Part shown: positions 1 to 64,000 of the stretch, one piece after another
How the letters are laid out: each line of letters opens with the position of its first letter
How positions within the stretch are numbered: the stretch's first letter is position 1
DNA from: Rummeliibacillus pycnus
GTDB taxonomy: Bacteria; Bacillota; Bacilli; Bacillales_A; Planococcaceae
DNA length: 64,000 nt
Direction: 5' to 3'
Assembly: GCF_002884495.1 (NCBI RefSeq)
Contig: NZ_KZ614145.1
Coordinates: 434,001-498,000, forward strand
Translations under genes and position numbers: made by a program
Notes under the pieces: model-generated
What the model was told of the DNA's origin: nothing
Databases searched by the model: none
The model's input: the letters and a program-made list of their open reading frames with translations, nothing else

Positions 1-290
1 CTAAATGTTGAACACGCCAAATATGATTTGATATATGATTCAGGATGTTTCCAACATATTGCTCCACATAGAAGAGTGGACTAAATTCAACTGATAAAAA
101 AATCTCTAAAACCAGGTGAGTCTATCGAGTAAAAAGTCTTCAAGGGGGTTTAGGATTTACTGAAGATAAATTAAAACGAATATTTCAAGATTTCAAGTGT
201 ATTGAAATTCGAAAAATGCGGAAAGCAAATGAAAATGAACCTGTTTTTGGTGTTGAGGGATTGCTAACGGCGATTTTTCAAAAAAGGTAG
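1..290 (+). pseudogene. 3' remnant of a class I SAM-dependent methyltransferase gene
   Basis: The piece begins outside the window. In frame 1 it reads YDLIYDSGCFQHIAPHRR and then LIKKSLKPGE, the pattern of class I SAM methyltransferases (acidic motif, HHI-P-HRR, L-KPGG). Stops TAA at 82 and TAA at 130 break this frame. The C-terminal part continues from about 147 in another frame (GLGFTEDKLKRIF to TAIFQKR) and ends at TAG 288-290. Two stops plus a frame change show that the gene is dead. Family assignment is from the motifs only. Confidence 0.65.
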
Positions 291-296
291 AAATCA

Positions 297-335
297 AAAG
301 CAAAATCAAAATTTTATTGATCTTGCTTTTTTGTT
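297..335 (+). terminator. rho-independent terminator
   Basis: The arms AAAAGCAAAATCAA and TTGATCTTGCTTTT pair with one mismatch and are followed by a T run. It lies directly after the methyltransferase remnant. Confidence 0.65.
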
Positions 336-420
336 AAAAAGGTGATGTCCCTATCCAATTATAGGAAGTATTTTAAACAATGAGAATACTTAAATGGGGA
401 TAGAAATGGAGATGTAAAAG

Positions 421-888
421 ATGGAATCGAAAGCAAGAATCATTCAACATTATAAACAGTCCATTCAATTTGTTGAAGGATTAAGAGGTCTATCTAATGA
501 TCAATGGTTTACGCCAATTGCAGAGGGAAAGTGGTCTACTTGTGAAATCATAGGACATTTAATTCCTTGGGATCGGTTTCTTTTAGAACAAAGGTTACCA
601 TCATTGAATGCAAAGATAAAACCGGAAAGTCCGAAAGTGCAAGATGTAAATACGAATGCCGCTTTAGATAGTAAAGAAAAAAAGAAAGAGGATCTTATTC
701 AAGAATTTATCGAAGTAAGATGGAAATTATTACGAAGACTTCATGAACTTTCACAAGAAGTATTTGAGCAAACTTTCGTAATCGGTAAAAGTAATTTGAC
801 ATTAGTAGGGTATTTTGATGGTTTGATCAAACATGACTTGCATCATTTTCAGCAAATTACAAATTTCTTAAAAACTTCTGGGAATTAG
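421..888 (+). CDS. DinB/YfiT-like family protein
   Basis: 155 residues with the DinB-type four-helix pattern: an N-terminal helix, the region KWSTCEIIGHLIPWDRF at about residues 38-55, and a C-terminal HDLHHFQQI. Histidines near residue 46 and in the HDLHH segment fall where the metal-binding His triad of DinB_2 proteins lies. Members are metal-dependent, often thiol-transferase-like enzymes, usually of unknown substrate. GGAG lies upstream of the ATG at a workable distance. The next gene starts 23 bases downstream, so the two may be co-transcribed. Function in this organism is not known. Confidence 0.7.
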   Translation: MESKARIIQHYKQSIQFVEGLRGLSNDQWFTPIAEGKWSTCEIIGHLIPWDRFLLEQRLPSLNAKIKPESPKVQDVNTNAALDSKEKKKEDLIQEFIEVRWKLLRRLHELSQEVFEQTFVIGKSNLTLVGYFDGLIKHDLHHFQQITNFLKTSGN

Positions 889-910
889 TGGTGATAATTA
901 GGGGGGAATA

Positions 911-1576
911 ATGAAAATAGTAGGATGTTTGCACGCACATTATTCAAATATTAACTATCTTGAAAAAGCACTTTCGCAATATCCGATTACGCTACATCAT
1001 TTTGTAGATCCAGCATTAATCATACGTATTTCTACAGATCCTTCATTCACAACTGAAGAAGCAAAGAAGAAGGTCATGGAAAAGATTGAGTGGATTTCTG
1101 CTATCGGGGTGGATGCAATTGTGATTACATGTACAAATTATAGTGCAATTTTAGATGATACAAATAAGTGGAAAATACCGATTATTAAAATTGATGAACC
1201 ATTTTTTAAAAGGTTTTCACAATTACCTTCTCCTAAAAAGCTAATTTTTACAAACCCTGAAACGGTGAAAGGGACAACTAAAAGGCTTAACGATTTTTTA
1301 CGACAAAAAAAGAAAACCATACATTACAGCATAGAAATTATACCTAGCGCGTTTGAATATTTAATGGATGGAAATACAAAAGCACATAATGAAATTGTTT
1401 TTAAGCAATTAAGCCAGATCATCAACCATGCTTCGGATAATTTGGCAGTTGCACAGTTGTCAATGGCTGAAGTCGTAAACAATATAAATGCAAGAATCTT
1501 AAATCCACTGGACCCTTTGATAGACGCAATTCTATTGCTACTTCATATAGATAAAGTTGATGATAAGATACATTAA
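911..1576 (+). CDS. unassigned protein resembling Asp/Glu racemase family
   Basis: 221 residues, with GGGGGG before the ATG. The segment VDAIVITCTNYSAI (Cys74) resembles the first cysteine motif of the Asp/Glu/hydantoin racemase superfamily. The matching C-terminal motif, usually with a second Cys (LGCT/LACT), reads VAQLSM here with no Cys. It may therefore be a non-racemising relative or an unrelated Rossmann-like protein. It follows the DinB-like gene and ends at a strong terminator. No specific function is proposed. Confidence 0.5.
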   Translation: MKIVGCLHAHYSNINYLEKALSQYPITLHHFVDPALIIRISTDPSFTTEEAKKKVMEKIEWISAIGVDAIVITCTNYSAILDDTNKWKIPIIKIDEPFFKRFSQLPSPKKLIFTNPETVKGTTKRLNDFLRQKKKTIHYSIEIIPSAFEYLMDGNTKAHNEIVFKQLSQIINHASDNLAVAQLSMAEVVNNINARILNPLDPLIDAILLLLHIDKVDDKIH

Positions 1577-1607
1577 ATAGTTTATGAAGCAAACACAAAA
1601 CGAATAG

Positions 1608-1655
1608 AAAGACAAGCAACTGATTGTTAAAAAGCAACAGTTGCTTGTCTTTTTC
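1608..1655 (+). terminator. rho-independent terminator
   Basis: A perfect 13-bp stem AGACAAGCAACTG / CAGTTGCTTGTCT with a short loop is followed by TTTTT. It ends the 421-1576 unit. Confidence 0.85.
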
Positions 1656-2094
1656 TTTTGCATCTCCAACTCTACTGATCGATCAATGGACGTATATTGC
1701 AAAATAATCTATTATTAAATATTTTTATATAAAAAATTCATAAAAAGGTTCTTTCATACATAAAATAAAAGGTAAATGTATTTTCATTTCATGACTTAAT
1801 GTATGAACCCGTTTATCTTTTTAATGCATATGAATGGAGTAAAATACGTCAGTTTTTGTTTCTAAGTGTCGATCTTTAGCAAAACGGATGAAATATTAAT
1901 AGAATCGTTAAATAGATATAACTTAAAAATACAAAAAGTAGAATATTATGCATTTTTATAGAATAATAAATACAAGTTATAGACATTATAGAAAGTTGGT
2001 GATATATTGTAATTGTATTAAATGTGAATTTTTAGCAAGACTATTCTAGCTTATCTGTACTCATACACAAGGATTTGCAAATGGGGAGATATGT
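1656..2094. other. AT-rich intergenic region, no gene seen
   Basis: About 440 bases with no plausible coding frame on either strand. It must hold the promoter of the TetR-family gene at 2095, but no convincing -35/-10 pair or operator could be assigned. The palindrome at 2754 is not repeated here. Confidence 0.6.
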
Positions 2095-2727
2095 ATGTCC
2101 AAGCAATCGATTAAGGAACGTATTCTTGAAACAGCCTTGGATTTATTCCAACAAAAAGGGTATCACGGTGTTTCTGTTGATGAAATTGTTGAACAGGCGG
2201 GAACATCAAAAGGCGGTTTTTATCATAATTTTAAATCAAAAGATGCCCTCTTATATGAAATTCATAATGTGTTTATTTCCTATGTTTTACAGCAAACAAA
2301 AGAAGCTTATGACGGGTGTGATAATCCCATTGAAAAGCTGTGTGATATGTTGTATTCATTTACAAATGTATTTGATATATATAATCGGCATATCATTGTT
2401 TTTTATGAGGAAGGAACCTATTTACCTCCAGATTATAAACTAATCATTAAAGAGAAACGCAGTGAGTACCGAAAGTTAATCGAACAAGTGATAGAAGACG
2501 GGAAGAAAACGGGGTATTTTCGAAAAGAAATTTCTACAACAATCACAACAATGGCAATTATCGGATTAGTGAATTGGACGTATAAATGGTATCGACAAAA
2601 TGGATCACTAACAATGGAACAAATAACCTTGTATTTTAATGATTTAATACTTAGAGGAATTGTAACACCAAAAGGTTATGAAGAAGCAAGTTCACACCAG
2701 TTGTTACTTCAAGGTTATCAGAACTAA
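2095..2727 (+). CDS. TetR/AcrR family transcriptional repressor of the acyl-CoA operon
   Basis: 210 residues. The N-terminal TetR helix-turn-helix is clear (about residues 8-55: ERILETALDLFQQKGYHG, then VDEIVEQAGTSKGGFYHNF). The C-terminal ligand domain has no recognisable specificity. A GGGGAG element precedes ATG 2095. The gene is co-directional with the catabolic operon that begins 74 bases downstream, and a perfect 14-bp palindrome lies in that gap. A role as an acyl-CoA-responsive repressor of the downstream operon is inferred from position, as for FadR/LiuR-like regulators. Confidence 0.85.
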   Translation: MSKQSIKERILETALDLFQQKGYHGVSVDEIVEQAGTSKGGFYHNFKSKDALLYEIHNVFISYVLQQTKEAYDGCDNPIEKLCDMLYSFTNVFDIYNRHIIVFYEEGTYLPPDYKLIIKEKRSEYRKLIEQVIEDGKKTGYFRKEISTTITTMAIIGLVNWTYKWYRQNGSLTMEQITLYFNDLILRGIVTPKGYEEASSHQLLLQGYQN

Positions 2728-2753
2728 ATCCGTTTTTTTTAATATGAATACAA

Positions 2754-2767
2754 ACCGACTAGTCGGT
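2754..2767. promoter_or_regulatory. candidate TetR operator (14-bp perfect palindrome)
   Basis: ACCGACTAGTCGGT is a perfect inverted repeat between the TetR gene stop (2727) and the acyl-CoA dehydrogenase start (2801). Its size and place fit a TetR-family operator controlling the operon downstream. Confidence 0.75.
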
Positions 2768-2800
2768 ACCGGAAAGTTACAGAAAAAGGAGGAATTATAG

Positions 2801-3943
2801 ATGAATTTTGAATTAACGAAAGAACAGCAAATGATCCGTGATATGGTCCGCGATTTTGCAAAGGCTGAAATCGAACCATATGCACGTGAACTTGATGAAA
2901 CACATACTTTCAGAAAAGAGAGCTTTGACAAAATGGCTGAGTTAGGTCTTTTCGGAATTCCGTTCCCAGAACAGTATGGCGGCTCAGGTGGAGACACAAT
3001 TTCATATGCGTTAGCAGTTGAAGAAATAGGACGTGCTTGTGGGGGAACAGGATTAAGTTATGCAGCAGCAGTAAGTTTAGGTGCAACGCCTTTTTATAAT
3101 TTTGGTACCGAAGAGCAAAAACAAGAATTTTTAGTACCCATGGCGCAAGGAGAAACGCTAGGATCATTTGGTTTAACAGAGCCAAATGCTGGTTCTGATG
3201 CTGGTGGTACAAAAACAAAAGCTTACTTAGATGGTGATGAATGGGTAATCAATGGGGAGAAATGTTGGATTACCAATGCATCTTATGCTCGCCAAATAGT
3301 TGTTACAGCTGTGACAGGTCAAAATGAAAAAGGGAAAAACATTATTACAGCCATTATTGTCCCTACGAATACTCCTGGAGTAAAAATTCGTTCTGATTAT
3401 AAAAAGATGGGCGTTCGTGCATCCAATACATGTGAAATCATCCTTGAGAATGTCCGTGTCCCAAAAGAAAATGTATTAGGTGATGAGAAAAAAGGCTTTG
3501 GCCAGTTTTTAAACACATTAGATGGTGGACGCATTTCTATTGCAGCATTATCTGTTGGAATTGCACAAGCAGCATTTGATAAAGCACTGGCCTACTCAAA
3601 AGAGCGTAAACAATTTGGCCAGTCTATTTCAAAATTCCAAGGAATAAGCTTTAAATTAGCGGACATGGCAATGGAAATTGAATTAGCGCGCAATATGGTT
3701 ATGAAGGCAGCGTGGTTAAAGGATCATGGTAAGCCATTTAAAAAAGAAGCGGCATTCGCAAAATTGTTTGCTTCTGAAATGGGCTTTAGAACATGTAATC
3801 AAGCGATTCAAATTCATGGGGGATCAGGTTATATGGCAGAATACGATGTAGAACGTCATTTACGTGATATTAAGTTAATGGAAATTGGCGAAGGAACTTC
3901 CGAGATTCAAAGAGTTGTCATTTCTCGTATTTTAGGTTGCTAG
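2801..3943 (+). CDS. yngJ: acyl-CoA dehydrogenase (short/branched-chain type)
   Basis: 380 residues, the full family length. Standard FAD acyl-CoA dehydrogenase signatures are present: the FGLTEPNAGSDAG region near residue 125, WITNA, RKQFGQ, QIHGGSGY and the C-terminal GEGTSEIQRVVISR. Glu364 in GEGTSEIQ occupies the catalytic base position of MCAD/SCAD; true isovaleryl-CoA dehydrogenases have a non-acidic residue there. The cluster otherwise suggests leucine breakdown, so the substrate (isovaleryl-, butyryl- or 2-methylacyl-CoA) is open. AGGAGG lies before the ATG. It is the first gene of a seven-gene operon that ends at 10504. Confidence 0.9.
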   Translation: MNFELTKEQQMIRDMVRDFAKAEIEPYARELDETHTFRKESFDKMAELGLFGIPFPEQYGGSGGDTISYALAVEEIGRACGGTGLSYAAAVSLGATPFYNFGTEEQKQEFLVPMAQGETLGSFGLTEPNAGSDAGGTKTKAYLDGDEWVINGEKCWITNASYARQIVVTAVTGQNEKGKNIITAIIVPTNTPGVKIRSDYKKMGVRASNTCEIILENVRVPKENVLGDEKKGFGQFLNTLDGGRISIAALSVGIAQAAFDKALAYSKERKQFGQSISKFQGISFKLADMAMEIELARNMVMKAAWLKDHGKPFKKEAAFAKLFASEMGFRTCNQAIQIHGGSGYMAEYDVERHLRDIKLMEIGEGTSEIQRVVISRILGC

Positions 3944-3977
3944 TTTTAGAACAAATGAATACTAGGAGGAAATTTGC

Positions 3978-5621
3978 ATGGCAGAACTTGTTTATCAAAC
4001 GATTGGCGAGCTATTGGAAGAAAAAGTGGTATTAAATCCTGACAGAGAAGCACTTGTTTATACGGATCGTGATTTGAGGATGACATATGAACAGTTTAAC
4101 CAACATGCTGATGAGGTGGCCAAAGCTCTGATGGCAATCGGCCTAGAAAAAGGTGACCATTTTGCCGTTTGGACGACTAATGTGCCAGAGTGGCCAGGAT
4201 TACAATTTGGATCTGGAAAGATGGGAGCTCCACTTGTAACCGTTAATACAAATTATCGTGCTACAGAGCTTGAGTATTTACTAAAACAATCTGATTCACG
4301 AGCAATTGTGTTAATTGATCAATTTCGTGATTATTCGTTTATCGAAACACTTTATGAAATATGTCCTGAATTATCAACAAGCCAGCCTGGGCAACTTGAA
4401 AGTGCTCGTTTACCACTTTTAAAAACCGTGATCGTAATAAGTGAAAATCATTATCCAGGTACATTTAGTTATGATGAGTTTCTTTCAAATGGTCAAAAAA
4501 CTTCTGATGAACAACTAACCGAGCGTAAAAAGTCCTTATCCTATGAAGATGTTATAAATATTCAATATACATCTGGTACAACCGGTTTCCCTAAAGGTGT
4601 CATGTTACGTCATTCTAATTTAATCAATAATGCGATTAATATTGCAGAGTGTATGAAGTTAACAAGTGAAGACAAGCTTTGTATTCCAGTACCATTTTTC
4701 CATTGTTTTGGTTGTGTAATTGGAACATTAGCCATCGTTTCTGTTGGCGGAACAATGGTACCAGTGCAGGAGTTCAATGCAGAAGAAGTATTGCGTACTG
4801 TTGAAAAAGAAAAATGTACAGCTTTACACGGAGTACCAACGATGTTCATTACTGAGTTGAATTTACCGAATATTCGAAATTATGATTTATCGTCTCTACG
4901 GACGGGAGTAATGGCAGGATCCAATTGTCCAATCGAAGTGATGAAAGATGTTATGAATGTCATGGGGATGAGTGATATTACCATATGTTATGGTCAAACG
5001 GAATCATCACCTGTATTAACACAAACACGAACAGAAGATCCAATTCATTTGAAAGTTGAAACAGTAGGTCGTGCCTTGCCGAATGTTGAAGTTAAAATAA
5101 TGGAACCAGGAACAAACATTGAATTACCTCGTGGTATGCAAGGTGAGATTTGTGCACGAGGCTATGTTGTAATGAAAGGCTATTACAATAATCCAGATGC
5201 AACAAGAGAAGCAATTGATGAAGATGATTGGCTTCATACTGGCGATCTTGGAACGATGGATGATAATGGATATGTTCGTGTCACCGGAAGATTAAAAGAT
5301 ATGTTCATTCGTGGTGGTGAAAACATATATCCACGTGAAATTGAAGAGTTTTTGTATCAATATCCAAAAGTACAAGATGTACAAGTTGTAGGCGTACCAG
5401 ATGAAAAGTACGGGGAAGAAGCAGCTGCTTGGATTATTTTAAAAGACGGTCAAACTTCATCTGAAGAAGAAATTCGAGCATTTTGTGATGGTAAGATTTC
5501 TCGCCACAAAATCCCTCGTTATATTTACTTTGTGAATGAATACCCGATGACAGCATCAGGGAAAATCCAAAAGTTTAAGCTTCGTGAACAATTCCAAGGG
5601 TTTACAAAATCCTTAAAATGA
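3978..5621 (+). CDS. yngI: acyl-CoA synthetase (AMP-forming)
   Basis: 547 residues of the ANL adenylating superfamily. The P-loop-like motif YTSGTTGFPKG is at about 197-207, GYYNNPDATREA and DDWLHTGDLG follow, and the C-terminal catalytic Lys of SGKIQKFKLRE is near 529. It activates a carboxylic acid to its CoA thioester with ATP. The gene order copies B. subtilis yngI, where the substrate is uncertain (medium- or branched-chain acids, or acetoacetate). A strong AGGAGG precedes ATG 3978, and only 34 bases separate it from the dehydrogenase. Confidence 0.88.
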   Translation: MAELVYQTIGELLEEKVVLNPDREALVYTDRDLRMTYEQFNQHADEVAKALMAIGLEKGDHFAVWTTNVPEWPGLQFGSGKMGAPLVTVNTNYRATELEYLLKQSDSRAIVLIDQFRDYSFIETLYEICPELSTSQPGQLESARLPLLKTVIVISENHYPGTFSYDEFLSNGQKTSDEQLTERKKSLSYEDVINIQYTSGTTGFPKGVMLRHSNLINNAINIAECMKLTSEDKLCIPVPFFHCFGCVIGTLAIVSVGGTMVPVQEFNAEEVLRTVEKEKCTALHGVPTMFITELNLPNIRNYDLSSLRTGVMAGSNCPIEVMKDVMNVMGMSDITICYGQTESSPVLTQTRTEDPIHLKVETVGRALPNVEVKIMEPGTNIELPRGMQGEICARGYVVMKGYYNNPDATREAIDEDDWLHTGDLGTMDDNGYVRVTGRLKDMFIRGGENIYPREIEEFLYQYPKVQDVQVVGVPDEKYGEEAAAWIILKDGQTSSEEEIRAFCDGKISRHKIPRYIYFVNEYPMTASGKIQKFKLREQFQGFTKSLK

Positions 5622-5634
5622 GGAGGTCTTCATC

Positions 5635-6996
5635 ATGTTTAAAAAAGTGCTAATCGCAAATCGTGCCGAGATTGCTAGAAGGATCATACGTACGTGTAAT
5701 AGATTAGGGATTGAAACAGTAGCAATCTATTCTGAAGCTGATGCAGAGAGTTTGTATGTTAGAGAGGCAACAGAAAGCTACTGTATCGGTAAGCCACCGG
5801 TATCTCAAAGTTATTTAAATATAGATGCGATTATCGATATAGCTAAAAAGTCGAAGGTAGAGGCAATTCATCCAGGCTACGGTTTGTTATCTGAAAATGC
5901 TACATTCGCAAAACGTGTAGAGGAAGAAGGAATCATTTTTATTGGTCCTAAATCAGAAGTTATTGAAGCTATGGGTAGTAAGTTAAAAGCACGTAAGACA
6001 ATGGCAGCTGCAGGCGTACCCATTGTAGAAGGTGTCAATGAACCGATTGCAGATACAGATGAAGCAGCAAAAATAGCCCAAGAAATTGGTTATCCTGTCA
6101 TGTTAAAAGCATCTGCAGGTGGTGGTGGAATTGGCATGCAGCTTGTCCATGATGAAATTGAACTTCGTAAAGCATTTGAGGGAAATCAAAAACGTGCACA
6201 AAGCTTTTTTGGTGACGGAACCATGTTTATCGAAAAATATATTGCTGAGCCACATCATGTAGAGGTACAAATTTTGGCAGATCACTATGGTCACATTCTC
6301 CCAGTCTTTGAACGAGAATGTTCTATTCAACGTAGAAATCAAAAAGTGGTAGAGGAAGCACCATCACCGTTTATTTCCCAGGAAACACGTGAAAAAATGC
6401 TTGATGCAGCAGTGAATGCAGCAAAAACAATTGGTTATACAAATGCAGGAACGATTGAATTTTTAGTTGATCGTACACAAAACTTCTATTTTTTAGAGAT
6501 GAATACGAGATTACAAGTTGAGCATCCTGTCACAGAAGAAATTTCAGGACTTGATCTAGTAGAAGAACAACTAAAAATTGCAAACGATGAGAATTTAACG
6601 ATAACTAGAAAAGATCTACAGAAAAATGGTCATGCAATTGAAGTACGAATTTATGCAGAACATCCGATCACATTTTTCCCTTCACCTGGAAAAATCACGA
6701 AGTTAGTTTTACCTTCAAGTGATGGTATTCGGCATGAAGTTGCTGTCGAATCAGGAAGCGTAGTTACCCCATTTTATGATCCAATGATTGCAAAACTAAT
6801 CGTTTGGGCTCCAACCCGCATTGAAGCTTGTGAAAAATTAGTAGACGCACTTTCCAATTATGTCATAGAGGGGATTCACACAAATATTCCTATGTTATTA
6901 GAGGTTGTAAAACATGAACAGTTTAAGAATGGAGTAACAACAACAAAATTCGTAGAGGAATTTTATAATTCAGAAAATTCTACGATCAGTAAATAA
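5635..6996 (+). CDS. yngH: biotin carboxylase subunit of an acyl-CoA carboxylase
   Basis: 453 residues with the biotin carboxylase N-domain (KVLIANRAEIARR), the ATP-grasp glycine loop at about 162-165 (KASAGGGGIGM) and the active-site segment [14 protein letters not shown] at about 288-301. It carboxylates biotin on the small carrier encoded next. It is a paralogue of accC at 55025 in this window, and its operon place beside HMG-CoA lyase points to a methylcrotonyl-CoA-type carboxylase rather than fatty acid synthesis. AGGAGG precedes the ATG, and the preceding stop is only 13 bases away. Confidence 0.9.
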   Translation: MFKKVLIANRAEIARRIIRTCNRLGIETVAIYSEADAESLYVREATESYCIGKPPVSQSYLNIDAIIDIAKKSKVEAIHPGYGLLSENATFAKRVEEEGIIFIGPKSEVIEAMGSKLKARKTMAAAGVPIVEGVNEPIADTDEAAKIAQEIGYPVMLKASAGGGGIGMQLVHDEIELRKAFEGNQKRAQSFFGDGTMFIEKYIAEPHHVEVQILADHYGHILPVFERECSIQRRNQKVVEEAPSPFISQETREKMLDAAVNAAKTIGYTNAGTIEFLVDRTQNFYFLEMNTRLQVEHPVTEEISGLDLVEEQLKIANDENLTITRKDLQKNGHAIEVRIYAEHPITFFPSPGKITKLVLPSSDGIRHEVAVESGSVVTPFYDPMIAKLIVWAPTRIEACEKLVDALSNYVIEGIHTNIPMLLEVVKHEQFKNGVTTTKFVEEFYNSENSTISK

Positions 6997-7050
6997 ACTG
7001 GAATTTCCGTATTTTTAAAATAGTAATTCATTACGATGGAGGGATATTAT

Positions 7051-7263
7051 ATGACAATGGTAAAAGCAAGTATGGCAGGTACGGTTTGGAAAATATTAGT
7101 ATCTGAAGGGGATAAAGTTGAAGCTGGCCAAGATGTCGTGATTTTAGAATCGATGAAAATGGAAATTCCCATTGCAGCAGAAGAGACGGGAACGGTAAAA
7201 CAGGTGATTGCAGCAGAAGGTGATTTCATTAATGTAGATGATGATTTAGTGGAGATCGAATAA
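7051..7263 (+). CDS. yngHB: biotinyl carrier protein (stand-alone lipoyl/biotinyl domain)
   Basis: 70 residues, a single biotinyl domain with the biotin attachment motif ESMKME (Lys36). An in-frame ATG at 7036 overlaps the Shine-Dalgarno GGAGGG (7039-7044), so ATG 7051 is the better start. The split of carboxylase and carrier into two polypeptides matches yngH/yngHB of B. subtilis. Its stop overlaps the ATG of the next gene (TAATG), so the two are probably translationally coupled. Confidence 0.9.
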   Translation: MTMVKASMAGTVWKILVSEGDKVEAGQDVVILESMKMEIPIAAEETGTVKQVIAAEGDFINVDDDLVEIE

Positions 7264-8198
7264 TGATCGCACTTCCAAAAAGTGTTCAAATCAAAGAAGT
7301 TGGTCCACGTGACGGTCTGCAAAACGAAAAAAGATTCATCGAAACGGCAGATAAAATCGCAATCATCGACAAGTTAAGTAAAACAGGGCTCGATTACATT
7401 GAGGTAACGAGCTTTGTTCATCCTAAATGGATTCCTCAGCTAGCTGATGCTGTTGAAGTATTAAAAGCTATTAAACGTCAAAAAGGTATTACATATGCGG
7501 CACTAGTGCCAAACAGTAGGGGGTTAGATCGTGCATTAGAAGCAGACGTAGATGAAGTCAGTATCTTTATGTCAGCAAGTGAGGGACATAACAAAGCCAA
7601 TATCAATAAAACCATTGATGAAACGTTCCCTATTTTAAAGGAAGTAGTGGAAGGAGCATTATCTTCAGGGAAGACGGTGCGTGGTTATATTTCAACTGTG
7701 ATCGCCTGTCCTTATGATGGTTATGTACAACCGACTCAAGTAGTAAAAGTGGCTGAAAGGCTATTTGAAATGGGCGTTACAGAAATTTCACTAGGAGATA
7801 CGATTGGGGTTGGTGTACCAACACAAGTCGATACTCTTTTAAAAGAGATCTTACGCTATTTTAACGCAAATCAAATAGCCATGCATTTTCATGACACTCG
7901 CGGAACTGCATTAGCAAATGTGATGACAAGTCTTTCAAATGGCATTAATAAGTTTGATAGTGCAATTGGCGGACTAGGTGGCTGTCCATATGCAAAAGGT
8001 GCTTCAGGAAATGTAGCGACAGAAGATTTGTTGTATTTACTCCATGGAATGGGGATTGAAACAGGAATCAGTCTTGATAAAATTCAACAGACCGCATTAT
8101 TTTTAGAACAAAAAATGGAGAAACGATTAAATTCAAAGTTAGTGGCAGTTGCACGAGGGGAGGACTTTGATGTTACAGTTCGTTCACTTAGAAATTGA
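7263..8198 (+). CDS. yngG: hydroxymethylglutaryl-CoA lyase
   Basis: 311 residues of the DRE-TIM metallolyase family. EVGPRDGLQNE (about 12-22) carries the catalytic Arg/Asp pair, HFHDTRG (about 208-214) holds metal-binding His, and GGLGGCPYAKGASGN places the lyase-specific Cys at 241. It splits HMG-CoA to acetyl-CoA and acetoacetate, the last step of leucine degradation. It overlaps yngHB by one base and the hydratase gene by about 29 bases. Confidence 0.93.
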   Translation: MIALPKSVQIKEVGPRDGLQNEKRFIETADKIAIIDKLSKTGLDYIEVTSFVHPKWIPQLADAVEVLKAIKRQKGITYAALVPNSRGLDRALEADVDEVSIFMSASEGHNKANINKTIDETFPILKEVVEGALSSGKTVRGYISTVIACPYDGYVQPTQVVKVAERLFEMGVTEISLGDTIGVGVPTQVDTLLKEILRYFNANQIAMHFHDTRGTALANVMTSLSNGINKFDSAIGGLGGCPYAKGASGNVATEDLLYLLHGMGIETGISLDKIQQTALFLEQKMEKRLNSKLVAVARGEDFDVTVRSLRN

Positions 8199-8949
8199 AC
8201 AAGGTATTGCAATCGTAACATTATCGAGAGCTGATGCAGCGAATGCATTATCTGTACACATGTTAAAGGAGTTAAGGGAAACACTTGAAACCATTCAATA
8301 TCATCAAGGGGTGCGCGTTGTTATTGTCACAGGTCAAGGGGACAAGGCTTTTTGTGCAGGTGCAGATTTAAAGGAACGAAACGGGATGAATGAAATAGAA
8401 GTAAGGAAAACAGTTGCAATGATTGGTCAAACAGTAACTATGTTTGAATCATTAGCGCAGCCAGTGATAGCAGCCATTAATGGTGTTGCCTTTGGTGGTG
8501 GATTAGAATTAGCACTAGCCTGTGATATTCGATTAGCGAGTAGTCATGCAAAAATGGGCCTTACTGAAGCTTCACTTGGAATTATACCAGGCGCTGGAGG
8601 CACACAACGCCTTCCAAGATTAATCGGACTTGGTAAAGCAAAAGAGCTGATTTTTACAGCGCGTCGTTTATCAGCAATCGAAGCTAAGGAATATGGAATC
8701 GTTGAACATGTTGTAGCTCCTGAGGAATTACTTTTTAAAGCAAAAGAGCTTGCGAGTGAAATGGCAAAAAACGCGCCATTATCTCTTGTTCAGGCAAAGA
8801 AAGCCATGAATGAAGGTTTGCAAACAGATATTCATACGGCTCTGCAAATTGAATCTTTAGCTTATAGTCGCTTACTCCATACAGAGGATCGACTGGAGGG
8901 GTTAAATGCTTTTAAAGAAAAGCGAACACCAGTATATCAGGGCAAATAA
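8170..8949 (+). CDS. yngF: enoyl-CoA hydratase/isomerase family (methylglutaconyl-CoA hydratase-like)
   Basis: 259 residues from ATG 8170, chosen because GAGGGGAGG lies just upstream; an in-frame TTG at 8149 lacks this. Crotonase hallmarks are present: the oxyanion-hole segment FCAGADLKER (about 61-70), GVAFGGGLELALACD with Glu113, and TEASLGIIPGAGGTQR with Glu133. Both catalytic Glu are kept, as in true hydratases. Between the HMG-CoA lyase and carboxyltransferase genes, hydration of 3-methylglutaconyl-CoA is the likely job (inference). Confidence 0.88.
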   Translation: MLQFVHLEIEQGIAIVTLSRADAANALSVHMLKELRETLETIQYHQGVRVVIVTGQGDKAFCAGADLKERNGMNEIEVRKTVAMIGQTVTMFESLAQPVIAAINGVAFGGGLELALACDIRLASSHAKMGLTEASLGIIPGAGGTQRLPRLIGLGKAKELIFTARRLSAIEAKEYGIVEHVVAPEELLFKAKELASEMAKNAPLSLVQAKKAMNEGLQTDIHTALQIESLAYSRLLHTEDRLEGLNAFKEKRTPVYQGK

Positions 8950-8965
8950 AAGGGGGATGGGAGAA

Positions 8966-10504
8966 ATGACAGAATTAACAGTTGAAAACAAACATAAGCA
9001 ACTAAAAGATACAATTCTTAAAGGTGGAAAAGCAAAATACCATGAAAAAAATAAAGAACAGGGGAAACTATTTGTTCGTGAACGACTAGAACTGTTATTT
9101 GATGATGGGATTCTTGCAGAAGATGGAACCTTTGCTAATATACTTGCTGGAGATTTACCAGCAGATGGTGTGGTTACAGGTATTGGAAAGATACATGGCC
9201 GCACAGTATGTGTAATGGCCAATGATTCAACTATAAAGGCAGGATCATGGGGAGCACGTACAGTAGAAAAAATTATTCGTATTCAAGAAACAGCTGATAA
9301 GCTTGGGGTTCCTTTATTTTATTTAGTAGATTCTGCTGGAGCACGTATTACCGACCAAATAGAAATGTTCCCAGGTCGTCGAGGTGCCGGACGTATTTTT
9401 TATAACCAAGTAAAATTATCAGGACGAATTCCACAAATTTGTTTACTATTTGGTCCTTCTGCTGCGGGCGGTGCATATATTCCAGCATTTTGTGATGTTG
9501 TCGTTATGGTAGAAGGCAATGCTTCTATGTATTTAGGTTCCCCTCGAATGGCTGAAATGGTGATCGGTGAAAAAGTTGACCTTGAAACAATGGGCGGTGC
9601 TAAGATGCATTGTTCTATTTCTGGGTGTGGAGATGTTTTAGCAAAAACAGAACAAGAAGCAATTGCCTATGCCCGTCAGTACATCAGTTATTTTCCAGAT
9701 AATTTTAAAAACAAACCTCTATTAGAACAACCGAAACTACCTGCTACATTTGAGAAATCGATTGCAGAATTGATTCCTACTAATCAAAATGTTCCATTTA
9801 ATATGTACGATTTAATCGATCGAATTATTGATGAAGGATCATTTTGTGAAGTGAAAAAATTATTTGCTGCGGAAATGATTACTGGATTTGCCCGGATCAA
9901 TGGACAATCTGTAGGGATCATTGCAAACCAGCCTCGTGTAAAAGGTGGAGTTCTGTTTCATGATTCTGCGGATAAAGCTGCAAAGTTTATAAGTCTTTGT
10001 GATGCTTACCATATCCCTTTACTATTCCTAGCAGATGTGCCAGGATTCATGATTGGTACGCAAGTAGAGAAACTGGGTATTATTCGTCACGGAGCAAAGA
10101 TGATTTTCGCCATGAGCGAAGCAACGGTACCTAAAATTACAGTGATTGTTCGAAAAGCGTATGGAGCAGGGTTATATGCAATGGCAGGTCCAGCATTTGA
10201 ACCGGATGTTTGTATTGCATTAACGGGCGCACAAATTGCAGTGATGGGTCCAGAAGCAGCGGTAAATGCTGTGTATGCAAATAAGATTGCACAGTTACCA
10301 AAGGAAGAGCAAGCAAAATTTATTGAGGAACGTCGCAATGAATATCGAGAGGAAATTGATATCTATCGCTTAGCATCTGAGTTAATCATTGATGATGTAA
10401 TTGAGCCAAATGAACTACGACAAACATTAGAGAAGCGTTTGGAAGTTTACCAATCAAAGGAAATCACATTTACCAATCGTAAACATGGAGTTAGTCCCGT
10501 TTAG
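8966..10504 (+). CDS. yngE: acyl-CoA carboxylase carboxyltransferase subunit
   Basis: 512 residues from ATG 8966 (AGGGGG 9 bases upstream; ATG 8957 is a less likely alternative). It contains both halves of a carboxyltransferase: the N-half with FGPSAAGGAYIPAF and the C-half with ADVPGFMIGTQVEKLGI and KAYGAGLYAMAGPAFEPD. It transfers carboxyl from biotin to an acyl-CoA (methylcrotonyl- or propionyl-CoA class). With yngH and yngHB it makes up a complete carboxylase. It is the last gene of the operon. Confidence 0.9.
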   Translation: MTELTVENKHKQLKDTILKGGKAKYHEKNKEQGKLFVRERLELLFDDGILAEDGTFANILAGDLPADGVVTGIGKIHGRTVCVMANDSTIKAGSWGARTVEKIIRIQETADKLGVPLFYLVDSAGARITDQIEMFPGRRGAGRIFYNQVKLSGRIPQICLLFGPSAAGGAYIPAFCDVVVMVEGNASMYLGSPRMAEMVIGEKVDLETMGGAKMHCSISGCGDVLAKTEQEAIAYARQYISYFPDNFKNKPLLEQPKLPATFEKSIAELIPTNQNVPFNMYDLIDRIIDEGSFCEVKKLFAAEMITGFARINGQSVGIIANQPRVKGGVLFHDSADKAAKFISLCDAYHIPLLFLADVPGFMIGTQVEKLGIIRHGAKMIFAMSEATVPKITVIVRKAYGAGLYAMAGPAFEPDVCIALTGAQIAVMGPEAAVNAVYANKIAQLPKEEQAKFIEERRNEYREEIDIYRLASELIIDDVIEPNELRQTLEKRLEVYQSKEITFTNRKHGVSPV

Positions 10505-10533
10505 TACTTGTTCAATTATAGTTTACTTAAAAA

Positions 10534-10566
10534 GGCGAAATGCTATTGAAAAGCATTTCGCCTATT
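10534..10566. terminator. stem-loop at the convergent yngE / yqfT junction
   Basis: A perfect stem GGCGAAATGCT / AGCATTTCGCC with a short loop. The T tract is poor on both strands, so terminator strength is uncertain. Confidence 0.6.
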
Positions 10567-10606
10567 GTTCGTAGAAAGTAGCTAAAATTCTTCTATACTT
10601 CATTGA

Positions 10607-10852
10607 TTAAATATATTTTCCGTATTTACCTAGTAACTCTTTTGTTTTTTGTTTACCAAGTATTTTTTCAATTTCTTTCATCACGTGATCGGGGATACCT
10701 GTTAAGACCCATTGGATCGAAAACGATGAAAGAAGTGGGCGGAGTTTTTGTATTTCTTTTTTCGAAAGTGGAATCTGATAAGTTTTGGCATATTCAGCTA
10801 GCTCCTTATCTGATTTACGGTTGATTTCACTTAATAGGGTAAGGTAATCCAT
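10607..10852 (-). CDS. yqfT: DUF2624 family protein (YqfT-like)
   Basis: 81 residues, basic and helical, with the YqfT/DUF2624 pattern (KSDKELAEYAKTYQIPLSKK, then a C-terminal GKQKTKELLGKYGKYI). An AGGATG-type ribosome site lies before the ATG on the minus strand. It is divergent from znuC, as expected from the B. subtilis order near zur. Function is unknown. Confidence 0.75.
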   Translation of the reverse strand: MDYLTLLSEINRKSDKELAEYAKTYQIPLSKKEIQKLRPLLSSFSIQWVLTGIPDHVMKEIEKILGKQKTKELLGKYGKYI

Positions 10853-10916
10853 TTACTCATCCTTTCAAGTTTTAGTTCTTTACAAAGCGCCCTTAATCTA
10901 TTATACTTTGATTTTG

Positions 10917-10939
10917 TAAATCGTAATGATTATGAATTA
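10917..10939. promoter_or_regulatory. Zur box upstream of znuC
   Basis: TAAATCGTAATGATTATGAATTA matches the Bacillus Zur consensus TAAATCGTAATnATTACGATTTA at 20 of 22 defined positions and ends 17 bases before the znuC ATG. The operon encodes Zur itself, so zinc-dependent autoregulation is expected. Confidence 0.85.
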
Positions 10940-10955
10940 GAAAGAAGCGAAGTGT

Positions 10956-11729
10956 ATGGCGCAGCAGCCTTTAATTGAATTACAAAATGTCTCATTTCAA
11001 TATGAATATACACAAGTGTTAACTAATATTTCTTTAACAGTAAGAGAAGGTGATTTTTTAGCATTACTTGGTCCAAACGGCTCTGGAAAATCAACTTTAT
11101 TGAAAATAATTTTAGGCTTACTAAAACCTACAAAGGGCACTGTAAAGTTGTTTGGAAATCCAAGTTCATCTTTTAAACATAGAGAGTGGATAGGTTATGT
11201 TTCTCAAAAATCCAATTCTTTTAATTCGGGATTTCCTGCTACTGTAAAGGAAGTTGTAGAAAGTGGACTTACTAAAAAAATTGGCCTATTTAAAAAGCAT
11301 TTGCCCAAGCAACAAGAAAAAGTGATGAAATCCTTACAAGCAGTGGGCATGGAGAAGTTTGCAAATCGTAATATTGGTGAACTTTCTGGTGGTCAGCAAC
11401 AACGAGTTTTTATTGCTAGAGCTCTAGTAGCAGAACCAAAATTGCTTATTTTAGATGAACCAACCGTCGGAATTGACCACGAAAATGTGCAGTCATTCTA
11501 TGATATGCTTACTGAATTGAATGAGCAACTTCATATGACGATGATCTTAGTGACACATGATGTGGATACAGTATCCAATACAATTAGCCATGTGGCTTGT
11601 TTAAATCAAACAATCCACTTCCATGGATATAAAGACGATTATGAATCCTTATCCGATGATCAATTAAATGCATGGTACGGGCATGCAGTACGTAAAATTC
11701 ATCATGACAATAAGGAGATACAAAAATGA
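10956..11729 (+). CDS. znuC: zinc ABC transporter ATP-binding protein
   Basis: 257 residues. Walker A GPNGSGKST is at about 39-47, the ABC signature LSGGQQQRV and Walker B LLILDEPTVGID follow. The family is Mn/Zn-type ABC ATPase, and the Zn assignment rests on the Zur box and the downstream zur gene. It overlaps the permease gene by 4 bases (ATGA). No substrate-binding protein gene (znuA/adcA) is present in the unit, so the lipoprotein must be encoded elsewhere. Confidence 0.92.
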   Translation: MAQQPLIELQNVSFQYEYTQVLTNISLTVREGDFLALLGPNGSGKSTLLKIILGLLKPTKGTVKLFGNPSSSFKHREWIGYVSQKSNSFNSGFPATVKEVVESGLTKKIGLFKKHLPKQQEKVMKSLQAVGMEKFANRNIGELSGGQQQRVFIARALVAEPKLLILDEPTVGIDHENVQSFYDMLTELNEQLHMTMILVTHDVDTVSNTISHVACLNQTIHFHGYKDDYESLSDDQLNAWYGHAVRKIHHDNKEIQK

Positions 11730-12568
11730 TCGAATCCATCCTACACTATGACTTTTTGCAGAATGCCTTCTTGTCTGGCATTATTATCGGAGTAATTGCT
11801 CCATTACTGGGCGTTTTTATCGTTGTTCGTCGATTATCCTTAATCGCTGATGCATTAAGCCATGTGACCTTAGCTGGTATTGCGGGAAGCTTATACTTAA
11901 GTCAAAGTGTCGCAGCATTTGCAACATTAAACCCTATTTATCTAGGGATTCTTTCTGCGGTAGGGGGTTCTGTTCTAATCGAACGACTTCGCAGATTATA
12001 TAAACATTTTGAAGAATTGGCAATTCCAATTATTATGTCAGCAGGTCTTGGCTTGAGTGCAATTTTCATCTCATTAGCACAAGGTTTTAGTACCGATTTA
12101 TTTAGTTATTTATTTGGCTCTGTTTCGGCCGTTAGTAGACAAGATTTATGGATTGTCCTTGGAATTGCTATATTAGTAATCGCATTTACAAATCTTTTTT
12201 ACAAAGAACTATTTGTTTTATCATTTGATGAAGAATATGCAAAAGCAAGTGGCCTACCAGCCAAAACAGTCCATCTATTATTTATGGTCGTAACTGCACT
12301 TGTCATTGCAGCTAGTATGAGAATAGTTGGAATATTACTTGTATCATCATTAATTACATTACCTGTAGCTGCAAGCATCCGAATTGCAAAAGGATTTAAA
12401 CAAACGATCTTCTTTGCCATTTTATTTGGAGAACTTGCAGTCATTATTGGTTTAATGACAGCCTTCTATTTAAATTTGGCTCCAGGTGGTACAATTGTAG
12501 TAACATCAATTTTAATATTATTACTTGTTATATTAGGAAAGAAAATTGTGATGGCAATACGCGCATAG
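11726..12568 (+). CDS. znuB: zinc ABC transporter permease
   Basis: 280 residues with about eight hydrophobic segments, an ABC-3 family permease ([18 protein letters not shown] near the N-terminus, [17 protein letters not shown] near the C-terminus). It pairs with ZnuC to import zinc. Its start overlaps the znuC stop, and zur follows 22 bases downstream. Confidence 0.9.
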
Positions 12569-12590
12569 GATTGAAGGGAGCACTAGGGTT

Positions 12591-13019
12591 ATGAATTTAA
12601 CAAAAGCATGGGAAATCTTAAAAGCGAGTGGCTTTAAAAAGACAGATAAACGTGAACAAATATTAGAAATGTTCGAAGCTACAGAAAAATATTTAACAGC
12701 CCGCGACCTGCTTGTTGTCATGAAAAAAGACTACCCTGGAATGAGCTACGATACAATTTATCGCAATTTATCTACGTTTGTAGAATTAGGTATACTGGAA
12801 GAAACCGAGTTATCTGGAGAACGTCATTTTCGCATGCAATGTGAAACCGAACATCATCATCATCACTTCATCTGTATGGAATGCGGTAAAATTAAAGAAA
12901 TCCACCTTTGCCCAATGGATATGCTCCAGGAACAACTTCCAGAGTATGAGATCGAGAATCATAAATTTGAGATTTATGGTAAATGTCCAGAGTGTATAAG
13001 GAAAAGCCAGTTAAAGTAA
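12591..13019 (+). CDS. zur: Fur-family zinc uptake regulator Zur
   Basis: 142 residues: winged-helix N-terminus ([19 protein letters not shown]), a His-rich patch at about 88-92, then two CxxC structural zinc sites (Cys95/Cys98 and Cys132/Cys135). GGGAG precedes ATG 12591. Placement after znuCB and behind a Zur box supports Zur rather than Fur or PerR. It represses zinc uptake when zinc is sufficient. Confidence 0.9.
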
Positions 13020-13073
13020 CTTTAACTGGTTCTGCTACTTCCTAAAAAATATTATCAATAACATATAGAATAT

Positions 13074-13110
13074 GCATACCACATCACAATTGAAATGGTA
13101 TGCTTTTTTT
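13074..13110 (+). terminator. rho-independent terminator of znuCB-zur
   Basis: GCATACCA pairs with TGGTATGC across a short loop, followed by seven T residues. Confidence 0.85.
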
Positions 13111-13389
13111 ATTGATATCAACACAAGTTGTAATGACAAACTAATAATTTCTTGTACTAATTACGTAGTTTAAAGATTAGAAATAGAAGAGAATTAAATA
13201 GATGTTGTTAAAAGAAAAATAATATTGATTAGGTGTTAACCTGGATGTATATTTTATTTATCATAATATACCTTTGTAAGGAATAGGAGAAAATTTTAAA
13301 TACTACCCTCATATAAAATATTTCTTATTCCTTACAATTACTTTTAGTATGATGATTGAATAATAAAATGAAGGATCGATAAGGAGAAA
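13111..13389. other. AT-rich intergenic region, no gene seen
   Basis: About 280 bases without a coding frame. It presumably contains the promoter of the isochorismatase-like gene at 13390, but none was assigned. Confidence 0.55.
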
Positions 13390-13890
13390 ATGATGATGGA
13401 AAAGACAGCATTAATTATTATTGATTTGCAAATAGGTGTTCAGCCAGAGGATGCTTCACTTTATAACTTAGCTAATGTTCTAGAAGGGGTAAATCAAAGA
13501 ATTCGTTTGTTTAGAGAAGAAAATCATCCAATAATTTTTGTTCAACATCATGATCATGAACTAATTCTTAATTCTACAAAGTGGCAACTTTTCCCTGAGT
13601 TAGATGATAAAGAATCGGATATCTATATCAACAAAACGCATGCTAATTCTTTTTACAAGACTAATTTGCAAGATGAACTAAGAAAATTAAATATACATAA
13701 AATTGAAATTTGCGGAGCGCAAACAGAATACTGTGTAGATACGACGATTCGAATGGCTCATGGTTTAGGCTATAAAGTTTTTATGAAAAAAGGGTTAACG
13801 ACAACATTAAACAATGAACTTTTAGGAGCGAAAACAATTATTCAACACCATGAGAATTTATGGGATCGTCGATTTTTAACGTTTATATAG
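13390..13890 (+). CDS. isochorismatase-like cysteine hydrolase
   Basis: 166 residues with the full catalytic triad of the family: Asp12 (ALIIIDLQ), Lys82 (NKTHANSF) and Cys115 in GAQTEYCVDTT. Members hydrolyse isochorismate, nicotinamide or N-carbamoyl compounds; the substrate is not readable from the motifs. AAGGAG precedes the ATG. It is a single-gene unit between terminators. Confidence 0.85.
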   Translation: MMMEKTALIIIDLQIGVQPEDASLYNLANVLEGVNQRIRLFREENHPIIFVQHHDHELILNSTKWQLFPELDDKESDIYINKTHANSFYKTNLQDELRKLNIHKIEICGAQTEYCVDTTIRMAHGLGYKVFMKKGLTTTLNNELLGAKTIIQHHENLWDRRFLTFI

Positions 13891-13924
13891 AAATTGTTGG
13901 AAGAATAACAGGGGATATAGATAT

Positions 13925-13965
13925 AAAAAAGTCGTAGCAATCGGAGTTGATGACTATGACTTTTT
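13925..13965. terminator. bidirectional terminator between convergent genes
   Basis: AAAAAGTCGTAG and CTATGACTTTTT form the arms, giving A/T tracts on both sides. It overlaps the 3' end of the acetyltransferase gene. Confidence 0.6.
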
Positions 13966-14514
13966 CAACTTTTGAGTAATTTGTAAAAACTCATTTTTTA
14001 AAATACTCATCCTTAGGCGGTCAACGAATTTACCATTTCGTAGTCTATCTTGTCGTAAAATCCCCTCTTCAACATATCCTATTCTTTTATAAGATTTGAT
14101 AGCTTTTTCATTATCAATTTCAACTCTCAGCCAGATTTTATTTAGATTTAATTCATTGAACCCGTATTTAAGCATCTCGAGCATTGCTGCTAATCCAAAA
14201 CCCTTCCCCCAATAGTTTTTGTCTCCAATAGCAATACCTAGTTCAGCATGTTTGTTAAGGTTGTCAAAATTTTTCAAATCAATCCAGCCAATGTGATTGT
14301 TGTCTTGATCAAGAATTGCTTTTTGATCATAACCATTTGTTTTGTTGATACACATTTCCATCCATTTTCGTGTTTCATCCTTGCTAAAAGGTGGATATTT
14401 ATCTGGCATATTTAGATGTTTTGTCACTTCTTTATCAAGACACCATTGATAACGAGCTTCTACATCGTCAAGTTGTAGTTCTCTCAAAATTACACGAGGC
14501 AATTTCTTTGTCAT
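13954..14514 (-). CDS. GNAT N-acetyltransferase (RimJ/RimL type)
   Basis: 186 residues. GNAT fold features include LRELQLDDVEARYQW at the N-terminus, the acetyl-CoA loop region KNYWGKGFGLAAM, and LNKIWLRVEIDNEKAIKSYKRIGYVEEGILR. It belongs to the Acetyltransf_3 group that acetylates ribosomal proteins, small amines or antibiotics. AAAGGAGGT precedes the ATG. Substrate is unknown. Confidence 0.85.
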   Translation of the reverse strand: MTKKLPRVILRELQLDDVEARYQWCLDKEVTKHLNMPDKYPPFSKDETRKWMEMCINKTNGYDQKAILDQDNNHIGWIDLKNFDNLNKHAELGIAIGDKNYWGKGFGLAAMLEMLKYGFNELNLNKIWLRVEIDNEKAIKSYKRIGYVEEGILRQDRLRNGKFVDRLRMSILKNEFLQITQKLKKS

Positions 14515-14558
14515 TATAAAACCTCCTTTTTTAAGATATTACCATTTTTTGTTTATAT

Positions 14559-14593
14559 GAAAATAAAAAGTTCGTCTAAAGTATAGACGAACT
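14559..14593 (-). terminator. rho-independent terminator (minus strand)
   Basis: A perfect 10-bp stem AGTTCGTCTA / TAGACGAACT; read on the minus strand it ends in TTTTTATTTT. It serves the small gene at 14709-14930. Confidence 0.75.
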
Positions 14594-14708
14594 CTGCTTA
14601 ACAATATAACTGAGTCAATTTCATAATGCAAAATTCATATTAAAATTCAGAACATTTTAATTGAATTGTCCTTATTTTTAACGTGACTTGTGAAATTTGA
14701 TTCAACGA

Positions 14709-14930
14709 TTAATCTTCAAATGGAAATTCAATTAAATAGCCTAATTGAATATCACATTCTTTTAGTACAGGTATTGATAAAATGACAATTGTAGAAATCA
14801 CAAGGCAATTGATCAACATTTTCGATAAAAGATCTTTCCGAGAAGATTTAAAAATACTAAATATATATTGAATAAAGAAGAGGAAAATAAAACAGTTTGC
14901 AAAGAGATTGATACTATATTGCCAATCCAT
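14709..14930 (-). CDS. small two-helix membrane protein, function unknown
   Basis: 73 residues with two hydrophobic segments (INLFANCFIFLFFIQYIF and MLINCLVISTIVILSIPVL) separated by a basic loop KSSRKDLLSK, and an acidic C-terminus. AAGGAG lies rather far (14 bases) before the ATG. A good minus-strand terminator downstream supports it as a real unit. It is divergent from the lipoprotein at 15187 and shares the Zur-like intergenic region. Confidence 0.5.
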   Translation of the reverse strand: MDWQYSINLFANCFIFLFFIQYIFSIFKSSRKDLLSKMLINCLVISTIVILSIPVLKECDIQLGYLIEFPFED

Positions 14931-15037
14931 TATTCTTCACCGCTCTCCTTGATATCGAATTCCTTACTACACAGAATATTATACTAGAGGTTCAGCATTT
15001 ATAGTAGTTTTGCTGTTCGAAAATATAAAACACAATA

Positions 15038-15047
15038 ACAATCATTA
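15038..15047. promoter_or_regulatory. Zur-like half element, inverted copy
   Basis: ACAATCATTA is the exact reverse complement of TAATGATTGT found at 15122-15131. It may be a second site for the same regulator between two divergent genes. Confidence 0.3.
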
Positions 15048-15114
15048 TAGTACATTATTATTGATCAAGTTGTGACAAGAAAGGTTTGCCAAACTTGTTA
15101 CAACTTGCTGATTA

Positions 15115-15137
15115 TTAATCGTAATGATTGTATAACA
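15115..15137. promoter_or_regulatory. candidate Zur box upstream of lipoprotein gene
   Basis: The core AATCGTAATGATT (15117-15129) is identical over 13 bases to the core of the znuC Zur box. The right half deviates from consensus. It sits about 50 bases before the lipoprotein start and next to a TATAAT at about 15140. Confidence 0.5.
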
Positions 15138-15186
15138 AGTATAATGTTGTAAGGGGAAATCTTTTGAGGTAAAGGAGAGTTTTGCT

Positions 15187-15681
15187 ATGAAATTTTTGAA
15201 AACTTCGTTATTCATAATAGCTGTGGTAATAGGTTTAGTTGGATGTGGAAATAGTATTTCCAAAGTGAGTATTTCCAAAGTGAATACAAGAGAAATTATT
15301 ATTCCAAAATCTGAATTTTATCAGTATCTATACATCCAAAGTGTCAATAATCACGGAGTTTCGACGAAAGAAACAGGGAAATTAGTCAAAGACCCTGCAA
15401 TAGTTCAAGACTTTATACGACTTGTAAATCGTACTGTAGTAATGATACCAAAAAGTGAAAAGCAAGCAGAGGTTGTCAAGCAATTGGACAAACAAGGTAG
15501 CTATATTATAGCTCTTGGTGATACGAAGACGATGAATAAACTTACTTATAAAATCTATATGCTAAAAGATGGCACCATTTTCTTTCAAGATACGATGAAA
15601 AAAGAAATGACGTATATGACAATAAAGAAAGAGCCGAAAAAACTTGAAAAAGCAAAGAAACTATTGGCTATTCATTTTTAA
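15187..15681 (+). CDS. predicted lipoprotein, function unknown
   Basis: 164 residues. A lipoprotein signal peptide MKFLKTSLFIIAVVIGLVGC gives acylated Cys20. Residues just after carry a tandem SISKV-SISKV, produced by a perfect 15-base duplication. The rest is a basic domain of no recognised family. AAAGGAGAG precedes the ATG. A Zur-like box lies upstream, suggesting a link to zinc limitation, but the protein has no His-rich segment like a zinc binder. Confidence 0.75.
   Translation: MKFLKTSLFIIAVVIGLVGCGNSISKVSISKVNTREIIIPKSEFYQYLYIQSVNNHGVSTKETGKLVKDPAIVQDFIRLVNRTVVMIPKSEKQAEVVKQLDKQGSYIIALGDTKTMNKLTYKIYMLKDGTIFFQDTMKKEMTYMTIKKEPKKLEKAKKLLAIHF
15253..15282 (+). repeat. perfect 15-bp tandem duplication inside the lipoprotein gene
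   Basis: AGTATTTCCAAAGTG occurs twice back to back. The unit is five codons, so the frame is kept and SISKV is doubled. Confidence 0.95.
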
Positions 15682-15685
15682 ATAG

Positions 15686-15730
15686 AAAAAGCGAAAGACC
15701 ACATTCAGTTAAGGGATCTCTCGCTTTTTT
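15686..15730. terminator. bidirectional terminator between lipoprotein gene and yqfW
   Basis: AAAAAGCGAAAGA pairs with TCTCTCGCTTTTT with one mismatch, and there are A and T tracts on the two sides. The genes converge here. Confidence 0.7.
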
Positions 15731-15735
15731 ACATA

Positions 15736-16308
15736 TTAAACGCCAAATTCTCGTTTTACCCATTGTTCAGCTTCTAGCCAATTGTTTACTCGAATAACTC
15801 CATTTGGAATTGGCTCACGATTGTATGGCGCATCGAATAATAAAACAGGAATATCTAGTTCTTCATGGAGATGCACTGCGTTATCATGTTTATCTTCCAT
15901 AAATAATTCTACACCGTATTTTCGTGCAGCAATTACTTTATCTGTTGGGCCAACTATATCAATCTTATCATAAGGTAATAGATTCGATTTAAACCAATTA
16001 TCTGTTACTTCACGGGAATTTTCTTCACGAGCTGTTATATAGTTAAGTGCAACATATGGATACCAATTTGATAAAATACGTTGTGCATTTGATTGAACAG
16101 GAGGATTTTTGTAAATAGTAAGTTCTTCTTTTTTAAACCAATTAAAGAAATCTTTCTTATCAACAGAAAGAGCTTCTGTTAGATCATATTTTTTTATATC
16201 ATCTAAAGTTAAATTTGTTTTAAACGCATTATTGATATGTGGCAAAAGGAACTCGGGTGTAGTCACTGTACCATCAATATCAATACCAAAACTATATTTC
16301 TTCGTCAT
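15736..16308 (-). CDS. yqfW: HAD-superfamily nucleotidase YqfW
   Basis: 190 residues. The HAD motif I FGIDIDGTVTTPE is at residues 7-19, motif II is in NYITAREENSRE, and the late acidic motif is ELFMEDKHDNA. It resembles 5'(3')-deoxyribonucleotidase-like proteins of the NT5C group. AGGAGG precedes the ATG. It is 20 bases downstream of ispG on the same strand, as in B. subtilis, so the two may be co-transcribed. Confidence 0.85.
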   Translation of the reverse strand: MTKKYSFGIDIDGTVTTPEFLLPHINNAFKTNLTLDDIKKYDLTEALSVDKKDFFNWFKKEELTIYKNPPVQSNAQRILSNWYPYVALNYITAREENSREVTDNWFKSNLLPYDKIDIVGPTDKVIAARKYGVELFMEDKHDNAVHLHEELDIPVLLFDAPYNREPIPNGVIRVNNWLEAEQWVKREFGV

Positions 16309-16327
16309 TACAAAATCCTCCTAGATG

Positions 16328-17443
16328 CTAGTTCTGAGTGTTTGATGCTTTTTCTGCTTCTTGTTTTTTATAATATTCTTCTGCTAGAATATCGATTTCT
16401 TTTTTCAATTCTTCTACCATTGTTTCTTCTGGTACTTTACGAACTGTTTTACCATGACGGAAAAGTAAACCTTCTCCACGAGCACCCGCAATTCCGATGT
16501 CTGCTTCACGTGCTTCCCCAGGTCCGTTTACAGCACAACCAAGAACTGAAACTTTGATAGGTGCTTTAATGGTTTGTAAATATTCTTCTACTTCGTTTGC
16601 AATTGAGATTAGGTCGATTTCAATACGTCCACAAGTAGGGCAAGAAATAAGTGTAGGCATGTTAGAAGCAAGACCGAATGATTTTAATAATTCTTTCGCT
16701 ACTTTCACTTCTTCAACAGGATCTGCACTTAGAGAAACACGCAATGTGTTCCCGATACCTTTTGATAGGATTGCCCCAAGACCTGCAGCAGATTTAATGG
16801 TACCAGAGAATAATGTACCAGATTCTGTGATTCCTAAGTGTAATGGATAATCGAATGCACGAGAAGCCTTTTCGTATGCTTCAATCGCAAGATTAATATC
16901 AGAAGCTTTCATAGAGACAATAATATCGTGGAAATCAAGATCTTCTAATATTTTAATATGGTGTAATGCACTTTCAACCATACCATCTGCTGTTGGATAT
17001 CCATATTTATCAAGGATTTTACGTTCTAGTGAACCAGCGTTAACGCCAATACGAATCGGTACACCTTTTGCTTTTGCTGCGTTTACAACAGCTTCTACTT
17101 TTTCTTTTCGTCCAATATTACCAGGATTAATACGGATTTTATCCACACCTGCGTCAATTGCTTTTAAAGCTAGTTTATAGTCAAAGTGAATATCCGCAAC
17201 AAGAGGGATATGGATACGTTTTTTAATGTCTGCTAGAGCATTTGCTGCTCGTTCATCAGGACAAGCAACACGTACGATTTGGCATCCAGCTTCTTCTAAA
17301 CGAAGAATTTCAGCAACAGTTGCTTCAACGTCATGTGTTTTTGTTGTTGTCATACTTTGGATGATTACTTCATTGCTTCCGCCGATTGTTAAATCGCCTA
17401 CACGGACTTTACGCGTTTTCGAGCGGTGCGTAATTTCATTCAT
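16328..17443 (-). CDS. ispG: 4-hydroxy-3-methylbut-2-enyl-diphosphate synthase (flavodoxin)
   Basis: 371 residues from the ATG at 17443, which follows AAGGAGAG; the longer frame to 17482 lacks such a site. The TIM-barrel N-domain begins [12 protein letters not shown], and the 4Fe-4S cysteines are in SCPTCGR and [10 protein letters not shown]. It makes HMBPP in the MEP isoprenoid pathway. dxs at 61197 and ispA at 60226 in this window belong to the same pathway. Confidence 0.95.
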
Positions 17444-17538
17444 GAAAACTCTCTCCTTCATAGGCTTATATAAAGCCTTCACTGTAAACTATTTTAGCAG
17501 TGTTTGAAAGAAAATGACAAGAAAGAAACATTAACTGT

Positions 17539-17871
17539 CTAATTTGTACATGAATCAGCATTTTTTGTCCGGAATGGTAAGATAACTTGTTCATTTGGTT
17601 TAAAGCTTTGTTTTAAAAGATGCGGATTCAGCTTGTAAACCAACTCAAGTCTTTCAGCGAATGTTATATCTTTAGCTGGGTAAAGAGCAAATAATGATTC
17701 CCATGTATCACCAGGCGCAGTAGTGACAGTAATCGTTTGAATTTTATCCGTTTTTTCGCATTTCTGTTCAGGTGTATAAAAATCAGCTTTTGAAATGGTT
17801 CCTTCTATTAAATCAACTTTTATAAAATAAGCACAAATTAATATGATTAGTGCTGAAACTAGTATTCTCAA
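17539..17871 (-). CDS. yqfZ: LysM-type membrane-anchored protein (YqfZ-like)
   Basis: 110 residues if started at TTG 17871, which is preceded by GGGAGGGG at good spacing; a GTG at 17892 is upstream of that ribosome site. One N-terminal membrane segment (LVSALIILICAYFI) is followed by a LysM-like domain: VTTAPGDTWESLFALYP, then LVYKLNPHLLKQSFKPNEQVILP. It is a likely cell-wall-associated protein. Synteny with yqfZ after ispG supports the name. Confidence 0.75.
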   Translation of the reverse strand: MRILVSALIILICAYFIKVDLIEGTISKADFYTPEQKCEKTDKIQTITVTTAPGDTWESLFALYPAKDITFAERLELVYKLNPHLLKQSFKPNEQVILPFRTKNADSCTN

Positions 17872-17922
17872 AAAAACCCCTCCCTTTTCCACTAATATAT
17901 GAAAAAGAAAGAGATTCAGACC

Positions 17923-18435
17923 TTATTTTTGAATTTGATTTGGATATTTTGTACAAGCAAGTATTAAATAAATAGCTGTAATGATCATCCCAATAGTTGA
18001 ACTAACACGAGCATTAACTGGAAAAAAGACTAACAATGACGTGATAATGGTCGATAATGTGATAGCAATTGCGGTCGTACGCCATAAATGGCGATATTCT
18101 CCACGCTTTTTCAGAACTTTTAAAGCGCCAATACCGGCAAATGCATAAACACTAATTTGTACAAATAATGAAAATGAGTTAATGAGAAATAATAGTATAA
18201 AAGCAAAGGGATAGATCAACCATTTAATATCGTTGACAAATTCCCTCAGACCTTCAATTTGGTTTGTTTCAAGACCTACTCCAGTTAAGAACTGAATAAA
18301 AGAAATAATTGAAACGAATGTTACAAGTAATAATACGTATTGAATAATTTTTCCGATGGGGAGCAATCTGTATGCAGCTAGTTTTTTAGGATGAAAAAGG
18401 CTGTCTTTGAATAACTGCCAATGTTTAATTTTCAT
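17923..18435 (-). CDS. yqgB: DUF1189 family membrane protein (YqgB-like)
   Basis: 170 residues from ATG 18435; TTGGAGGT just upstream provides the ribosome site. It begins KIKHWQLFKDSLFHPKKLAAYRLLPIGK, typical of DUF1189, and has four to five hydrophobic segments. It lies in the B. subtilis order between yqfZ and yqgC. Function is unknown. Confidence 0.75.
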   Translation of the reverse strand: MKIKHWQLFKDSLFHPKKLAAYRLLPIGKIIQYVLLLVTFVSIISFIQFLTGVGLETNQIEGLREFVNDIKWLIYPFAFILLFLINSFSLFVQISVYAFAGIGALKVLKKRGEYRHLWRTTAIAITLSTIITSLLVFFPVNARVSSTIGMIITAIYLILACTKYPNQIQK

Positions 18436-18620
18436 ATGTATAACCTCCAATTAGTATATTAGCATGGCAATTCAGATGTTACGAATAGGCAACGCAACAA
18501 AACATATACTTCAATATAATCTGGTTAAAAGATTGACGTATTTTTATGTCTAGTGTGAAAATAAATAGTGTCGAAATATACAAATAGGGTTAATAGAATT
18601 CTACATGAAAGGGAAATGTT

Positions 18621-19100
18621 ATGGAATATATTTCTTGGACACTTGTTATACTAAGCTTTGTTATCGCATTCGTGGGATTGATCTATCCGATAATTCCATC
18701 TGTTCTATTTATATTTTTAGGTTTTGTTATTCATGGATTATTTCATGGTTTTGGGGAATTCCCATGGTGGTTCTGGGTTATTGAAGTATTATTTACAGTT
18801 CTTTTGTTTGGAGCAGATTCATTGGCGAATGCGTTTGGCGTCAAGAAATTTGGTGGAAGCGAAGCTGGAATTTGGGGGAGTACAATCGGATTACTAGTAG
18901 GTCCTTTTGTGATTCCGTTTGCTGGTATATTAGTAGGTCCTTTTGTTGGCGCAGTTATTGCAGAATTATTATTTTCTAAGAGTTCCTTTAAGCTGGCTTT
19001 AAAAACTGGAATCGGATCATTAGTAGGATTTTTAACATCAATTATTACAAAAGGGATTGTTCAAATAGTGATGATCATTTTGTTTGTCATCATTGTATAA
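18621..19100 (+). CDS. yqgC: DUF456 family membrane protein (YqgC-like)
   Basis: 159 residues, nearly all hydrophobic, with the glycine-rich repeats of DUF456 (GLLVGPFVIPFAGILVGPFVGA). AAAGGGAAATG gives the start. It is directly before sodA, as in B. subtilis. Function is unknown. Confidence 0.8.
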   Translation: MEYISWTLVILSFVIAFVGLIYPIIPSVLFIFLGFVIHGLFHGFGEFPWWFWVIEVLFTVLLFGADSLANAFGVKKFGGSEAGIWGSTIGLLVGPFVIPFAGILVGPFVGAVIAELLFSKSSFKLALKTGIGSLVGFLTSIITKGIVQIVMIILFVIIV

Positions 19101-19230
19101 AATGAGCGCAAGTTCAGTCAAAAGGCTGAAATTAAAAAATACAGTGAATAATATTTGAACCATTATCTAAATTTTGTTAACCTATGTGTTGTAGTTAATA
19201 ATTACATTATTTCGAGGAGGAAATATTATT

Positions 19231-19839
19231 ATGGCATTTGAATTACCAAACTTACCATATGCATTTGATGCATTAGAACCACATATTGACGCAAAAACTA
19301 TGGAAATCCATCATGACAAACATCATGCTACATATGTAGCTGGCTTAAACGCTGCTCTAGAAGGTAAAGCAGAATTCGCAGGAAAATCAGTTGAAGAAGT
19401 AATTGCTAACTTAGACGCTGTTCCTGAAGAAGTACGTACTGCTGTACGTAACAATGGTGGCGGCCACGCTAACCACTCATTATTCTGGGAATCATTAGCT
19501 GCAAATGCTGGTGGCGCACCAACTGGTGAATTAGCTGCAGCAATCGATGCAAAATTCGGTAGCTTCGAAGCATTCAAAGAACAATTCGCAGCAGCTGCTA
19601 AAACTCGTTTTGGTTCAGGCTGGGCATGGTTATCATTAGCAAATGGCGAATTAGAAATTTCTTCAACTCCAAACCAAGACTCTCCAATCATGGAAGGTAA
19701 AACACCTTTACTAGGTCTTGACGTTTGGGAACATGCTTATTACTTAAACTATCAAAACCGTCGTCCTGACTACATTTCAGCATTCTGGAATGTTGTAAAT
19801 TGGGACAAAGTTGCAGAACGTTTTGCTGCTGCAAAATAA
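19231..19839 (+). CDS. sodA: superoxide dismutase (Mn/Fe family)
   Basis: 202 residues, full length. Metal ligands are His27 (MEIHHDKHH), His82 (HANHSLFW), Asp164 and His168 ([10 protein letters not shown]). It dismutes superoxide; Mn is typical for Bacillales SodA. A strong GGAGGAAAT precedes the ATG. It has its own terminator and is a single-gene unit. Confidence 0.97.
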
Positions 19840-19858
19840 TCCAATATTATTGGAACAA

Positions 19859-19897
19859 AGCACACATCTTACGCGTCAGTAAGATGTGTGTTTTTTA
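19859..19897 (+). terminator. rho-independent terminator of sodA
   Basis: A perfect 12-bp stem CACACATCTTAC / GTAAGATGTGTG is followed by TTTTTT. Confidence 0.93.
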
Positions 19898-20179
19898 TTT
19901 TAAATGCGGAATTCACCAGTTTAATCCCAACAATCGAAGTTTCTTTCTTCAATTCATCTAAAAGTGAAGAACTTAGTAGAGGATGGGGTGGCTAAATCTA
20001 GCTTTCTTTGAAATGAAATTGGTTAGTCTATCCACATTTACATAGGCAAGAAACATGCTCATTTTCCTAGATCTTTGACATGTACGCAATTATTCATTTT
20101 CACCCAATTGTTTTATGTTTTTTAGGTTGAAAAATGATATACTACTAATTGTGAATTGAGCGGAAAGGGGGCTAACTGC
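19898..20179. other. intergenic region before pbpA, no gene seen
   Basis: About 280 bases. The yqgE transporter gene found here in B. subtilis is absent. It presumably holds the pbpA promoter (TGATATACTACTAA near 20135-20150). Confidence 0.5.
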
Positions 20180-22366
20180 ATGCGCAAAAAAAACAAAAAT
20201 ACAAAAAAACGTGCATCAAGTGTCAAAGCGAAACAGCGTGCAAATTTGTCTTTTCGTATGAATATACTTTTCTTCTCGATTTTTGTTCTATTTTCAATTC
20301 TTATTTTACGATTGGGCTATATGCAAATTGTAAAAGGAAGCGATTATGTTAGAGCATTACAACAAACAGAAGAAGTAACCGTTAATACTAGTGTTCCACG
20401 TGGGCGAATTTATGATCGTCAAGGGAGAGTATTAGTCGATAATAAGCCCAAAAATGCAATTACGTATACAAAACTTCAATCGACTACTAGCGACGAAATG
20501 TTGAGTACTGCACGAAAATTAGCAAAGCTCATTAAAATGGATACAAGTAAAGTTGCATTACGAGATAAACAAGACTTTTGGATCAAGCTACATAATAAAG
20601 AAGCTTATGCAAGAGTTTCGAAAAGTGAACAAGATGCGATTAACAAAAACCAAAAAATAGCTGCTACAGACAAGCAAGCTGCAATCGATAAATTAGTACG
20701 ACAACGTATTACAAAGGCGGATTTAAAAAGTTTAACAAAATCTGACTTACAAGTTTTAGCGATTTACAGCAAAATGGTAGCTGGTTATAACTTATCTCCA
20801 CAAATCATAAAAAGTGATAATGTTACAGATAAGGAATTTGCTATTGTTTCTGAACATTTAAATGAGTTACCTAATGTCAATACAACAACTGATTGGTCTC
20901 GTGTGAAAGATTCTGATTTAAGTATTCTTGGCTCTACAACAACTCCAAATGAAGGTATTCCAAAAGATAAATTGGAATACTATTTAGCGCGCGGCTATTC
21001 TCGAAATGATCGTGTAGGGAAAAGTTATATAGAAGCTCAATATGAAGAATTACTACAAGGTCAAAAAGCAGTTGTAAAAAATGAAACAAATGGTAAAGGT
21101 CAAGTAGTAGATACGAAATCAATCTTCAAAGGTTCACCAGGGAAAGATTTAGTTTTAACAATTGATAGTCAGCTACAAACAAAATTAGAAAAACTGGTAG
21201 AACAAGAATTGTTAGCTGCAAAAGCATCAGGTGCATCTAGTCTATTGGATAGAGCGTTCCTTGTGATGATGAATCCAAATACGGGCGAAATCTTATCCAT
21301 GGTTGGGAAAAAAATAGATACAGATGCTAATGGTAAAATGGTTGTCAACGACTATTCAATTGGTTCATTTACTTCTGCCTATGAAGTAGGTTCTGTTATT
21401 AAACCAGCAACATTATTGACAGGGTATAAGCTAAATGCAATTACACCAGGACAAGTATTGGTCGACCAACCGATTAAACTTGCCGGAACAAAACCAAAGT
21501 CATCTATCTTTAACCGTTCAGGTGCTATTCCAATGTCAGATTTGACAGCTATTGAACGATCTTCTAACTCTTATATGTTCCAAACAGCTATGAGGATTGC
21601 TGGTGTCAATTATATACCAAATATGGCATTGCACGTACAACCAAGTGATTTTGCAAAAATCCGTAATTCTTATGCACAATTTGGGTTAGGGGTTGATACG
21701 GGAATCGACTTACCTGGTGAGTTCTCAGGTTTTAGAGGACAAGAACTCCTTCCAGGTAAATTACTTGACTTAGTAATTGGTCAATTTGATACATTTACAC
21801 CACTTCAACTAGCTCAATATGTATCTACTGTTGCTAATGGAGGAAAACGAGTTCAACCACATCTTCTGAAAGAAATTCATGATCCTTCAACAGATGGCAA
21901 GAAACTTGGACCGTTAGTTGAAGAAATTGAGCCTAAAGTATTGAATACAATTACAAACCCACAATCTCAAATTGACCATGTTAAACAAGGGATGCATCTC
22001 GTTTACTTTGGTAGTCAAGGTTCTGCTGCTTCATTCTTCAGAGGTGCAAAATTTGATGCCGCTGGTAAAACAGGTACAGCACAAGTTGTCTATTATGGAC
22101 CAAAAAAAGCTGCATACGGAACTCAAACATTGACAATTACTCATATTGGATTTGCACCATATAAAAATCCAGAAATAGCCTATGCAGTAGTTGTTCCATG
22201 GGTTACAACGAGTGAAAGTTATACAGCAATTAATAATATAATTGCACGTAAAGCAGTAGAAACATATTTTTCTTTACAAAAGAAAGAATTAAAAAATGAT
22301 CAAGATACCGTAGGACAAAAAATTACAAAAACTACATCAAAAGACTCTACAACTACAGGTCAATAG
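20180..22366 (+). CDS. pbpA: penicillin-binding protein 2 (class B transpeptidase)
   Basis: 728 residues from ATG 20180 (AAAGGGGG 7 bases upstream; TTG 20156 is upstream of that site). It has a basic cytoplasmic tail, one membrane helix (MNILFFSIFVLFSILILRLG), a dimerisation domain (PRGRIYDRQGRVLVDN), and a transpeptidase domain with the active Ser in GSVIKPAT, the SSN triad in ERSSNSYMF, and KTGTAQ. Length and place match B. subtilis PBP2A, which acts in lateral wall elongation. Confidence 0.93.
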   Translation: MRKKNKNTKKRASSVKAKQRANLSFRMNILFFSIFVLFSILILRLGYMQIVKGSDYVRALQQTEEVTVNTSVPRGRIYDRQGRVLVDNKPKNAITYTKLQSTTSDEMLSTARKLAKLIKMDTSKVALRDKQDFWIKLHNKEAYARVSKSEQDAINKNQKIAATDKQAAIDKLVRQRITKADLKSLTKSDLQVLAIYSKMVAGYNLSPQIIKSDNVTDKEFAIVSEHLNELPNVNTTTDWSRVKDSDLSILGSTTTPNEGIPKDKLEYYLARGYSRNDRVGKSYIEAQYEELLQGQKAVVKNETNGKGQVVDTKSIFKGSPGKDLVLTIDSQLQTKLEKLVEQELLAAKASGASSLLDRAFLVMMNPNTGEILSMVGKKIDTDANGKMVVNDYSIGSFTSAYEVGSVIKPATLLTGYKLNAITPGQVLVDQPIKLAGTKPKSSIFNRSGAIPMSDLTAIERSSNSYMFQTAMRIAGVNYIPNMALHVQPSDFAKIRNSYAQFGLGVDTGIDLPGEFSGFRGQELLPGKLLDLVIGQFDTFTPLQLAQYVSTVANGGKRVQPHLLKEIHDPSTDGKKLGPLVEEIEPKVLNTITNPQSQIDHVKQGMHLVYFGSQGSAASFFRGAKFDAAGKTGTAQVVYYGPKKAAYGTQTLTITHIGFAPYKNPEIAYAVVVPWVTTSESYTAINNIIARKAVETYFSLQKKELKNDQDTVGQKITKTTSKDSTTTGQ

Positions 22367-22394
22367 AAAACTATGAGTTTCTTCCTATAATAAT

Positions 22395-22424
22395 AGAGCA
22401 CAGTGATCCTAATCACTGTGCTCT
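22395..22424 (+). terminator. rho-independent terminator of pbpA
   Basis: A perfect 13-bp stem AGAGCACAGTGAT / ATCACTGTGCTCT with a 4-base loop; the tail ATTTATTT is only moderately T-rich. Confidence 0.8.
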
Positions 22425-22492
22425 ATTTATTTATTCTGGAAATCCCCTTCATCACATAATTCTATTAAAGTAAACGTTATTCTCATGAGAAA

Positions 22493-22531
22493 TTTACATT
22501 ACATTTACAAAATAATAATAATCCATAACAT
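22493..22531 (+). promoter_or_regulatory. candidate Pho box upstream of pst remnant
   Basis: TTTACA at 22493 and again at 22504 gives exactly the 11-base period of PhoP direct repeats (TTAACA-N5). Degenerate units follow at 22515 (ATAATA) and about 22526 (TAACAT). A TATAGT at 22562 could be the -10. The spacing fits a PhoP-activated pst promoter. Confidence 0.5.
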
Positions 22532-23047
22532 TAAATTTATATAACCTCAACATTCTAGTCTTATAGTAAGTATTGTAATCAATAAAGCCTTAAAGAGGTA
22601 AACTTTTACTTGGTGTTGGCGCAGCGTTTGATCTTGAAGAATATGCCAATAAATTAAATAACCAATTATAGATGAATAAATATTTCAAACTTAGCAAGAG
22701 TTCCTTCTTTTTATTTAGTTTGCTTCGTTTAACGATATTTATTCGAAGTTTAGCGAAGGAAAAAAGTGTATTTGCTGCTGGGGTATGAATGAGTTTACTG
22801 TATTTTATAGATTTCTTAAAAGAAATACGAGCAGTATTAATTGTATACGCAAAGTTTCATACGGAACGGTGGTTCAACAACATTGTAAATATAAATATTT
22901 GATTAAGTAAGACAGCATTATCTGATTCCAATATGTTGTAGCAACAAAAATCATTGTATGAGCTAATCTTCCTAATAAGCTAAATTCATACACCATCTTC
23001 ACCTGGAACAAATTCCAAAAACGCTATCAATAGTGGGAGGAAATAGA
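22532..23047 (+). pseudogene. pst operon scar with possible pstS start remnant
   Basis: No intact gene is present in about 500 bases between the Pho-box-like repeats and pstB, where pstS, pstC and pstA normally lie. At about 22592 the reading RGKLLLGVGAAF looks like a PstS-type signal peptide start, then runs into DLEEYANKLNNQL and a stop; the expected ATG is absent. The short ORF after it (from 22671) matches nothing recognised. A deletion scar is inferred; the remnant call is weak. Confidence 0.35.
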
Positions 23048-23875
23048 ATGTTGAAAATTCAAGTAAAAGAAACAGAAGAAAGTTCAGTAGAAGATTTAAA
23101 AGTTCTTCAAACTGAAAAGAAAAAGAATGTTTACCAAACAAGAAATTTAAATTTATGGTACGGTGAACAACAAGCTTTAAAAGATATTAATCTTGATATT
23201 GTTGAAAATGATGTTACTGCAATTATTGGACCATCAGGTTGCGGTAAATCCACATATATTAAAACGTTAAATCGAATGGTAGAACTTGTTCCAATTGTTC
23301 GTACTACTGGTGAAATCTTATATCGTGAAAATAATATTTTAGATAAAAGCTATAGAGTAGAAGAATTACGTACGAAAGTAGGGATGGTCTTCCAAAAACC
23401 AAATCCATTCCCAAAATCAATCTATGATAATATAGCTTACGGTCCTAGAATTCATGGTATTAAAAATAAAAAAGTTCTAGATGAAATTGTTGAGAAAAGT
23501 TTACGTGGAGCAGCTATTTGGGATGATGTAAAAGACCGTTTAAACCAAAATGCATATGGACTATCAGGTGGGCAGCAACAACGTATTTGTATTGCTCGTT
23601 GTTTAGCCATCGAACCAGATGTTATTTTAATGGATGAACCAACATCAGCACTTGATCCAATCTCTACATTAAAAGTAGAAGAATTAGTACAAGAACTAAA
23701 ACAAAATTACTCCATAATTATTGTAACGCATAATATGCAACAAGCTGCACGTATCTCTGACAAAACTGCATTCTTCTTAAATGGTGAAGTGATTGAATTT
23801 GATGATACCAATAAATTATTCTCTACGCCTTCAGATAGAAGAACAGAAGATTATATTTCTGGACGATTTGGATAA
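23048..23875 (+). CDS. pstB: phosphate ABC transporter ATP-binding protein
   Basis: 275 residues from ATG 23048 (GGGAGG upstream). There is a variable N-terminal extension, then Pst[17 protein letters not shown], Walker [14 protein letters not shown], signature [13 protein letters not shown] and Walker [14 protein letters not shown]. It energises high-affinity phosphate uptake. Unusually, no pstS, pstC or pstA precedes it; phoU follows 12 bases later. Confidence 0.93.
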
Positions 23876-23887
23876 GGGGGAACTAAA

Positions 23888-24544
23888 ATGACACCTCGTG
23901 AAAAATATGATAAAGATTTAAATCGTGTGCAAAATCTTTTAGTGGAACTTTGTCAACGATCAATTACTGCTTTTGAAAAATCACTTGAAGTGCTTTTTGC
24001 AAAAAATATTGATGGAGCTCTTTTCATTATAGAGCAAGATCGATTTATCAATCGATTGGAAGAACATTTACACGATGAGATTATCTTATTAATAACAAAG
24101 CAACAACCTGTTGCAACTGACCTTCGAAGACTAGTTTCTATCATAAGAGCTGCTCAAGATATGGAACGAATCGGAGATTATGCTGTAAATATTGGAAAAG
24201 AAACGATTCGTATTGGTACAAATCCAAGTTCTTATCCAGAAGAGCAGTTGCGTGAGATGGGGCAACAAACTATTACGATGTTAAATGAGATGCTGGATGC
24301 TTTTATTAATGAGGATGTTGAAAGAGCAAAAGAAATCGCTCTAAGAGATGACCAAATTGACCGTTATTATGGCGAAACGATGACGGCAATTGAAAAAATG
24401 GCGTCTACTCAAAATACAAGTAGCCAAGCTATACAATTAGCATTAATCTGTAAATATATCGAAAGAGCTGCAGATCATGCAACAAACTTAGCTGAAGCCT
24501 TATTCTTTATCGTCCAAGGAAAACGATTTGCCTTAAATTCATAA
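23888..24544 (+). CDS. phoU: phosphate signalling complex protein PhoU
   Basis: 218 residues, the usual length: two PhoU three-helix repeats with metal-site motifs (RIGDYAVNIGKE near residue 95 and IERAADHATNLAEAL near residue 195). It links the Pst transporter to PhoR and restrains phosphate uptake. GGGGG precedes the ATG, and it is coupled to pstB. Confidence 0.93.
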   Translation: MTPREKYDKDLNRVQNLLVELCQRSITAFEKSLEVLFAKNIDGALFIIEQDRFINRLEEHLHDEIILLITKQQPVATDLRRLVSIIRAAQDMERIGDYAVNIGKETIRIGTNPSSYPEEQLREMGQQTITMLNEMLDAFINEDVERAKEIALRDDQIDRYYGETMTAIEKMASTQNTSSQAIQLALICKYIERAADHATNLAEALFFIVQGKRFALNS

Positions 24545-24586
24545 AAAAAGAGTTATCCAAAAATAATTTTTGGATAACTTTTTTTG
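24544..24586 (+). terminator. rho-independent terminator of pstB-phoU
   Basis: AAAAAAGAGTTATCC pairs with GGATAACTTTTTTT over an A/T loop. Confidence 0.9.
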
Positions 24587-24635
24587 ATATCCTAATTTTT
24601 GAAGAAATGAAAAGAATATATGCAAGGTTTTCAAT

Positions 24636-24677
24636 AAAAAAGATTCATAAGTTTTTTTACTTATGAATCTTTTTTAG
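24636..24677. terminator. bidirectional terminator
   Basis: A perfect 16-bp stem AAAAAAGATTCATAAG / CTTATGAATCTTTTTT. It separates phoU from the minus-strand pair at 24853-25715. Confidence 0.9.
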
Positions 24678-24850
24678 TTACGTATTAATAGGTAGTAAGT
24701 CCCTTACTACTCGATTGAAAGCGAAATGAAAATTCTTTTTGTTTATGCAAAAGGAATTTTCTGCTACAAGTAACTAGAGGAGCAAAAGATTTTTGCTTAA
24801 GCAGTTTTGTTAGTTCGCACTCGAAAAGCAAAGCTCTTTTCATTCATTCA
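24678..24850 (-). other. structured 3' untranslated region of the 24853-25715 unit
   Basis: This stretch holds inverted repeats and no ORF. GTAGTAAG / CTTACTAC with a 3-base loop lies at about 24692-24710, and GAAAATTC / GAATTTTC lies near 24730-24762. Read on the minus strand it forms about 170 bases of folded RNA ending at the terminator at 24636. Confidence 0.4.
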
Positions 24851-24852
24851 AA

Positions 24853-25335
24853 TTATTTAGCTGTAGTTATGACTTTTAAAATTTCTGCGTTCGTCATATC
24901 TGATGTGAGCTTATAATCACCGATTTGAATGTTTTTTGCTTGATCCTTATTGATGATGTATCGTTCAAATTCTGCATCATTTTGCACGATACCACCATCT
25001 TTTAATGCTTTACTAACTTCTGCAGTACCCATTCCTCTTTTAATTGCGAGTGTATAAGATTTTACAGGGTCTTTTTTAGCAGACGAATCATTTTTTAATT
25101 GATTATAATCTGTTTGGATTTTAGCCAACTGTGCTTTTGCATCAGCCGCTTCTGCTTTAAGAGCTGTAAGTTCTTTCTTCTTAATAATAACTGTATCCTT
25201 TTGACTGGAACTAGTTGATTTAAATGTAGTGATTGTTTTTGCTGATGTATCCGGGTTGAAATAGTTATTAACCGCTAAAATAGTCCCAGCTAAGAACATG
25301 CCTATACCAATCGAACGGAATATGGATTTCATCAT
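24853..25335 (-). CDS. MltG/YceG-like domain protein with membrane anchor
   Basis: 160 residues. There is one N-terminal membrane segment (SIGIGMFLAGTILAVNNY), a coiled-coil stretch (KKKELTALKAEAADAKAQLAK), and a C-terminal part resembling the LysM-like subdomain of endolytic transglycosylase MltG (LAIKRGMGTAEVSKAL, GDYKLTSDMTNAEILKVI). The catalytic domain of MltG is not present, so it is probably a wall-binding accessory. GGAGG precedes the ATG, and it overlaps the upstream gene by 4 bases. Confidence 0.7.
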   Translation of the reverse strand: MMKSIFRSIGIGMFLAGTILAVNNYFNPDTSAKTITTFKSTSSSQKDTVIIKKKELTALKAEAADAKAQLAKIQTDYNQLKNDSSAKKDPVKSYTLAIKRGMGTAEVSKALKDGGIVQNDAEFERYIINKDQAKNIQIGDYKLTSDMTNAEILKVITTAK

Positions 25336-25715
25336 AAATGATTGCCTCCAGAAGCTATGATAGCTTGTACTTGTTCGGATGATAAAGAAGAACGTTTGCT
25401 AATTTCATCTGTATTATAGCCTTGTTTATGTAAATTTAAAACTTGGCTAATCAATATTTGATGGATACCATTAATACTTACTTTCGCATTTGTTTTTGGA
25501 CTTACGTTCTTTTTGGTTTTTGCAAATGTTTGTGGAGCAATTAATAATTCTTCTTCAATTACTTTTAAACGACGTTTGATCTGGTTTGACTCTTGATAGA
25601 GATTAAGGGATAATTCTTCGAAATCTTTTTCTACTTTTTTTGAATGATTCCCAACAAAAAAAGATGCAATCATGATCATAATCCCAACAATCATCAATAT
25701 GAGTGATAAGTCCAT
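25332..25715 (-). CDS. membrane-anchored protein with C-terminal helix-turn-helix-like segment
   Basis: 127 residues: an N-terminal membrane helix (LSLILMIVGIMIMIASFFVG), a charged coiled-coil (KDFEELSLNLYQESNQIKRR), a basic linker, and a C-terminal segment LNLHKQGYNTDEISKRSSLS that reads like a resolvase/sigma-type helix-turn-helix. GAGGTGA precedes the ATG. It is translationally coupled to the MltG-like gene. Family not recognised. Confidence 0.65.
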   Translation of the reverse strand: MDLSLILMIVGIMIMIASFFVGNHSKKVEKDFEELSLNLYQESNQIKRRLKVIEEELLIAPQTFAKTKKNVSPKTNAKVSINGIHQILISQVLNLHKQGYNTDEISKRSSLSSEQVQAIIASGGNHL

Positions 25716-25883
25716 TTTGATTCACCTCATGATAGATATTTAGTTGTATATTTAATTGTAACATATCAAAAACTAATAAGAAATGACAGTAGATTTTTTT
25801 GCAAAATATGATATAATGATTTAGTCGTATAAATCATGCTCACTAAGACATTTTATTCTTTATATAGAGTGGGAGGGATAACA

Positions 25884-26033
25884 ATGCGCGTTAATATTAC
25901 ATTAGCTTGCACTGAATGTGGCGAACGTAACTACATTTCAAAGAAAAACAAACGTAACAATCCAGAACGTCTTGAATTGAAAAAATATTGTTCTCGTGAT
26001 CACAAAATGACACTTCACCGTGAAACAAAATAA
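25884..26033 (+). CDS. rpmG: 50S ribosomal protein L33
   Basis: 49 residues from ATG 25884 (GGGAGG just upstream; the longer frame to 25836 lacks a ribosome site). [18 protein letters not shown] and [12 protein letters not shown] are typical of L33. Cys9/Cys12 and Cys36 are present, but the fourth zinc-ribbon Cys is replaced (CSRDH), an incomplete C+ form that may use His40 or bind no zinc. Confidence 0.95.
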
Positions 26034-26041
26034 TGCTCATT

Positions 26042-26070
26042 GCCAAAACCCTATGTGGTTTTGGCTTTTT
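26042..26070 (+). terminator. rho-independent terminator of rpmG
   Basis: A perfect stem GCCAAAACC / GGTTTTGGC with a 6-base loop, followed by TTTTT. Confidence 0.9.
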
Positions 26071-26101
26071 CCATTTTTAGAGAAGTAGGAGTGAGAGACG
26101 T

Positions 26102-26665
26102 ATGCATAAAAAAGAACTTCGTACAATAATAATGAATGATTTAAAAAAAATAACACCATCTTTTTATCAAGAAAAATCCAAACTTATACATAATAAGCTT
26201 CTTCAGGAACAAGCCGTACAAAATGCAAACGTTATCGGGATTACGCTTTCTGCATTTCCAGAAGTAGAAACATGGACATTGATCGAAGAATTATGGACAA
26301 CTGGAAAAAAAGTTGTTGTACCTAAATGTGAGCCTAAAACAAGGTCCATGTCATTTTATGAAATTACGTCTTTCAAACAACTCGAAAATGTTTATATGCA
26401 CCTTTCTGAACCTATCCCATATTTAACAACTAAGGTAACAAAAGAACAAATAGATTGTTTAATTGTACCTGGACTTGCATACGATCGAAGAGGTTTTAGA
26501 CTAGGATTCGGTGGAGGTTATTATGATCGATTCTTGTCAAATTTTAAGAAACCAACAATTTCTTTGGCGTTTCATATGCAGGTAGTTGAAAAAATCCCGA
26601 CAGATGATTATGATGTAGCTATTGAAAAAATTATTACAGAAAATGAAATAATACAATGTAAGTAA
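26102..26665 (+). CDS. yqgN: 5-formyltetrahydrofolate cyclo-ligase
   Basis: 187 residues of the 5-FTHF cyclo-ligase family: KKELRTIIMNDL N-terminus, the substrate region FPEVETW, and the nucleotide-binding loop YDRRGFRLGFGGGYYDRFL. It converts 5-formyl-THF to 5,10-methenyl-THF with ATP. It sits after rpmG and before yqgQ, and the rhomboid gene gluP that lies between yqgN and yqgQ in B. subtilis is absent. Confidence 0.92.
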   Translation: MHKKELRTIIMNDLKKITPSFYQEKSKLIHNKLLQEQAVQNANVIGITLSAFPEVETWTLIEELWTTGKKVVVPKCEPKTRSMSFYEITSFKQLENVYMHLSEPIPYLTTKVTKEQIDCLIVPGLAYDRRGFRLGFGGGYYDRFLSNFKKPTISLAFHMQVVEKIPTDDYDVAIEKIITENEIIQCK

Positions 26666-26686
26666 GATTGAAAGGGGGAAGATCCC

Positions 26687-26890
26687 TTGGAAACAGTATA
26701 TGATGTGATGCAGCTTTTAAAACGTTTTGGTACATTTGTTTACACTAAAAATCGCATAGGTGATTTGCAACTGATGGAAATGGATTTACTTGAACTTTAC
26801 AAAGGTGGTTTAATTGAATCACGAGAATTCCAATCTGCTCGCCATATTTTAAGAATGGAAGAAATGAAATTAAAAAAAGAACAACCCTAA
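26687..26890 (+). CDS. yqgQ: YqgQ family protein (DUF910)
   Basis: 67 residues starting at TTG 26687 with AAAGGGGGAAG at good distance. The sequence YDVMQLLKRFGTFVYTKNR and the following L-x-L-M-E-x-D-L-x-ELY pattern are typical of YqgQ, a small helical protein proposed to bind nucleic acid. In B. subtilis the next gene is glcK, missing here. Confidence 0.85.
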   Translation: METVYDVMQLLKRFGTFVYTKNRIGDLQLMEMDLLELYKGGLIESREFQSARHILRMEEMKLKKEQP

Positions 26891-27083
26891 AAGATTAATA
26901 TTTTTTTTGCAATCTTGAAACCTTCAATTGATTAATTCGTTTATATAGGGGTATCCATTTTACATTACTAAATATATGTAATAAAAATGTTGCGTTTTTG
27001 TAAAAAAAGGATTAATATAAAATTTGTTTCTTTCAAATATGGAACTAAAATTGTAACGAAAGAAAATAGGAGGATGTTAGGAA

Positions 27084-28979
27084 ATGAATCTGAAAAAGCT
27101 ACCTAAACATTCAATTTTGGTGATTGCAATCATCACCACTTGGATCAAGACATATATTACTTATCAAACAAGCTTTGATATGAAAATTGAAAATGCAATG
27201 CAACAGCTGATATTATTTATAAATCCGCTAGCATTTTTATTATTTATATATGGGATTTCGTTATTCTTTAAAACTGCTAAAGTACGAAATCGTTATATGA
27301 TAACTATGAGTATTATTTTGTCCATAGTTGTATATGGGAATGTTGCGTTTTATAGATTCTTTAATGACTTTTTAACGCTACCTGTATTGTTCCAAACTAG
27401 TAACTTTAGTGATTTAGGAAACTCTGCAGGATCATCTATGTACTTTGGGGATATTTTCTATTTTACAGATACAATACTTTTAATTTTAGCTGTTAAATTT
27501 TTACCTGTTGCTAAAGAAGCAACTATTGTAAAACCTAACTTACGTCGCACATATTTTGTTTTATCTTTTGCGATGCTATTCTTAAATCTAGGTCTAGCTG
27601 AAACTGAAAGACCACAATTATTAACTCGTAGTTTTGATCGTCAATTACTAGTAAAGAATATTGGTACTTTCAACTATCAATTATATGATATTTTCATTCA
27701 GTCAAAATCACATGCTCAACGTGCTTTTGCAGATGGTAGTGAATTATCTGATGTAACAAACTATATTAAATCGAACCAAGCTGAAAACAATAAAAAAACA
27801 TTTGGTGTTGCCAAAAAACGTAATGTAATTATCATTTCACTTGAATCTACACAAAACTTTGTGATTAATAATAAAGTGAATGGTCAAGAGATTACACCAT
27901 TCCTTAATAAACTAACAAAAGATAAAGATACCTTCTATTTTGATAATTTCTATCATCAAACAGGTTTAGGTAAGACATCTGATGCTGAGTTTATTATTGA
28001 AAACTCTTTATTTGGTACTGGACGAGGTGCAGTATTCTTCACAAATAGTGGAAATACATTCAACTCAATGGCAGAAAAACTTGATAACAATGGTTACTAT
28101 ACTTCTGTACTTCATGCGAATAATAAAAGTTTCTGGAACCGCGATATGATGTACCAAGCATTAAAAATTAAACATTTCTATGATGTAGATTCATATCATG
28201 TAACTGATGCAAACTCAGCAAACTGGGGTCTAAAAGATATTCCATATATGGATCAATCAGTAAACATTATGAAAAAGTTACCACAACCATTCTATACAAG
28301 AATGATTACTTTATCTAATCACTTCCCATTCACATCAGATCCGGAAGATCAATTGATCAAACCATATACTTCTGATGATAATACTGTAAATCGTTACTTC
28401 CAAACTGTACGATATACAGATGAAGCGATTAAAGAATTGTTTAAAGACCTTAAAAAATCAGGTTTATACGATAACTCAATTATCGTTATGTATGGTGACC
28501 ACTATGGTATTTCTGAAAACCACAACAAAGCAATGGCTCAATATCTAGGTAAAGATTCAATTACACCATTTGATTCTGCTCAACTTCAAAAAGTACCGTT
28601 CTTTATCCATATTCCACATTCAGGAATTGGTAAACAAATGCATGAAGTTGCTGGACAAATGGACGTAAGACCAACCATTTTACACTTGCTAGGTATCAAT
28701 ACTAAAGACGATTTACAATTAGGTACAGATTTATTCTCTAAAGATCACAAAGACTTTGTAACATTCCGTGATGGTCGATTTGTAACTGACAAATTGGTTT
28801 ATGCAGGCGAAGTATGTTATGATAAGAAAACTGGCCAAAAAACAGATATTTCGAAATGTCAACCATATATTGAGCAATCCAACAAAAAACTAGATTACTC
28901 AGATAAAATTATCAATGGTGACTTGCTTCGATTCTATGATGATCAAACAGGAAAAACTAAATCAAACAATAAAAAATAG
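27084..28979 (+). CDS. yqgS: lipoteichoic acid synthase family protein
   Basis: 631 residues: five N-terminal membrane helices (about 10-170), then an extracellular sulfatase-fold domain. Catalytic Thr298 is in TGLGKTSDAEF, metal-binding Glu254 in ISLEST, and MYGDHYGIS carries late Asp/His ligands. A segment near 210-216 (HAQRAFA) resembles the signal-peptidase cleavage site of LtaS. It polymerises glycerolphosphate on a lipid anchor. Synteny indicates YqgS; it could be the main LtaS of this organism. Confidence 0.9.
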   Translation: MNLKKLPKHSILVIAIITTWIKTYITYQTSFDMKIENAMQQLILFINPLAFLLFIYGISLFFKTAKVRNRYMITMSIILSIVVYGNVAFYRFFNDFLTLPVLFQTSNFSDLGNSAGSSMYFGDIFYFTDTILLILAVKFLPVAKEATIVKPNLRRTYFVLSFAMLFLNLGLAETERPQLLTRSFDRQLLVKNIGTFNYQLYDIFIQSKSHAQRAFADGSELSDVTNYIKSNQAENNKKTFGVAKKRNVIIISLESTQNFVINNKVNGQEITPFLNKLTKDKDTFYFDNFYHQTGLGKTSDAEFIIENSLFGTGRGAVFFTNSGNTFNSMAEKLDNNGYYTSVLHANNKSFWNRDMMYQALKIKHFYDVDSYHVTDANSANWGLKDIPYMDQSVNIMKKLPQPFYTRMITLSNHFPFTSDPEDQLIKPYTSDDNTVNRYFQTVRYTDEAIKELFKDLKKSGLYDNSIIVMYGDHYGISENHNKAMAQYLGKDSITPFDSAQLQKVPFFIHIPHSGIGKQMHEVAGQMDVRPTILHLLGINTKDDLQLGTDLFSKDHKDFVTFRDGRFVTDKLVYAGEVCYDKKTGQKTDISKCQPYIEQSNKKLDYSDKIINGDLLRFYDDQTGKTKSNNKK

Positions 28980-29001
28980 TTAATTGTAATAAATTTTTCA
29001 G

Positions 29002-29035
29002 ACCACATAGCTTACTAGCTATGTGGTTTTTTATG
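29002..29035 (+). terminator. rho-independent terminator of yqgS
   Basis: A perfect stem ACCACATAGCT / AGCTATGTGGT with a 4-base loop, then TTTTTTA. Confidence 0.92.
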
Positions 29036-29135
29036 TATGAAAATTAGAAAAAAGGAATAATTTAACATTATAAAATTTTATGATTATGATAGCTTTTTTG
29101 TTAATTAATCGTATAATGGAATAGTCAGAAAGGAA

Positions 29136-30236
29136 GTGACTACTATCAAGAAAATTGCTTATCTACTACTTTTTTCTACCGTTTTTCTTGTTGCATGTCA
29201 ACATCAATTTAATTTGAAAAATGATCAGAAGACACCTGAAAAGAAATCTATAGAAACTGTAAAGACGATATCGAATGTTCTTCCTTATCGATTAAAGACA
29301 GCAGAATTACATAGTGTTGTTGGATTCTTATCTGAAGTTGATGTTCTTCTTATAAAACAAGATCAAAATGGAGAACACCTTATTCAATATAATTTATTAA
29401 ATGGGAAAGAAAAAACGATTTACTCAACTAAAGATGATATCATACAAGCTTTTATCCACCCTAGTATGAAACAAATACTTGTTCAAACGGCTAGTTCTAA
29501 AAAGAAAGCAAAAGTCACAATTCTGTCAGTTGAAGGGAAAACGCTACATCACATTGAAGTGCAATCATCTGAACTTTCGATAGCTTGGAACCCGACGAAT
29601 GTAAACTTATTAGCGATTGCAGCTTTTAGTGATAATTTTTCATATAAAAGTTTTGTTTATGAAAGTAATAAGTCGCAGCTTCATGAATTTCAAGCAGAGA
29701 ATCCATTTTGGGTATGGGTAACAGATGACACATTGTGGATGAATAGAATGAATAATAATCCATTAAATGGTGGGACGCTTTCAAGCATCAATTGGAGGAA
29801 AAATAAGGAGACTAAATTATCTAATCATCAAGTGGTTTATATGAATGCTTATAAACAATCAACACTGATCGTTTCGATGGATTTTAAAGACGGAGAATTT
29901 GAGTATGTATTACAAAAAGGAACGAAAAAACAGATTTGGAAAGCACCAGCTGTTACTAGTTTCTCTCAATGGTTTGTTCCTGATATCCAGTGGTTAGATG
30001 ATCAATCCTTTATCACATTGTTGCCAACAAAAGGTGGCGAAATAGATGAAGGTAAAACACCATTTGAAATTGTACATGCTTCTATTAATGGAGTTCAACA
30101 ACTTGGGCAAATGAAAAATTATGAACCTATGATTTGTTCTTCTAAGGGTAGTGTATGTTTAACAGGTTTTAACTATGAAAAATTATTTACAACAAACAAT
30201 TATAAAATAAAAGAATGGCTTTCACTTAGAGATTAG
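29136..30236 (+). CDS. yqgU: YqgU-like lipoprotein
   Basis: About 363-366 residues with a lipoprotein signal (KKIAYLLLFSTVFLVACQ). The nominal GTG at 29136 lies inside the Shine-Dalgarno AAAGGAAGTGA; by spacing the codon at 29145, ATC, followed by AAG AAA, is the better start and would give the classic MKK lipoprotein N-terminus. The rest looks like a beta-rich, propeller-like domain. Synteny between yqgS and yqgW/yqgX supports YqgU. Function is unknown. Confidence 0.75.
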   Translation: MTTIKKIAYLLLFSTVFLVACQHQFNLKNDQKTPEKKSIETVKTISNVLPYRLKTAELHSVVGFLSEVDVLLIKQDQNGEHLIQYNLLNGKEKTIYSTKDDIIQAFIHPSMKQILVQTASSKKKAKVTILSVEGKTLHHIEVQSSELSIAWNPTNVNLLAIAAFSDNFSYKSFVYESNKSQLHEFQAENPFWVWVTDDTLWMNRMNNNPLNGGTLSSINWRKNKETKLSNHQVVYMNAYKQSTLIVSMDFKDGEFEYVLQKGTKKQIWKAPAVTSFSQWFVPDIQWLDDQSFITLLPTKGGEIDEGKTPFEIVHASINGVQQLGQMKNYEPMICSSKGSVCLTGFNYEKLFTTNNYKIKEWLSLRD

Positions 30237-30269
30237 AAGGAAGAGTCATTAAGTGGAATTAGAGCAGTC

Positions 30270-30307
30270 GGATAAGAAAAATCACTTTTCTTATCCAACT
30301 TTTTTTA
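30270..30307 (+). terminator. rho-independent terminator of yqgU
   Basis: GGATAAGAAAA pairs with TTTTCTTATCC, followed by a T run after two bases. Confidence 0.85.
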
Positions 30308-30374
30308 TGGAATGGAGAATAAATAAAAAAATTACAACCGAAAGACGGGTTTTATAAATAGTTCATTACAAATA

Positions 30375-30402
30375 AAAAAGATATCCAAATAGAGGATATC
30401 CT
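30375..30402 (-). terminator. rho-independent terminator of yqgW (minus strand)
   Basis: GATATCC / GGATATC arms; on the minus strand they are followed by TTTTTTATTTG. Confidence 0.8.
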
Positions 30403-30421
30403 TTCTTTTCCCAATTTTCAA

Positions 30422-30604
30422 TTAGTGATGAAGGCTTGGTGGGAAACCTTGGTGTAGGACAGTCATTACTACGAACCATCCAAACACTGCAAATGCTGCA
30501 AAGTTAAAAATAATGCCAAGAATAGATTTTTCCTTGAGAGCTTGTACAGTTCCAACTAGACCTAAGATTGCTACTAGTCCAAAAATAACCATTAATAAGT
30601 TCAA
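30422..30604 (-). CDS. yqgW: DUF2759 family small membrane protein (YqgW-like)
   Basis: 60 residues from TTG 30604, which follows AAAGGAG by 8 bases; the ATG at 30625 lies upstream of that ribosome site. It has two hydrophobic helices (LLMVIFGLVAILGLVGTV and IIFNFAAFAVFGWFVVMTVL) linked by QALKEKSILG. Synteny with yqgW. Function is unknown. Confidence 0.75.
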   Translation of the reverse strand: MNLLMVIFGLVAILGLVGTVQALKEKSILGIIFNFAAFAVFGWFVVMTVLHQGFPPSLHH

Positions 30605-30839
30605 AATAGACACTCCTTTCGACATCAGAAAATGAATGCCGTAAACATTATTTCTTCTTTATTGTAAAGCTAATTATATCGTTTGTCGAGAATAAAAAGT
30701 GACGGAAATTTGAAAGTAATAGAAAATAATAACTTTTTTTACATGACAATACCTTACAGATTTCCGTGACATTCGAAACACTTGACTGAAAGTAGCCATT
30801 TTAATTTTTATCTGTATAATAAAGAAGAGGTGAAAAAAA

Positions 30840-31478
30840 GTGTTGAGTATCCGTACATATCCGCTTGGTCCAATACAAGCTAATTGTTATTTGATAAGTA
30901 ATTCTGAGAAAGAATGTTTAATTGTTGATCCAGGTGGTGAAGGTGGCAAACTTGTGCATCAAATACGAGCACTGAATTTAAAGCCAATAGCTATTTTATT
31001 AACACATGCTCATTTTGATCATATCGGCGCTGTAGATGAGGTAAGGAATACATTTAAGATTCCAGTTTATCTGCATAAAAATGAGTCAAATTGGTTGCAG
31101 GATCCTATGAAAAATGGTTCTGGTCGTTATGCAGAAATTCCGAATATTATCGTTGATCCGGCTGATGTATTAATTGACAAGGAACAGACATTAAAGTTAG
31201 CTAATTTCACATTTGATATTTTGTATACTCCCGGTCATTCTCCAGGCAGTATTTCTTTTATCTTTAAAGATGAAGGTTTCGCGATTGTTGGGGATACGCT
31301 TTTTGAAGGCAGTATTGGTCGTACAGATTTAGATGGGGGAGATAGTAAATTATTATTAGCATCTATCCATAATAAGTTATTAACACTTGATGAAGAAACA
31401 ATTATCTATTCTGGTCATGGAAATCCAACAAGGGTTGATATCGAAATGGAACAAAATCCGTTTTTAAACGGATTTTAA
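30840..31478 (+). CDS. yqgX: metallo-beta-lactamase fold hydrolase (YqgX, glyoxalase II-like)
   Basis: 212 residues starting at GTG 30840, with AGAGGTGA upstream. The zinc motif THAHFDHIG (about 56-64), the later His in YTPGHSPGS, Asp in IVGDTLFEG and His in YSGHGNPT complete the site. It belongs to the hydroxyacylglutathione hydrolase-like group; in bacillithiol organisms the substrate may be a bacillithiol thioester (inference). Confidence 0.88.
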   Translation: MLSIRTYPLGPIQANCYLISNSEKECLIVDPGGEGGKLVHQIRALNLKPIAILLTHAHFDHIGAVDEVRNTFKIPVYLHKNESNWLQDPMKNGSGRYAEIPNIIVDPADVLIDKEQTLKLANFTFDILYTPGHSPGSISFIFKDEGFAIVGDTLFEGSIGRTDLDGGDSKLLLASIHNKLLTLDEETIIYSGHGNPTRVDIEMEQNPFLNGF

Positions 31479-31483
31479 ACAGT

Positions 31484-31516
31484 AGCACCTGAAAATTCGT
31501 TCAGGTGCTCTTTTTA
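31484..31516 (+). terminator. rho-independent terminator of yqgX
   Basis: AGCACCTGAA / TTCAGGTGCT followed by CTTTTT. A second smaller stem (AAAATCCG / CGGATTTT) overlaps the last codons of the gene at 31454-31477. Confidence 0.9.
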
Positions 31517-31635
31517 TGTAATTGACCTGGCTAGCAAAATTAATGGTTTAAAGGATCTGTTTTTTGAGGGAGTAGGGAATAAAGAAATCAAAACAATTCA
31601 GTATGCAATCATTCATAAAGTCTAGAAAAAACAAA
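31517..31635. other. intergenic stretch, no gene seen
   Basis: About 120 bases between the yqgX terminator and the minus-strand small RNA terminator. No ORF or site was recognised. Confidence 0.5.
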
Positions 31636-31739
31636 ATAAAAAAAGAGGCTTTATAGGCCTCTTAAGTAGAAGATATTCATCTTCATCTAGGGGATGTTTT
31701 CTCACCATATATAAATGGGAGGGATAAAGTTAAGCTACC
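31636..31739 (-). ncRNA. candidate trans-acting small RNA with C-rich loops
   Basis: A free-standing minus-strand unit of about 104 nt. A consensus promoter lies upstream (see 31745-31773), no credible ORF with a ribosome site is inside, and a strong terminator closes it (AAGAGGC / GCCTCTT with seven T). The predicted RNA has a GAAGAU / AUCUUC hairpin and two C-rich unpaired segments (UCCCUCCC and a CAUC-CCCUA-GAUG loop), able to pair with Shine-Dalgarno sequences, as in FsrA- or RsaE-type sRNAs. No known family could be assigned by eye. Confidence 0.55.
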
Positions 31740-31744
31740 AATAT

Positions 31745-31773
31745 ATAATATACGACGTTTTTCATTATGTCAA
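31745..31773 (-). promoter_or_regulatory. sigma-A promoter of the candidate small RNA
   Basis: On the minus strand TTGACA (31768-31773) and TATTAT (31745-31750) are separated by exactly 17 bases. The -35 is perfect and the -10 has one mismatch. Start of transcription is predicted at about 31739. Confidence 0.7.
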
Positions 31774-31791
31774 TAGTGAAAACTATGTAAT

Positions 31792-31821
31792 AAAAAAGAC
31801 AGCCAAACGACTGTCTTTTTT
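31792..31821 (-). terminator. rho-independent terminator of yqgY
   Basis: A perfect stem AAAAAAGACAG / CTGTCTTTTTT, functional on either strand; it ends the yqgY gene. Confidence 0.88.
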
Positions 31822-31826
31822 AGCTA

Positions 31827-32069
31827 TTAATGCTCTAAACCTGGAACGTGTATGAATGTTGTATAGTACGTGAATCCAGCAAAGAATATTGTTAAGTAAG
31901 CACCGAAAATGTACATATACATACGTTCTGTAAGGTTTAAGAAACCTAATAGAAGGAAAAATCCTGTGTTAGCTACGAATAATAGCGAAACCTCTTTCAT
32001 ACCACCTAAATAAAACATAACTGCGAAAATACCTGTCCAGAAGCCAAGCACTTTATACATATTATCCAT
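31827..32069 (-). CDS. yqgY: DUF2626 family membrane protein (YqgY-like)
   Basis: 80 residues from ATG 32069, preceded by AAAGGAGGG. It has the DUF2626 pattern with three hydrophobic helices (MYKVLGFWTGIFAVMFYLGG, SLLFVANTGFFLLLGFLNL, YIFGAYLTIFFAGFTYY). It is highly conserved in Bacillales. Function is unknown. Confidence 0.85.
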   Translation of the reverse strand: MDNMYKVLGFWTGIFAVMFYLGGMKEVSLLFVANTGFFLLLGFLNLTERMYMYIFGAYLTIFFAGFTYYTTFIHVPGLEH

Positions 32070-32207
32070 GTACGATTCCCTCCTTTTCAAACGACACAAT
32101 AATCTCAATATTCATTATAAATGAATATCATGACGTATGTAAACTGCCATTTAAACCTACTTTGTGACGAAATGTAAAATATTCACATCGCATTAAGAGA
32201 TATTATA

Positions 32208-32903
32208 TTATACATTAATTTGATAAGTACAGTAATCACAACTATTTGTAATACTTTCAATTTGTACAAAATCGTTACTTTCGAAAAGGGCATCAAATTG
32301 ACCTTTTAAATAGGATTCATGTAAATCGCAAACTAGGTCAGCATGTTTTTGTATATCATTATAATATGGGCAATTATAAACTGAAAAAGATACGGATTTA
32401 CCATCTGGTGTTTCTTTAATTAAAGGAACATAACCAATTAGTGAGGAAGCTTCAGTAATTAATTCTATTTTTTCATCAAATGAAAGCTGAAGTCGATCTT
32501 TACCGTGACTTAAGACTAACTTGTCCATGTCTTCAGTTCCTTTTTTATAACAAATTTTCTTGCCAATTTGATTTGCTTCTTCGCCGAATTCTGTGAGGAT
32601 TTCAAGAGTCCATTCAAGTAATTCATCGTAGTTTCTTTTTGGAAACGATAACGTGATCCCGTTTTCTTCAGCTTTATATCTTCGTCCAGGTCGTCCACCT
32701 TTGCCTGTCTTTTCGTATTCAGAGCTAATAACTTCAATTTCAGTTAACTTGGTTAAATGAAGTCGCGCTACATTAGGGTGAATATGAAAACGATCAGCAA
32801 TATCTTGCACAGAAAAAGATTTTTTTTCCTGTAACATGAATTGATATATAGAGAATCTTGTTTCATCAGATAAAGTACTTGTAACTTTCAATGGATTTAA
32901 CAT
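32208..32903 (-). CDS. SufR-like iron-sulfur winged-helix transcriptional regulator
   Basis: 231 residues. There is an N-terminal ArsR/DeoR-type winged helix (LSDETRFSIYQFMLQ, SVQDIADRFHIHPNVARLHL) with a basic wing (KGGRPGRRY). The C-terminal cysteine pattern Cys178 (NCPYY), Cys192 and Cys222/Cys225 (SCDYCTYQI) matches the Fe-S binding layout of SufR-type regulators. AGGAGGTGA precedes the ATG. It is divergent from comGA. Target genes are not known; an Fe-S or redox signal is inferred. Confidence 0.75.
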   Translation of the reverse strand: MLNPLKVTSTLSDETRFSIYQFMLQEKKSFSVQDIADRFHIHPNVARLHLTKLTEIEVISSEYEKTGKGGRPGRRYKAEENGITLSFPKRNYDELLEWTLEILTEFGEEANQIGKKICYKKGTEDMDKLVLSHGKDRLQLSFDEKIELITEASSLIGYVPLIKETPDGKSVSFSVYNCPYYNDIQKHADLVCDLHESYLKGQFDALFESNDFVQIESITNSCDYCTYQINV

Positions 32904-33232
32904 GTAATCTCTTCACCTCCTATATGATTACTTCCATTATAAAGCAATAAATCAATTGTAGCAGTAGAAAAAAACTAATCTTCAAGAAAATGTGATTTTT
33001 TGTGAAAATTTTAGAGAACAAATCAAACTGATTATTACAAAATTATTCTGATCCAGCTAAACTAATTTATTCATTACTTGTTTAATTTTAAGGGATTTCG
33101 AATGATACAAATGAAAAAAGAAGATACTAGAATACAAGATGAGATAAATTCTTCCATTTCCAATATAAACCATGTATAATAATTTTAACAAGTAACGAGC
33201 GGTCATTACTTGTATGGTTGAGAGGAGGTATC
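32904..33232. other. divergent promoter region between the SufR-like gene and comGA
   Basis: About 330 bases, strongly AT-rich, no ORF. It contains the ComK-type box listed separately and a TATAAT at 33175-33180 with a poor -35, as expected for an activator-dependent comG promoter. Confidence 0.55.
32987..32999. promoter_or_regulatory. candidate ComK AT-box
   Basis: AAAATGTGATTTT is a perfect AAAA-N5-TTTT ComK half site. A degenerate partner AAAACTAATCTTC lies at 32971-32983. The distance to the likely comG -10 (about 180 bases) is longer than usual, so relevance is uncertain. Confidence 0.35.
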
Positions 33233-34252
33233 ATGTCATTTTCTGAAACGATTATTGAACAAAAATCTATAGAACTATTACAAAAAGCTTACTATTTTGG
33301 TGCATCAGATTTACACCTAATGCCTACAAATATCCACTATGAAATCTATTATCGAAAGTATGGACAGCTTATATCAGCTGGTCACCTTCCCCTTGACATT
33401 GGAGATCGTATGATTTCTTATTTAAAATATTTATCCTCTTTAGATATAAGTGAAAAACGCAAACCCCAAAGTGGCTCATTCGAGCAAAATTTCAGAGAAC
33501 AACAAATTTCATTTCGTATATCTACCTTACCTTCTGTCTTTTTTAGAGAAAGTCTAGTCATACGAATAATACTTCAAAATCGAACATTACCAATATCAGA
33601 ATTAAGTGTTTTTATCGATTCTGCAGAACAATTAGTTCAACTAGTAGAACAACCACAAGGAATTTTATTTGTGACAGGTCCAACTGGGTGTGGTAAATCG
33701 ACTACACTTTATTCGCTCATACACCATCTTGCAACTAATCATCATAAACATATTATTTCATTAGAAGATCCAGTAGAAAATAGCCAATCACATTTGTTAC
33801 AGATTCAAGTGAATGAAAGAGCAGGAGTAACTTATGCTGTTGGATTAAAAGCAATATTGAGGCACTCGCCTGATGTAATCATGATTGGCGAAATAAGAGA
33901 TAGAGAAACCGCTAAGATTGCCATTGAAGCTGTTTTAAGTGGACATTTAGTCGTTACAACTATTCATAGTAAAGATACAGTTGGTTGTATATATCGTTTA
34001 TTAGATTTAGGCATTTCACTAGAGGAGCTAAAACAAACTGTATTGGGAGTTGTAGCGCAACGACTTGTACATTTGACTTCAACTAACAAAGCCTCTGCAA
34101 TATTCGAACTACTATCTGGAAATTATCTAGCAGAAGCATTTACAGCTATAGAAAAAGGAAACTCATATCAGCTTCCAGTAGAAAAGACACTTGAAGAACA
34201 AATTGCTAAGGGGGTAAGAATTGGTGCAATTACCCTTAATCCGAAAGAATGA
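33233..34252 (+). CDS. comGA: competence pilus assembly ATPase ComGA
   Basis: 339 residues from ATG 33233 (GAGGAGGT upstream). It is a GspE/PilB-type secretion ATPase: Walker A GPTGCGKSTT, Asp box LEDPVEN, Walker B MIGEIRDRETA, and the His box TTIHSKDT. It powers the pseudopilus for DNA uptake. It is the first gene of the comG operon, with tight overlaps to the following genes. Confidence 0.93.
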   Translation: MSFSETIIEQKSIELLQKAYYFGASDLHLMPTNIHYEIYYRKYGQLISAGHLPLDIGDRMISYLKYLSSLDISEKRKPQSGSFEQNFREQQISFRISTLPSVFFRESLVIRIILQNRTLPISELSVFIDSAEQLVQLVEQPQGILFVTGPTGCGKSTTLYSLIHHLATNHHKHIISLEDPVENSQSHLLQIQVNERAGVTYAVGLKAILRHSPDVIMIGEIRDRETAKIAIEAVLSGHLVVTTIHSKDTVGCIYRLLDLGISLEELKQTVLGVVAQRLVHLTSTNKASAIFELLSGNYLAEAFTAIEKGNSYQLPVEKTLEEQIAKGVRIGAITLNPKE

Positions 34253-35297
34253 ATGGATCAATAAGCTGCTTTTAAAGAGGAAAATTCAGCTAAAAGAACC
34301 TGCACAATTATTAAAAAAGATGAGTGTCCTATTAAATGAAGGATATACATTTTCAGATTCATTATTCATGCTCATGCCTCATCATTTGAAAGGTAAATCA
34401 GAAATAGAAGAGGAAATTGTAGATCAATTGCGTAATGGGGCATCAATGACAGAGGTACTTGATGTCATAGGATATCCTAAAATTTATTTAATGACCATAT
34501 TAGTCGCAGAACAGAATGGTAAAATGATACAAGCTTTACAAACAGTTGCTGATCAATTAGAAAAAAAAGCAAAAAACCGGCAACACCTAAAAAAATTGAT
34601 GACGTATCCTATCATTTTATTTTTCTTTCTTATTATTCTATTTTTTGCATTTAGAATGTACTTCCTACCTAATATGGCTTTTATGATGAACGCCAGAAGT
34701 TCTGAAGGAAATTTTGATCTAAAGTTGTCTTCCTTATTTTTGCATTTACCTGATTTGTTCATCGTATTAATGATTATTTTAGTAGGGGTACTAATGATGA
34801 TATGGCGATGGTTATGTAAAAAAACAATAGAAGATCAAATTGATTTTCTATTGAAAATACCAATTGTAAATCGACAATTTAAACTACAGGTAACAAGGCA
34901 AATATCGTATGAATTAGGTTGTCTGATCGAAAGTGGTATGTCGATGCAAGCAGGTCTTGATATTTTAAAAAAGCAAGCATTACAGCCATATTTAGCAAAG
35001 ATTGCAGAAATAATTCAAAAAAGAATCGTCTATGGTGATTCACTATCATTAGCAATCGAAAGAGAGGGGTATTTTTACAAAGGGTTTTACTCACATGTTG
35101 TTCATGGCGAGCAAGGTGGAAACCTAGGACGTGAACTCCAAATATATAGCGAATTTCTCACCAATCGAACAGAAAATAATGTTCAAAAAGTATTGTCTCT
35201 CATTCAACCCATACTGTTTATAATAATTGCCCTATGCATTTTAGGCGCTTATCTTGCTATTTTACTTCCAATGTACAAAATGATGGATCTTGTATAA
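34221..35297 (+). CDS. comGB: competence pilus membrane platform protein ComGB
   Basis: 358 residues; TTG 34221 with AAGGGGG 6 bases upstream is the best start, giving a 32-base overlap with comGA. It is a GspF/PilC family protein with two T2SSF domains, each around LLNEGYTFSDSL and LIESGMSMQAGL, and three membrane helices. It anchors the ATPase to the pseudopilus. Confidence 0.9.
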   Translation: MVQLPLIRKNEWINKLLLKRKIQLKEPAQLLKKMSVLLNEGYTFSDSLFMLMPHHLKGKSEIEEEIVDQLRNGASMTEVLDVIGYPKIYLMTILVAEQNGKMIQALQTVADQLEKKAKNRQHLKKLMTYPIILFFFLIILFFAFRMYFLPNMAFMMNARSSEGNFDLKLSSLFLHLPDLFIVLMIILVGVLMMIWRWLCKKTIEDQIDFLLKIPIVNRQFKLQVTRQISYELGCLIESGMSMQAGLDILKKQALQPYLAKIAEIIQKRIVYGDSLSLAIEREGYFYKGFYSHVVHGEQGGNLGRELQIYSEFLTNRTENNVQKVLSLIQPILFIIIALCILGAYLAILLPMYKMMDLV

Positions 35298-35310
35298 AAA
35301 GGAGAGGGTT

Positions 35311-35625
35311 ATGATTCTTAAACAAAATAATGACAGAGGATTCACCTTAATAGAGATGTTAATCGTATTGTTTATTATTTCCATATTAATATTAATTGCC
35401 ATTCCAAATGTTACGAAGCACTTCGCAACTGTTGATAAAAAGGGGTGCGATGCTTATACCAAAATGGTTCAGGGACAAGTAGAAGCTTATCGAATTGATG
35501 TAGGCCAGTATCCGACTTCTATATCTGAATTAGAAAATAAGGAATATTTAAAAGCAAGTGATTCGAAAGCATGTGAAGGGAAAACGATTACAATAGCAAA
35601 TGGTAAAGTTGATGTCTCGAACTAA
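35311..35625 (+). CDS. comGC: major competence pseudopilin ComGC
   Basis: 104 residues from ATG 35311 (AAAGGAGAG upstream). There is a short basic leader, then the prepilin cleavage site G|FTLIEML and a hydrophobic helix. Two cysteines (GCDAY and KACEG) match the disulfide pair of ComGC. It is processed by ComC and polymerises into the transformation pilus. Confidence 0.93.
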   Translation: MILKQNNDRGFTLIEMLIVLFIISILILIAIPNVTKHFATVDKKGCDAYTKMVQGQVEAYRIDVGQYPTSISELENKEYLKASDSKACEGKTITIANGKVDVSN

Positions 35626-36070
35626 ATATATAAGAGATGAAAAAGGTTTCACGTTTATTGAAATGTTAGTTGTATTGGTCATTACAATGCTCATTTGTTC
35701 AATAGGCATTAGTGTAGGTAAGAAACAGTTAGATCGAGAATTAGAGAATCGTTTTGTTGAACAATTAAAAGCGGATATCGAGTTAGCACAAGCACTGTCG
35801 TATCGGTATCAAGATGCTGTAAGTTTATATGTAATGGATTCAATGGGGGAAATTCAAATTTTTGTACCCAAAATTAGCAAGGTACAACCAATTATTGTTA
35901 GAAAATATCCAGAAACGATTTCATTTCAGTTTTACAGCACATTAGATCATGTTATTTTCACAGAAAGACAAACTGTTAGTAGGGCTGGGACAATGACATT
36001 TAAGATAAATGGAAGAAAGGTAGAGCTAATTGTATATCTGGGTGAAGGAAGGGTGAAATTTGTTCAATGA
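35612..36070 (+). CDS. comGD: minor pseudopilin ComGD
   Basis: 152 residues from ATG 35612 (an in-frame ATG at 35600 is possible; neither has a strong ribosome site, suggesting coupling to comGC, which it overlaps). Prepilin motif EKG|FTFIEMLVVLVI. The position in the operon matches ComGD. Confidence 0.85.
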   Translation: MSRTKYIRDEKGFTFIEMLVVLVITMLICSIGISVGKKQLDRELENRFVEQLKADIELAQALSYRYQDAVSLYVMDSMGEIQIFVPKISKVQPIIVRKYPETISFQFYSTLDHVIFTERQTVSRAGTMTFKINGRKVELIVYLGEGRVKFVQ

Positions 36071-36365
36071 ACAAGGGCATTCATTGCCAGAATCATTATT
36101 GACACTTGTCATCTTACTATTGATTTTTGGAACATTATTGCCATTCTATTATCATTTAGAGACATCATTATATAAAAAGAAGTTAAGCTTACACGCTGCT
36201 GAAGCGGCATTTTATGTGGCAGGGAATATTAAGAAGTTTCAAAAATATGAAGGACAAGTAATTATTGATGGAGTCAAATTTTATTGGGAGGGGGACGAGC
36301 ATCAAATTTGTATTCAATATGCAGGAATTCAAGAAGAGAGTTTATGTATCCATTCAGACTCTTAA
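36060..36365 (+). CDS. comGE: minor pseudopilin ComGE
   Basis: 101 residues starting at TTG 36060 behind GGAAGGGTG, overlapping comGD by 11 bases. The N-terminus EQG|HSLPESLLTLVILLL is a variant prepilin site with Glu at +5. Two cysteines lie near the C-terminus. Identified by motif and operon order. Confidence 0.75.
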   Translation: MFNEQGHSLPESLLTLVILLLIFGTLLPFYYHLETSLYKKKLSLHAAEAAFYVAGNIKKFQKYEGQVIIDGVKFYWEGDEHQICIQYAGIQEESLCIHSDS

Positions 36366-36787
36366 ATAGAAAAGATCAACGTGGTTTTACTTTTTTAGAT
36401 GCATTATTACAGTTGATGATTTTAGTTTGTTTTGCACATTTTTTTCTTATCTTTTTTATTTGGTATAGTCATAAGGACGATGGAATGTTTAATACCGATG
36501 AATTGCAGTGGGAGTTATTTTCTTTTCAATTACAAAAAGAGTTAACTTATACATCAAAATTTACGCCTAGAACATCCTATCATATTCAATATTCATCATC
36601 TAGGGGAGATTTGGGCGTAAAACATACTTCTGGAGAATTAAGAAGAGAAGACGGATATCAGCCCTTATTATTTGGCGTTTCTACGGTGCGATTTGAATAC
36701 AACAACTATCTATTAAATACGACAGTAAAATTTATAAATGGAAAAGAAAGGAGTCGAGAATTTATTGTTCCAAATACTAAAGAATGA
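36344..36787 (+). CDS. comGF: minor pseudopilin ComGF
   Basis: 147 residues from ATG 36344, with AGAAGAGAG upstream, overlapping comGE. The prepilin-like site QRG|FTFLDALLQLMIL has Asp rather than Glu at +5. The ComGF domain follows with NTDELQWELFSFQLQKEL. Identified by order and pattern. Confidence 0.8.
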   Translation: MYPFRLLNRKDQRGFTFLDALLQLMILVCFAHFFLIFFIWYSHKDDGMFNTDELQWELFSFQLQKELTYTSKFTPRTSYHIQYSSSRGDLGVKHTSGELRREDGYQPLLFGVSTVRFEYNNYLLNTTVKFINGKERSREFIVPNTKE

Positions 36788-36968
36788 GCGGGGTTTTTTG
36801 CTTTTAACTGCAATGATTTTCTTGTTTTTTGTAACGAATTTGATGATTGCTGCAAGTACAGCCTATGATGCACATTATCGAGCCTATGATGCCTTGCGTA
36901 TTGCTGCAATTGATCAAACGAAATTAGTATTAGAATCAATTCAGGTAGAAAGTGCAGAAACAAATTAA
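36765..36968 (+). CDS. comGG: minor pseudopilin ComGG (short)
   Basis: 67 residues if started at TTG 36765 (AAAGGAG 11 bases upstream); ATG 36738 would add 9 residues but lacks a ribosome site. The hydrophobic N-terminus NERGFLLLTAMIFLFFVTN is followed by a short amphipathic helix. B. subtilis ComGG is about 124 residues, so the C-terminal part is short here. No terminator was recognised after it. Confidence 0.65.
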   Translation: MFQILKNERGFLLLTAMIFLFFVTNLMIAASTAYDAHYRAYDALRIAAIDQTKLVLESIQVESAETN

Positions 36969-37152
36969 AAATAATAATTAATTTTTCTCGCATATTCTTC
37001 TAATAAAGGCAAAATAATGACATATATTTCTAAATTTCTTTTATTTCTTCTCAACCTGTAATGATTTATTGGAATCGACTAATGTTCATGCTACTATTAA
37101 TAAAAGTGATATAAAGGTGTAAGGCAGTCGTAAGTCATAAGAAGGTGAGAAG

Positions 37153-37665
37153 ATGAGAAAAGTTTATTTAGTAGGCTATATGGGCAGCGGGAAAAGTGCA
37201 ATTGGTAGAAGACTTAGTTATTTTCTAAGAATGCCTTACTACGACATGGACAAAGAAATTGTGAGAAGGGAGAAAATGACGATTCCGGAAATTTTCGAGC
37301 GAAAAGGAGAAGCGTATTTTCGGAAGATCGAGACAGAATTTTTAAGAGATTTTCGTGATGAATTTTGTATTATTTCAACTGGTGGCGGAGTGGCAGTTAA
37401 CGCGGAAAATCGAAAAATTATGAGACAAACTGGGTTAGTTCTTTTTTTAGATGCGACATTTCCTGATATTTGGAAAAGAATTCATAAAGATAAGAATCGA
37501 CCGATTGTCCAACGCTCGACTAAACAAGAATTGGAAGAATTATTTTATCAGAGAAGAAAACATTATAAGAGTGCAGCACATATTAATATTCGTACAGAGG
37601 GTCGCTCTTTAAGGCAAATTGTTGAGTATGCAGCATTTCAAATCACAAGACTAAAAGGCGAATAA
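37153..37665 (+). CDS. aroK: shikimate kinase
   Basis: 170 residues with Walker A GYMGSGKSAIGR (about 8-19), shikimate-binding Asp in YYDMDKEI, RKIETEF, STGGGVA, and the lid region KDKNRPIVQ. It phosphorylates shikimate in aromatic amino acid synthesis; aroQ of the same pathway lies at 49041. GAAGGTGAG precedes the ATG. Confidence 0.95.
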   Translation: MRKVYLVGYMGSGKSAIGRRLSYFLRMPYYDMDKEIVRREKMTIPEIFERKGEAYFRKIETEFLRDFRDEFCIISTGGGVAVNAENRKIMRQTGLVLFLDATFPDIWKRIHKDKNRPIVQRSTKQELEELFYQRRKHYKSAAHINIRTEGRSLRQIVEYAAFQITRLKGE

Positions 37666-37814
37666 AAAACAATGTGTGTTGATAAAACGTTCGTTTTTAA
37701 AACATTTTTCATAAAGTTATTGCAAGTCATCATCATTCAATGTTAAGATATAGCCAAGCAATCCTGTTATAGAACATTGAAATGAAAATAGTACCAAGAT
37801 TATTCTTGGGCGGA

Positions 37815-37980
37815 TGATTGTACGGGGAGAGAACGCTTGTGTAGCGTCGCCGAAGGAGCAAGTAGTGAGTGCTATGAATCTCTCAGGCAAAAAGACTCGT
37901 ACGGGACGCAACTCTGGAGAGAGCTACTTAGTGTAGCCACCAAAGAGGCCAGCCGTAATGGTTAAACTTTCAGGTGCATG
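37815..37980 (+). ncRNA. tandem glycine riboswitch (gcvT motif)
   Basis: Two aptamers in series. The first begins around 37821 with GGGGAGAGA and carries CGCCGAAGGAGCAAG, then CTCTCAGGCAAAAAGAC. The second begins around 37910 with CTCTGGAGAGA and carries CACCAAAGAGGCCAGC and CTTTCAGGTGCATGGAC. These are the conserved glycine aptamer cores. An expression-platform terminator follows at 37981. Glycine binding should relieve termination and turn on the cleavage operon. Confidence 0.93.
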
Positions 37981-38021
37981 GACAGAGAAATCCTAACATG
38001 GGATTTCTCTGTCCTTTTTTT
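37981..38021 (+). terminator. expression-platform terminator of the glycine riboswitch
   Basis: GACAGAGAAATCC / GGATTTCTCTGTC form a perfect 13-bp stem followed by CCTTTTTTT. Its 5' arm is contiguous with the end of the second aptamer, allowing mutually exclusive folding. Confidence 0.9.
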
Positions 38022-38048
38022 GTGAATTGATGATTAGGAGGAAGAAAA

Positions 38049-39149
38049 ATGACGACAGAATTAAAAAAGACACCATTATTTGATTCCTATGCTAAATATG
38101 GGGGTAAAACAATTGATTTTGGTGGTTGGGATTTACCCGTGCAGTTTTCCTCTATCAAAGCAGAACATGAAGCAGTTCGTACAAAAGCGGGCTTATTTGA
38201 TGTTTCGCATATGGGAGAAATTTTCGTAGAAGGTTCAGAAAGTTTAGCGTATTTGCAAAATCTTGTCACCAACGATGTTTCAAAAGTAGCCATTAATCAA
38301 ACACAATATACAACGATGTGTTACGAAGATGGTGGTGTTGTAGATGATTTATTGATTTATAGACTAGAAGAAAATCGATATTTACTAGTCGTAAATGCAG
38401 CAAATATTGAAAAAGACTATGATTGGATGAAAAAACAAGCATTTGGAGATGTGAAGATTACAAATCGTTCAAATGAGTTTGGACAATTAGCGCTTCAAGG
38501 ACCACTTGCAGAAGAAGTTTTGCAATCCTTAACAGATACAAATCTTCAAGAAATTAAACCTTTCCGCTTGCAACAACATGTTTCAATTTGTGGGTTTGAT
38601 ACTCTTATTTCTCGAACAGGATACACAGGAGAAGATGGTTTTGAAATTTACGCTTCTGGAGAAGCCGTTGTTGCTCTTTGGGATCAAATTTTACAAGCAG
38701 GCGAATCAAAAGGTGTAGTGCCATGTGGCCTAGGTGCCCGTGATACTTTACGTTTTGAATCATGTCTTCCTTTATATGGTCAAGAATTATCCAATACAAT
38801 ATCGCCATTGGAGGCAGGGATTAATTTTGTGGTGAAATTGCAAAAAGAAGATTTCATCGGAAAAGCAGCCTTATTGGCACAAAAAGAAAATGGCGTACCA
38901 AGAAAAAGTATTGGGATCGAAATGATGGATAAAGGTATTCCACGTCATGGCTATAAAGTGTTTAAAGGAGATGAGGAAATTGGTGAAGTAACCACAGGAA
39001 CACAATCTCCACTTACAAAACGTAATATCGGATTAGCGCTTGTGAAAAGTGAATTTGCTGAGGTTGGTGAAGAATTAGAAATTGAAATTCGTAATCGCCG
39101 CTTAAAAGTTAAAACGGTAGAAACACCTTTTTATAAACGTCAAAAATAA
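38049..39149 (+). CDS. gcvT: glycine cleavage system aminomethyltransferase (T protein)
   Basis: 366 residues with the T-protein pattern: [46 protein letters not shown], and a C-terminal barrel. It releases ammonia and makes 5,10-methylene-THF from the aminomethyl-lipoyl H protein. AGGAGGAAG precedes the ATG. It is the first gene behind the glycine riboswitch; gcvH is not in the window. Confidence 0.96.
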
Positions 39150-39174
39150 GTTGAAAAAGAGAGGTTTTATTGCT

Positions 39175-40521
39175 ATGAAACATCGATATTTACCAATGAC
39201 AGAGCAAGATCAGCAAGAAATGTTAAAGGTGATTGGCGTTTCATCTGTTGATGAATTATTCGCAGACATCCCAGAACAAGTTCGATTTAAAGGTGAGTAT
39301 AATATTAAACCAGCTAAATCGGAATCAGCCTTATTAAAGGAATTGACACAACTTGCAAAACAAAATGCTAATAGTGATGAATATGTTTCCTTCTTAGGTG
39401 CAGGTGTATATGATCACTACAAACCTGTAATTGTTGACCATGTAATTTCTCGTTCAGAGTTTTACACTGCATACACTCCTTATCAACCAGAGATTTCACA
39501 AGGTGAATTACAAGCAATTTTCGAATTTCAAACAATGATTGCTGAACTGACAGGAATGGATCTTGCAAACTCTTCAATGTATGATGGGGGCACTGCACTT
39601 GCTGAAGCAGGAATGTTAGCTGCAGGTCAAACACGTCGTAAAAAACTTTTAGTTTCTGAGGCTGTACATCCAATCGCTCAAGATGTGGTCAAAACATACG
39701 CTTATGGTCAATCTATTGAAGTTGTAACTGTACCATTAAAAGATGGCGTCACTGATTTAGAAGCACTTGAAAGTTTAATTGACAATGACACTGCAGGTGT
39801 GATGGTTCAATATCCTAATTTCTATGGTCAAATTGAAAACGTCCAAGCAATTTCAGATGCAATCCATGCAGTGAAAGGTTTATCAATTATTTCAGCAAAC
39901 CCATTATCATTAGCAATTCTTACACCTCCAGGTAAAATGGGGGCAGATATTACTGTTGGTGATGCTCAACCATTTGGTATACCTGAAGCCTTTGGTGGCC
40001 CTCACTGTGGTTATTTTGCAACAACTTCAAAATTAATGCGTAAAGTACCAGGCCGTTTAGTTGGTGAAACAGTAGATGAAGAAGGTAGACGTGGTTATGT
40101 ACTTACGTTACAAGCACGTGAGCAACATATTCGTCGTGAAAAGGCTACTTCTAATATTTGTTCAAACCAAGCATTAAATGCTTTAGCGGCTTCTGTTGCA
40201 ATGACTGCACTAGGTAAAAAAGGCGTTCAAGAAATGGCAAAACAAAATATCTTAAAAACACACTATGCTAAAGAAGCTTTTGAACGTGCAGGTTTTGAAG
40301 TTCCTTTTAAAGGACCACATTTCAATGAAATCGTTGTTAAAGTAAATGGTTCTGTAGAAGATTTAAACAAGGCTTTATTTGATAAAGGAATTATTGGTGG
40401 ATTTGATTTAGGAAAAGTAAGTCCTAACTATGAAAATCATGTATTGATCGCGGTCACAGAACAACGTACAAAAGAAGAAATCGATGCACTCGTGCAAGAA
40501 ATGGGGGCTCAACATGCATAA
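39175..40521 (+). CDS. gcvPA: glycine dehydrogenase (decarboxylating) subunit 1
   Basis: 448 residues from ATG 39175 (AGAGAGG upstream; the frame to TTG 39151 precedes it). It starts [16 protein letters not shown] and contains [12 protein letters not shown] and [11 protein letters not shown], typical of GcvPA. With GcvPB it makes the two-subunit P protein of Firmicutes. Its stop overlaps the gcvPB start. Confidence 0.95.
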
Positions 40522-41992
40522 GGAAAATCAACCACTTGTATTTGAATTATCTACAAAAGGCCGTGTAGGCTATAGCTTAACAGATTTAGATGTACCTGAA
40601 TTAGAATTATCAAGTATTTTACCATCTGAATTTATTCGTGAGGAAGAAGCAGAACTCCCTGAGCTTTCAGAATTGGATATTATGCGTCACTATACAGCAT
40701 TGTCTCGTCGTAATCATGGTGTAGATTCTGGATTTTATCCATTAGGTTCTTGTACGATGAAATATAATCCGAAAATCAATGAATCTGTAGCTCGCTTCTC
40801 AGGATTCGCTAACATTCATCCATTACAAGATGAAAAAACAGTACAAGGCGCACTTGAATTAATGTATGATTTACAACAACATTTAATCGAAATTACTGGG
40901 ATGGATGAAGTAACCCTTCAACCAGCTGCAGGGGCTCATGGGGAATGGACAGCGTTAATGATGATTCGTGCATTCCATGAAGCGAATGGTGACTATAATC
41001 GTTCAAAAGTAATTGTTCCTGACTCTGCACACGGTACAAACCCAGCATCTGCATCCGTTGCAGGTTTTGATATTGTTACGGTTAAATCAGATGAAAATGG
41101 TTTGGTAGACTTAGAAGATTTACGGCATGTAGTAGGTTCAGATACTGCTGCTTTAATGTTAACAAACCCGAATACTTTAGGGCTTTTTGAAGAACATATT
41201 CTAGAAATTGCTGAAATTATTCATAGTGTAGGTGGGAAAGTATACTATGACGGTGCAAACTTAAATGCAGTAATGTCCAAAGCAAGACCAGGAGACATGG
41301 GCTTTGACTGTGTGCACTTAAACTTACACAAAACTTTCACTGGTCCTCACGGTGGTGGAGGTCCAGGTTCTGGTCCTGTAGGTGTAAAAGAGGATATGAT
41401 TCCATTCTTACCAAAGCCAGTACTTGTAAAAACAGAAGAGGGTTATCATTTTGATGATAATCGTCCACAATCTATTGGCCGTGTAAAACCTTACTATGGT
41501 AACTTTGGTATTAATGTTCGTGCATACACTTATATCCGTTCAATGGGACCAGATGGTTTAAAAGCTGTAACAGAAAATGCTGTTATTAACGCTAACTACA
41601 TGATGCGCCGTCTACAACCATATTACGAACTTCCATATGATCGTCATTGTAAACATGAATTTGTCTTAAGTGGAAGTCGTCAGAAAAAATTAGGTGTCCG
41701 TACACTTGATATTGCAAAAAGACTGCTAGACTTTGGGTACCATCCACCAACAACTTACTTCCCATTAAACGTGGAAGAAGGGTTAATGATTGAACCAACA
41801 GAAACAGAATCAAAAGAAACATTAGATGCTTTCTGTGATGCAATGATTCAAATCGCTAAGGAAGCAGAAGAAACGCCTGAAGTCGTGCAAGAAGCACCTC
41901 ATACGACTGTTATTAGTCGTTTAGATGAAACGCGTGCAGCACGTCATCCAGTTTTGAAATACCAAAAATCATCAGATCTTGTTGAAGCATAA
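40514..41992 (+). CDS. gcvPB: glycine dehydrogenase (decarboxylating) subunit 2
   Basis: 492 residues from ATG 40514 (AAATGGGGGCTC upstream). PLP-binding Lys is in [32 protein letters not shown] and [11 protein letters not shown] are typical of the family. It carries the PLP catalytic site of the P protein. It ends the operon. Confidence 0.96.
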
Positions 41993-42038
41993 TTGATTTG
42001 ACAAGAAAGCTTCTGAATTTCTAATCATACCAAAATGT

Positions 42039-42078
42039 AACGCACTGCAAACAATGTTAATTTGCGGTGCGTTTTTAT
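42039..42078 (+). terminator. rho-independent terminator of the gcv operon
   Basis: AACGCACTGCAAA pairs with TTTGCGGTGCGTT (one mismatch), followed by TTTATTTT. Confidence 0.88.
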
Positions 42079-42177
42079 TTTATTTAATAACAATTATTTG
42101 GAGTTTCTTCCTATTATATATACTCAGGAAATATGCGGGAAATAAAAGTTCTAATTTTACTTGCAGTCAATTAGTCA

Positions 42178-42214
42178 AAAAAGAAAGCCATTTCAACTAA
42201 TTGAAATGGCTTTC
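42178..42214 (-). terminator. rho-independent terminator of yqhL (minus strand)
   Basis: A perfect 14-bp stem GAAAGCCATTTCAA / TTGAAATGGCTTTC with CTAA loop; on the minus strand it runs into TTTTTT. Confidence 0.9.
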
Positions 42215-42229
42215 CATATTTTGAAGAAA

Positions 42230-42610
42230 CTATTTAACTTTAATTTTTCCGTGCCAGTTTTTATAGCCGCCTTCTAATTGATATAGCTCATTAAAGCCTT
42301 TTTTCTTTAAGAATAAAGCAGCACGTGCACTACGGCCAGAATTTTGGCAGTATAAGTATACTGGTTTATCTGGTCGCAATTCATGATATCGATTACGAAG
42401 TTGTGTTGTAGGCAAATTACGCGCACCTAAAATATGACCACTTTCAAATTCTTTTAACTCACGAACATCAATTAATTGTGCTTTACGATATCCCTTTTTA
42501 AATTCTTCTTCATTTAGAGATATAACTGCTTTTTTTAAGCGTAATGCGTTAATAAGTGTGTAAATTATGACTACGCCAAGTACGATTAAGATTGAATATA
42601 ACCAGCTCAA
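42230..42610 (-). CDS. yqhL: membrane-anchored rhodanese-domain protein (YqhL-like)
   Basis: 126 residues: an N-terminal membrane helix (WLYSILIVLGVVIIYTLI), then a single rhodanese domain with AQLIDVRELKEFESGHI and the active-site loop YCQNSGRSAR. A sulfurtransferase or thiol carrier role is expected. It is in the B. subtilis position beside lipM, transcribed divergently. Confidence 0.88.
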   Translation of the reverse strand: MSWLYSILIVLGVVIIYTLINALRLKKAVISLNEEEFKKGYRKAQLIDVRELKEFESGHILGARNLPTTQLRNRYHELRPDKPVYLYCQNSGRSARAALFLKKKGFNELYQLEGGYKNWHGKIKVK

Positions 42611-42716
42611 ATGACTTACCCCTTTCTATCTACAAATAATATTATAAAAGAAGAACTAGCGATAGTCCAATGACTTTGTTAAAATAGAAAAGTTGATATA
42701 GAAGGGGGACGATAAT

Positions 42717-43550
42717 ATGAAAACGAAATGGTATTTTATAAATTCAGGACCTTGTAGCCCCGCTTATAATATGGCTTTAGACGAAGCGTTACTACATTGG
42801 CATAGTAAAGGACTTATTCCACCAGTCATTCGTTTTTACGAATGGAATCCTGCTACACTTTCAATTGGCTATTTTCAACGAGCACAAAAAGATATAGATT
42901 TTGATCAATTACATAAATTGAATTTAGGCTTTGTACGACGCCCTACAGGCGGACGAGCAGTCTTACATGAACATGAACTAACTTACAGTGTAATCGTCTC
43001 AGAAGAGTACCCTAACATGCCGAAAACAGTTACAGAAGCATATAGAGTGATTAGTGAAGGCTTATTATTAGGTTTCCGTAATTTAGGGTTAGATGCATAT
43101 TTTTCTGTTCCTGACACGGAAGAAAAACGTGATTTATTAAAAAAACCAAAAAGTGCAGTTTGCTTTGATGCACCTAGTTGGTATGAACTAGTGGTAGAAG
43201 GAAAAAAAGTTGCAGGTAGTGCACAAACTAGACAAGAAGGCGTAATTTTACAACATGGAGCAATTTTAATTGATTTAGATGATGAAAAATTGATCTCACT
43301 TTTCAAATTTCCATCAGAAGCATCAAAAGAACGCATGCGCAAACATTTACCACAAAAAGCAGTAGCAATTAATCAATTAGCTAAACGTAAAGTAGATGTC
43401 GAAACATGTGCAAAAGCTTTTCATAAAGGTTTTGAAGATGCACTTGATATTGAATTAGTACCTTATGAGTTGACAAAAGAACAACAGGATTTTGTTGAAA
43501 ATCTTGCAAAAACACGTTATGAAACCGATGAATGGAATTTCAGAAAATAA
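42717..43550 (+). CDS. lipM: octanoyl-[GcvH]:protein transferase LipM
   Basis: 277 residues of the BPL/LPL fold: [21 protein letters not shown], the catalytic Cys149 in [13 protein letters not shown], and [11 protein letters not shown]. It transfers octanoate from ACP to GcvH in lipoate synthesis, in keeping with the gcv operon just upstream. AGAAGGGGG precedes the ATG. Confidence 0.92.
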
Positions 43551-43647
43551 TAGGTTTTTAGGCTTATTTTTTGCCATAAAAAAACGAAAATACCTAAGAA
43601 TCGCGATATAATAACGTTTCTTGTAAAAAAACTCTATTTGCTTTTCT

Positions 43648-43663
43648 AATCAATATATAGTAT
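43648..43663. promoter_or_regulatory. NrdR box 1 upstream of nrdJ
   Basis: The core CAATATATAGT follows the NrdR consensus ACACwATATATwGTGT at 13 of 16 positions. Its centre is 33 bases from box 2, about three helical turns. Confidence 0.65.
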
Positions 43664-43680
43664 TGTATTTAATTGTATAA

Positions 43681-43696
43681 ATACTATATATTGTGT
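43681..43696. promoter_or_regulatory. NrdR box 2 upstream of nrdJ
   Basis: ATACTATATATTGTGT matches the NrdR consensus ACACwATATATwGTGT at 15 of 16 positions and lies 30 bases before the nrdJ ATG. Confidence 0.8.
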
Positions 43697-43726
43697 TTTG
43701 CTATATGAAATAGGGAGGCGGATGAT

Positions 43727-46291
43727 ATGGTACTTGCATCGCAGCATCATAATCAGACAATCGACATTGAACAACTAAATAAAGACATTCAACAATTTCC
43801 TCAAGTTCATCCAGTCACAGAGGACATGCATATAATGCACAAAGGTGTTTCTCGACTTGTGATGATTGACCGTTATTCTTTCAAAGATACTGAAAAGAAA
43901 ACGTTAAAAGTAGGAGATTTTGTTGTTTTAACAGTAAAAGCAGATCCTAAGTTTCCTGCTCGAGGACTTGGCTATATCGTTTCAATAGATGAAACAACAA
44001 AAAGAGCAAAAATATTAATTGAAGATGACTATCGTAGCGCAATTGATGATCCAGAAGAACAATCAACTGGAATTATTACGCGTTCATTAGACGTCATTGA
44101 AAAGCCTCTAGAAGTTTTTTATGAACAAATAGCAAAACGGAATGCAACGGGCTTGGCATCTGTCGAAAAAACAGATGAAAAACGAAAAGAATGGTATCAA
44201 AAATTTTATAAACAACTTGTCAATCTAAACTTTATCCCTGCTGGCCGTGTAATCTATGGCGCAGGATCAGGTACTGATGTTACGTACTTTAACTGTTATG
44301 TAATGCCATTTGTAGCAGACTCACGAGAAGGCATAAGTGATCACCGAAAACAAGTAATGGAAATCATGAGCCGCGGAGGCGGTGTTGGTACGAACGGTTC
44401 AACATTAAGACCTCGTAATACTTTAGCACGTGGTGTGAACGGGAAATCGTCTGGTTCTGTATCTTGGCTAGATGATATTGCAAAACTGACTCATCTTGTC
44501 GAACAAGGTGGATCACGTCGTGGAGCACAAATGATTATGCTAGCATGTACGCATCCTGATATCTTTGAATTTATTATTTCAAAAATGCAAAATCCACGTA
44601 TTTTAAGATTTTTGATTGAAAATACAAAGGATGACGAAATTAAACGTCTAGCAAAAGAAAAGCTTAAGTTTACACCTTTAACAGAACAAGAAAAAGCGAT
44701 GTACCAAGGTATTATCAATTACAAATCTATCCCAGGTTTCGGTGGATTCAATGAAGCTATATTTAAAGATGCTGAAACGAAGTTACGTGATGGTGGTACT
44801 TATAGTGTAAACAATCCAGAATTCTTAACTGGTGCTAATATTTCTGTCACATTAACAAATGAATTCATGGAAGCAGTTGAAAACGATGGTGAATTTAATT
44901 TACGTTTCCCAGCTGTTGAATCATATGACGAAAAGGAAATGGCTATTTATAACGAAGAATGGCATAAATGCGGTGATGTTCGTGAATGGGAAGCCATGGG
45001 ACATGCTGTTCGTACATATCGTACGATTAAAGCACGTGAACTTTGGAATTTAATCAATATTTGTGCTACTTATTCAGCAGAACCTGGTATTTTCTTCATC
45101 GATAATGCCAATGAGATGACAAATGCCAAAAGTTATGGACAAAAAGTTGTTGCAACCAACCCTTGTGGTGAACAACCATTAGCACCATATTCAGTTTGTA
45201 ACTTAGCTGCTGTTAACCTTGCACAGTTTGCCAATAATGATACAAAAACAGTTGACTTTGAAGCATTAAAAGAAACTGTACGTGTTGGTGTACGTATGCA
45301 AGACAATGTTATAGATGCAACTCCATACTTCCTAGAAGAAAACCGAGTGCAAGCATTAGGTGAACGTCGCGTAGGTCTTGGTGTAATGGGTCTTGCAGAT
45401 TTACTGATCTATTGTGAAAAAGAATATGGCTCTGAAGAGGGTAATATTTTAGTAGATGAAATCTTTAAGACAATTGCAATTACAGCCTACGAAACTTCTA
45501 CTGAATTAGCAAAAGAACGTGGTAGCTTCCCATACTTAGTAGGTCAAACAGACGAAGAAACGGCTGCACTTCGCAAACGCTTCACAGAAACCGGCTATAT
45601 GAAGAAAATGCCAGAACATATTCGTCAAGCTGTTATTGAAGGTGGTATTCGTAACTCGCACTTATTAACAGTTGCACCAACTGGATCTACGGGTACAATG
45701 GTTGGCGTTTCTACAGGTTTAGAACCTTATTTCTCATTTACTTACTATCGTAGTGGTCGTCTAGGTAAATTTATTGAAGTAAAAGCAGACATCGTACAAG
45801 AATATCTAGCAGCGCATCCAGAAGCTGATGAAAATAACTTACCTGAATGGTTTGTTACTGCAATGGAATTAGCCCCTGAAGCACATGCAGATGTACAATG
45901 TATCATTCAACGTTGGATTGATAGTTCAATATCTAAAACAGTTAACGCACCACGTGGCTATACTGTAGAACAAGTTCAAAAAGTATATGAACGTCTTTAC
46001 AAAGGTGGCGCAAAAGGCGGTACTGTTTACGTTGATGGTAGTCGTGATTCACAAGTTTTAACATTAAAAGCTGAAGAAAATCAAATGGATGATACTTTAC
46101 AAGAAGAAAAAGTGATTGAAAAACGTCCAGTTGTTCTTGTTGATACAATCCAAGATTTACGCTCTACAAATGTAACAATTGGTTCAGAAGTAGGGAATAC
46201 ATGCCCAGTATGTCGAAAAGGGACAGTCGAAGAATTAGGCGGCTGTAATACTTGCACAAACTGTGGTGCACAATTAAAATGTGGATTATAA
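43727..46291 (+). CDS. nrdJ: adenosylcobalamin-dependent ribonucleoside-diphosphate reductase (class II)
   Basis: 854 residues. Class II RNR motifs are present: FNCYVMPFVADSREGI, GGGVGTNGSTLRPRN, the radical-site region NPCGEQPLAPYSVCNLAAVN, and VAPTGSTGTMVGVSTGLEP. The C-terminus has a zinc-ribbon-like CPVCRKG ... CNTCTNCG followed by KCGL, serving the redox-active tail. It makes deoxyribonucleotides using coenzyme B12, independent of oxygen. Two NrdR boxes precede it. A B12 riboswitch is not seen in the 177-base leader. Confidence 0.95.
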   Translation: MVLASQHHNQTIDIEQLNKDIQQFPQVHPVTEDMHIMHKGVSRLVMIDRYSFKDTEKKTLKVGDFVVLTVKADPKFPARGLGYIVSIDETTKRAKILIEDDYRSAIDDPEEQSTGIITRSLDVIEKPLEVFYEQIAKRNATGLASVEKTDEKRKEWYQKFYKQLVNLNFIPAGRVIYGAGSGTDVTYFNCYVMPFVADSREGISDHRKQVMEIMSRGGGVGTNGSTLRPRNTLARGVNGKSSGSVSWLDDIAKLTHLVEQGGSRRGAQMIMLACTHPDIFEFIISKMQNPRILRFLIENTKDDEIKRLAKEKLKFTPLTEQEKAMYQGIINYKSIPGFGGFNEAIFKDAETKLRDGGTYSVNNPEFLTGANISVTLTNEFMEAVENDGEFNLRFPAVESYDEKEMAIYNEEWHKCGDVREWEAMGHAVRTYRTIKARELWNLINICATYSAEPGIFFIDNANEMTNAKSYGQKVVATNPCGEQPLAPYSVCNLAAVNLAQFANNDTKTVDFEALKETVRVGVRMQDNVIDATPYFLEENRVQALGERRVGLGVMGLADLLIYCEKEYGSEEGNILVDEIFKTIAITAYETSTELAKERGSFPYLVGQTDEETAALRKRFTETGYMKKMPEHIRQAVIEGGIRNSHLLTVAPTGSTGTMVGVSTGLEPYFSFTYYRSGRLGKFIEVKADIVQEYLAAHPEADENNLPEWFVTAMELAPEAHADVQCIIQRWIDSSISKTVNAPRGYTVEQVQKVYERLYKGGAKGGTVYVDGSRDSQVLTLKAEENQMDDTLQEEKVIEKRPVVLVDTIQDLRSTNVTIGSEVGNTCPVCRKGTVEELGGCNTCTNCGAQLKCGL

Positions 46292-46302
46292 TATTTATCA
46301 CA

Positions 46303-46340
46303 AAAAAATCCAAGTATGTCATGACATACTTGGGTTTTTT
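46303..46340 (+). terminator. rho-independent terminator of nrdJ
   Basis: AATCCAAGTATGTC / GACATACTTGGGTT followed by TTTT. Confidence 0.9.
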
Positions 46341-46357
46341 GGATAGGAGTAAATTCG

Positions 46358-46936
46358 ATGAATATCTTATGGGATTTTGACGGTACAATCTGTAATACAT
46401 ATCCAGCTTATGCTTCTATTTTCTATGAAACAATTCAAAAAAGAAGTAGTTATGAGGAAGTAGTTAAACAATTAAAAGTCTCTTTTTCTTATGCCTTTGA
46501 CTATTTTCAATTGACAGAACTCGAAAAAGAGCAATTTATGCAAAAAAATCATGACCTAAAAGTAGAACAGTTGCCACCATTTCAGAATATCGAAAATGTA
46601 CTCCAACTTGCAAATTGTAATGTCATCATGACACATAAAGATCGAGAAACTGTTGAAAAAGTACTTCATCATTACAATTTAGCACATTATTTTACGGAAA
46701 TAGTAACACCTGAAAATGGTTTTCCTAGAAAACCAAATCCAGAGTCTTATCAGTATTTACATGATAAATATCATTTAACTTTGGCAATAGGTGATCGAGA
46801 ATTAGATTTAATTCCTGCAAAAAAGGTGGGGGTTGCTACCTGTATGTTTCAAGGGAACTGTCAAGCAGCTGATTTTTCAATTAATGATTATTTGGAATTC
46901 GATCATAACTGGAAACAATTTTTGGAAAAGTATTAA
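46358..46936 (+). CDS. HAD-superfamily phosphatase (phosphoglycolate phosphatase-like)
   Basis: 192 residues: HAD motif I ILWDFDGTICNT at residues 3-14, motif II IMTHKD, Lys motif FPRKPNPE, and motif IV LAIGDRELDL. It is a subfamily IA enzyme that dephosphorylates small phospho-compounds. TAGGAG precedes the ATG. It is not part of the B. subtilis order here. Substrate is unknown. Confidence 0.85.
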   Translation: MNILWDFDGTICNTYPAYASIFYETIQKRSSYEEVVKQLKVSFSYAFDYFQLTELEKEQFMQKNHDLKVEQLPPFQNIENVLQLANCNVIMTHKDRETVEKVLHHYNLAHYFTEIVTPENGFPRKPNPESYQYLHDKYHLTLAIGDRELDLIPAKKVGVATCMFQGNCQAADFSINDYLEFDHNWKQFLEKY

Positions 46937-47004
46937 CTTTTGATATTATTACTTTTTGTCATCCTTTTCATGATAAAATAGAAGGAACTGCAAGGAGTGA
47001 TAAC

Positions 47005-47352
47005 ATGTATAGTAAAATTGCCGGTATGGTATTCCCAGCTTTTACAATGCTAACTTTAACGGTATTATCAATGTTTGGTGCATTTGGTGAAGGAGATATC
47101 AATAAATCCTTCTTTTTAATAGGCCTGACAATTATTTTTCCACTAACATTTTTTGTACAAGGGACTTCATGTGCATTAAATAAGATTAATCCATTGATAG
47201 CTCTAATCGTTTCTTACATAGCTTATGCTGTTGTATTAATCACGTTATTAGATCAATCATACTGGAGATTTGCAATCTATTACCTCGTTTTTTGGCTAGT
47301 TGGATTCTTTGGTATAAAAGCAATTCAAAAATGGCGTAATCGAAATAAATAA
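47005..47352 (+). CDS. small integral membrane protein, function unknown
   Basis: 115 residues with four hydrophobic segments (IAGMVFPAFTMLTLTVLSMFG, SFFLIGLTIIFPLTFFVQG, LIALIVSYIAYAVVLITLL, FAIYYLVFWLVGFFGIKAI) and a basic C-terminus. AAGGAGTG precedes the ATG. It lies where yqhP might be expected, but identity could not be confirmed. Confidence 0.7.
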   Translation: MYSKIAGMVFPAFTMLTLTVLSMFGAFGEGDINKSFFLIGLTIIFPLTFFVQGTSCALNKINPLIALIVSYIAYAVVLITLLDQSYWRFAIYYLVFWLVGFFGIKAIQKWRNRNK

Positions 47353-47388
47353 GGCTCTGTGAACATTAATCTCATCAGAAATCAAATA

Positions 47389-47428
47389 AAAAATGCAAGG
47401 CCCTTAATAGAAGGCCTTGCATTTTTTT
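47389..47428. terminator. bidirectional terminator
   Basis: AAATGCAAGGCC / GGCCTTGCATTT with T runs on both strands, between convergent genes. Confidence 0.9.
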
Positions 47429-47496
47429 ATAAGTTTAACTAAGTATGAATATATTAAAAACTCAACAATATCAATTGAGCCCTTTGAAATATACTG

Positions 47497-48447
47497 TTAA
47501 ACTGCTTTCCCAGGGATTTTCGATGGATCTTTTTCAATTTCTAGTAATTTATTAAAGGAAGCAATGGCAACTTCTACTTGATCGTCTTTTGGCTCTTTGG
47601 TTGTCAACAATTGAAGCCATAAGCCAGGGTATCCCAAGAAGCGTAAAACTGGAATATTTCGGCATGCATTTGTTGCTTGTAACACTTCAAATGCAACCCC
47701 GAGTACAACTGGGATTAACAAAATACGGTCTACTATTCGTAGCCAAAAGGGATCTGTTGGAACTAAAAAATAAATAAACATACCAACAATTACTGTAAAT
47801 AACATAAAGCTACTACCACAACGATAGTGAAGGCGAGATTGAGCTTGTACATTTTCCACAGTTAATGGAAGTCCATTTTCAAAGCAATTAATCACTTTAT
47901 GTTCTGATCCGTGATATTGGAATACTCGCTTAATTAAAGGGGTTAGAGATACTAAATATATGTAGCTTAATAGTAAGATTAATTTAAAACCACTTTCGAG
48001 TAAAATTTGCGCTGTTTTACCTGGTAACCAAGTATGAAAAAGTTGTGCTAGAAAGACGGGGATTAATGTGAAAAGGAATTTACCGAAGATAAAAGAAATC
48101 ACACCGACTGCAGCAACTCCAAGCCACATCTCCAATTTTGAACCATCTTTTTGTTCTTCTAATTTTTCCTCACCAGGATTTACGTTATATCTTTCACTTG
48201 CAAATTGCAAATGCTGTGAACCATTTGCTGCAGATTCAATTAACGCAATAATTCCCCTTAAGAAAGGAATTTTTTTTAGCTTTTGAAGTTTTGGATTTGT
48301 TTTTCGCTCTACATAAAAATATTCGATTGAATTGTCATTACGGCGAATGGCAGATACAGTGTGTGCTTTACTCCCCATCATGACGCCTTCAACCAAAGCT
48401 TGTCCTCCGTATACAGGAAGATTAGGTTGATTTTTCAATACCAGCAC
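47497..48447 (-). CDS. yqhQ: DUF1385 family membrane protein (YqhQ-like)
   Basis: Up to 316 residues (GTG 48447; TTG 48438 is an alternative). DUF1385 motifs: YGGQALVEGVMMGS near the N-terminus, and the HGSEHKVINCFENG segment. Several membrane helices lie in the middle and C-terminal half. It is conserved next to aroQ/yqhT/efp in Bacillales. Function is unknown. Confidence 0.88.
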   Translation of the reverse strand: MLVLKNQPNLPVYGGQALVEGVMMGSKAHTVSAIRRNDNSIEYFYVERKTNPKLQKLKKIPFLRGIIALIESAANGSQHLQFASERYNVNPGEEKLEEQKDGSKLEMWLGVAAVGVISFIFGKFLFTLIPVFLAQLFHTWLPGKTAQILLESGFKLILLLSYIYLVSLTPLIKRVFQYHGSEHKVINCFENGLPLTVENVQAQSRLHYRCGSSFMLFTVIVGMFIYFLVPTDPFWLRIVDRILLIPVVLGVAFEVLQATNACRNIPVLRFLGYPGLWLQLLTTKEPKDDQVEVAIASFNKLLEIEKDPSKIPGKAV

Positions 48448-48563
48448 CGCTCTCTTTAGTTGAATTAAAACTGACTTTATTGTACTAAAAAATCGAACAA
48501 AGCTCTAGGAAAAGCATATTATTCATCTATTTTGTCTATCCTTTTGAAAAAGGAGGGGTTTAA

Positions 48564-49013
48564 ATGAGATTAAAAGTATTTTTTTGGACGATTTTATGTA
48601 GTTCACTTACATTTATTCTTTCATTAAAAATTTTAAAAACATTTTCATTTATGAAATTTTCACCGACCGGATGGACAAAAAAGTACCATGTATTTAGTGA
48701 TTCACATATATTGGTAAAATGGTTTATCTTATGGATCTTAATACTTGCTATTGCTGGAATTTTATTTACCTTAGCTGAATTATTAAAAAAAGTACGAACT
48801 GATTTTATGTCCCTAGTGATTGCAGTGATCATTGTTTGGGGAATTGAATGGTCAGTTCAAAAAACAATTTATATACACAAATTTTCGATCCCATTAGCGG
48901 TTGTAATTGCAATCCATTTATTATGGATATTAGAAACAGCTTCTTATCATGCTAGAATTAGAAGTTTAGTTTCCCGAAATAAGTTGTCCAATTCTAGTAA
49001 TGTGCTAAAATAA
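48564..49013 (+). CDS. yqhR: YqhR-like membrane protein
   Basis: 149 residues with four hydrophobic helices, the FSPTGWTKK loop, and FIHK-like YIHKFSIPL, matching YqhR of B. subtilis, also between yqhQ and aroQ. AAAGGAGGGG precedes the ATG. Function is unknown. Confidence 0.8.
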   Translation: MRLKVFFWTILCSSLTFILSLKILKTFSFMKFSPTGWTKKYHVFSDSHILVKWFILWILILAIAGILFTLAELLKKVRTDFMSLVIAVIIVWGIEWSVQKTIYIHKFSIPLAVVIAIHLLWILETASYHARIRSLVSRNKLSNSSNVLK

Positions 49014-49040
49014 GGATAATATTGATAGGGGAGGGATAAG

Positions 49041-49481
49041 ATGAGGTATTTATGTTTAAATGGGCCCAATTTAAATCGGTTGGGTAAGAGAGAACCTACC
49101 ATTTATGGCTCGGAGACTTTGTTAGATATCGAGGCAAAGCTCAAAAATTTAGCCGCACAGTATAATGCCGAAATTGAATGTAAACAATCCAATTATGAAG
49201 GACAACTAATTGATTGGATTTATGAAGCTGAAGATTCAGGCGTTAATGGGATTATTTTTAACCCTGGGGCATATACACATACAAGTGTTGCCCTTAGAGA
49301 TGCTATTGCAGGCGTAGAAGTGCCGGTAGTAGAAGTTCATATTTCTAATGTACATAAGCGAGAGGAATTTAGACACCATTCTTACCTTGCTCCCGTTTGC
49401 GTTGGTCAAATAACAGGATTAGGTACATTCGGTTATCAAGCAGCACTGAGAATGTTTTTAGAAGCTGAAAGAGGGGAATAG
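49041..49481 (+). CDS. aroQ: 3-dehydroquinate dehydratase, type II
   Basis: 146 residues, the typical length. [20 protein letters not shown] carries the active-site Asn, Arg and Tyr22, and [15 protein letters not shown] and [17 protein letters not shown] complete the site. It is the third step of the shikimate pathway. AGGGGAGG precedes the ATG, and it is close to yqhT (7 bases). Confidence 0.96.
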
Positions 49482-49487
49482 ACAACG

Positions 49488-50555
49488 ATGGAAAAACTAG
49501 AAAAATTGCGTAAAGCACTTCGATCACAAAATTTAGATGCTCTTTTAATTACGAATGAGTACAATCGTCGTTATATAACGGGATTTACTGGAACAACAGG
49601 TGTTGCTATCGTTTCACAAAACGATGCAGTATTTATTACCGATTTCCGATATACTGAACAAGCAAATGCACAAGTCAAAGGTAATGGTTACCGTATTGTT
49701 GAAAATAAAGGAACGATTATGGAAGAAATCGCAAATCAAGTAAAAGTGATGGGTATAAAAACACTTGGTTTTGAAAAAGATACAGTAAGCTATGGAATGT
49801 ATGAAATTTATTCAAAGTTGATCAAGGCGGAATTAGTAGCTGTATCAGGAATCATTGAAAATATTCGCTTGATTAAGACACCAGAAGAGATTAAAATTAT
49901 AAAGGTCGCTTGTGAGATTGTGGATGCCACATTCGAACATATTATTCAATTTATTCAACCAGGAAAAACAGAACTTGAAGTTTCAAATGAGATTGAATTC
50001 TTTATGAGAAAACTTGGTGCAACATCTTCTTCATTTGACACTATTGTTGCTTCTGGATTGCGTTCAGCATTGCCACATGGCGTTGCAACTGATAAAATTA
50101 TTGAAAAAGGTGATTTAGTCACTTTAGACTATGGTGCTTTATACAATGGTTATATCTCTGATACAACTCGTACAGTTGCTGTTGGTGAACCTGCTGATCA
50201 ACTAAAAGAAATTTATCAAATTGTTTTAGACGCCCAATTACAAGGTCTTGAAAAATTCAAACCAGGAATGACGGGTATTGAAGCGGATGCAGTTGCACGC
50301 GATTATATTAAAGAACATGGCTATGGTGACGCATTTGGTCATTCTACTGGTCATGGGATTGGTTTAGAAGTACATGAAGGTCCTGCATTATCACATCGTT
50401 CAAATGTAGTATTAGAACCTGGAATGGTTGTAACATGTGAACCAGGTATCTATCTACCAGGTATTGGTGGAGTACGTATTGAAGATGATACGTTAATAAC
50501 AGCGACTGGCAATGAAAAATTAACTCATGCCCCAAAAGAATTAATCATCTTATAA
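49488..50555 (+). CDS. yqhT: Xaa-Pro aminopeptidase-like M24 peptidase (YqhT)
   Basis: 355 residues of the creatinase/prolidase type: an N-terminal domain, then a pita-bread domain with metal ligands in DYGALYNGYISDTTRT, GHSTGHGIGLEVHEGP and VTCEPGIYLPGIGGVRIEDD. It likely cleaves Xaa-Pro peptides; it always sits before efp, which relieves polyproline stalling. Confidence 0.92.
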   Translation: MEKLEKLRKALRSQNLDALLITNEYNRRYITGFTGTTGVAIVSQNDAVFITDFRYTEQANAQVKGNGYRIVENKGTIMEEIANQVKVMGIKTLGFEKDTVSYGMYEIYSKLIKAELVAVSGIIENIRLIKTPEEIKIIKVACEIVDATFEHIIQFIQPGKTELEVSNEIEFFMRKLGATSSSFDTIVASGLRSALPHGVATDKIIEKGDLVTLDYGALYNGYISDTTRTVAVGEPADQLKEIYQIVLDAQLQGLEKFKPGMTGIEADAVARDYIKEHGYGDAFGHSTGHGIGLEVHEGPALSHRSNVVLEPGMVVTCEPGIYLPGIGGVRIEDDTLITATGNEKLTHAPKELIIL

Positions 50556-50579
50556 TTTAATATTGGAGGATATTTAGAA

Positions 50580-51137
50580 ATGATTTCAGTAAACGATTTT
50601 AAAACAGGTTTAACAATCCTTGTTGATGGTAACCTATTCCGAGTAATCGAATTCCAACACGTAAAACCAGGTAAAGGTGCTGCTTTTGTTCGTTCAAAAT
50701 TGCGTAACCTTCGTAACGGTAACGTTGCCGAAAAAACGTTCCGTGCTGGTGAAAAAGTAGAAAAAGCACAAATCGATACTCGTAAAATGCAATATCTATA
50801 TGCATCTGGTGATTCATACGCATTCATGGATATGGAATCTTATGAACAAATCGAACTTACTAAAGAACAATTAGAGTATGAATTACAATTCCTACTTGAA
50901 AACATGGAAGTATTTATTATGATGTACGAAGGTGAAATCCTAGGTATTGATCTTCCAAATACTGTTGAACTTGAAGTTGCTGAAACTGAACCAGGTATTA
51001 AAGGTGATACAGCTACTGGTGGTTCTAAACCAGCTACAATGGAAACTGGTTTAGTTGTAAACGTACCATTCTTCGTCAACCAAGGCGATAAATTAATCAT
51101 CAACACTTCTGATGGTTCTTACGTTTCACGTGCATAA
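50580..51137 (+). CDS. efp: translation elongation factor P
   Basis: 185 residues with three beta-barrel domains. The tip loop [10 protein letters not shown] carries Lys32, the residue modified in Bacillus EF-P. EFP signature ETSD-like [17 protein letters not shown] is at the C-terminus. It rescues ribosomes stalled on Pro runs. TTGGAGG precedes the ATG. Confidence 0.97.
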
Positions 51138-51207
51138 TTAAATGATTTCATACGACACTCTAAAATCCTTTGTAAAGGGCATTTAGAAAAAGACTATGAA
51201 TGATTAA

Positions 51208-51247
51208 GAAGATGATTCCTGTATTGTACAGGAGTCATCTTTTTTTA
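51208..51247 (+). terminator. rho-independent terminator of efp
   Basis: AGATGATTCCTGTA / TACAGGAGTCATCT (one mismatch) followed by TTTTTTT. Confidence 0.88.
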
Positions 51248-51667
51248 GGTATCTTGAATCATTTTAATGTTTCTGTCATAACCACAACTTTTTTATTAGT
51301 TTCATCTTTTTGAACATCAAACCTTGTAATTTCTCCATGTAGTTCTTAATTCTCCGCTGTGCATCGTAGTAATAGAAAACATAGTATGCAAATAAACAGT
51401 TTCAATTTCAATTTTCTAACTTCATTAATTTCCCACCATTATTAGGGACAAGATGCTATTTATTCAATAGACTTTTTTATATTTGTACATTTTAAAGGGT
51501 AAATCCTTCATGTTGTTGTCTCTATTGTATTCTAAAAAATAACCCCCGAAAACGATTTCATAAATCAATTCAACATCATACAAATAAGTCTTTTAAACAA
51601 TTAGACACTTCTCTTTTTGCATATTTTTTTATGCCATACATAAATTGAAGAGAAAGGAGGGGCGACT
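51248..51667. other. gap replacing yqhV-spoIIIAA-spoIIIAB
   Basis: About 420 bases between the efp terminator and the spoIIIAC coding frame, with no intact gene. In B. subtilis this interval carries yqhV, spoIIIAA (an ATPase of about 300 residues) and spoIIIAB (about 170 residues). Nothing readable of either was found on either strand. Confidence 0.65.
51259..51419 (-). pseudogene. possible fragment of an unidentified gene
   Basis: On the minus strand KIEIETVYLHTMFSITTM reads on for ten more residues and then, after a frame change, continues as GEITRFDVQKDETNKKVVVM and a short tail to a stop at 51259. The composition looks protein-like, with alternating strands, but no family is recognised. 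It is only a weak call. Confidence 0.2.
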
Positions 51668-51874
51668 TCGGAACTTCAAGATTTACTTCGTATTGCTGGA
51701 ATTGGACTTGTCTTAGGGTTATTGCATATTTTCTTTGAACAAACAGGTAAAAAAGAGTTTTCATTTTTCATTAATTTCATTGCATATCTTTATATAACGA
51801 TTGAATTACTTCGATTCTTGCGTCTCTTCTTTGATGAGATCATTTCATTCTTTCAATGGCTGATGACGTCATAG
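51668..51874 (+). CDS. spoIIIAC: SpoIIIAC-like protein with lost start codon
   Basis: About 68 residues, two membrane helices, with ELQDLLRIAGIGLVLGLLHI and FEQTGKKEF matching the SpoIIIAC pattern (IAG-G-V--L--LDQMGKKEY). AAAGGAGG ends at 51660 with correct spacing to 51668, but the codon there is TCG; no ATG, GTG or TTG exists between the upstream stop (51641) and the conserved core. A TTG to TCG change is the simplest reading. Known role: part of the SpoIIIA-SpoIIQ forespore channel. Confidence 0.7.
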   Translation, partial: SELQDLLRIAGIGLVLGLLHIFFEQTGKKEFSFFINFIAYLYITIELLRFLRLFFDEIISFFQWLMTS

Positions 51875-52249
51875 ATGATGTTCCTATTCTATATATTAGT
51901 GTCACTTCTGCTTTTAGTAGGCATTCAAATGACGTCTCCGTCGTTACATCGTTTACTATCAATTGTGTTTTTTTTCATATTATGTAGTTTTTTAATGATG
52001 CGAGTGGTTCTACCATTTTGGCAAAAGTTACGTTCATTTTATTTGTTTGATTTGCCCTATTTGCCATTAATTTTAGGTAGTTCCTTACTTTATTTATGTT
52101 CAATCATTGTTACCAATTTATTAGAAGAAAATGATTATGGAAGCATTGCTTTTATCAGTCATCTTGCGATTAAAATTTGGATTGTTACTCTTTGGTTGGA
52201 CAAGTTAAGTGAGCTATTAAAACAATGGGAAAAGCTATTAGTGCCATAG
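51875..52249 (+). CDS. spoIIIAD: SpoIIIAD-like membrane protein (divergent)
   Basis: 124 residues with three to four membrane helices, close to the SpoIIIAD length of about 133. The sequence is strongly diverged; KIWIVTLWLDKLSELLK near the C-terminus and the place after spoIIIAC support the call. It begins at the base after the spoIIIAC stop. Confidence 0.65.
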   Translation: MMFLFYILVSLLLLVGIQMTSPSLHRLLSIVFFFILCSFLMMRVVLPFWQKLRSFYLFDLPYLPLILGSSLLYLCSIIVTNLLEENDYGSIAFISHLAIKIWIVTLWLDKLSELLKQWEKLLVP

Positions 52250-52261
52250 GAGGTTGTAATT

Positions 52262-53176
52262 ATCGAACAACTGACTACATTTTTTTTAGAGCCATTTAAA
52301 GACCAACTTTTTGCACTTCGATCTTTTTTTCTATACGCATTTCTTTTTCTATGCATCAATTGGCTGATTCCAACGATGAAAGAGTGGACAAGGTTCTTTT
52401 TTTTGATCGTAGTCATCGTGGTGACGATTCGTCCTGTTTTTGATGCATTTGTTAAAATGCAAGATATTACAGATCAACTAATGCACATCTATGTTGTTTT
52501 GTCACCATTATTAACATCATCATTACTTCTTGGTTCGGGACTATTTTCAGTATTAGCTATTAGTCCCGTTTTTTTATTGTTTTTGCAAACTATTTTAGTA
52601 GTTGTTTCAAAATTTTTGATTCCTATGTTAATAGCTTCCTTTGTATTTGATTTTATAACTAGAATGTTACCTGAGTTATCCTTCGCGAAAATGGCGGATT
52701 TCTTAAGGATGTCTGTTCTAAGCATTGTTTCAGCTTCTGTTGTTATATATGCGATGCTATTAGCCGCTAATGGTGTCATTATTGGCTCCTATTCAGCAGA
52801 TATATCTGAACCTATTAAAAGGTTAATTCAACAGAATATCCCGATTATTGGTTCGCTGGTTACGGAATCGTTAAATACTTTCAAAAAATATTCCTCAACC
52901 GCATTGGTAACGACGAGTACAGGTTTATTATTAAGTGTTTGGAGTGTAACAATTCTACCTACAATCAATATTTTAATACTCGGTTTTAGTTATCGATTTC
53001 TATCGGCAGTATTAGAACCGTTTACAGATAGTAAAGTGAATGGATTGATTGAAGATATTAGTAAAACTCTTTTTGTACTCTGTGCTGTTTCATTTTTAAT
53101 TGCATTCGCTTATTTCTTCACCATTATGATGGTGTTACTAATGATCCAAATGCAAATTGGAAAGGGAGGGGCATAG
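52262..53176 (+). CDS. spoIIIAE: SpoIIIAE-like membrane protein, N-terminally shortened, non-ATG start
   Basis: About 304 residues versus about 400 in B. subtilis; the signal peptide and early region are missing. Later helices match the SpoIIIAE pattern (FAKMADFLRMSVLSIVSASV, then ILGFSYRFLSAVLEPFTDS). AGGAGG at 52248-52253 points to ATT 52259 or ATC 52262 as the start; the first in-frame ATG (52376) is 38 codons inside, with no ribosome site. The frame is open throughout, so it may still be expressed. Confidence 0.65.
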   Translation: MEQLTTFFLEPFKDQLFALRSFFLYAFLFLCINWLIPTMKEWTRFFFLIVVIVVTIRPVFDAFVKMQDITDQLMHIYVVLSPLLTSSLLLGSGLFSVLAISPVFLLFLQTILVVVSKFLIPMLIASFVFDFITRMLPELSFAKMADFLRMSVLSIVSASVVIYAMLLAANGVIIGSYSADISEPIKRLIQQNIPIIGSLVTESLNTFKKYSSTALVTTSTGLLLSVWSVTILPTINILILGFSYRFLSAVLEPFTDSKVNGLIEDISKTLFVLCAVSFLIAFAYFFTIMMVLLMIQMQIGKGGA

Positions 53177-53322
53177 TGACAAGCTTTTTATTCGGTTTGT
53201 TGGTTTATAGTGTGATTGGAAAAATACTACTATTAATTATACCGAAAGAATATGAAGAAGAATCTACTCAACTTTTAAGAATGGTCGTAGCACTTTATTG
53301 TATAAACTATTTCTTTTTATAG
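53176..53322 (+). CDS. spoIIIAF: truncated SpoIIIAF-like protein (48 residues)
   Basis: GTG 53176 with AAAGGGAGGGG 5 bases upstream. 48 residues: two short hydrophobic segments around IPKEYEEESTQLLRMVVAL, which aligns in style with the N-terminal membrane part of SpoIIIAF (LLP...KYAKMVVSLLLI). B. subtilis SpoIIIAF has about 206 residues, so the whole extracytoplasmic ring domain is missing. Confidence 0.6.
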   Translation: MTSFLFGLLVYSVIGKILLLIIPKEYEEESTQLLRMVVALYCINYFFL

Positions 53323-53397
53323 CTTGTTTTGCATATTGAATACAATCAGTTCATAAGATGAACTAGTTGTTAATGTATTGAAGTATCGAAGGAGGAG

Positions 53398-53846
53398 ATG
53401 TACTTGGAAAAGCACTACACTTTAAAAAGTCGCAGTATCTCATCGCAGGAATAATCATCATACTACTGCTCGTCAGTGGTTTTTGGAGCCTATCAAAAGG
53501 AACGAAAGATGATGCGAACACTTCTACAAACAATACAGAACAATATCAAGAATTAACATCTATTCTAAGTTCAATTGAAGGCGTTGGAAAAGTGATGATT
53601 TATTTCTACTATGATCAACCAACACCAGAAACAAAAACTGACGAATCATCGTTAAGCCAATATTTTAATTGGCAACAAAATGCTGAGAGTAAACAACAAA
53701 AAGTAACGGGCGTTTTAGTCGTGGCAGAAGGGGCTGATTCAATAACTGTAAAAAATGATCTCGTTACAGTGTTATCAAGTGTGCTAGAAATACCAACTCA
53801 TCGAATTGTGGTAAGACCAATGGAAAAAAAGGAGGATTCCAATTGA
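53398..53846 (+). pseudogene. spoIIIAG: spoIIIAG with a frameshift near its start
   Basis: GGAGGAG leads to ATG 53398, but this frame stops after 18 codons. The conserved body is one frame over: a membrane helix QYLIAGIIIILLLVSGFW, a low-complexity linker, and the SpoIIIAG C-terminus GVLVVAEGADSITVKND to THRIVVRP. Inserting one A into the A5 run at 53424-53428 joins ATG 53398 to the body as MYLEKHYTLKKSQYLIAG. The body frame has no usable start of its own. Confidence 0.65.
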
Positions 53847-54391
53847 GAGTAAAAAAGAAAGCAGTATGGTTTTTAACATTACTAAGTTTAGCTGCAGTTA
53901 TTTCGGTATATTATTTATCCAATCCTGTGACACCATTTAATGGACTAGCAATTTTTAGTGACAACGCATTAAAAGATACTAAAATTAGTGATATTGCTAG
54001 TAAAACAGGAAAAACAACACCTGTTACAACAGAAAGCCATCTATTTGAAGAAATGCGTATGGAATTACAAAATGAGCGTAGTCAATTGAAAGATACATTA
54101 ACGAAAAAAATCGCTTCTTCTCAATACACAGCTGAAGAAAAAAATGAAGCTTTTGATCAAATTGATTCCATTACTAAAAATGAATCAAACGAAGCAATGT
54201 TAGAAATGTTAATTAAAACTTTAGGGTATCCTGATGCATTTGTAAGAGTTGAAAACGATCGAATTCGTGTTACAGTACAGGCGAATGAATTGTCAAAAGC
54301 GAAGGCAAATGAGATCGTTTATATGGTAAAAAAAGAGCTTGATAACTCTGGCCAAATTGTTGTTGACTTCCAATCTGAAACAATTAACTGA
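53843..54391 (+). CDS. spoIIIAH: SpoIIIAH, stage III sporulation channel protein
   Basis: 182 residues. ATG or TTG near 53843 follows AAAAAGGAGG. One membrane helix near the N-terminus (VWFLTLLSLAAVISVYYLS), a variable stalk, and a YscJ/FliF-like ring domain with DAFVRVENDRIRVTVQ. In B. subtilis it binds SpoIIQ across the intermembrane space. It is the only gene of this spoIIIA locus that looks complete. Confidence 0.85.
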   Translation: MRVKKKAVWFLTLLSLAAVISVYYLSNPVTPFNGLAIFSDNALKDTKISDIASKTGKTTPVTTESHLFEEMRMELQNERSQLKDTLTKKIASSQYTAEEKNEAFDQIDSITKNESNEAMLEMLIKTLGYPDAFVRVENDRIRVTVQANELSKAKANEIVYMVKKELDNSGQIVVDFQSETIN

Positions 54392-54506
54392 TTTTTGTGC
54401 GAATTTTCTTGAATAATGTTTATTTTTAAATATGTGTTTAAAAAATAGACTAAACAAGCTAAAATAGTTATTGTATTATACTACACAAAAGTTAGGGGAG
54501 TAATGT

Positions 54507-55010
54507 ATGTTGAAAATTCAAGAAATTCGCGAAATAATTAAACTAGTAGATTCTTCTTCAATTGATGAATTTGTTTATGAAGTAGATGACACAAAAGTAA
54601 AACTTAAAAAGAATGGTACTACTACTGTAGTAACAGATGCACCAGCGCAAGTTGTTAAAGCGGTTACAGCACCAGTAGTTGAAGCTCCAAAAGCACCAGC
54701 TGCACCAGTTGCTGAAAAAGCTGCAGCACCTGCTCCAGCACCAAAAGCTGAAGTTGCAAATGATGCATCTTTACACAAAATCGTTTCACCAATGGTAGGT
54801 ACTTTCTATCAAGCACCAAATCCTGAATCTCCGGCATTCGTTCAAGTAGGAGACAAAGTGGGCGAAGAATCAATCGTTTGTATCGTAGAAGCAATGAAAT
54901 TATTCAATGAAATTGAAGCAGAAGTAAAAGGTGAAATCGTCGAAATTCTTGTTAAAGACGGCGAGTTAGTAGAATACGGTCAACCTTTATTCCTAGTGAA
55001 AGAAAACTAA
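54507..55010 (+). CDS. accB: acetyl-CoA carboxylase biotin carboxyl carrier protein
   Basis: 167 residues: an N-terminal helical domain, an Ala/Pro-rich linker (about 45-82), then the biotinyl domain with attachment motif EAMKLFNE (Lys131) and the AccB-type thumb [15 protein letters not shown]. It carries the carboxyl group for malonyl-CoA synthesis. AGGGGAG precedes the ATG. It forms an operon with accC (14-base gap). Confidence 0.96.
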
Positions 55011-55024
55011 GGGAGGCCGTACTA

Positions 55025-56380
55025 ATGAAAAAAGTATTGATCGCAAATCGTGGAGAAATCGCGGTACGCATTATTCGTGCTTGTAAAGAATTAGATATTC
55101 AATCTGTGGCTGTATATTCAGAAGCAGATCGTGAAGCGTTACATGTACAGCTTGCTGATGAAGCATACTGTATTGGTTCTAAGTTTTCTAGTGATAGTTA
55201 TTTGAAAATTGACAGAATTCTTACAGTTGCTGAAAAAACTGGTTGTGATGGTATTCACCCTGGATATGGTTTCCTTGCAGAGAACGCTAGTTTTGCAGAA
55301 GCTTGTGAAGATGCTGGCATTACTTTTATCGGACCAACTTCTGATGCGATTAAAATAATGGGTATTAAAGATATCGCAAAAGACACAATGATTGCAGCAG
55401 GCGTTCCAACAGTTCCAGGTTCAAAAGGTCTTGTAGCAGATGAACATGAAGCTGTAGAAGTTGCAAAAGAAATCGGCTATCCAGTGATTATTAAAGCTAC
55501 TGCCGGTGGTGGTGGTAAAGGTATTCGTGTTGCACGTGATGAAGAGGATTTGATCAAAGGTGTTCAAATCACTCAAAAAGAAGCTGCAGCTGCTTTTGGT
55601 AACCCTGGCGTATACTTAGAAAAATTCATCGAAGATTTCCGCCACTGTGAAATTCAAGTATTAGCTGATAGCTATGGTCACACAATCCATTTAGGTGAAC
55701 GTGACTGTACAGTTCAACGTCGTATGCAAAAACTAGTAGAAGAAGCTCCATCTCCAGCACTTTCAGAAGAACGTCGTGCTGAAATGGGTGAAGCAGCTGT
55801 AAAAGCAGCAATTGCTTGTGGCTATCGTGGTGCTGGTACAGTTGAATTTATCTACGATTACAAAGAAGATAAATTCTACTTTATGGAAATGAACACTCGT
55901 ATCCAAGTAGAACATCCAGTAACAGAATTAATCACAGGTATTGACTTAGTTCGTGAACAGTTAAAAATTGCATCTGGTGAAAAATTGATGTATAACCAAG
56001 AAGATGTGAAAGTGAATGGTTGGGCGATTGAGTGTCGTATCAATGCAGAAAATCCATCTAAAAACTTCATGCCATCACCAGGTAAAGTTGAAAACTATTT
56101 AGCACCTGGTGGTATTGGCGTGCGAATTGATTCAGCGATGTACCCAGGCTATGCAATTCCACCATACTATGATTCAATGGTAGCAAAACTAATTGTACAT
56201 GCTGATACTCGTGAAGAAGCAATCGCTAAAATGAAACGTGCTTTAGGTGAATTTATCGTTGAGGGACCTGGTATCCATACAACAATTCCTTTCCACGAAA
56301 AATTAATGGATCATGAAGTATTTAAATCAGGAAAATTCAATACAAAATTCCTTGAAGAAAATGACGTAATGAATTCATAA
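55025..56380 (+). CDS. accC: acetyl-CoA carboxylase biotin carboxylase subunit
   Basis: 451 residues with [20 protein letters not shown], the ATP-grasp loop [15 protein letters not shown], and [15 protein letters not shown]. First step of fatty acid synthesis. It is a paralogue of yngH at 5635, but coupled to accB. AGGGAGG precedes the ATG. Confidence 0.97.
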
Positions 56381-56401
56381 CACGAGAAAGGGGCGAACTC
56401 T

Positions 56402-56809
56402 ATGGCTGATAAAGTCGTACAATCTCTACCTCAAAAAACACCTTCAGGTAAGGATGTATTAGGTAAGATTGAGGTTGCACCTGAAGTCATTGAAGTTATT
56501 GCGGGAATTGCTACAACAGAAGTGGAAGGTGTCTCTAAAACAAGAGGTAATTTTGCTACAGGAGTTGTGGAAAAATTCGGTAAAAAAGTTCATGGTAAAG
56601 GGATTAAAACAGAATGGACTGAAAAAGGCTTAATCGTGGATGTCTATTGCTTTGTGCAGTATGGTGTATCTGTCGCGAAAGTAGCAAAACAAGTTCAAAC
56701 TCAAATCCGTGAAGCAATTGCTAATATGACATCTCACACAACAAAAGAAGTGAATGTACATATTACAGGAATTCAATTTGACCAGATGAACGACGCAAGA
56801 ACTGAGTAG
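56402..56809 (+). CDS. yqhY: Asp23/Gls24 family protein YqhY
   Basis: 135 residues of the Asp23 family: EVIEVIAGIATTEVEGV, the central KKVHGKGIKTEWTEKGL, and VAKVAKQVQTQIREAI. In Bacillus, YqhY is co-transcribed with accBC and affects lipid homeostasis. AAAGGGG precedes the ATG, and a terminator follows. Confidence 0.92.
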   Translation: MADKVVQSLPQKTPSGKDVLGKIEVAPEVIEVIAGIATTEVEGVSKTRGNFATGVVEKFGKKVHGKGIKTEWTEKGLIVDVYCFVQYGVSVAKVAKQVQTQIREAIANMTSHTTKEVNVHITGIQFDQMNDARTE

Positions 56810-56825
56810 TGTTCGTTTTGAAGAA

Positions 56826-56870
56826 GTGCCTTAAAAGTGTGTAAAATCGCTTTTAGGGCGCTTTTTTTAT
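56826..56870 (+). terminator. rho-independent terminator of accB-accC-yqhY
   Basis: AAGTGCCTTAAAAG pairs with CTTTTAGGGCGCTT (G-U and one mismatch), followed by TTTTTTT. Confidence 0.85.
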
Positions 56871-57192
56871 GGGAGAAATTTTGAAAAACCATGAGTATTT
56901 TGCCGAAGGACCAGAGAAAGTGGCACGATAACGAGAGTGAATTATAAAAAGCAAGTAAATACAAAAGTGCGCCTAATAAATCCATCATTATGGTTTGTTT
57001 TGTGTTCTTTTTTCTGACTTTTCAAAAGATGCAAGAATCCATGCGTTGGATATAGATTTGTGATAAAATAAAACTAATTGTAAACAAATGAAACACTTCA
57101 CATAATGGGTCACTTGTGACGTACTTTGCTATTTTATAACATTTAGCAGTCAACAATGTCCCGATGTAGTAGTATAAAGGAGCACAACAATA
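56871..57192. other. intergenic region before nusB, no gene seen
   Basis: About 320 bases. A hydrophobic minus-strand frame (56773-56988) overlaps the terminator and the end of yqhY and is not believed. A likely promoter for nusB lies in the second half (TGATAAAAT at about 57060). Confidence 0.5.
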
Positions 57193-57567
57193 ATGAAGCG
57201 ACGAGAAGCGCGAGAAAAAGCGTTACAAACACTTTTTCAACTAGAAAATACAGAGTTAACAATTCAAGAAGCAATGCAACATGTGATGGAAGAACAAACA
57301 AATGAATTTTATGAAAAATTAGTTTCAGGGACCGTTCAACATCAAACAGAAATTGATGCTGCATTAGCAGAAAAATTAGAAAACTGGTCATTCGATCGCT
57401 TAGCTAAAATTGAACGTACAATTTTGCGCTTAGCGGCTTATGAATTGATGTATACACCAGAAACACCTAAAAGTGTTGTATTAAACGAGGCTATTGAGTT
57501 AAGTAAAACATTTGGTGATGAAAAATCAAGTAAGTTCGTCAATGGTGTATTATCAAAATTCGCATAA
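57193..57567 (+). CDS. nusB: transcription antitermination protein NusB
   Basis: 124 residues, all helical, starting KRREAREKALQTLFQLEN and ending KTFGDEKSSKFVNGVLSKF, the family signature. It binds BoxA RNA with S10 in rRNA antitermination. AAAGGAGC precedes the ATG. Confidence 0.95.
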   Translation: MKRREAREKALQTLFQLENTELTIQEAMQHVMEEQTNEFYEKLVSGTVQHQTEIDAALAEKLENWSFDRLAKIERTILRLAAYELMYTPETPKSVVLNEAIELSKTFGDEKSSKFVNGVLSKFA

Positions 57568-57606
57568 TAGATTAAAAAAAGCTGAATATTTGGGAGTGTT
57601 AACAAG

Positions 57607-58458
57607 ATGTCAGGCAAACTAATTAACGGTAAAGAAATTGGCAATACAATTCGACAATCCATTCAACAAGAAGTGAATGCTTTAAAAGAAAAAGGTATTA
57701 CTCCAGGTCTAGCAGTTATTTTAGTAGGTGACGACCCAGCTTCACATACCTATGTTTCGAACAAACAAAAATCATGTGAAAAAATGGGTATTTATTCAGA
57801 ACTAATTAAGTTATCTGCAGAAGTCACAGAAGAAACATTGTTACAACATATTGAGCAATTAAATGCTAATCCAACAATCGATGGTATTTTAGTTCAATTA
57901 CCACTTCCAAAGCATATTGATGAACAAAAAGTAATCGCAGCAATCTCTCCTGATAAAGATGTCGATGGCTTCCATCCAATAAGCGTGGGTAAAATGTTAT
58001 TAAAACAACCAACATTCTTACCTTGTACCCCATTTGGTGTGATGAAACTCTTAGAACATTCAAATGTTGATATTGCAGGTAAACACGCTGTTGTTGTTGG
58101 TAGAAGTCATATCGTTGGTGTTCCTATGGGACAACTACTATTGCAAAAAGATGCTACAGTTACATATTGCCATTCAAAAACACCTGATTTAAAAGCTATT
58201 ACAACTCAAGCAGATATCTTAGTTGTAGCAACAGGCCGAGCAAAAATGATTGGTGCAGATCATGTAAAAGAGGGCGCAGTTGTAATCGACGTTGGTATGG
58301 ACCGAGATGAAAATGGCAAACTTTGTGGAGATGTAGATTTCGATGCAGTCATCGACAAAGTTTCAGCAATTACACCTGTACCAGGCGGGGTTGGTCCTAT
58401 GACAATTACAATGTTATTATTTAATACATTGCAATCTGCTAAAAAAAAGCTATCATAA
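57607..58458 (+). CDS. folD: bifunctional methylenetetrahydrofolate dehydrogenase/cyclohydrolase
   Basis: 283 residues with Tyr49/Lys53 in SHTYVSNKQKSCE, DGILVQLPLPKH, PCTPFGVM and the NAD(P)-site VVGRSHIVGVPM. It interconverts 5,10-methylene-THF and 10-formyl-THF. It links to the glycine cleavage system and yqgN in this window through one-carbon metabolism. Confidence 0.96.
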   Translation: MSGKLINGKEIGNTIRQSIQQEVNALKEKGITPGLAVILVGDDPASHTYVSNKQKSCEKMGIYSELIKLSAEVTEETLLQHIEQLNANPTIDGILVQLPLPKHIDEQKVIAAISPDKDVDGFHPISVGKMLLKQPTFLPCTPFGVMKLLEHSNVDIAGKHAVVVGRSHIVGVPMGQLLLQKDATVTYCHSKTPDLKAITTQADILVVATGRAKMIGADHVKEGAVVIDVGMDRDENGKLCGDVDFDAVIDKVSAITPVPGGVGPMTITMLLFNTLQSAKKKLS

Positions 58459-58495
58459 GACAAATGAACGCAAAACAGGTAAAATAGTAACGTCA

Positions 58496-58531
58496 AGGGC
58501 TGTTTTTCTAGCGAAAGACAGCTCTTTTACT
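58496..58531 (+). terminator. rho-independent terminator of folD
   Basis: AGGGCTGT / ACAGCTCT (one G-U pair) with a 14-base loop, followed by TTTT. Confidence 0.7.
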
Positions 58532-58627
58532 TAAAAGGAAAACACATAGTAGAAACGCGAAGCTTATTATTTTACCAATCGCATCATAGCAAATGCTAAT
58601 AAGCGAATAGATAAGGAGTTTGAAGTT

Positions 58628-59983
58628 TTGACAAGCACACCTTATTTAACAGTCCAAGCTTTAACAAAATATATTAAAAAGAAATTTGATGTAGATCCTC
58701 ACTTGCGGAATGTTTACGTGAAGGGAGAGCTCTCGAATGTCAAACATCATATAGGCTCTGGTCATATCTATTTCACATTAAAGGATGAAAAAACGCAGAT
58801 AAAGGCCGTCATGTTTGCTTCACATGCAAAACAGTTGAAATTTAAGCCTGAAAGTGGCATGAAAGTGCTTATTAAAGGTGATGTCAATGTCTATGAAGGT
58901 GGCGGACAATACCAACTATATGCACAATCCATGGATCCAGACGGACTTGGTAGTTTATATTTAGCTTTTGAACAGTTGAAAGAAAAACTTCAGAAAGAAG
59001 GACTTTTTTCTGATTTATATAAGAAACCAATTCCAACTTTTCCAAGAAAGGTTGCAGTTGTAACAGCTACTACAGGTGCTGCTATTCGAGATATCTGTAC
59101 AACCATTAAACAGCACTATAGGTTAACAGACATTGTTATATTTCCTGCACTTGTGCAAGGTGAACATGCAGCCAAAAGTATCGTAAAAGCGATTGAACAG
59201 GCAAATAATTCACCCGATATTGATACATTAATTGTTGCTCGTGGTGGGGGATCAATTGAGGATTTGTGGGCATTTAACGAAGAGATTGTTGCCCGGGCAA
59301 TATTTGAGAGTGAACTTCCAATCATTAGTGGTGTTGGCCATGAAACAGATACAACAATAGCAGATTTAGTTGCAGATGTACGAGCTGCAACACCAACAGC
59401 TGCTGCTAAGCGAGCTGTGCCTAGTAGTGAGGATTTGATCAAATACTTACTGACAAGAAAAACTCAATTATTCCAGCTAACTCAAGCAAGAATTAAGCAC
59501 GAGAGAGCAAAATTAGAGCGCTTAAGAAAATCTTATCCTCTAGCCTATCCAGATCGATTATTTCGACCTTTTATAGAGCATATTGAGAGAATAGACGAAC
59601 AATTAAATCAAAGTATCATTAACTATATAAAAAATCAAAAACTTGTTATTAACCAACTGGATCATCGTTTACAACTTCGTTCTCCGATTCAACAAATTCG
59701 CTATGAAAAAAAGCGAGTAGAGAATGATGAAAAGTTATTAAGAATAGCAGTATTACGATTGATTAATCAAAGAAAAGATGAATTTCGTTCCGTTATTCGA
59801 ACGCTGGAAGCTTTAAATCCACTAGCTATTATGACACGCGGGTATAGTCTTACTTATCACAATGGACAAGTAGTGAAATCAATCCAAGATATTAAAGAAA
59901 AGGATGAAGTAGAGTTTCATCTACATGACGGTAAAGCAACTGCTACCATAACATCTATTACAGTGGAAGATAAAGGAGTATAA
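58628..59983 (+). CDS. xseA: exodeoxyribonuclease VII large subunit
   Basis: 451 residues starting with TTG 58628 or nearby (AAGGAG upstream at 58614). N-terminal OB-fold (NVYVKGELSNVKHH), catalytic core with ARGGGSIEDLWAFNEE and SGVGHETDTTIADLVAD, and a long helical C-terminus. It degrades single-stranded DNA with XseB. It is followed by xseB after 3 bases. Confidence 0.95.
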   Translation: MTSTPYLTVQALTKYIKKKFDVDPHLRNVYVKGELSNVKHHIGSGHIYFTLKDEKTQIKAVMFASHAKQLKFKPESGMKVLIKGDVNVYEGGGQYQLYAQSMDPDGLGSLYLAFEQLKEKLQKEGLFSDLYKKPIPTFPRKVAVVTATTGAAIRDICTTIKQHYRLTDIVIFPALVQGEHAAKSIVKAIEQANNSPDIDTLIVARGGGSIEDLWAFNEEIVARAIFESELPIISGVGHETDTTIADLVADVRAATPTAAAKRAVPSSEDLIKYLLTRKTQLFQLTQARIKHERAKLERLRKSYPLAYPDRLFRPFIEHIERIDEQLNQSIINYIKNQKLVINQLDHRLQLRSPIQQIRYEKKRVENDEKLLRIAVLRLINQRKDEFRSVIRTLEALNPLAIMTRGYSLTYHNGQVVKSIQDIKEKDEVEFHLHDGKATATITSITVEDKGV

Positions 59984-59986
59984 AAG

Positions 59987-60229
59987 ATGACTAGTAAAAA
60001 ACAATCCTTTGCTACATCGATCAATGATCTTGAAGAAATAGTGCATCAACTTGAACAAGGTGAAGTTCCGTTAGAAGATGCGATTGAATTGTACAAAAAA
60101 GGGATGAAATTATCTCAGTTTTGCCATGAACAATTGACAAAAGCTGAAGAGCAACTAATTTCCGTTATGGATGAAAATGGAAATGAGCAACCGTTTGAAC
60201 CAACAGGAGAAGGGGAAAAAAGTAAATGA
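59987..60229 (+). CDS. xseB: exodeoxyribonuclease VII small subunit
   Basis: 80 residues with the family pattern LEEIVHQLEQGEVPLEDAIE and YKKGMKLSQFCHEQL. It overlaps ispA by 4 bases. Confidence 0.95.
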   Translation: MTSKKQSFATSINDLEEIVHQLEQGEVPLEDAIELYKKGMKLSQFCHEQLTKAEEQLISVMDENGNEQPFEPTGEGEKSK

Positions 60230-61110
60230 CGCAACAATTAAAAGCATTTATGAAAGAGAACATTCCTGTCGTTGAAAAACGTATGAATGAACTTGTAGAA
60301 GAAATTACAGCACCAGAAATATTAAAAGAAGCAATGCTTTACTCCTTAAATGCAGGTGGTAAAAGAGTTCGTCCGCTATTTGTATTAGCTGTTATGAATC
60401 ATTTCAATGTAAAAGATGATGCAGCTTACACTGTCGGTGCTGTCATTGAAATGATTCATACCTATTCATTAATTCACGATGACCTGCCAAGTATGGATAA
60501 TGATGATTATCGTCGCGGAAAATTAACGAACCATAAAGTATACGGAGATGCATTTGCGACACTTGCAGGTGATGCACTTAATACAATTGCATTTGGAATT
60601 TTAGCGCGCATGGAACAAGTTGAAGCAGAAAAACGTTTAGAACTTATCGATAAACTTAGCGTTGCAGCCGGTGCAGAAGGTATGGTAGGAGGTCAAATCC
60701 TCGATATCGAAGGTGAATCAAAACAATTAACACTTGAAGAACTTGAAAAAGTCCATGTCAATAAAACCGGCGCGATTTTACGATTTAGTATTGAATCTGG
60801 CGCTATTTTAGCAGGTGCCTCAGAGGCAGAAAAGGCTATTTTAGTTGAATATGCACATCATATTGGCCTATGCTTCCAAATCCAAGATGATATCCTCGAT
60901 ATAGTGGGTACAACAGAACAATTAGGAAAAACAGCGGGAAAAGATATTGCAAGCGATAAAAGCACTTACCCTGCACTATTAACATTAGATGGCGCAAAAG
61001 AAAAGCTTCATGCACATTATCAGTTAGCTATTGAAGCATTAGAAAAATTGCCATCTGAAAGTAATTTATTGAAGGAATTTGCTGAATATATTGTTCATCG
61101 TAACAAATAA
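60226..61110 (+). CDS. ispA: farnesyl diphosphate synthase
   Basis: 294 residues, polyprenyl synthetase fold: first Asp-rich motif HDDLPSMDNDD, second IQDDILD, and GGKRVRPLF. It makes C15 farnesyl diphosphate for cell-wall and quinone lipids. It is placed between xseB and dxs, as in B. subtilis. Confidence 0.95.
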   Translation: MTQQLKAFMKENIPVVEKRMNELVEEITAPEILKEAMLYSLNAGGKRVRPLFVLAVMNHFNVKDDAAYTVGAVIEMIHTYSLIHDDLPSMDNDDYRRGKLTNHKVYGDAFATLAGDALNTIAFGILARMEQVEAEKRLELIDKLSVAAGAEGMVGGQILDIEGESKQLTLEELEKVHVNKTGAILRFSIESGAILAGASEAEKAILVEYAHHIGLCFQIQDDILDIVGTTEQLGKTAGKDIASDKSTYPALLTLDGAKEKLHAHYQLAIEALEKLPSESNLLKEFAEYIVHRNK

Positions 61111-61196
61111 CAGCCCATTTAATTTTGTGCAATTGATTAACACTGCTATAATGGTAAAAAACATTGTGCGATGAATCTAAAATGAAAAGGTGTGTG

Positions 61197-63110
61197 ATGG
61201 CGATGGATTTAAACAGTATATCTAGTCCATCCTTTTTGAAAGACTTAAATACGAAACAACTTCGAGACTTGAGCTACGATATTCGTAAATTTTTAATCGA
61301 AAAATGCTCAAAAACAGGTGGTCACATTGGCCCGAATCTAGGAGTTGTTGAGCTAACTATTGCACTTCATCGTGCTTTTAATAGTCCGAAAGATAAACTT
61401 CTTTTTGACGTTGGACACCAAGCATACGTCCATAAAATTTTAACTGGTCGTGCATCAGAATTTGATACACTCCGTCAATATAAAGGATTATGTGGTTTCC
61501 CTAAACGAATTGAAAGTGAACATGATGTATGGGAAACAGGGCATAGTTCTACATCTCTATCTGCAGCTATGGGTATGGCAGCAGCACGTGATGTAAAAGG
61601 TGAACAGAACTATATCGTTCCGATTATCGGTGATGGTGCTCTAACTGGAGGAATGGCTCTAGAAGCACTGAATCATATTGGTCATGAAAAAACGAATATG
61701 ATTGTTATTTTAAATGACAACGAAATGTCAATTGCACCAAATGTAGGGGCAATGCATAATATTTTAGGTCGCCTTCGCACAGCGAACCAATATAACAAAG
61801 CAAAAGATGATTTAGAAGTTTTATTGAAGAAAATACCAGCAGTAGGTGGAAAATTAGCATCTACAGCTGAAAGAGTAAAAGATAGTTTAAAGTATTTACT
61901 TGTATCCGGTGTATTTTTTGAAGAATTAGGGTTCACATACCTTGGCCCAACTGATGGACATAATTTAGAAACGCTTGAAGCTACATTACAAAATGCCAAA
62001 AAAATGCAAGGACCAGTCATTGTCCATGTCATTACTAAAAAAGGTAAAGGTTATTTACCAGCTGAAAATGATACGATTGGGACTTGGCACGGTACTGGCC
62101 CTTATAAGATTGAAACAGGCGACTTTGTGAAGTCAACTACAACAGCACCTGGTTGGTCAAAATTGATAGCGGATACAGTAACTAAAATTGCTAGAGTGGA
62201 TGATCGTGTTGTAACAATAACACCAGCAATGCCTGTAGGATCAAAATTAGAAGGTTTTGCGAAGGAATTTCCAAACCGTTTCTTTGATGTGGGGATTGCA
62301 GAACAACATGCCACTACGATGGCAGCTGGGATGGCAGCAGAAGGGATTAAACCGTTTTTAGCCATTTATTCTACATTCTTACAACGTGCATATGATCAAA
62401 TGTTACATGATATTTGTCGTCAAAATCTAAATGTCTTTATAGGAATTGACCGCGCAGGACTTGTAGGGGCAGATGGAGAAACTCACCAAGGCGTATTTGA
62501 TATTGCATTCTTAAGACATATGCCCAATATTGTCATTATGATGCCAAAAGATGAAAATGAAGGTCAACATATGGTGAAAACAGCATTAGATTATAATGAT
62601 GGCCCAATTGCACTTCGTTATCCTCGTGGTAATGGTTTAGGCGTACCGATGGATTCTGAATTACATGATATCCCTATTGGTTCATGGGAAGTATTAAGAG
62701 AAGGCAAAGATGCAGCAATCTTGACATTTGGTACAACTATTTCTTTAGCACAAAATGCAGCGAATATTCTTGCAGCAAAAGGAATTAAAGTTGAAATAAT
62801 CAATGCACGATTTATCAAGCCAATGGATGAGAATATGCTTCACCGATTAATGCAAAGCGGTAAACCAATTTTAACCATAGAAGAAGCAATGCTTGAAGGT
62901 GGATTTGGTAGTGCTGTTTTGGAATTTGCTAACGATCATGGTTACTCAACAGATACAATCGATCGCATGGGTATTCCAGATGTCTTCGTAGAACATGGTA
63001 GTGTAGATCTATTGCTACGTGATTTGCATATTACTGATGAGGAAGCAGTAGTACTTATAGAGGAATTAATAGCTAAAAATTCAAAAAAGCAAGCAGGTTT
63101 AAAAGCATAA
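61197..63110 (+). CDS. dxs: 1-deoxy-D-xylulose-5-phosphate synthase
   Basis: 637 residues from ATG 61197 (AAAAGGTG upstream; ATG 61203 is an alternative and the frame extends further upstream to 61164). Thiamine diphosphate motif [18 protein letters not shown] with NDNEMSI, then the transketolase middle domain with [15 protein letters not shown] and [10 protein letters not shown]. First step of the MEP pathway, feeding ispG and ispA. Its stop overlaps the tlyA start. Confidence 0.95.
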
Positions 63111-63931
63111 TGACAACAAAAATACCAAAAGAGCGCGTTGATGTATTATTAGTTCAACGAGGCTTATGTGAAACAAGAGAGAAAGCAAAACGTACGATTA
63201 TGGCTGGCCAAGTGTACTCAAAAGAAGTTCGCATTGATAAGGCGGGGGAAAAAATCCCCGTCGATAGCGAATTGACGATTAAAGGACAACAATTACCATA
63301 TGTTAGTCGTGGCGGTTTAAAATTAGAAAAAGCATTAAAATTATTTGATGTTAATGTAAAAGATAAATTAATGCTCGATATTGGTTCTTCAACAGGCGGA
63401 TTTACAGATTGTGCCCTACAGAATGGAGCAAAACATTGTTATGCTTTAGATGTTGGTTCCAATCAGTTAGCATGGAAAATCCGTTCAGATGAGCGAGTAA
63501 CCGTTATGGAAAAAACAAACTTCCGTTATGTGACTGCCCCTGATCTAATAGAAGGACTTCCGAATTTTGCTACGATTGATGTTTCCTTTATTTCTCTAGA
63601 GTTGATCTTACCAGTATTAAAAACACTTTTGTTACCTGGTGGGGATGTGGTAGCTCTTGTAAAACCGCAATTCGAAGCTGGGAAAGAAAAAGTAGGAAAA
63701 AAAGGAGTAGTTCGTGATCCGAAAACGCATCTAGAAGTACTCGAAAAAATCGCAACTTTTTCGGAATCTATTGGCTTTGTTGTAAAAGATGCATCCTATT
63801 CACCAATAACAGGTGGGGAAGGGAATATTGAGTTTCTATACCATCTTTACAATCCAAAACCTGGAGAAGAAGTTGAATCCTACTCTGATTTTGCATCTTT
63901 AGTGAAAGAAGCACATCAACAATTAAAGTAA
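63110..63931 (+). CDS. tlyA: TlyA family rRNA 2'-O-methyltransferase
   Basis: 273 residues (YqxC in B. subtilis): an N-terminal S4 RNA-binding domain (RVDVLLVQRGLCETREKAKR), then an FtsJ-like methyltransferase with SAM motif LDIGSSTGGFTDCALQNGA and KPQFEAGKEKVGKKG. It probably methylates rRNA; the hemolysin label in the family is historical. It starts on the dxs stop codon (TAATG). Confidence 0.93.
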   Translation: MTTKIPKERVDVLLVQRGLCETREKAKRTIMAGQVYSKEVRIDKAGEKIPVDSELTIKGQQLPYVSRGGLKLEKALKLFDVNVKDKLMLDIGSSTGGFTDCALQNGAKHCYALDVGSNQLAWKIRSDERVTVMEKTNFRYVTAPDLIEGLPNFATIDVSFISLELILPVLKTLLLPGGDVVALVKPQFEAGKEKVGKKGVVRDPKTHLEVLEKIATFSESIGFVVKDASYSPITGGEGNIEFLYHLYNPKPGEEVESYSDFASLVKEAHQQLK

Positions 63932-63964
63932 CGCGGTCCTAGCTTTGTCGGACCGTGTTTTTTC
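63931..63964 (+). terminator. rho-independent terminator of the nusB-tlyA region
   Basis: ACGCGGTCC / GGACCGTGT with a 10-base loop, followed by TTTTT. Confidence 0.85.
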
Positions 63965-64000
63965 TTGTTAAAAGAAAGAAAAAATGTTACGTTATAAATG

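Follow-up and report, generated by a model that had tools for sequence, protein, structure and literature searches.

The locus lies on the minus strand of the window, as we call the whole 64-kb stretch of DNA analysed, and contains a predicted small RNA (sRNA) gene of about 101 nt (31638..31738), flanked by the same-strand DUF2626 gene (yqgY-like, 31827..32069) and the convergent MBL-fold gene yqgX. The DUF2626 gene separates the sRNA from another minus-strand gene (32208..32903), whose product combines an HTH_20 domain with a Cys-bearing V4R/MetOD1-like domain (HTH-V4R) and is the candidate repressor of the sRNA. A terminator-like hairpin follows the DUF2626 gene on the minus strand (31793..31821, read from the sequence) and would insulate the sRNA promoter; a similar hairpin is also found 3' of DUF2626 in relatives. 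Downstream of the sRNA, the minus strand carries no gene until DUF2759 (which ends at 30625), in line with an earlier note on this DNA, which had placed no gene downstream on this strand.

Two other features of the window were observed. A conserved motif like TTTACACTgnnTTGTCACAAA, distinct from the operator described below, is present upstream of DUF2626 in many genera (about 32145-32185 in the window), and two tandem glycine riboswitch aptamers (RF00504) are located at 37814-37987.

Promoter, terminator and conservation of the sRNA gene

The earlier note described a perfect -35 box and a near-perfect -10 box with 17-base spacing. The hexamers TTGACA (31768..31773) and TATTAT (31745..31750), separated by a 17-nt spacer on the minus strand, indeed score 11/12; the former is invariant in 12 homologues and the latter is TATAAT-like in most of them. 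From the distance to the -10 box and the edge of the conserved block, transcription is predicted to start near G31738. It would end at an intrinsic terminator (AAGAGGC-7-GCCUCUU and a T-run, 31638..31663, minus strand), the GC hairpin with T-run that the note had called a strong intrinsic terminator, and the transcript length of about 104 nt given there is close to the 101 nt predicted here. Promoter matches show no general enrichment in the region (9 observed versus 7.9 expected) and terminators are enriched (4 versus 0.6 expected). Three promoters in the whole window score at least 11, and that of the sRNA is the only one with a terminator within 200 nt. The fold of the 105 nt at 31740-31636 has a z-score of -2.66.

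A DNA search of 261 Planococcaceae genomes revealed the element in 12, all of which were assigned to Rummeliibacillus, Viridibacillus or Kurthia by a pattern scan of named genomes; the genome of the window belongs to the same genus as Rummeliibacillus suwonensis. Ten of the homologues are close (model E 1e-18 to 1e-20) and two, both from Kurthia, are diverged. A covariance model built from ten homologues, the kind of search for which the earlier note had called, recovered the identical 12 genomes and no others. Every copy checked is syntenic and adjoins the HTH-V4R gene, which stays in place when DUF2626 is lost, as in four Kurthia genomes. Identity to the window is 90-98% across genera, even in Kurthia, for nucleotides 1-58 of the sRNA, 67-88% for the operator, 40-70% for the spacer with the -10 box and 17-41% for the DNA just downstream; cross-genus conservation thus stops sharply at the terminator. 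The promoter, the C-rich segments and the terminator are all conserved, so that the proposal passes the refutation that the note had set for it, a lack of their conservation in close relatives.

No trace of the sRNA was found in three other Planococcaceae genera examined, in which yqgX closely follows the DUF2626 gene, and in a fourth Rummeliibacillus the gap is filled by other sequence. Viral contigs gave no exact match to the sRNA pattern, and searches of the literature turned up no study of sRNAs in Rummeliibacillus, Viridibacillus or Kurthia. The element appears to be lineage-specific and confined to these genera. Its conservation in ten close and two diverged homologues places it beyond chance. 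With its own promoter, terminator and conservation, and with an upstream gene that has its own terminator-like hairpin, the sRNA is strongly supported as an independent gene, and the RNA is almost certainly functional.

Predicted structure and seed candidates

From 5' to 3', the individual folds of the homologues share an arm that is largely single-stranded, then hairpin 1, a C-rich stretch, hairpin 2 and finally the terminator. The 5' arm GUAGCUUAACUUUAUCC (31722..31738, minus strand), the first candidate seed, is nearly invariant and unpaired in most homologue folds; part of it is paired in three Kurthia folds and in the minimum-energy fold of the sRNA from the window. It is followed on the same strand by hairpin 1 (CUCCCAU / AUGG-U-GAG, 31701..31721), by ACAUCCCCUAGA (31686..31697), a C-rich small loop or single strand that forms the second candidate seed, and by hairpin 2 (GAAGAU / AUCUUC, 31669..31684). 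RNAalifold detected no covarying pair among the ten close homologues, in which the stems are almost invariant and covariation is therefore of little use. Support for the structure comes from the two diverged Kurthia homologues, in which other bases build hairpin 1 and the terminator and, in one of the two, hairpin 2 as well (GAAGG/CCUUC). In two diverged copies, the terminator is replaced by unrelated terminator hairpins.

As seeds, the earlier note had proposed an unpaired UCCCUCCC and a CCCUA loop. The former is not wholly unpaired, since the CUCCC within it pairs as the 5' strand of hairpin 1 in almost every homologue; it is also lost in one diverged Kurthia homologue, which keeps ACCCCUA. 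The C-rich loop fared better: CCCCUA lies in a loop, as the note had it, and is kept in all 12 homologues, and ACAUCCCCUA is invariant in the ten close ones. Because UCCCUCCC is half paired and was lost once, CCCCUA and the 5' arm are the better seed candidates.

An operator-like palindrome around the -35 box

The -35 box lies at the centre of a palindrome, TTTTCACTAT-TGAC-ATAATGAAAA (31759..31782, minus strand), which represents the main clue to function and had been missed in the previous account of the promoter. The consensus of this 24-bp site is TTAACACTAT-N4-ATAGTGTTAA. Its arms change together among the homologues (TTTT/AAAA, TTAA/TTAA, TAAA/TTTA), and the outer positions are symmetric in 34 of 40 cases versus 26 when the arms are reshuffled (p = 0.006). 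The Viridibacillus sites show weak symmetry (4-6 of 10 pairs), and the perfect consensus is present at the sRNA in two Kurthia genomes. The spacing is presumably unlike that of NrdR, CIRCE/HrcA, Rex and Fnr sites, all of which were considered and set aside on this ground, and by comparison with the Fur consensus the site is probably not a Fur box. Control of the sRNA promoter through the palindrome is very probable, and the position of the site over the -35 box implies repression.

Related sites were found elsewhere. The genome of the window has a perfect palindrome, GTTAACACTATCTGTATAGTGTTAAC, at G000:C1:31575-31598, 141 bp upstream of cydA (cytochrome bd). Operator-like sites also precede a small gene and hemW in Rummeliibacillus, Viridibacillus and Kurthia, the flgB operon (including that of the window's genome) and a PAS chemoreceptor gene. 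Close versions precede HemAT aerotaxis receptor genes in relatives, and a variant palindrome lies between the divergent NO-synthase (oxygenase) and catalase genes (nos/katA) of a Kurthia (G073:C2:17400-20600). An imperfect site before an Fe-S assembly gene, with only 6 bp between the two, may be due to chance. Most of these gene contexts were seen in few genomes each. Across 13 genomes of the three sRNA genera, there are 27 loose operator matches (one per site) versus 5 for a reversed control, which is itself palindromic, of like composition and frequent in AT-rich genomes, so that family-wide counts are weak when taken alone. In another Planococcaceae genus (g15), palindrome variants recur with their symmetry kept upstream of chemoreceptor genes and flgB, and likely mark a motility/taxis regulon.

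The adjacent HTH-V4R protein

Among 29 homologues of the HTH-V4R protein, HTH_20 was detected in all 29, MetOD1 in 18 and V4R in five, and the C-terminal domain resembles the TRAPP/V4R-like fold. Residues C178, C192, H195 and C225 are invariant. The protein therefore combines a winged HTH with a V4R-type domain containing conserved Cys, an MsvR-like architecture. Both MsvR of methanogens and SufR of cyanobacteria and actinobacteria join a winged HTH to a Cys-bearing C-terminal sensor domain: MsvR is an HTH-V4R repressor whose DNA binding depends on redox state via the V4R cysteines, and which binds an inverted repeat (PMC3729527), and the comparably arranged SufR carries a [4Fe-4S] cluster and binds a palindrome (PMC8593673). 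The protein scores 25.5 bits against the NCBIfam SufR model (TIGR02702), far below the cut-off of 178.8, and its Cys spacing of C-x13-C-x29-C-x2-C does not match the C-x12-C-x13-C-x14-C of SufR. SufR identity was therefore rejected and the gene is not filed as such. The operator is likewise unlike CAAC-N6-GTTG, and, in contrast to the MsvR and SufR systems, the regulator stands beside an sRNA and the genes with the operator are not suf genes.

At least one loose operator match was found in 95 of 114 genomes from genera with the HTH-V4R gene and in 20 of 147 from genera without it (genera being scored by their representatives), a co-occurrence that is confounded by AT content, as the reversed control also rises. 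At the orthologous flgB/hemW positions, the operator is present in 9 of 13 HTH-bearing genomes versus 0 of 8 without the gene (p = 0.005); the operator matrix was built from genera among those compared, and with these genera left out the contrast is 3/7 versus 0/8 (p = 0.08). Adjacency and co-occurrence make the HTH-V4R protein a somewhat likely regulator of the sRNA.

Comparison with known sRNAs

Rfam scans of the sRNA locus, also proposed in the earlier note, gave no family match. The cmscan output at E up to 5 listed neither FsrA nor IsrR (for IsrR, this presupposes a model in the library), and there is no RF01820 (RsaE/RoxS) covariance match at 31638-31738. The genome of the window contains a single RF01820 match at C1:2185748-2185848, and all 37 family genomes tested have RsaE/RoxS as a separate gene, on which ground homology to RsaE was rejected. 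The sRNA is a new family of a known functional type, the C-rich Firmicutes type, that was previously uncatalogued.

RoxS/RsaE resembles it as a Firmicutes trans-acting sRNA of about 100 nt with single-stranded C-rich regions and is under redox-, NO- and oxygen-linked control via ResDE/SrrAB (PMC4409812). The conserved single-stranded C-rich region of the present sRNA is a general trait and not specific to RsaE/RoxS; the two differ in sequence, place and promoter, and here the -35 box lies inside a palindrome instead of downstream of an activator site. In logic, it is paralleled by FnrS of enterobacteria, an sRNA that is controlled by an oxygen/redox regulator and turns down metabolism unwanted by the cell. 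There is no homology between the two, and FNR activates FnrS, whereas repression is implied here by the operator position. FsrA of B. subtilis and IsrR of Staphylococcus share with our sRNA the C-rich motifs, repressor control of the promoter (putative in the present case) and a link to Fe-S and heme functions (PMC9410917), but they are controlled by Fur and have neither sequence nor synteny in common with it.

Target scans and mode of action

Target prediction against 5' regions, another check suggested in the earlier note, revealed no recurrent target in limited scans. Perfect complements to UUAUCCCUCC (GGAGGGATAA) were found at genes for ribosomal proteins, YunC and others with no common theme, and among complements to the CCCCUA loop (TRGGGGATGT) no start region recurred. 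Of the duplex energies calculated for 291 start regions, none stood out more than expected, and no gene recurred convincingly. One candidate, rpmG (L33), does recur, but the same ribosome site is kept in genomes without the sRNA and the gene was rejected as a target. Its leader has a conserved CTCAC...GAGTGGGAGGG(A/G)TAA sequence (25838-25885 in the window), and the ribosome site could pair with the upstream CTCAC, a possible case of local control in which the sRNA has no part. For aroQ, which we take by its sequence to encode 3-dehydroquinate dehydratase, the ribosome site (49030-49041 in the window) is perfectly complementary over 11 nt to UUAUCCCUCCC of the sRNA; this complement is absent from the hits in other genomes.

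As no target was found, the mode of action is proposed from the C-rich loop and by analogy with RoxS, FsrA and IsrR. C-rich sRNAs are known to act on Shine-Dalgarno sites in the case of RoxS, IsrR and FsrA (PMC4409812, PMC9410917), and by this analogy the present sRNA probably base-pairs with mRNAs. We infer that it is best read as a redox-controlled, C-rich trans-acting sRNA that would block ribosome-binding sites. The earlier description of the RNA as trans-acting and FsrA/RsaE-like thus agrees in manner, given the C-rich loop, and fails as to kinship, there being no RsaE or other Rfam match and a proposed seed that is half paired.

Proposed mechanism and alternative explanations

Taken as a whole, the locus is on balance likely to encode a trans-acting C-rich sRNA that is operator-repressed by HTH-V4R and pairs with Shine-Dalgarno regions. 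A repressor acting as a dimer, most likely HTH-V4R from the neighbouring gene, would bind the operator in one state (redox, oxygen or Fe-S) and leave it in the opposite state, releasing the sRNA. The RNA would then use CCCCUA and its 5' arm to pair with Shine-Dalgarno regions, reducing translation of those mRNAs that code for products unwanted under such conditions. It may serve as a second, differently controlled partner of RoxS/RsaE, also present in these bacteria. Since the operator is common to respiration, heme and oxygen-taxis genes, the sRNA probably tunes metabolism to the redox or oxygen state. More tentatively, the locus may form a redox module in which an HTH-V4R sensor (possibly Fe-S or thiol) and the neighbouring repressed sRNA act jointly on cytochrome bd, on heme synthesis and aerotaxis, and on NO/catalase functions.

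It is conceivable, though unlikely, that the sRNA is real and regulated while some other redox or motility regulator binds the operator, the HTH neighbour being a case of conserved synteny only. No operator was found upstream of the HTH-V4R gene itself, the co-occurrence of gene and operator is confounded as noted above, and a motility regulator could be suggested by the many flgB and chemoreceptor sites of Lysinibacillus-like genomes. On the other hand, among the family genomes compared the flgB/hemW operator was seen only in HTH-bearing ones (9 of 13 versus 0 of 8), and the adjacency of the HTH-V4R gene and the sRNA outlasts loss of the intervening gene.

Improbable, by comparison, is an RNA that works mainly by binding a protein (CsrA-like, FbpB-like or HTH-V4R) or by sponging an sRNA such as RoxS. 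Both the lack of convincing mRNA targets and the very strong conservation over 58 nt, the non-C-rich 5' arm included, would suit such an RNA, but the constrained CCCCUA loop is of the kind used in Shine-Dalgarno pairing, the target scans were limited and GGA-type protein motifs are not prominent. That there is no functional RNA at all, and instead a promoter and terminator arisen by chance or a gene for a small peptide, has very little probability. Promoter-like matches are common in AT-rich DNA and a short frame (AUGGUGAGAAAACAUCCCCUAG...) is present, but this frame has no ribosome site, in accord with the earlier note, and is broken in Viridibacillus. No reading frame is conserved among the homologues compared, peptide coding is ruled out by frame breaks between genera, and the conservation across genera that ends sharply at the terminator largely refutes this explanation.

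Implications

In most Gram-positive bacteria without SufR, regulation of the suf genes has been described as unknown (PMC8593673). In the locus presented here, a candidate regulator, an operator and an sRNA all lie within 1.3 kb. The operator defines a testable oxygen/heme/taxis regulon, and the link of the sRNA to a redox/oxygen regulon was unexpected. In Firmicutes other than Bacillus, Listeria and Staphylococcus, the number of trans-acting sRNAs known is small, and we know of no earlier sRNA under a V4R-type regulator, so that this one would be the first if the module is true. The HTH-V4R/sRNA module would in that case represent a Gram-positive counterpart of the FNR-FnrS logic.
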